Below are positions 1 to 20,463 of a stretch of DNA of 20,463 nt, piece by piece (within the stretch, counting starts at the first letter, position 1; each line of letters opens with the position of its first letter). Both the position numbers and the translations under genes were made by a program. A model generated the notes under the pieces. That model worked only from the letters and a program-made list of their open reading frames with translations. It made no database searches and had not been told where the DNA came from. Origin of the DNA: a virus; the IMG/VR virus record IMGVR_UViG_3300030090_001009, positions 1-20,463 of that record. One strand, given 5' to 3'.

Positions 1-261
1 AGTGGACATAATATCGAAGCTGAAACAGGATATATCAACCCTACTGCTACGACTCAAAGCACCCAAACAGTTGGAGGGGTAAATTTTAGTTGGACAAGTC
101 CAAACCTCGAAGCGGTACCTCGTTGGAAAATAGCAACAGACGGGGCAGCATTTTCGATACAGGAGACCCTAATTACCCCCGGCCTAGACACAGTTACAAA
201 TATAACAAGAACAATAACAACTTCTACAACCTCAGAAACTACAAGTACCTTTGGTCAATAA
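1..261 (+). CDS. C-terminal end of a Thr/Ser-rich phage protein (5' partial)
   Basis: Frame 1 is open from the first base to a TAA at 259-261 and encodes 86 residues with no start codon, so the 5' end lies outside the window. The composition looks protein-like: a hydrophobic/polar stretch with VGGVNFSWTSPNLE near residues 24-37, then a very Thr-rich tail ending STTSETTSTFGQ. A low-complexity Thr/Ser tail fits a surface-exposed virion or exported protein; I cannot name a family. The gene after it starts inside or right at its end in the -1 frame, which suggests coupled translation. This is one of only two supported plus-strand genes, both convergent with the structural operon. Reading of the frame is fairly sure; function is unknown. 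Confidence 0.6.
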   Translation, partial: SGHNIEAETGYINPTATTQSTQTVGGVNFSWTSPNLEAVPRWKIATDGAAFSIQETLITPGLDTVTNITRTITTSTTSETTSTFGQ

Positions 262-842
262 TATTATTACTTTTACCTGTAAAGCCTTTATATGCCAATA
301 CAACGGTAAGTAGCCCACAAAGTCAAAGTACAGGGGTAGTTAACAACAACGCGACTATGATAACGCCCTCAAGCCTTCCACAGAACCGATATAGCCAAGG
401 TATTGTTTGTACATCTCCTAGTCTAACTATTACACCCTATCTTACAGATGCTTGGTCATTTAATAGGCCAATAGAAACTGTAACCAGACAAGCAATTTAT
501 GATGAAGATACAGGCGAGATTAAATATTACCAAGAGACACCACGCTTTGAAAAAGATAACTACAACTTAAATTATGGAATCAGTATGCAATTTAATATAC
601 CGCTAGGAAATGGTGGCGATTTATGTAAAGAAGCAGCAAAGGTAAATATAGAAGCACAAAAACTTCTTATTAAGAAAACACAATATGAAATTAGTTTATT
701 TAGGTTAGAGCAATGTGCCAAGCAAGCAAAACTTGGGGTAAGCTTTGTTGCTGGTAGTCCTAGTGCAGTAACTTGCCAAGATATTGTTATTACAGTACCG
801 CCAAACCAAGTATTACCGCACAAGCATAAAATTAAAGAGTAG
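90..842 (+). CDS. Exported hypothetical protein, conserved cyanophage-like
   Basis: This frame encodes up to 250 residues from a TTG at 90. Residues 54-69 (LWSIILLLLPVKPLYA) form a hydrophobic stretch ending in a small-residue cleavage-like site, so the mature protein probably begins near residue 70 and crosses the inner membrane. Residues 1-53 overlap the upstream gene in another frame and look like out-of-frame text (Asn/Tyr/Arg-rich), so the real start may be nearer 249-261; there is no ATG, GTG or TTG there, only ATA codons at 258 and 261. A GGAGG at 73-77 precedes the TTG, but it is also upstream coding sequence. The C-terminal half has LNYGISMQFNIPLG near 163-176, then an amphipathic helical stretch and Cys residues. 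I recall similar proteins in marine cyanophages, with no known function. The start is uncertain; the C-terminal two thirds are solid. Confidence 0.65.
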   Translation: MDKSKPRSGTSLENSNRRGSIFDTGDPNYPRPRHSYKYNKNNNNFYNLRNYKYLWSIILLLLPVKPLYANTTVSSPQSQSTGVVNNNATMITPSSLPQNRYSQGIVCTSPSLTITPYLTDAWSFNRPIETVTRQAIYDEDTGEIKYYQETPRFEKDNYNLNYGISMQFNIPLGNGGDLCKEAAKVNIEAQKLLIKKTQYEISLFRLEQCAKQAKLGVSFVAGSPSAVTCQDIVITVPPNQVLPHKHKIKE

Positions 843-870
843 ACGAGCAACGGGTATTACACTCATCTAC
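839..870. terminator. Hairpin between convergent operons, candidate terminator
   Basis: GTAGACGAG at 839-847 pairs with CTCATCTAC at 862-870 around a 14-base loop. In minus-strand RNA the one imperfect position is a U-G wobble, giving nine continuous pairs; in plus-strand RNA it is a C/A mismatch. On the minus strand the stem is followed by T-rich TCTTTAATTTTA. On the plus strand T-rich sequence also follows. The stem lies exactly where the two transcription units converge and includes the stop codon of the plus-strand gene. The tracts are not pure T runs and the stem is only moderately GC-rich, so activity is inferred. Confidence 0.45.
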
Positions 871-876
871 GGATAT

Positions 877-1503
877 TTATTTTACCTTATCTTTTTTCTT
901 AGTCAATTTTGTAAATATCTGTTTTACAAGAGGTTTTACAATATTAATAAGAATCGGAGTAGAAGCGGCAACCACAGCAATAGCAGCAGCATTAGTAATA
1001 GCAGGGACATTAGGTATGTACTGCTCGGTAAAGCTGGTGTCCTCATACAAAGTAATGCATTTGCTTCCATCTTCGTTTAATTTATGCCCGACAACACGCT
1101 CTAGTCTTTTATCGTTACGAAAGTCACCAATGCGTTGATCTTTCTCTGGGTCAGGGCATTTAATAAAAAACACCTCTTCTTTCTCTACAGGGTTTTGTGT
1201 AACAGGAGGTTTTGTTTCAGGTATTTCAGGTGGACTAGATATTATTGGCGTATCTTCAGACATAATTAAATTATTGGGCTGATAATTCATTGGATTAAAA
1301 CTTGGAAATGGTGCATCACATACTGTAAAAACACCATTAGGGTCATCAAGTAATAAGTTTCTATTACCAGTGTTTTTTATATCTCTGTGTTGGTATGTAC
1401 AGCCCGGAACATTTATTGTTAAAGGTGTTATTTCTACTGGCTTTGTAAAATCGTATATTGGTTGTATTTGTATATCAGGAATATTTAAATCTGAAATACT
1501 CAT
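877..1503 (-). CDS. Conserved hypothetical protein with C-terminal membrane anchor
   Basis: This encodes 208 residues from an ATG whose A overlaps the stop of the upstream gene (TAATG), so the two are likely translated together. The N-terminal domain (about 1-75) has VPGCTYQHRDIKNTGN at 32-47 and a DDPNGVFTVCD segment, which I recall as typical of a marine cyanophage family of unknown function. Residues 84-106 are a Pro/Thr/Glu linker. A second region has Cys116 and Cys149. A hydrophobic segment at about 168-189 is followed by a Lys-rich tail ending KKKDKVK, as in a tail-anchored membrane protein with its C-terminus in the cytoplasm. It is the last gene of the minus-strand run. A role in lysis, host take-over or the tail tip is possible; nothing in the sequence decides. 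Confidence 0.75.
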   Translation of the reverse strand: MSISDLNIPDIQIQPIYDFTKPVEITPLTINVPGCTYQHRDIKNTGNRNLLLDDPNGVFTVCDAPFPSFNPMNYQPNNLIMSEDTPIISSPPEIPETKPPVTQNPVEKEEVFFIKCPDPEKDQRIGDFRNDKRLERVVGHKLNEDGSKCITLYEDTSFTEQYIPNVPAITNAAAIAVVAASTPILINIVKPLVKQIFTKLTKKKDKVK

Positions 1504-1715
1504 TAAAGAGGCATTGCAGGGAAAGTTTCTTTAGGCATACGTAATGGTATTTCTTCCATAATTTTTTCTTGTAAATCACCCATAAGTTTGTTTTTTAAAT
1601 CTCTTTCAAACTCTGGACTTCCCATATATCGTATTGCTACGAAACCAAAGGCAGCCATTGACCCTGAAAGTAAAAGAGACAATAATGAGGCTATCTGACA
1701 AATTTTGTTAAACAT
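1503..1715 (-). CDS. Small single-span membrane protein
   Basis: This encodes 70 residues. Residues 8-28 are strongly hydrophobic (ASLLSLLLSGSMAAFGFVAI within it), either an uncleaved signal anchor or a signal peptide. The rest is charged and amphipathic, with LKNKLMGDLQEKIMEEI, ending in a short Pro/Met-rich tail. There is no lipobox Cys. The stop overlaps the start of the downstream gene as TAATG, and that gene also encodes a membrane-anchored protein, so the pair may act together. Size and layout would fit a pinholin or an accessory membrane protein, but no catalytic lysis gene is visible in the window, so this remains a guess. Small proteins of this pattern are, as I recall, common beside cyanophage fibre genes. 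Confidence 0.65.
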   Translation of the reverse strand: MFNKICQIASLLSLLLSGSMAAFGFVAIRYMGSPEFERDLKNKLMGDLQEKIMEEIPLRMPKETFPAMPL

Positions 1716-1747
1716 GATAAAAGAAGCATTACTAAAAGCTTTGGCAC

Positions 1748-1981
1748 CTATTTCTTTGATGGTGCTTTTTTTGATTGTTGGTTTAGCTCCACTATACCTG
1801 TTGGCTGGTTTGATGACTCGTAGTTTCTCAACAACAACTCCCCAAACTGAATACCGCCCTGTAAAGCGTTAATATTATTAATTGCCTCTTCAAAAACTTT
1901 TTTTGCGTGGTCTCTTGTTTTTACTTGTTTTGCAAGTTCCTCTTTCCATTCAAGAATTTGTTTTTCAGTTTCTGCTTTCAT
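1748..1981 (-). CDS. Small coiled-coil protein
   Basis: This encodes 77 residues starting MKAETEKQILEWKEELAKQ. Residues 1-40 are rich in Glu/Lys with regular hydrophobic spacing, a likely coiled coil, followed by INALQGGIQFGELLLRNYE and a basic tail ending KKAPSKK. Two-helix proteins with an ALQGGIQ-like turn are, as I recall, frequent next to tail-fibre genes in marine phages, with no assigned function. It starts two bases after the stop of the large fibre gene upstream, so it is probably co-transcribed. A chaperone or small structural role is possible. I do not recognise a catalytic motif. Confidence 0.65.
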   Translation of the reverse strand: MKAETEKQILEWKEELAKQVKTRDHAKKVFEEAINNINALQGGIQFGELLLRNYESSNQPTGIVELNQQSKKAPSKK

Positions 1982-1983
1982 AA

Positions 1984-3264
1984 TTAAACAATAGTAAGAG
2001 TTTCTCCTGACCCTACAGTAACAGTAACACCACTGTTAATAGTGATAGGACCAGCGGCCATGGCATTTTTGCCGTTAGTAATAGTATAGTTCGTAGTCAC
2101 AGTTTGGTCATTCTCATAAAATACTTCATCAGAACCACCACCTGTAGCACCACCGCCTGCGGTAGCTCCGTTTTCTACATTTAAAAGTGTTCTTACTTCA
2201 CTTGCATTTAACTCTTGTGCAATGCCTGTTCCTGATGAAACTCTACCTACAATATGGTTTTCTGCAATATTTTCTAATTTTGCAAAAGTAACCGCATCAT
2301 CAGCTATATTTGATGTTCCAACTGAAGTTAAATATCCAGCACCATTTGTTATTGCATTGTTATTAAGAGATATATTAGCGGTTCCATCAAATGAAACACC
2401 AGCTATGGTTCGTGCAGTTTCAAGGGCTGTTGCAGTGGCAGCATTTCCTGTAGTGTCTTGATTCAACGTGCCAACAACAAAATCTATAGTGCCATCGCCA
2501 TCTTGGTACGTTACTGTTATGCCTGTTTCAGTATTGCCAGTAAGCATACCTCCGACAATATCTTGGACTTGCTCATTAGTTAGAGTTGCAGTTATATAGC
2601 CAGCACCATTTGTAATAGCGTTGTTGTTAAGAGATATGTTTGCTGACCCATCAAAGCTAACTCCTGCAATAGTCCTTGCTGTAGCAAGTTTTGTAGCTGT
2701 AGCTGCATTACCAGAGGTGTCTTGGTTGCCTGATGTATTTACACCCGGCAAATTTATATTTGCAGAGCCATCAAAACTTACACCACCAATATTTCTAGCT
2801 GTTGTCAAAGTCGCAGCAGAACCAGTTGTATCTTGGTTTAGTGTTGCAACTCTTGCAGCAGCCAATGTTCCAGAGGATATATTTGAAGCGTTTGTTGTGT
2901 CTGTGGTAGCTGAAGATGCTAGTCCAAGCATAGTGCGAACATTTGCTGGTGTAATTTCTTCTATATCACCAGCACCACTAGAATCTCTACCTAAAATTCT
3001 GTTTGTTGCTGATACGTTTTGAATTTTTGCATATGTAACAACATCATTATCAATAGTAAAAGTTGCGCCGCTATTACTGACAGTTATATCACCTTTATCC
3101 CCATCATCTATACCACCACCACCTGATATTTCAGCAACAGAATTATCATCTTTTTTTGTAAATAATTTACCGTTATCTGTTCTTATTGCAACTTCGCCAA
3201 CGACTAGATCACTTGCACTTGGGTCGCTGCCACTTGCATTTTTAAGCTTAATTGTAACTGCCAT
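1984..3264 (-). CDS. Modular tail fibre protein with internal repeats
   Basis: This encodes 426 residues with a low-complexity Ser/Thr/Asn/Gly-rich composition typical of phage fibres. The N-terminus (MAVTIKLKNASGSDPSASDL then VVGEVAIRTDNGKLFTKKDD) is the module seen at the start of many marine phage fibres. Two repeat types follow: a TARTIAGVSFDGSANI-type unit at residues 142-172, 180-224 and 267-313, and a VTYAKIQN/VRTMLGL-type unit at 72-115 and 321-363. Residues 377-426 form a C-terminal module also present in the fibre gene at 7231-8004. The start is well supported by an unusually long Shine-Dalgarno match. No intramolecular chaperone Ser/Lys dyad is visible. It probably forms a trimeric fibre for host attachment; the receptor is unknown. 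Confidence 0.85.
   Translation of the reverse strand: MAVTIKLKNASGSDPSASDLVVGEVAIRTDNGKLFTKKDDNSVAEISGGGGIDDGDKGDITVSNSGATFTIDNDVVTYAKIQNVSATNRILGRDSSGAGDIEEITPANVRTMLGLASSATTDTTNASNISSGTLAAARVATLNQDTTGSAATLTTARNIGGVSFDGSANINLPGVNTSGNQDTSGNAATATKLATARTIAGVSFDGSANISLNNNAITNGAGYITATLTNEQVQDIVGGMLTGNTETGITVTYQDGDGTIDFVVGTLNQDTTGNAATATALETARTIAGVSFDGTANISLNNNAITNGAGYLTSVGTSNIADDAVTFAKLENIAENHIVGRVSSGTGIAQELNASEVRTLLNVENGATAGGGATGGGSDEVFYENDQTVTTNYTITNGKNAMAAGPITINSGVTVTVGSGETLTIV
1987..2136 (-). repeat. C-terminal fibre module shared with 7234-7389
   Basis: The last 50 residues of this fibre (GGGSDEVFYENDQTVT, then YTITNGKNA, then GPITINSGVTVTVG) match the last 52 residues of the fibre encoded at 7231-8004, with few substitutions. 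The pattern is a Gly linker followed by short beta strands. Sharing of only the C-terminal end between two otherwise different fibres indicates duplication or exchange of a module. It may be a trimerisation or receptor-contact tip. Confidence 0.75.
2326..2841 (-). repeat. Three-copy TAR(T/N)I-GVSFDG fibre repeat
   Basis: Copies lie at about 2749-2841, 2593-2727 and 2326-2466. Each begins NQDT(T/S)G(N/S)AAT, continues with TAR(T/N)I(A/G)GVSFDG, then a short SANI-like strand; the last two copies also share NNNAITNGAGY. The two later copies are nearly the same in protein sequence, although the DNA differs at many third positions, so they are not very recent copies. Repeats of this kind build the shaft of phage fibres. 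Confidence 0.8.
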
Positions 3265-3266
3265 AA

Positions 3267-3279
3267 GATCACCTCCTTA
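3267..3279 (-). promoter_or_regulatory. Extended Shine-Dalgarno of the fibre gene
   Basis: The minus strand reads TAAGGAGGTGATC, 13 bases complementary to the usual 3' end of bacterial 16S rRNA (GATCACCTCCTTA). GGAGG lies seven bases before the ATG at 3264. It fixes the start of the fibre at 3264 and suggests strong, uncoupled initiation after a 26-base gap. Most genes here have a short Shine-Dalgarno or a coupled start, so this site stands out. Confidence 0.8.
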
Positions 3280-3290
3280 AAAATTAATTT

Positions 3291-4559
3291 CTAATAGGTG
3301 CCCCCATTAATATCAAAACCAGAAGTTGCTCCGTCCTCAAGAAAAGTGACCAAATCGCTTAACGCTACTTGCTTCATGGTTCCATTATCATTCATAACCA
3401 TACGATCTGCCGTAGCAAGAGTTGTAGATGTTGCAGAAGTATTACCGTCCATAATATTTAATTCAGCAGTTGTGACAGTTGCACCATCTAAGATTGCTAC
3501 TTCAGTTGAAGTCAAAGCAGCCAACGCAGCGGAAGCACCTGATTGACAGCCAGATAAATTATCAAGATCAGCGTCATAAGCTTGAACATTTGAACCTATA
3601 GCTAAACCTAATGCTGTCCTTGCAGCGGACGCACTTGTGCTACCTGTACCGCCATCAGAAACAGCTAGTGTTCCAGTAATCGAACTAGCAGAAAGGTCAA
3701 CAGCTATTTCAGTTGATTCAATAACTAAACCACCATTAGATTTCAAATCAACAGATAAAGTGTTTGCTGATTTATCTAAACCATCACCTGCAGTAATTTG
3801 TCCAGCACCAGAGAATTGTGCAAAGGCTAAATTATTTGTACCAACGACAGCAGAGCCTTTATTGCTTGTGCAAACAAACCCATTATCAGCGTTAACAGTT
3901 CCTTGCTCAACGAATGTAAACATTCCAGCAGCATCTGCACCAGCAGCCAAATCATCTGCTCTTGCAGGGGAAGAACCAACAATATATATACCATTCTCTG
4001 AAGCTGTTGATTGGTCTTTTACAAGTACACGATCATTTGTAGAAAGAGAAACACCATCTAAGGTATCGCCATTATTAAGTGCGGTTGATATTGTTATGTT
4101 CCCTGTTGTAGCAGCAACACAACTATCTTTAACATCTAAACCTTGAGAAACACCGTCAACATACGATTTACTTGCAGCATCACCATCGGCAGTCGGTGTA
4201 GCTAAGTTTGTTATTTTTTGACTATTTGCACTAATAGCACCATCAGGTGCAGTAAATTCATTTAGTTTTAATAAGTCAGCAGCAACTAAAGCACGAAATG
4301 TTGGGGCAGCAGCACTACCAGATGCTGGACCTACTAAAACTGTATTTGCAGTTCTTGTATCTGTCTTGTTAAAAAATGCACCAGCACCACCTACAGTGAT
4401 GATTGAACTTGCAGATGGCGGTGTAGAACCGTTATCACCAAAACCATAATATAATTTTAAATCTGCTTCATTAAATGCTAACTCTGATGGAGATAAACTT
4501 GATGGCGCACCAGCACTACCTGAAGCTGCTCTTTTTTTAATTCTAATAGTATTGGACAT
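3291..4559 (-). CDS. Large virion structural protein, probable tail fibre
   Basis: This encodes 422 residues. The N-terminus (MSNTIRIKKRAASGSAGAP, then SELAFNEADLKLYYGFGDNG) is a module found at the start of many cyanophage and marine phage fibres. The middle contains APDGAISANSQKITNLATPT followed by DAASKSYVDG, a fibre repeat motif familiar from T4-like and marine phage fibres, and LVKDQSTASENGIYIVG. The last third is Ala/Thr-rich with TALGLAIGSNVQAYDADLDN and ends GFDINGGTY, similar to the end of the next gene upstream. It is Ala/Ser/Thr/Gly-rich throughout, with no enzyme motif. It sits between two other fibre-type genes and probably forms part of the adsorption apparatus. The family assignment is recalled, not searched. 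Confidence 0.85.
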   Translation of the reverse strand: MSNTIRIKKRAASGSAGAPSSLSPSELAFNEADLKLYYGFGDNGSTPPSASSIITVGGAGAFFNKTDTRTANTVLVGPASGSAAAPTFRALVAADLLKLNEFTAPDGAISANSQKITNLATPTADGDAASKSYVDGVSQGLDVKDSCVAATTGNITISTALNNGDTLDGVSLSTNDRVLVKDQSTASENGIYIVGSSPARADDLAAGADAAGMFTFVEQGTVNADNGFVCTSNKGSAVVGTNNLAFAQFSGAGQITAGDGLDKSANTLSVDLKSNGGLVIESTEIAVDLSASSITGTLAVSDGGTGSTSASAARTALGLAIGSNVQAYDADLDNLSGCQSGASAALAALTSTEVAILDGATVTTAELNIMDGNTSATSTTLATADRMVMNDNGTMKQVALSDLVTFLEDGATSGFDINGGTY

Positions 4560-4561
4560 GA

Positions 4562-4786
4562 CTAAAAGTTGCCTCCATTAACAAGTGTAAGTTTGGTAGT
4601 TGTGGTATCTGCCTTAAATGTACCACTAGAATCGTCATAATACAGCACTGAACCATCAACTTTGTTTGAATCGTTTAAAGTTGTACCAGATGTAGCAAAA
4701 CTAGGTCCTTGGGGTCCGGCTGTTGTTACTTCAACTGTAGTTACATCTGAAACTTGTGAAACTGTTACAGAATTAGGACTGCTCAT
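4562..4786 (-). CDS. Small fibre-like structural protein with collagen-like bit
   Basis: This encodes 74 residues. A beta-prone Val/Thr stretch (VTVSQVSDVTTVEVTTA) is followed by a single short collagen-like GPQGP at 29-33, then DGSVLYYDDSSGTFKAD and the ending LTLVNGGNF. The ending resembles that of the neighbouring fibre (DINGGTY), suggesting a shared C-terminal tip motif. Its ATG overlaps the stop of the preceding gene by four bases (ATGA), so the two are likely coupled. Small proteins with this layout occur, as I recall, in marine phage virions beside the larger fibre. It may trimerise through the collagen-like turn. Confidence 0.75.
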   Translation of the reverse strand: MSSPNSVTVSQVSDVTTVEVTTAGPQGPSFATSGTTLNDSNKVDGSVLYYDDSSGTFKADTTTTKLTLVNGGNF

Positions 4787-5124
4787 GCTGTGTAACCTAC
4801 CAACATAAATAATGTACCCCTAATATAAACATTTTCTTCACCATTAGGTTGTGTAAACTTAAAATCGTAAAAAAGTAAATTAGGTGTAAAGGTTGTTGTT
4901 TGATCGTCAGTCAAACTTACATCAACTATGCCATTTGCTCTATCAGTATATGCAACTGTCCAATCAGCATATTTTGTTGACCTATCTTTGTTGTAAACTT
5001 CACCAGCAACAGTATATCCAGTAAGATTTACAGCAGAACTTGTACTATCTTTAATTGTAAGACGCAAACCAAAATCTGATCTGCGCACAACAGTAAAATC
5101 TTTTGTGCCGGGAATAATTGCCAT
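4783..5124 (-). CDS. Beta-domain protein resembling a baseplate/fibre adaptor
   Basis: This encodes 113 residues. The pattern LRLTIKDSTSSAVNLTGYTV, then a strand with TKYADWTVAYTD and GIVDVSLTDDQT, then FYDFKFTQPNGEENVYIRGTL, resembles the immunoglobulin-like N-terminal domain of phage baseplate upper proteins (BppU type). Such domains attach fibres to a tail tip. The whole protein is this one domain, with no extension that could bind a receptor. It overlaps its neighbours on both sides (TAATG upstream, ATGA downstream), so it is made with the chaperone-like protein before it and the small fibre after it. An adaptor role is inferred from fold pattern only. Confidence 0.7.
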   Translation of the reverse strand: MAIIPGTKDFTVVRRSDFGLRLTIKDSTSSAVNLTGYTVAGEVYNKDRSTKYADWTVAYTDRANGIVDVSLTDDQTTTFTPNLLFYDFKFTQPNGEENVYIRGTLFMLVGYTA

Positions 5125-5384
5125 TAGCTATAAGGAGATGTTCCTAAAATATCTGTTTTCCATTGTGCTTTTAGTGCATCAGCATCACTAGCAGCAGCAA
5201 TACCAGAGTCAGCTGGCGCATCTCTAAGTGCTTGTTTTTTAGCAACAATATCTGTAGTAGAAGCACCTGTTTCTAATGCTTTTTGAAATTCAATATCAAG
5301 CTCTGCAAGTTTTGGTACTCTTGCATTTCTTATATTATTTTTGTGAATTTCTCTGGCTTTCGCCATGTCAACTCCAAATCCCAT
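5124..5384 (-). CDS. Tail-fibre assembly chaperone-like small protein
   Basis: This encodes 86 residues, mostly helical: KAREIHKNNIRNARVPKLAE, then LDIEFQKALETG, then DIVAKKQALRDAPADSG, then DALKAQWKTDILG. The KKQALRD(A/I)P core is characteristic of small proteins encoded next to fibres in many phages, some grouped as phage tail assembly chaperones (Phage_tail_APC type). These are thought to bind or cap fibre subunits. It pairs with the small gene just upstream (5388-5588), as is usual for the family in marine phages. The start at 5384 is the only ATG that keeps the N-terminal helix. The assignment is by recalled motif and is moderately sure. Confidence 0.7.
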   Translation of the reverse strand: MGFGVDMAKAREIHKNNIRNARVPKLAELDIEFQKALETGASTTDIVAKKQALRDAPADSGIAAASDADALKAQWKTDILGTSPYS

Positions 5385-5387
5385 GTT

Positions 5388-5588
5388 TTACTCCGTGTAA
5401 GTCCAAGCATCTCTGAAACTCCTGTCGGTAGGAATTGCAGATTTATTAACAGTATAAACTGTCTTACCACTAGGACAATCTTTAGCTTTTATTTGCTCTA
5501 AAGTTAAACCACAATTATCTGAAGGACAAACAATGCTGATGGAACCATCATCATTTGTATAAATAAATCGTGAATCAGAATTTGCCAT
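5388..5588 (-). CDS. Small partner protein of the fibre chaperone
   Basis: This encodes 66 residues with the pattern RFIYTNDDGSISIVCPSDNC, then LTLEQIKAKDCPSGK, then IPTDRSFRDAWTY. Short proteins with YTN-DDGS...L(T/S)-EQI-AKD-P-G...(P)-DR-FR-AW are common in marine and alpha-proteobacterial phages, normally followed by a helical chaperone-like protein such as the next gene here. The function is not known; a split fibre-assembly chaperone or tail-tip subunit is likely. Three Cys residues, two of them in CPSDNC, could bind metal or form a disulphide. The gene stops three bases before the next start, so the two are probably co-translated. Confidence 0.7.
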   Translation of the reverse strand: MANSDSRFIYTNDDGSISIVCPSDNCGLTLEQIKAKDCPSGKTVYTVNKSAIPTDRSFRDAWTYTE

Positions 5589-5602
5589 AAGTTTTTCTTT
5601 TT

Positions 5603-5608
5603 ATTATA
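5603..5608 (-). promoter_or_regulatory. Isolated TATAAT box before the chaperone pair
   Basis: The minus strand reads GATATAATAAAAAG in the 22-base gap before the gene starting at 5588, with a perfect -10 hexamer. At 16-18 bases upstream there is no TTGACA-like -35; the best is TTATGG. It could be an internal late promoter, or a chance match in AT-rich DNA. I list it because it lies in one of the few gaps of this operon. Confidence 0.2.
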
Positions 5609-5610
5609 TC

Positions 5611-6012
5611 TTAATCACCAAACACCATAACATCTACAATTTCTTGCAAATTACCTCTGTGTGATGAAGAAGAAAAGTTTGAGTTTGTTTGATATACACC
5701 TAAATCAAATCCATTAACTGTTTTTCCACTAACACCTCCCCAATTACAAATATCTCCAGTATTACCATTATTTCTACTTGTAAGAACACCTACTACATAA
5801 TTTGCATTTGCCATTGCAGTTGCAAAATTAACAACAAAGTCACCTGTTCCATTATCAGTAAAACTAGAAACATTAAAAGAATCTCTAATAGATTCAGATG
5901 GTTCTCCATTCATATTCAACCATACTTTACATCTTCCCTGTTCAATCTGTTCTGGAGTTGAACTAGAACCACCGCTTGTATTTTGAATTGTATTAACTTT
6001 AAGTGTTGACAT
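5611..6012 (-). CDS. Receptor-binding-like fibre protein
   Basis: This encodes 133 residues. It opens with the tail-fibre start motif MSTLKVNTIQNTSGG shared with two neighbours, then KVWLNMNGEPSESIRDSFNV and a beta-rich domain with DNGTGDFVVNFATAMANANY, ending VDVMVFGD. This domain is widespread in marine phage fibres and probably forms a compact trimeric beta head. Residues from SSFTD to NANY align with the next gene upstream (6015-6368), so the two are paralogues. The N-terminal motif would attach it to the tail and the variable middle could contact the receptor. No cleavage or enzyme motif is seen. Confidence 0.8.
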   Translation of the reverse strand: MSTLKVNTIQNTSGGSSSTPEQIEQGRCKVWLNMNGEPSESIRDSFNVSSFTDNGTGDFVVNFATAMANANYVVGVLTSRNNGNTGDICNWGGVSGKTVNGFDLGVYQTNSNFSSSSHRGNLQEIVDVMVFGD

Positions 6013-6014
6013 AA

Positions 6015-6368
6015 TTAAGAACCAAAAACAATAAAACTAAAATTTGCAGAACTTAAATTACCACCTGTTCTAAATCGAAATCCTGATGTGGTATGACTTT
6101 GTGTGAAATGATTTGTTTCTGTTTGTACATCAATAGCAGTAGCGTAATTTGCATTTGAAGAGGCATTTGTGAAACTTAAATCATAAGTATTTTGGTTGAC
6201 TTCAGTTACACTACTAATATTAAAATCATTGGCAATAGATGAACTGCCACTTGGTTCTATATTTCCCCAAGCAAAAGCTAACTGTCCTATTTCTGTCCCA
6301 CTGGTATTTTGAAATACTGGGGCTGCGGAAGAAACGCTTTTAATTGTGCCAACTGCTAGTGTACTCAT
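6015..6368 (-). CDS. Receptor-binding-like fibre protein, paralogue of 5611-6012
   Basis: This encodes 117 residues starting MSTLAVGTIKSVSSAAPVFQ, then NTSGTEIGQLAFAWGNIEPS, then NDFNISSVTEVNQNTYDLSF and NANYATAIDV, ending SFIVFGS. The order of motifs (DFN-SS-T, NANY, T-GF-, VFG at the end) follows the protein at 5611-6012, but the surface stretch between NANY and the end is quite different. That fits duplicated heads with different receptor contacts. Its ATG at 6368 overlaps the stop of the preceding gene as ATGA. It is short for a fibre, so it is likely a terminal head on a common shaft. Confidence 0.8.
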   Translation of the reverse strand: MSTLAVGTIKSVSSAAPVFQNTSGTEIGQLAFAWGNIEPSGSSSIANDFNISSVTEVNQNTYDLSFTNASSNANYATAIDVQTETNHFTQSHTTSGFRFRTGGNLSSANFSFIVFGS

Positions 6369-6694
6369 GGTTTTGGATTTGCGTCTTTAACTGCTTTTAT
6401 GTGGGTCGCCCACGTTCCAGTTGTATCTAGTTTACCAGCAACTAAATCGTGATACAACATATCAAGTTGATCTCCAATAGAAGCATAAATTGTAGAATTG
6501 TCAGTAAAGGTTGTTCTATCTCTTTTGTATTGTGTGGCGGCATATTCAGCATCTATAGCTGCTCTTGCCTCATCAATTTTTGATTGCTCAACTACAACTG
6601 TATTACCAGATGCGTCTTGAATAATTGAACCAGTATCATCAATAAGCGTTACGTTTGGATAAGCCTTGCGTATAGCGAAATGATCTAAACTCAT
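6365..6694 (-). CDS. XkdW-like / fibre-associated small protein
   Basis: This encodes 109 residues starting MSLDHFAIRKAYPNVTLIDD. A short beta section with DTGSIIQDASGNTVVVEQSK is followed by a helix (IDEARAAIDAEYAATQYKRD) and the motif SIGDQLDMLYHDLVAGK, ending TWATHIKAVKDANPKP. The IGDQLDMLYHD...W...I..VK...P pattern is characteristic of small proteins encoded between marine phage fibre genes and related to XkdW of PBSX-type phages; they are thought to assist fibre assembly. GGAGG seven bases before the ATG gives a strong ribosome site inside the end of the upstream gene, and both junctions are four-base ATGA overlaps. The family call is recalled; the role is inferred. Confidence 0.75.
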   Translation of the reverse strand: MSLDHFAIRKAYPNVTLIDDTGSIIQDASGNTVVVEQSKIDEARAAIDAEYAATQYKRDRTTFTDNSTIYASIGDQLDMLYHDLVAGKLDTTGTWATHIKAVKDANPKP

Positions 6695-7227
6695 ACTGAT
6701 ACCTCCATTACTGTAAGTGTTGACATTGGTCTAAGTCTTGTTGTTGTACTTGAAGTTGAACCCATGTTTAAAAATAATGTTTGGTTACTATGAGAGGAAC
6801 CTTGATACATTTTTACTCCATAAGTATGACTGCTTGTATTACTAACTGTATGTAAAAACTCACAATACGCATGAAATACAAACTCATTTGTATCTACTTG
6901 ACCCCAAGCACCAGAGACTCTTCCTTGACTTCCTGAAGCATCACCTCTTGCACCAGTGATTATGCTTCCATCATCTGTAAGTTGAATACCATTATTTGTG
7001 GGTTGGTCACTTGTATCACAATATAAAGATGCGATTATAAGTAATTTATTGCTTGAAGAAGAGGCTGCAAAATCTAGACTAATACAAACAGAAGATGAAT
7101 TTCCATTGGCTACAACTTCAGAGAAAGTATCTGTCTTAACTGTCTGTTTTACTTGTATTATTCCACCACTTGCACCCGATGAGAGTCCACCAGTTGGGAT
7201 AATACTGTTGACTTTAAGTTGGCTCAT
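6691..7227 (-). CDS. Fibre protein with C-terminal jelly-roll-like domain
   Basis: This encodes 178 residues. The start MSQLKVNSIIPTGGLSSGAS matches the attachment motif of the two fibre genes at 5611 and 6015. The rest is a beta-rich domain: IIQVKQTVKTDTFSEV, then SVCISLDFAASSSSNKLLII, then GQVDTNEFVFHAYCEF and LRPMSTLTVMEV at the end. This layout, with a strand ending in a TLT-MEV motif, is common in marine phage fibre heads of jelly-roll type. It probably lies on the same tail structure as its two relatives. It is longer than they are and its head domain is not related to theirs. Two Cys residues in strands are unusual for an extracellular virion protein. Confidence 0.8.
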   Translation of the reverse strand: MSQLKVNSIIPTGGLSSGASGGIIQVKQTVKTDTFSEVVANGNSSSVCISLDFAASSSSNKLLIIASLYCDTSDQPTNNGIQLTDDGSIITGARGDASGSQGRVSGAWGQVDTNEFVFHAYCEFLHTVSNTSSHTYGVKMYQGSSHSNQTLFLNMGSTSSTTTRLRPMSTLTVMEVSV

Positions 7228-7230
7228 AAT

Positions 7231-8004
7231 TTATACAACTGTCCAAGTTTCATCAGCACCAACCGTAACTGTTACACCTGATTGTATAGTAATTGGACCA
7301 AAGCTGCCAGCATTTTTACCATTTGTTATTGTGTAATCTTGAGTAATAGTTCTATCATTTTCCCAAAATATTTCATCTGAGCCACCACCAACTGCTCCGC
7401 CACCAGCAGCAGCCCAACTTAAAACTCCAGAAGCATTTGACACGAGAGCATAACCAGATACCGCTGCATCAGTGGCTGGTAATGTCCAAGTAAGGCTAGT
7501 AGAAACTGTTGCTGGTGCTTGAAAGCCTACATAATGACTACTATCATTGTCAGCAAACCTAAGATCATTTTGACCTTGTAAAGTAATACCATTTGCATCA
7601 AATAGCATTTGCTCTGTACCAGCTGAAGCAAATCCCATAATATTTGCTGACTTTCTAAATAAACCTAAATCTGTATCTGTATCAAAACTTAATGCTGGCG
7701 CAGCAGCACTATTAGAATCATCAATTAAAAGCTGCCCTGTCATAGTACCGCCAGCTTTAGATAATAACCCTAAATTAGCTTGGTCAATATTTCCTATTTC
7801 AGTAAATCCACCATTGCTTGAGTTTCTTATTTTTAAAATATTTGTTGTGGTATTTAAGAATGGCATACCAGCAACACATTGACTTGAAGCTAAATCAGAT
7901 GATTTTGAATTGCTTGATTGTATTGCAGCAAAAACATTATTAAGGTCAGTTCTTACATTCGCTCCTGAAGCATTTTCAATGGTGTAGTTTGTTACGTCAG
8001 CCAC
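7231..8004 (-). CDS. Tail fibre protein following J
   Basis: This encodes 257 residues from a GTG at 8004; GGAGGG lies about 13 bases upstream, and no ATG in frame gives a similar N-terminus. An N-terminal helical part (ASGANVRTDLNNVFAAIQSS) looks like the module that docks fibres on the tail. A middle section has KAGGTMTGQLLIDDSNSAAA and SFDTDTDLGLFRKSANIMGF, a repeat type known from phage fibres. Residues 206-257 are the C-terminal module shared with the fibre at 1984-3264. It directly follows J, so it is the best candidate for the fibre attached to the tail tip. No catalytic residues are seen. Confidence 0.85.
   Translation of the reverse strand: MADVTNYTIENASGANVRTDLNNVFAAIQSSNSKSSDLASSQCVAGMPFLNTTTNILKIRNSSNGGFTEIGNIDQANLGLLSKAGGTMTGQLLIDDSNSAAAPALSFDTDTDLGLFRKSANIMGFASAGTEQMLFDANGITLQGQNDLRFADNDSSHYVGFQAPATVSTSLTWTLPATDAAVSGYALVSNASGVLSWAAAGGGAVGGGSDEIFWENDRTITQDYTITNGKNAGSFGPITIQSGVTVTVGADETWTVV
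7234..7389 (-). repeat. C-terminal fibre module shared with 1987-2136
   Basis: Residues 206-257 of this fibre (GGGSDEIFWENDRTIT, then YTITNGKNA, then GPITIQSGVTVTVG) are the second copy of the module ending the fibre at 1984-3264. The DNA of the two copies differs at many synonymous sites, so the duplication is old or came by exchange with a related phage. Confidence 0.75.
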
Positions 8005-8028
8005 AATTAAATACTATTTCCCTCCATG

Positions 8029-11000
8029 TTACCCTCCTTTGCCGAAACCAACAGCACTGTAGGTAAAGTTCCTATCAATACTAGCATTGCTTGAGTTTTT
8101 AAAGTGCACTGTAAAGCCAGTTCCAGAAATACTACTTAATTCAAAATAATCTCCTGTTGCCATATTTTGTGGAGAAATATTAACAGAAGGTAAAAAACTA
8201 TTAAGATTGCCAAGAGCAGAAGTACCAACGAAAAATGGTGCTGCAAATGTCACCGCCTTAGCCCCTGCACCTGATGCTATGACTGATGACTGCTCTGTTC
8301 TGGAAGGCATAATTGCACTATAACCAGCTTGTTGTAAATTTAGATTTTGTGCTGTATCGGTAGTATCTATTGAAATCCTAAATTGAAAACCTCTACCTTT
8401 AAAAGTACCATTTGCAAAATCGTTAAAATCACCATATGAGCTCATATCAGTAGATGTGCGAACAGCTATTTTTGCATTTACTTCATTTGCAATACTTCCG
8501 TCAAAATCTTGCCATGTATCAATATTTTGTGTTCTATTATCAAACTGATCTCCTGTATAAAAACCAACACCTTGAAAATGTCTTTTAAGCTGTAAAGAAA
8601 ATGTTGAACCTAAATCTAAAGTTTCAACAAAATCATATGTACCACTTGTATTTGCTGTTGGGTCAGTAAGTTTTAAACCACCTAATGATGAATCAAATGT
8701 AAGATTCGATTTTGTGCCATTATATGGCGTACCGTCAGTATCTTCTCTGTCTGTTTTGATAGTAATTGAATCTAATATTTCTACTGTTGATATGCTTACA
8801 CTTGCTGCTGTAGCACTAAACCTACCACCATCATCTTGAAACTTTAAAAGATATGTACCAGCCAATGCTGGTGCAATTACATCTGTTGCATTACCAGCAA
8901 CAGCTTCAACAATATCTTGTGCAGCTTGAAATGTAGCAGAACCACCTGTTTGATTTGTATGTCGGACATAAACTCTTCCACCATGTAAAACATCAAGGGC
9001 AGTTGCTTGCGTAAATCTTAATCTTACAAATTGTTCATTTATTGGTTCTATAGTTAAACCTGAGACATTTTCGGGTATTGCTGTTTTTCCAACAGATTCA
9101 AAAATTTTAGTTGTTTTATTTGGAGATATTACTAATGCAGCATTAAAACTAAATACCTCAAATGTATATTTACCAACAGGTGTATCAATTAATTCAAAAT
9201 CAGAGGCAGTTACAATTTGCGAAACAAAGTTACCATCTTCAAATTTATAGTTAACTTGATATTGTGAAGCACCAGAAACTGGCTGCCAATCAACAATTAA
9301 CTTGCTTCTAGCCATATTATTTATAACAACTGTTTGTTCAGATACAGTAAGGTTACTTGGTGGGTCTAGTGGTGCGTTTAACAGTGATACTGTTCTAGTT
9401 GGTAATGCTGTACCATCTTCAATGAAAGCATATTTACCTTCTACATATGTCAAAGCTGTTATTAAATAGTTTATGTCATCTTGCTCTTCAACTGTAATAA
9501 CTCTAAAAAGTTGAGTTTGTAAAGTTGTACTTGAAATTAAAAAAGGTGAATTTGTGTTTGGTGCAGATGAAAAAGCAGAACTAACAGTTAAAACTGCACC
9601 TGTAATATCAGAAATTGATTTTTCCTCTACTGTTCCATCAGATAAAATAACACTTAAAGTTGGATTATCATTTAAGGCTGGCAAAGTAGTTTCAGACAAA
9701 CCATCAATAGTAACTGTAGTGGTGGTTGCAGATACCACACGACCACCTCTTCTTGCACCTGCTCTAACAGGGTCATTTACCTCTATAACAGACCCCGGTC
9801 TAACAACTATCCCTGCATCTATTGATGTTGTAAAGTTTATTATTTCAGATTCATTTTGTTCAGCAAAAAGTATTGCACGACCTAATCTTGCAGCCTGATT
9901 TCTAGAGGTACACGCAAATGCTTTAACTTGTTTTACAACAGTACCTAATTTACTTATTGCTGTTGCATCTTCAATGACTTCAAAATCAACTTCTGAAGAA
10001 TCCATATTAAAATAACTTACAGAAATAACAGAGTGTCTTTGTTTTAAACTGCTACCTTGATAAGCAAAACCACCTTCACCTACATTTGCTAGGTTAAACA
10101 AATAACTAGATGTTGTAGGTTTATCTTGATTTATAGTAATTGAACCAGCAGACCATATTGGCATACATCTCATTACACCAGCTAAATCATTTATTGCTGC
10201 AAATGCTTCTTTTGGACTTTGTATATTTACATTGCAACTAAATCGAGCCTCCTGTGTTCCAGAGCCAGTGCCATCATCAACTAATTCATTAGCAAATTTG
10301 CTAGCAGCTACAAAACTAAATAAATCTAAATTACTGTCTGTAATATGATCGCCTAATCCATATCTTGTGTTTGTAAGTAAATCTAATAAACACATTGCAG
10401 GGCAGTTCGTATAAACAGCAGCACCCATAACACCGTTAAAAACATATCCAGTTGGATATTGAATACGACCTGTTTGCAGATCAACAGTTGGCGTGCCTGA
10501 ACTATTTGCACCAGCGCCCGGTATGCGGACTTTTATACCTCTTAACCTATATCGCCTTCTAGGAATACTGTTAAATTGTTTACTATCCAAACGAAGTGCA
10601 ACATAAGCACTATTGGCATATGTTGAGTTGTTATCTATTACCTCTTGTATGCTTGTAAATTGAAAAGCATTTACCCTTTGTGCATCTGAACTATCAGCTG
10701 TAACTCGTACAACCCTAAAATCAACAGGAAAAGAACCAGTAATATTTATTCTATGATCTTTTGAAAAAGCATCTGCTGTTCTACCACTTACGTTTGTAGA
10801 AATAATATCGTTATAGCCACCACCATTATATTGGACTTGGATTTTGTAATCTATGGTATCGCCATGAATATCACCATCATCTTCAAAAATTTGTATCTGT
10901 GGCCAAGTTAATGTAATTATGACAGCATCAACATCTGTATTAGTAACTTGTCTTGTAACTGGCGCAGAAGTTGTAACTGTAACATTGACAGCAGTTGGCG

Positions 11001-11358
11001 ATCTGCTTTCTGCTGGTATACCAGACATAGCAGTCTGGTCTGCTGTACCAAATTTTGATGTAAATGTTACGTCTTGAAAGTTAAAATCAGTATCTGCTGG
11101 ACTGCTATTATCTGCTGTTGCATTTAAAATTGGGGTATCATCGAGAAAAACATCTTTTAAACTTGCATTTGCATATGCAGTCGTTCCTTTTGTAAGACCT
11201 GCTTTTGAAGCACTTGCAAATCCTTCTATTTCTCCTTCAGACAATAAATCTTGTATTGTGGCAAACTGTCTGCTGTTTAAATTATCAGGGTCACGTATTG
11301 GTTTTCTTGATGAGCTACCGCCACCACCGCCACCACCAGAACCTTTTATGTATTTCAT
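8029..11358 (-). CDS. Tail tip / host specificity protein, lambda J-like
   Basis: This encodes 1109 residues, about the length of lambda J. J forms the tip of the siphovirus tail and commonly determines the receptor. Residues 6-17 are Gly/Ser-rich, followed by RKPIRDPDNLNSRQFATIQD and LLSEGEIEGF, the classic J N-terminus. Residues 266-345 hold IPRRRYRLRGIKVRIPG and LLDLLTNTRYGLGD, strong J-family marks. A region with AARLGRAILFAEQNE (489-503) and VVRPGSVIEVNDPVRAG follows. About 665-755 looks like a fibronectin type III domain (DPPSNLTV to the YTFEVFSFNAA strand). The remaining C-terminal third is beta-rich and probably exposed. The stop of I overlaps its ATG (TAATG). The assignment is firm; the receptor is unknown. 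Confidence 0.93.
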   Translation of the reverse strand: MKYIKGSGGGGGGGSSSRKPIRDPDNLNSRQFATIQDLLSEGEIEGFASASKAGLTKGTTAYANASLKDVFLDDTPILNATADNSSPADTDFNFQDVTFTSKFGTADQTAMSGIPAESRSPTAVNVTVTTSAPVTRQVTNTDVDAVIITLTWPQIQIFEDDGDIHGDTIDYKIQVQYNGGGYNDIISTNVSGRTADAFSKDHRINITGSFPVDFRVVRVTADSSDAQRVNAFQFTSIQEVIDNNSTYANSAYVALRLDSKQFNSIPRRRYRLRGIKVRIPGAGANSSGTPTVDLQTGRIQYPTGYVFNGVMGAAVYTNCPAMCLLDLLTNTRYGLGDHITDSNLDLFSFVAASKFANELVDDGTGSGTQEARFSCNVNIQSPKEAFAAINDLAGVMRCMPIWSAGSITINQDKPTTSSYLFNLANVGEGGFAYQGSSLKQRHSVISVSYFNMDSSEVDFEVIEDATAISKLGTVVKQVKAFACTSRNQAARLGRAILFAEQNESEIINFTTSIDAGIVVRPGSVIEVNDPVRAGARRGGRVVSATTTTVTIDGLSETTLPALNDNPTLSVILSDGTVEEKSISDITGAVLTVSSAFSSAPNTNSPFLISSTTLQTQLFRVITVEEQDDINYLITALTYVEGKYAFIEDGTALPTRTVSLLNAPLDPPSNLTVSEQTVVINNMARSKLIVDWQPVSGASQYQVNYKFEDGNFVSQIVTASDFELIDTPVGKYTFEVFSFNAALVISPNKTTKIFESVGKTAIPENVSGLTIEPINEQFVRLRFTQATALDVLHGGRVYVRHTNQTGGSATFQAAQDIVEAVAGNATDVIAPALAGTYLLKFQDDGGRFSATAASVSISTVEILDSITIKTDREDTDGTPYNGTKSNLTFDSSLGGLKLTDPTANTSGTYDFVETLDLGSTFSLQLKRHFQGVGFYTGDQFDNRTQNIDTWQDFDGSIANEVNAKIAVRTSTDMSSYGDFNDFANGTFKGRGFQFRISIDTTDTAQNLNLQQAGYSAIMPSRTEQSSVIASGAGAKAVTFAAPFFVGTSALGNLNSFLPSVNISPQNMATGDYFELSSISGTGFTVHFKNSSNASIDRNFTYSAVGFGKGG

Positions 11359-11963
11359 TATGCCTCTACTTGGTTTGTATCTACTGCAGCAGATATAACA
11401 ACAGAACCAGTTATTATTTCACCATAAACAATAGGAACTGGTGTGCCTGCTCTTGAAGTATTTTGAACACCACCAAAACTAAATGAAATCCTTGGGTCCT
11501 CTTCAGAAGAAAATTGTTGTTGGTCTGGTATAGGAAATAACATACCACTTACTCCACTAAGTAATAAACCAGCACCAATACCAAAAGCTGCCTTTGCACC
11601 TAAACCAGCAGCAGCAAAACCACCAGCACTAAATGACAGTGGTGTTGCAAATAAACCACCAACACCAAAACTCATAGCAATTAAAGCACCTCCTAATATA
11701 ATCTTTCCTACATTACCTCTACCAGCGATAACAGGTATAAAATTTATTTCTTGTTTTCCTACTGGATAATGTATTTCCTCTTTATCTATAAAATCATTGC
11801 CAACTTGTACCATGTAATATTGTGGATTCATATATGTTTCTGCTTCAGGGAAATTATGTATTAAAAAACTTACAGCCTGTGCAACACTATTTACTTTGAC
11901 ATCAAATTCTTTATGGCCAATAAATTTTGCTAATTTTCCATGCAATTTTATTTTACTTAACAT
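11358..11963 (-). CDS. Tail assembly protein I-like
   Basis: This encodes 201 residues. Residues 1-84 look like a ubiquitin-type beta-grasp domain (KIKLHGKLAKFIGHKEFDVK, AVSFLIHNFPEAETYMN, then INFIPVIAGRG), as in lambda I. Residues 86-145 are a Gly/Ala-rich hydrophobic stretch with two possible membrane-like helices (IILGGALIAMSFGVGGLF and AFGIGAGLLLSGVSGMLF), also typical of I. The C-terminal part (ISFSFGGVQNTSRAGTPVPI then VYGEIITGSVVISA) is the family's end. I, K and J act at the tip during tail assembly. The ATG overlaps the end of K by 11 bases and has GAGG eight bases upstream; the stop overlaps J. Confident by motif and gene order. Confidence 0.9.
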   Translation of the reverse strand: MLSKIKLHGKLAKFIGHKEFDVKVNSVAQAVSFLIHNFPEAETYMNPQYYMVQVGNDFIDKEEIHYPVGKQEINFIPVIAGRGNVGKIILGGALIAMSFGVGGLFATPLSFSAGGFAAAGLGAKAAFGIGAGLLLSGVSGMLFPIPDQQQFSSEEDPRISFSFGGVQNTSRAGTPVPIVYGEIITGSVVISAAVDTNQVEA

Positions 11964-12708
11964 AGCGCAACCTCTTTCCAGTACATTTTAACAACCATTC
12001 ATTATAAGGTTCCTTACAGCTTAGTCTATCTGATAAATGATGCAGAACATCACCATCTATAAAAATCGCCACATGGTTTAACCCATTACCAAGAATTGAC
12101 ATAAATAATAAATCACCATTTTTAAGCTTTTCATCTGTTTTTAATTCTCTAAAACCTGTTTGCGTTGCACATCTTTCAAACATAGGATTGTTTGCAAATT
12201 CTTCTGGTGTTGGTCGTTTCCAATCTTTTAAACAAATATTTTTTTCTTCTTTATACCAATCTACAACTAATGACCAGCAATCTGTTATACCCCACACATA
12301 TTCCCTACCAAGAATTGGTGCTTTATAACCACATGGCTCAATATAACCCCATTGCTCTGTTTTTGGATTAACAATATACCATGGCAAATTACTTTGTTCG
12401 CAACTTACTTTATCTGCTTGACTTGCAATAGGTGGTGTTTTTGGGTGGCTATGAACAACAGCAATTATTTCTCCTAATTTTTCAGCATACAAATATTCTT
12501 TAGGATTTAGTATAAAAGAATCAAAATCAGTTGATTCATTTTTACAAGCAATATATATTTTTTTACCCTTTTTATTTATTAATAAACCAACAGACTCTTT
12601 TGGTTCTTGATTCTTTGCATGCAACAAAGCATCTTTTTTCCACTTAATTAAATGTTCCAATAGAAGGAAAAATACTTCGTGTACATTGTCTTTTTGGTAT
12701 ATGAACAC
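11953..12708 (-). CDS. Tail assembly protein K-like: JAMM peptidase plus NlpC/P60
   Basis: This encodes 251 residues from a GTG at 12708, which would overlap L by 65 bases; an in-frame TTG at 12660 would cut the overlap to 17 bases and starts just before the domain. The N-terminal JAB/MPN domain keeps a full JAMM set: Glu38, His86 and His88 in VVHSHPKTPPIASQADK, Ser96 and Asp99. The C-terminal NlpC/P60 domain has the catalytic-type Cys144 in TDCWSLVVDWY and His212 in NHVAIFIDGD. In related phages these domains sit at the tail tip and may process tip proteins and cleave peptidoglycan during entry. Both active sites look intact. The start is uncertain; the function by family is sure. Confidence 0.88.
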   Translation of the reverse strand: MFIYQKDNVHEVFFLLLEHLIKWKKDALLHAKNQEPKESVGLLINKKGKKIYIACKNESTDFDSFILNPKEYLYAEKLGEIIAVVHSHPKTPPIASQADKVSCEQSNLPWYIVNPKTEQWGYIEPCGYKAPILGREYVWGITDCWSLVVDWYKEEKNICLKDWKRPTPEEFANNPMFERCATQTGFRELKTDEKLKNGDLLFMSILGNGLNHVAIFIDGDVLHHLSDRLSCKEPYNEWLLKCTGKRLRYVK

Positions 12709-13216
12709 CAGCCAAATCTGTTGGCGCAGCTAATTCAAACTCAACTAATTCTCTATTTTCACTTGCTTTTCTATCAATGGCATATATTTCTTGCGGAAAC
12801 TCTACATTTGAATCCGCAGTTGCATTAGTGCCATCTGCAAAATTAACTGCATCTAAAAACTTGGCAAGTGTTCTTATTCTTGTAACTGTGGCGCCAGTAA
12901 GATCATTACCAGTTGTAGTTTCATTAACAGATAAAAGTATTGCTGACATTAATCCAGTTGCATTGCTAATTCTTATCATAGGTCTTGGTATCTGCCCTTT
13001 CTGGTATGCAAAACCATCTGCTTGTATTGGAAACCTTAAGTATTCATTGCCAGCCCATACAATTTTTCCATTAGCATTTAAATTACTTCCAGCATGGAAT
13101 CTATATATTGTTGTGGCACCATGTAATGCACTTGATAGTTGAAGTGTAAATAATTCAATAATCGCAGAGGGATTTATAGATTGTAAATTACTAAATACTG
13201 CTGAGTTTACTGACAT
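12644..13216 (-). CDS. Minor tail protein L-like, without the usual cysteine cluster
   Basis: This encodes 190 residues. SVNSAVFSNLQSINPSAIIE, then LFTLQLS, then NGKIVWAGNEYLRFPIQADG, then RPMIRISNATGLMSAI, and DRKASENRELVEFELAAPTD match the N-terminal domain of the lambda L family. In lambda and many relatives a C-terminal domain follows with four cysteines that bind an iron-sulphur cluster. Here the protein stops 12 residues after its only cysteine (HIPKRQC), so that domain is absent. The next gene reads in another frame over the end, but no cysteine-rich continuation is visible in any frame. L joins the tail tip and helps start tail polymerisation. It lies between M and K as in lambda, with TAATG coupling to M. 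Confidence 0.88.
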   Translation of the reverse strand: MSVNSAVFSNLQSINPSAIIELFTLQLSSALHGATTIYRFHAGSNLNANGKIVWAGNEYLRFPIQADGFAYQKGQIPRPMIRISNATGLMSAILLSVNETTTGNDLTGATVTRIRTLAKFLDAVNFADGTNATADSNVEFPQEIYAIDRKASENRELVEFELAAPTDLAGVHIPKRQCTRSIFPSIGTFN

Positions 13217-13569
13217 TATGATGTTGGTTCAAATACTTCTCTAAAGGTAGCTGTTATTGTTGCACGGTTATTATATGGAATCGTTTTATTCCAACTTTCA
13301 CATACAAATTGCATTGATGAAGATTCACCAGTTGGTGTGTATGTAAATGATTCTCTGTCTAAAGCTCTTGCATCTAAAAATGTTTCAATAGTATCTGCAT
13401 CTGTCTCTGATACATTCCAAGTGAAACTAAATTCTTTTGGATTTTGGTGTGCATCAAGTCCTAAAAAAATTCTATGTTCGTAACCATCTGCAAACTTAAC
13501 TGTTCTTGTATTAGGTTTATTTTTTTTTGATGTACCGTAAGAAGGTTTTATGTCTGGAAAAGTTGCCAT
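13216..13569 (-). CDS. Minor tail protein M-like
   Basis: This encodes 117 residues matching the Phage_min_tail family: MATFPDIKPSYGTSKKNKP, then VKFADGYEHRIFLGL, then LDARALDRESFTYTPTGESS, then WNKTIPYNNRATITATFRE. The length agrees with lambda M. It is a distal tail protein that joins the tube to the tip complex. Its stop and start both overlap the neighbours as TAATG, so tape measure, M and L form one coupled block. Nothing is missing or odd. The call rests on motif pattern and position between tape measure and L. Confidence 0.9.
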   Translation of the reverse strand: MATFPDIKPSYGTSKKNKPNTRTVKFADGYEHRIFLGLDAHQNPKEFSFTWNVSETDADTIETFLDARALDRESFTYTPTGESSSMQFVCESWNKTIPYNNRATITATFREVFEPTS

Positions 13570-15254
13570 TATGCTAATATTCCTCCCGGTCTTTTTTGTT
13601 GTATTAATTCAGATTGTACTGCAGCAGCAATAAGTCGTCCTAACTCTTTTCCAGCATTTTCATTACCTTCTACATTTGAACCAGAGGCATCTACATTAAC
13701 AACAATATTATTTGTAGTGCCAGCCATTTCACTATTTGGAATTATTGTGCCTGCAGTAGAAGGAACAAACAATTCTGGTCCTCTTTCGCCCACGATTGAT
13801 GGCTTACCCACAGGTGGTCTACCACCAGCAGCAAATCCGGGCAAATTAGAAAATATACCAAAACCAGTACTTTTTAAAAGTGTATTGATACCAAGTCTTA
13901 ATAACGAATTTGCCAAATCATTAACAATACTTTTTGCTGCTTCACCTAATGACTTTGTACCATTAATTGCACCAACCAAAGCATCTGATATTTGAGTACC
14001 TATAGTGTCACCTATTTCTGCAAAAGCATCTTTTATACCTTTTGTTTTATCTATAGTCTTATCTAACTTATCATTTTTATTATCTAAAAGTTTATTTATT
14101 TCTGCATTTTTTTGTGCTTCTTGAATTAAAGCATTTGTTTTTTCTTCATTGTGTACAAATTCTTTTTGTCGTGCTTCCTCTGTAATAATATTTTGTTTTG
14201 TAAGTTCTGCTGTACGTTCTTTTAAAAATTTATTTGCTTCTTTATTCCCAAACAATCCAAGCTTTACATCATCACCAAATTTAGTTTTGGTAAGTCTTAA
14301 TGCATCTTCTCGTGCTTTATTTTCTGCACCTAAAACATTTCCAAAACCTAATTTTCCAATATTTTGAAATCTTTTAAAAATTCTATCTAGTGCCTGTACT
14401 GCTTTTGTAGTCTGGTCTAAAACAAATTTTATTGTTGGTCCTAAAATATCACCAATAGTTCTAGCTAATGTTTGTACTGAATCTACAAGAGTTGATAATT
14501 TACCATTTAAGGTTGTTGCTTGCTTAGTAGCACCTCCAAAAAATGCACCGCCCTCACTTGTAAGATTTACTAAAGCTTGATTAACAAGATCAGCCCCAAT
14601 CTTACCTTTACGCATTGCAGATTCAAACTCCTCACCCTGTAATCCTGTAATTTTTTTAAGTTCAGTAGTAATATCAACTCCTCTTTCTAATAACTGCAAT
14701 TCTTCCTCTCTTTGTAATTTTCCTTTTGCTCGAATTTGTCCAAATGCTAATGCAATACCTTCTAAATCTGCGCCTGTTGCACCAGCCACGTTAGCTAACC
14801 TTTTTGTTGTATCAACAAGTGTTTCTGTTTCAAAACCAAATGCCTTTAATCTTTTTGTTTGTTCAATTAGTTCACTACTTGTAAACGGTGTAACAGCACC
14901 AAAATCTTGTAACTCTTTTATTATTTGGTTTGTTTCTACTAATGAACCAGTAAGAACCTCTAAGCTTTTTCTTTGTGTTTCAAGTTCTGCGGTTTGTACA
15001 AATATAAATCTTGCGGTTGCAGCAACTGCCAATGCCTTTAACAATGGTGCTATTGATCTTGTAAATGTTTTAACACCGCCTGCTGCACCTCTTGCAGCAT
15101 TACCATTGTTTCTAAATGAACGACTTGATCTGTCTAATCTGTTTTTTAATTTATTTGTATTATTAGCAAGAGTCTTTGTTATACGATCTGTCTGCTGCAG
15201 AGGTCTTATTGCATTTTGCGCATCTACTATTAATCTGACCGTTGATTGCGCCAC
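13569..15254 (-). CDS. Tail tape measure protein
   Basis: This encodes 561 residues from a GTG at 15254. Residues 1-60 are a charged helical N-terminus; a hydrophobic stretch lies near 66-86 (SIAPLLKALAVAATARFIFV). Residues 90-270 match the tape measure N-terminal family (ELETQRKSLEVLTGSLV, TPFTSSELIEQTKRLKAFG, NVAGATGADLEGIALAFGQI, REEELQLLERGVDI). A second helical and hydrophobic section follows, and the C-terminal part has FAAGGRPPVGKPSIVGERGP and ELFVPSTAGTIIPNSEM, the usual tape measure ending. This protein sets tail length and enters the host with the DNA. At 561 residues it is short, implying a tail somewhat under 100 nm. It follows the G/GT chaperone, as expected. Confidence 0.93.
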   Translation of the reverse strand: MAQSTVRLIVDAQNAIRPLQQTDRITKTLANNTNKLKNRLDRSSRSFRNNGNAARGAAGGVKTFTRSIAPLLKALAVAATARFIFVQTAELETQRKSLEVLTGSLVETNQIIKELQDFGAVTPFTSSELIEQTKRLKAFGFETETLVDTTKRLANVAGATGADLEGIALAFGQIRAKGKLQREEELQLLERGVDITTELKKITGLQGEEFESAMRKGKIGADLVNQALVNLTSEGGAFFGGATKQATTLNGKLSTLVDSVQTLARTIGDILGPTIKFVLDQTTKAVQALDRIFKRFQNIGKLGFGNVLGAENKAREDALRLTKTKFGDDVKLGLFGNKEANKFLKERTAELTKQNIITEEARQKEFVHNEEKTNALIQEAQKNAEINKLLDNKNDKLDKTIDKTKGIKDAFAEIGDTIGTQISDALVGAINGTKSLGEAAKSIVNDLANSLLRLGINTLLKSTGFGIFSNLPGFAAGGRPPVGKPSIVGERGPELFVPSTAGTIIPNSEMAGTTNNIVVNVDASGSNVEGNENAGKELGRLIAAAVQSELIQQKRPGGILA

Positions 15255-15279
15255 AGAAAAAAAATACCTTTATTATATA

Positions 15280-15809
15280 TTACCTTGTTTTGGCTTTTTG
15301 ACGATTTAATTCTTGTTTTTCCTTTTCATATTTAACTTCATAATATGCAGCCCAAAATACCAACTCCTCTTCTGTAATTAATTTTCTTAATTCTTGTAGT
15401 GTCTTACCTAATTTAGTTGCGAGAAAAAACTCAAAATTTAACCAGTTATCTCGCCTTAGTCGTTTTTTGCTGAATCAAGATTTACTTTTATATCCATCAT
15501 AAATATTTCTAAATCATTTAAGACAGTTTCAGGTAGAAATCTTTTTAGGTTTTCAGCATCAGCTGACGCAAAAGCTTTTGTGCCATCTTCGTTTTGCGCA
15601 AGTTGGCAAAGCAGCCTTGTTGATACGGCCAAAGCATCATCAGAACCAGTTGCAGCTTGTGCTTGCATCCTGTCGTATCTTGTAAGCGGTGGAAAATATA
15701 TATCTTTTAAATGTGTACCATCAGGTTTTTTTAATTCAAACTTCCTTCTTTCATGCATTACACCTTCATAAGCTTCTGTTATAAGGTCTACTGTTCTTTT
15801 TGCTGGCAT
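15280..15809 (-). CDS. Tail assembly chaperone GT fusion made by -1 frameshift
   Basis: This product reads the G frame from 15809 to the AAC ending the slippery heptamer (15462), slips back one base, and continues in the -1 frame to TAA at 15280-15282, for 176 residues (116 from G plus 60). The added part begins RLRRDNWLNFEFFLATKLGK, then LQELRKLITEEELVFWAAYY, and ends KQELNRQKAKTR. The pattern of an aromatic NWL--EF--A, a KLGKTLQELRK-like stretch, and E-ELVFW-AYYE is what C-terminal gpT-type extensions look like in many siphophages. That frame has no ATG, GTG or TTG start of its own giving this domain, and it fills the gap before the tape measure. In lambda, G and GT in a fixed ratio load the tape measure before the tube forms. 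Efficiency is unknown. Confidence 0.82.
15456..15809 (-). CDS. Tail assembly chaperone, G-like (in-frame product)
   Basis: This encodes 117 residues: MPAKRTVDLITEAYEGVMH, then RRKFELKKPDGTHLKDIYF, PPLTRYDRMQAQAATGSDDA, and LKRFLPETVLNDLEIFMMDI. Position between the major tail protein and the tape measure, size, and the slippery stop-proximal heptamer make it the gpG equivalent. The common product ends DSAKND; a minority should extend as described for the fusion. G is soluble and not part of the mature virion in lambda. It starts 28 bases after the major tail gene; no strong Shine-Dalgarno is visible upstream of the ATG. I judge its identity by context and by the frameshift rather than by a known motif. 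Confidence 0.88.
   Translation of the reverse strand: MPAKRTVDLITEAYEGVMHERRKFELKKPDGTHLKDIYFPPLTRYDRMQAQAATGSDDALAVSTRLLCQLAQNEDGTKAFASADAENLKRFLPETVLNDLEIFMMDIKVNLDSAKND
15462..15468 (-). promoter_or_regulatory. Programmed -1 frameshift site A_AAA_AAC
   Basis: The G frame reads gcA AAA AAC GAC TAA, so the heptamer has the X_XXY_YYZ form in the correct phase. It lies two codons before the G stop, and the -1 frame runs on to 15280. A_AAA_AAC is a known slippery heptamer in viruses, and tRNA re-pairing on AAA AAA is straightforward. I see no strong pseudoknot within the next 40 bases by eye, and no upstream Shine-Dalgarno stimulator. Confidence 0.85.
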
Positions 15810-15837
15810 AAAAAATCAATTGTATTACCCTAATGTA

Positions 15838-16257
15838 CTATATAGCTGAAGTTATGGTACCACTTGTAATAAAGCTAATATTGATAACTTGTACTTCACC
15901 AAGTGTTGCTCCATATTCAGCACTTGTAATAATTCCAGCAAAACTTATTTTTTTTGCTGAAGTATCTCTATCAGGGAATAATTCAAATAATGCATCAGCA
16001 TTATCGCCTGTTGTTAAAACATCATCAATAAATGTTGTGTAACCTGCGCCTGTTTCACCCGGTGCATACAAAAGTTCTGCTGAACCTTCACCAGAAATTA
16101 AACCACCAACATTAGTTTTAAATGTATCCCCTTGTTTAGTTGTTTCTAGTACATCTTTGCTAATAGAAAGAGACCACGATCTTGTTTGGCCAACGTCAGC
16201 TTCTGTGCCGCCAGCATTTTCAAACATAATTTTCCCAACATCACCCTTGATAGCCAT
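15838..16257 (-). CDS. Major tail (tube) protein
   Basis: This encodes 139 residues beginning MAIKGDVGKIMFENAGGTEA, with DVGQTRSWSLSISKDVLETT, then KTNVGGLISGEGSAELLYAP, then FELFPDRDTSAKKISFAGII, and VINISFITSGTITSAI at the end. The SWSLSISKDVLETTKQGD segment (strand, then a turn typical of tail tube subunits) and length near 140 fit the lambda V/TP901-type tube family. It lies just before the tail chaperone, as in other siphophages. The ATG at 16257 is in frame with the conserved first strand. No Ig-like C-terminal extension is present, unlike lambda V, so this tube is of the short type. Confidence 0.88.
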   Translation of the reverse strand: MAIKGDVGKIMFENAGGTEADVGQTRSWSLSISKDVLETTKQGDTFKTNVGGLISGEGSAELLYAPGETGAGYTTFIDDVLTTGDNADALFELFPDRDTSAKKISFAGIITSAEYGATLGEVQVINISFITSGTITSAI

Positions 16258-16282
16258 AACAAAAAGAAGTATTTATTGTATA

Positions 16283-16426
16283 TTAACCTTTTTTGCGTTT
16301 TTTCACATCTTTTTTTAATTTTTCTTGTGTTTCCATATATCGCCTACAACGATTATCCCAATATGCAGGGTTACGTTTACCCTTTACAGCTTCAATAGCA
16401 TCAAGCATTGATTCTGTTATTTTCAT
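16283..16426 (-). CDS. Small basic 47-residue protein
   Basis: A 47-residue ORF starts with an ATG directly after the stop of the tail-terminator-like gene. GAGGA at 16434-16438 lies seven bases upstream, so it has one of the clearer ribosome sites here. The product reads MKITESMLDAIEAVKGKRNP, then AYWDNRCRRYMETQEKLKKD, and ends KKRKKG. It is predicted helical and very basic at the C-terminus. It fills most of the gap before the major tail gene. I do not recognise a family; short basic ORFs at this place could be translation-coupled assembly factors. Position and ribosome site argue that it is real. Confidence 0.6.
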   Translation of the reverse strand: MKITESMLDAIEAVKGKRNPAYWDNRCRRYMETQEKLKKDVKKRKKG

Positions 16427-16834
16427 TTAGAGATCCTCATAAATTTCAAATGTAATTCTTAATTGTGTTTGGAACTTCCCTTCTGGGCTAGAGGATAAAA
16501 CTTCTGGTCCGATTGGTGAATCAAAAATTACGTCTGAGACTGTTTTTTTATTATAAAGGTCACGCAATCTTTTACCAATCGTTAAGTTTGCACCTGAACC
16601 TAAACCTTCTGCTGTAAATATATTTATTACAACAAGACCAACTACAAGATTTACACCATTAGCTAAATATCTGCCAGAACCAAAGCTGGTTTGACATTGA
16701 ACAAAAGTATCTTCAGAAATCGACTCAAAAGGCATATTGTCAAAAACAATCGGTATTATTGGTGCTTCGTTAAGTTCAGTTTGTAATCGTTGTTCAATGG
16801 TCTTTCTAATTGTATTTAAATTTACTGCTGCCAT
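16427..16834 (-). CDS. Tail terminator-like protein (lambda U/DUF4128 type)
   Basis: This encodes 135 residues. TIRKTIEQRLQTELNEAPII is followed by PIVFDNMPFESISEDTFVQC and a strand set with RYLANGVNLVVGLVVINIFT, then GANLTIGKRLRDLYNKKTVS and FQTQLRITFEIYE at the end. A helix, then (I/V)-F-N-PF, a strand with NIFT, a second helix and a final strand is the pattern of U-like terminators, which cap the tail tube and join it to the head. AGGAGGT four bases before the ATG at 16834 is a strong ribosome site. It follows the gp10-like gene, the usual order. The family call is by pattern, moderately sure. Confidence 0.78.
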   Translation of the reverse strand: MAAVNLNTIRKTIEQRLQTELNEAPIIPIVFDNMPFESISEDTFVQCQTSFGSGRYLANGVNLVVGLVVINIFTAEGLGSGANLTIGKRLRDLYNKKTVSDVIFDSPIGPEVLSSSPEGKFQTQLRITFEIYEDL

Positions 16835-16836
16835 TA

Positions 16837-17178
16837 TTACCTCCTAAATTCATCTTCAATAAAACCTTCAAGTTGTTTGGCAATTAATTCTGGGTAGCCT
16901 TTTATTGTATTTGTTTCAGGTCTTGTTCTATATTTACCACCCCAACTTGGCGGAAGGCTTGTACCATAAGCAACTGGTTCAGCATATTCTACATCTGTAA
17001 ATACTTCGCCTACAAAAGGTTTAATATCATTTTGCCAAGAACCTTTTAGGTTACCAGTATCAACAGGTGTTGCTTTTTTTACTCGTTCTTCCCATAACAA
17101 AGTTGCTTTTTTAACAGTACGAATTACTTTATCTTCAAAGTGTTCGCCAATACCAGACAACCTAATTTCTCTAGCCAT
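16837..17178 (-). CDS. HK97 gp10-like head-tail or tail protein
   Basis: This encodes 113 residues. A helix (DKVIRTVKKATLLWEERVKK) is followed by ATPVDTGNLKGSWQNDI and then VFTDVEYAEPVAYGTSLPPS, the marks of the HK97 gp10 family: P-DTG-L--SW, then N/D-V-YA--V-(Y/E)GT. Members lie between head closure and tail terminator genes and are thought to help tail completion. The C-terminus is a helix (LIAKQLEGFIEDEFRR). The start overlaps the upstream stop as TAATG. Length is normal for the family. The role within the family is not well fixed. Confidence 0.85.
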   Translation of the reverse strand: MAREIRLSGIGEHFEDKVIRTVKKATLLWEERVKKATPVDTGNLKGSWQNDIKPFVGEVFTDVEYAEPVAYGTSLPPSWGGKYRTRPETNTIKGYPELIAKQLEGFIEDEFRR

Positions 17179-17534
17179 TATGCCCTCAAATAAAAAATAT
17201 ATTTAACATCAGTATTCTCAGCCACATCTGTATCAATTTGAATAATTTTATAAACAATCGAACTAATAACAATTTTATCTTTCGTCGTTGGTGTAAATGT
17301 TAAATCTTGTGCTGATACATTTAGCTTTTTATCGCTTTGTGAAATCAAATCATTTACTTCTGTATTGGATACATTTTCCAATAAACCTTTAACAGTTGTA
17401 TCTGTCGTATCTTTTATTATTTCTCCATCTGTAATGTCATAAGAAGTTTCTGTTGTGCGTCTAATAATTATATCGCCACCAAACTTCATTATGGTTTTAT
17501 TGGCAACCTTTTTTAATGATGATGCAATTCCCAT
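17178..17534 (-). CDS. Head closure (head-tail joining) like protein
   Basis: This encodes 118 residues beginning MGIASSLKKVANKTIMKFGG, then DIIIRRTTETSYDITDGEII and a beta-rich part with TVKGLLENVSNTEVNDLI and LTFTPTTKDKIVISSIVYKI. Position between the adaptor and the gp10-like gene, length near 115, and a strand-rich layout (RR- start, DIT-GE- turn, (D)KI(V/I)I--(I/V)-YKII strand) fit phage head-closure proteins of the SPP1 gp16/lambda FII kind. These seal the portal after packaging and receive the tail. No diagnostic residue exists, so the call rests mainly on order. TAATG overlaps mark both ends. Confidence 0.7.
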   Translation of the reverse strand: MGIASSLKKVANKTIMKFGGDIIIRRTTETSYDITDGEIIKDTTDTTVKGLLENVSNTEVNDLISQSDKKLNVSAQDLTFTPTTKDKIVISSIVYKIIQIDTDVAENTDVKYIFYLRA

Positions 17535-17755
17535 TACAATCTGTATGCAATAACTGTACCGCTTGAAAGAGTAATACTTGTAATGACTCCTTCAATCTTA
17601 CAGTTTGACTTAAGATCAATACTTGTTAAATCGCCGGTTATGTTCTCTGCTACTAATGTTGCAATCGCAGAATCTTTTAAAGCTTGAACACAACCAAATC
17701 TGCCTGTAACTGCACTTGTGTCGTTGATAATGACTGCTGCTGGATAGTAGCTCAT
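17534..17755 (-). CDS. Small beta-rich protein of unknown role
   Basis: This encodes 73 residues from an ATG at 17755 preceded by GGAG six bases upstream. A GTG at 17791 would add 12 residues overlapping the adaptor's end, which I reject. The product starts MSYYPAAVIINDTSAVTGRF and ends SITLSSGTVIAYRL, with strands ended by Thr/Gly turns, like a small beta domain. The YYPAAVIINDTSAVTG(R/H)F-type start is familiar to me from marine phage genomes with no function given. Lying in the head-tail connector block, it may be a small decoration or joining protein. Confidence 0.7.
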   Translation of the reverse strand: MSYYPAAVIINDTSAVTGRFGCVQALKDSAIATLVAENITGDLTSIDLKSNCKIEGVITSITLSSGTVIAYRL

Positions 17756-17756
17756 G

Positions 17757-18317
17757 TTAACTCCTTTTAATACCAATGTTGCCGGGTCCACTTATTCTTA
17801 AGCCTGTAAAATAGCGTTCGAATAATGGTGGTACTCTGTCAGCACCTACAGCACCATAAAAATTTGGTGTTGCTTCTATATTACCAAGCTTAACAGTTTT
17901 GTAATCCTCTAGGCCACTTAATCCTAATCCGTCACGATTGTTATTTAAATAAACAGCAAGAATAACTTGTGCCTTTTTTACTTGTTCTGGTATCTCTGTC
18001 TCTGCAAAATAATCTGTTGATATACGAAATGGAAAACCTATTGAATATGTATTTATATATGTGTCTGGTTTCCTTACACCTTGTCTAGGCCATTGCAATG
18101 CTTGTGTATTAGTTACCCTTGCACCTAAAAATCTTTCACGGTCAACCCTAACGGCAGCAGTATATAATGCTCTGTTTTTATTATCTGTTGAAGAATTATC
18201 CCAAGCTGTTACATCATCATCAAGAATTAAGCCTTCAACTATTGTATTAGCATCAGACAGAGTTATATAACTGTTTGCTGATGCTCCCCCTACTGTTGCG
18301 TCTATCGTGATTGCCAT
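17757..18317 (-). CDS. Head-tail adaptor, DnaT-like family
   Basis: This encodes 186 residues: MAITIDATVGGASANSYITL, then SDANTIVEGLILDDDVTAWD, NRALYTAAVRVDRERFLGAR, and LQWPRQGVRKPDTY. S(A)NSYITL-DA, a helix with A--LD-(E/R)---G-(R/K), and LQWPR-G are the marks of the phage family labelled DnaT-like in Pfam, which acts as the head-tail adaptor bound under the portal. A later helix (IPEQVKKAQVILAVYLNNNR) and a final conserved VKLGNIEATPNF--GA-GADR(V/I)PP segment agree. It overlaps the short Lys-rich ORF upstream by 65 bases. The name DnaT-like is historical and does not imply replication here. Confidence 0.83.
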   Translation of the reverse strand: MAITIDATVGGASANSYITLSDANTIVEGLILDDDVTAWDNSSTDNKNRALYTAAVRVDRERFLGARVTNTQALQWPRQGVRKPDTYINTYSIGFPFRISTDYFAETEIPEQVKKAQVILAVYLNNNRDGLGLSGLEDYKTVKLGNIEATPNFYGAVGADRVPPLFERYFTGLRISGPGNIGIKRS

Positions 18318-18414
18318 TTTCTTTTACTTTGGATTTCTTTTTTTTAGAGGGAACAGAGACTACCGCTTTGGCAGCCTCTTGCTCTCTCATACGCTTAAAA
18401 GCGAACATTCCCAT
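18253..18414 (-). CDS. Short Lys-rich ORF between decoration and adaptor genes
   Basis: A 53-residue ORF starts at ATG 18414, overlapping the upstream stop as TAATG, and ends at TGA 18253-18255, 65 bases inside the adaptor. It reads MGMFAFKRMREQEAAKAVVS, then VPSKKKKSKVKENG, and a polar tail. The N-terminal MGM(F/Y)A(F/Y)KRM-E-EAA pattern followed by a Lys-rich segment looks like a short helix-plus-basic-tail protein, familiar beside marine phage capsid genes. The tail inside the adaptor may be out-of-frame read-through. No other feature explains this gap of about 96 bases. It lacks a strong Shine-Dalgarno; start by coupling is likely. Moderately supported. Confidence 0.5.
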   Translation of the reverse strand: MGMFAFKRMREQEAAKAVVSVPSKKKKSKVKENGNHDRRNSRGSISKQLYNSV

Positions 18415-18779
18415 TAGCTTGAAGCACCCTTAAGTGCAACAAAGTTAATAACAATGGCTTCACTTAATGAACCAGCAGAAACATTAGAAACTGTGATTGC
18501 AAAAGAACCAGCAGCAATAGTGTTTGCAGCTACTAGATAACTGCCAGCAGTACCACCAGAACCATGGTTAACTACTACAACATCAGTTGCAGCAATTTCA
18601 CTATTGGTAACTGTGAATGATACTTCTGCAGCAGCAGCCAAAGCTGCATTGTTCATAGTGATCTGACCTGACTCTGTATTAAGAGTTACACCTGTAGATT
18701 TGTTTGTTGCTTGTGTTACTGTACCGCCTTTTGTTGGTCCAGTTAACTTACCAGCAGTAACCTCGAATAAACTTGGCAT
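18414..18779 (-). CDS. Capsid decoration-like protein
   Basis: This encodes 121 residues, beginning MPSLFEVTAGKLTGPTKGG, then TQATNKSTGVTLNTESGQIT and a middle with TDVVVVNHGSGGTAGSYLVA, ending AIVINFVALKGASS. The TQ-TNKSTGVTLN--SGQI(T/V)MN-A-L start and beta-sandwich-like composition are familiar from genes next to capsid genes in many phages and from some fibre ends, where they form small trimeric beta domains. It starts 13 bases after the major capsid stop. A surface decoration or head fibre is the most likely role, but this is inferred from place and composition. No enzyme motif. Confidence 0.75.
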   Translation of the reverse strand: MPSLFEVTAGKLTGPTKGGTVTQATNKSTGVTLNTESGQITMNNAALAAAAEVSFTVTNSEIAATDVVVVNHGSGGTAGSYLVAANTIAAGSFAITVSNVSAGSLSEAIVINFVALKGASS

Positions 18780-18792
18780 GATTTAATTACCT

Positions 18793-19824
18793 TTAGTCTT
18801 GAGTGGATACGTTGGTAGCTCTTACGATACCAATGTTTTTTGTCTCGTAAACTTTCGACCAGTTAGCTACGGTTGCAAGTTGTGTTCTGTTTGGGTTTGT
18901 TGTTGTAACAGCCCACTTTGAACCAACAGGATGATATGTGTAATGAAGGTCAATAGCCATAGCATCAGATTTAGCCAGAATGTCTCTGTCTGTTTCTGTT
19001 GTTAGACCAGCTTGCTCTCCACTAGCTACTGCGCCAGCAGTAAAGAAATATGTACTGTACTCTGTTGAAGAACCACTACCAGTAGTAGAAACATCATCAG
19101 AAACAATAACTCTTAGTCCGCAGTATGTAGGAACTGTATCGTTTCCACCAGCATATGCAGGGGCAATAGTACCACCACTTGCTGTTGCAGAACCGCCGTT
19201 TCCATCAGATGCAAGAACATAGTCAACCATTTTTCTCTCTACGAGATCATAGTAAACCTTGCTATGCATACAAACTGCTGTAAGCTTGTCGCCTTGATCT
19301 CCAAGAATTGATCTTGCTTTGGCTACGTGCTTTGGAGATAAACCAGTTGGTGTATCGCCTGACTCAGAATCAATAGTAAGGCCAAAGAAAGCAGAGTTGC
19401 TGTCATTAGCATTTATTGAACCGAATACTCCATCAAGACAAGCAAGTAAATCTTTTTGTCTTTGGTTTGCAATGTAAGCACCGATTTTCTGACCGATTGC
19501 TGCCATTGGATCTGAACCTGCTGCAAGTGCAGCTAAGTCTCTTGATTCAAACGCACGACCTCTGTGCAAAATAACTCCAACTTGTTTATCAGTGGAGATC
19601 TTGCCGGGAGTCAATGAAGAAGAATCTGAAAGAACCTCAAAATCACCACTTAAGTTTGCGGAGAAAAAAGGTACATTTACGAAATCACCACCCTCTGTTG
19701 CATTTAGCTCTGCCATTGGTGCGACCACACCGCTTGCAAGAAATGAATCTCGCTGAGTGGTCTGTTCAATGACATAAGGCGTAAAAATCTCAGGGATAAT
19801 AATATCACTTCTAAGAACTGCCAT
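18793..19824 (-). CDS. Major capsid protein
   Basis: This encodes 343 residues. SDIIIPEIFTPYVIEQTTQR, then GGDFVNVPFFSANLSGDFEV, then SDSSSLTPGKISTDKQVGV, then LHRGRAFESRDLAALAAGSD, then IANQRQKDLLACLDG, and LSPKHVAKARSILGDQGDKL are hallmarks of a phage major capsid family (Gp13-like in Pfam naming) with HK97-type fold expected. The order of N-terminal arm, E-loop-like region and long A-domain fits, and the length is normal. It follows the scaffold gene after a 74-base gap, the largest in this half of the window. AGGA lies only two bases before the ATG, too close for a usual Shine-Dalgarno, so initiation may depend on an unstructured leader. Confidence 0.9.
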   Translation of the reverse strand: MAVLRSDIIIPEIFTPYVIEQTTQRDSFLASGVVAPMAELNATEGGDFVNVPFFSANLSGDFEVLSDSSSLTPGKISTDKQVGVILHRGRAFESRDLAALAAGSDPMAAIGQKIGAYIANQRQKDLLACLDGVFGSINANDSNSAFFGLTIDSESGDTPTGLSPKHVAKARSILGDQGDKLTAVCMHSKVYYDLVERKMVDYVLASDGNGGSATASGGTIAPAYAGGNDTVPTYCGLRVIVSDDVSTTGSGSSTEYSTYFFTAGAVASGEQAGLTTETDRDILAKSDAMAIDLHYTYHPVGSKWAVTTTNPNRTQLATVANWSKVYETKNIGIVRATNVSTQD

Positions 19825-19898
19825 GTCCTGAAAAATAATTTTAACGGTGTGGGCGTAACCCTATTTGACTTAGCGTAGCTTTGCCTAATATTTATATA
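19825..19898 (-). promoter_or_regulatory. Gap upstream of major capsid, weak promoter candidate
   Basis: This 74-base gap on the minus strand has GTATATAAATATTAGG near 19884-19898, an AT-rich box; a TTGCCA at 19910-19915 lies upstream within the scaffold gene, but the spacing to TATAAA is only 13 bases. There is also a short GGG/CCC hairpin-like stretch (GGGTTACGCCC). High expression of the capsid gene would suit a promoter here. The match is poor and similar boxes occur elsewhere by chance, so this is only a candidate. Confidence 0.2.
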
Positions 19899-20463
19899 CT
19901 AACGTGTTTTGGCAATATCTCTCAACTTTTGCCAAGTTTCTTTTCCATATGTCTTAAAGATTCTACCCTGTTCTGTAATATCTTCTGTTGCTTTTAAAAA
20001 TGGTTTCAACATATCTTCTGAAAAATTATCAGTAGATGGTCTTGATATAGGTGCACCGCCACCTGTTGGTAGTTTATTTTTTAACAGGTAAGGTTTTTCT
20101 TTTTCAAGTTTGTTTTTTACATAATCTTGAACTGGTAACTGTTCGTACCCATCTATGACAACTGGTATGCCTTCTTTAATCTGCATCTGGTCTTTTGGTA
20201 CAAGATTATTTAATACCAATTCTGGATCGTGGGTTATTTCTGATAAAGCTTGCATGGCAGGGGCGATAAGTTCAAGCTCCCTATTTCTTGCGGTTAACTC
20301 TTCAATTCTCTTTTTATCTTCTGCAGATTTGTCTCTGTACTGTTGTTCAAGTGCCTGTGTAGCTTCTGTGTATTTTCCTTCACTCTCAAGCTGTTCTCGT
20401 TCATGTTTTTGTTTGAACGCTAACAAAGACTCATAGTCCTCTGGTACTTTAGTTTCTTTTTTT
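19899..20463 (-). CDS. Capsid scaffolding protein (5' partial)
   Basis: The frame is open to the window edge, encoding at least 187 residues; a TTG at 20426 is not a likely true start because the frame continues upstream with KKETKVPEDYES. The N-terminal visible part is a charged coiled coil (AFKQKHEREQLESEGKY, LEQQYRDKSAEDKKRIEELT). The middle has APAMQALSEITHDPELVLNN and a KEGIPVVIDGYEQLPVQDYV segment; the C-terminus has LKNKLPTGGGAPISRPS and ends KLRDIAKTR. A Glu/Lys-rich helical protein with a GGGAP linker just before the major capsid gene is the scaffold. No protease motif is visible in this part. It would guide capsid assembly and be removed before packaging. Confidence 0.85.
   Translation of the reverse strand, partial: KKETKVPEDYESLLAFKQKHEREQLESEGKYTEATQALEQQYRDKSAEDKKRIEELTARNRELELIAPAMQALSEITHDPELVLNNLVPKDQMQIKEGIPVVIDGYEQLPVQDYVKNKLEKEKPYLLKNKLPTGGGAPISRPSTDNFSEDMLKPFLKATEDITEQGRIFKTYGKETWQKLRDIAKTR

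Follow-up and report, generated by a model that had tools for sequence, protein, structure and literature searches.

Does the small tail gene that lies upstream of the tape measure gene in this virus always end at its own stop codon, or do some ribosomes leave its frame to make a longer protein? In the window (the whole stretch of DNA that was analysed, 20,463 nucleotides), we consider programmed -1 ribosomal frameshifting of the lambda G/GT type to be the best explanation of this locus, with a probability of roughly 0.95. Three features raise the question:

15456..15809, minus strand: G, 117-aa predicted tail assembly chaperone, 0-frame product, stop codon TAA at 15458-15456
15468-15462, minus strand: putative slippery heptamer A_AAA_AAC (AAAAAAC), in phase, a single codon upstream of the G stop
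15280..15468, minus strand: T, -1 frame extension of 60 codons past the heptamer, giving a predicted GT fusion of 176 aa, stop codon TAA at 15282-15280

The 3' end of G reads GCA AAA AAC GAC TAA, from which the phase of the heptamer follows. The -1 frame has an upstream stop at 15477 and is thereafter open as far as 15282-15280, so that a slip on the heptamer would, according to the ORF analysis, yield a 176-aa GT fusion as opposed to the 117-aa G. A sequence-only reading of this stretch had described the in-phase A AAA AAC, and rightly so, but had placed it two codons before the stop, where only a single sense codon (GAC) intervenes. Its 60-codon -1 frame open to 15280 and its 176-residue product were both recovered here, the former with its stop and the latter as the length computed from the sequence, whereas the gap of 150 bases that it gave before the tape measure gene has to be corrected to 201 nt (G stop at 15456 to the GTG at 15254). 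The heptamer itself is not rare in the 20,463 nt (AAAAAAC occurs 15 times versus 13.7 expected, i.e., without excess), and a first-order model puts at about 1% the probability that a -1 frame stays open this long by chance; therefore, the case rests on the comparison with relatives.

An IMG/VR scan with G recovered 80 loci, and the matches to G in a phage collection were S-H1, MED4-117, MED4-184 (with P-HS2) and AG-345-A17. The close set comprised 84 sequences including the window virus, one of them (L083) cut off inside T. A_AAA_AAC or A_AAA_AAA was present in phase and at the same place in 81 of the 84, the window virus and S-H1 included; across these 84 sequences, only MED4-117 and MED4-184 were without it, and it was carried by all members of the window's clade whose T is complete. 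The position of the G stop shifts among relatives (0, 1 or 7 codons past the heptamer) with the heptamer and T fixed. Among 68 distinct contexts the site was only GCA/GTA AAA AAC/AAA, and its final codon was never AAT, yet AAC accounts for just 29% of the Asn codons in these genes. In the wider classification described below, A_AAA_AA[C/A] was found in all 156 loci of the window's clade, a count in which loci share kinship and some contigs enter twice. Relatives without the heptamer, or with an early stop in the -1 frame, which had been named as evidence that would speak against a frameshift, thus do not occur within this clade; the heptamer is absent from remoter relatives, which nevertheless retain an out-of-frame T together with another conserved slip site.

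A break between two frames could also reflect an assembly error or a decaying gene, i.e., an indel in a gene that is continuous in relatives, and a broken gene would likewise look like two ORFs in different frames. However, further scans combined with a T profile and ORF logic gave 434 classified loci from many samples, and in none of them (0/434) do G and T share one frame, T being always out of frame (outside the classification stood five loci without a G ORF, one weak T match and four loci without T, mostly on short or cut contigs). The isolates MED4-117, MED4-184, P-HS2, S-H1 and KBS-S-2A are also without a single-frame G-T, and T is under purifying selection, and we accord the indel explanation a vanishingly small probability.

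Judged by its substitutions, the -1 frame encodes protein under selection. Over 59 distinct sequences, median dN/dS was 0.18 in the T (-1) frame, as against 0.96 for the G phase and 1.9 for the third frame (0.16, 0.93 and 2.1, respectively, in a larger set), and there were zero stops in T versus at least three in each of the other frames; T also showed low dN/dS in other clades (0.23 in B, 0.09 in C). T matched phrog_337, annotated as 'tail protein' (E=8e-6), and phrog_14766 (E=2e-5), and its similarity to lambda T was weak (hhalign E 0.004, probability 9%, 23% identity over 39 columns covering the first ~40 residues); a Pfam search with T returned scattered weak matches and no clear family. 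T might instead be a separate small gene with its own start, reached, e.g., by coupled re-initiation past the G stop, in which case there would be no GT fusion. The annotation of the Synechococcus phage S-H1 (L001) contains such an ORF, a separate hypothetical protein (AZB50580.1, 2893-3036) that starts inside T, and start-like codons are present in the middle of T in some relatives. However, the first 20 T codons are without ATG, GTG or TTG in 55 of the 59 distinct sequences (120 of 129 in the larger set), and no start codon in T is conserved across the 59, yet this stretch is conserved as protein. A separate gene would also leave the in-phase heptamer and the hairpin downstream of it unexplained, and we regard it as extremely unlikely.

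This hairpin comprises two helices:

15454-15419, minus strand: hairpin, beginning 7 nt past the heptamer, with outer arms GCGAGA (15454-15449) and TCTCGC (15424-15419)
15447-15444 and 15431-15428, minus strand: inner helix of the hairpin, AACT and AGTT

As in the canonical -1 cassette of heptamer, spacer and 3' structure, a predicted RNA fold follows the heptamer a few nucleotides downstream, here past a 7-nt spacer. When codons were shuffled synonymously, with the T protein and its codon usage kept, the median z in clade A was -3.6, and extra stability at p<=0.05 was found in 89% of the distinct clade-A sequences; the excess was confined to the first T window and appeared nowhere else along T. 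For the window sequence alone, a dinucleotide shuffle gave an unremarkable z of -0.92. The hairpin arms use codons that are rare elsewhere in T, e.g., CTC encodes Leu there in 136 of 158 loci versus 3 of the 281 remaining T Leu codons. Pairing is kept with other bases in L068 (GAGAAA/TTTCTC), L138 (CAAGGGA/TTCCTTG), S-H1 (GCAGG/CCTGC) and KBS-S-2A (GGAGC/GCTCC). In one fixed register, pairing in helix 1 holds for only 78% of cells, without any two-sided change, and the inner helix is the only one with strict column covariation (C-G to U-A, 7 of 29 rows); the column-wise signal is modest, since several variants form their pairs in a register that is shifted. Rfam gave nothing credible for the region, the one match being attributable to chance.

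The same GT protein could be made one step earlier, if RNA polymerase added an A on the A run and the longer mRNA were then translated normally; the site offers six or seven A, and one added A would lead into the same frame. However, six A is a short run for polymerase slippage, and in related clades of the same arrangement the run is down to three A (A_AAG). Slippage by the ribosome fits both the hairpin and the phase of the heptamer, and transcriptional slippage appears very unlikely to us.

The genes around G and T are ordered as major tail protein, G, T and tape measure, with a minor tail protein further downstream:

15838..16257, minus strand: major tail protein, directly upstream of G; phrog_10528, E=4e-35
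13569..15254, minus strand: tape measure protein, 561 aa, GTG start 25 nt past the T stop; Pfam TMP_3, E=3e-21; phrog_9959, E=5e-32
13216..13569, minus strand: minor tail protein, downstream of the tape measure; phrog_14, E=5e-20; Pfam Phage_min_tail, E=1e-18

G belongs to phrog_20784 (E=3e-27), a family without annotation, and phrog_344, 'tail assembly chaperone', was matched by 13 of the 29 aligned G members (best 8.9e-5). An AlphaFold2 model of G built from a 29-sequence alignment (pLDDT 88) had as its best PDB match the HK97 tail assembly chaperone 2OB9 (Foldseek E=8e-4; VIA Z 9.6 versus 6.9 for the next entry; rmsd 3.8 over 98 residues at ~10% identity), and G is accordingly predicted from this model to have a tail assembly chaperone fold. 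A PDB sequence search with the G profile gave nothing relevant, G did not match lambda G by sequence, and a pattern scan of bacterial genomes for G found no relative. The G/GT interpretation of the sequence-only reading is thus supported by a heptamer and T conserved in the clade, by the predicted chaperone fold of G and by the match of T to a tail-protein family. Elsewhere in the window, 1984-2140 and 7231-7390 (minus strand) encode the C termini of two distinct proteins of the tail region, which are near copies of each other and represent a shared end domain (GGGSDE.F.END.T...YTITNGKNA...GPITI.SGVTVTVG..ET).

In the mechanism that we infer, ribosomes translating G would reach GCA_AAA_AAC, where the hairpin 7 nt downstream would slow them, and a minority would slip back by one base, the Lys and Asn tRNAs re-pairing on AAA AAA. 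The slipped ribosomes would miss the TAA close by and continue in the T frame, producing the 176-aa GT beside the 117-aa G. By analogy with lambda, the tape measure protein would be coated by G, and the major tail protein would be recruited via T by the few molecules of GT, so that the slip rate would set the G:GT ratio, which in the lambda model governs tail assembly (PMC5009743) and might do so here as well.

The 434 classified loci split into five groups, which differ in the sequence at the G/T junction:

Group A (window virus): 156 loci, A_AAA_AA[C/A], -1
Group E (S-H1-like): 81 loci, A_AAA_AA[C/A], -1 (L371 read by hand)
Group C (MED4-184/P-HS2-like): 81 loci, no heptamer, invariant A_AAG_GAA, -1
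Group B (AG-345-A17-like): 80 loci, TT[AG]_AAA_AG[CTG], T in +1
Group D (KBS-S-2A-like), -1 part: 25 loci, 24 with A_AAA_AA[C/A], one with G_GGA_AAG
Group D (KBS-S-2A-like), +1 part: 11 loci, ATG_AAA_AGC

For L371, reading the G frame by hand gave -1 with A_AAA_AAC, its +1 score having come from a longer chance ORF. Within the KBS-S-2A-like clade, the +1 loci with ATG AAA AGC (L349, L350, L352-L356, L358, L359, L362 and L363) stand beside -1 relatives with A_AAA_AAC, which, as read from the frames of G and T, is a switch of direction. L360 carries the lambda heptamer G_GGA_AAG at the equivalent place. A Lys codon would re-pair at every A-rich site type. We assign the AAA_AG sites to putative +1 slippage from the sole re-pairing that fits; a -2 slip at these sites was rejected on inspection, because the Lys codon lies right against the T-frame stop (TGA/TAA) and only AAA to AAA by +1 re-pairs. 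On a G tree of 70 sequences and 117 columns, a short alignment with long branches, among them the very long one of L365, a doubtful family member, the +1 site requires four changes, three of which are forced by well-supported branches, and A_AAG arises once. The hairpin follows the direction of the shift, being strong in the -1 lineages (z of -2.2 in C, -2.8 in E and -3.4 in the -1 part of D, besides the -3.6 of A) and weak or lacking in the +1 lineages (-1.3 in the +1 part of D, from seven sequences, and -0.2 in B). It is likely that one homologous marine/aquatic G-T family has repeatedly swapped its frameshift signal with T kept out of frame, using A_AAA_AAC or A_AAG, each with a hairpin (-1), G_GGA_AAG (-1) or AAA_AG (+1, hairpin missing or weak). 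If so, a set G:GT ratio would be conserved as a need, and the decoding trick, even its direction, would be free to turn over.

In the +1 clade (L168-L247 and L004), GAG GCT AAA GCC is invariant in 58 of 58 distinct sequences, ~18 nt before AAA_AG. GAG is otherwise a minority codon there, and the segment holds a possible hairpin (GGC-TAAA-GCC) and an SD-like GAGG; it is possibly an upstream stimulator of +1 slippage.

Phage G/GT frameshifting is a textbook trick, and the window virus adds another probable case of a known type. The analysis fills in the T half of the tail chaperone, hitherto missing, in a large group of uncultured marine siphophages and in cultured cyanophages whose records leave T unannotated or list it as a separate gene; it also suggests a likely function for the unannotated phrog_20784. 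The wider family represents a natural experiment on the evolution of frameshifting, in which related genes would reach the same T domain by -1 or +1 sites.

The cultured relatives infect Prochlorococcus and Synechococcus, and a search of the open-licence literature turned up no study of frameshifting in this set of cyanophages. The Prochlorococcus phages MED4-117, MED4-184 and P-HS2 resemble the window virus in having T in the -1 frame and a hairpin at a similar position (G is ~47% identical to that of the window virus, and T 66% identical to a clade-A-like T sequence), but they have the single-codon A_AAG_GAA instead of the heptamer, A_AAG being a known -1 shift-prone tetramer (PMC5009743). 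T is unannotated in the records of these three phages and of KBS-S-2A, which, like S-H1, carries the heptamer of the window virus. In E. coli, A_AAA_AAC is far less shift-prone than A_AAA_AAG (PMC5009743, a review), which agrees with the view of the sequence-only reading that this heptamer is a less common choice, though it is listed for the g-t genes of the haloarchaeal siphovirus HCTV-2 (PMC5009743); the HCTV-2 heptamer is identical to that of the window virus, but its host is archaeal. With lambda gpG/gpGT, the window virus shares the gene order, the -1 direction, a slip site just before the G stop and T in the next frame, whereas it differs from lambda in having A_AAA_AAC rather than G_GGA_AAG, a hairpin 7 nt downstream and a shorter T of 60 codons.
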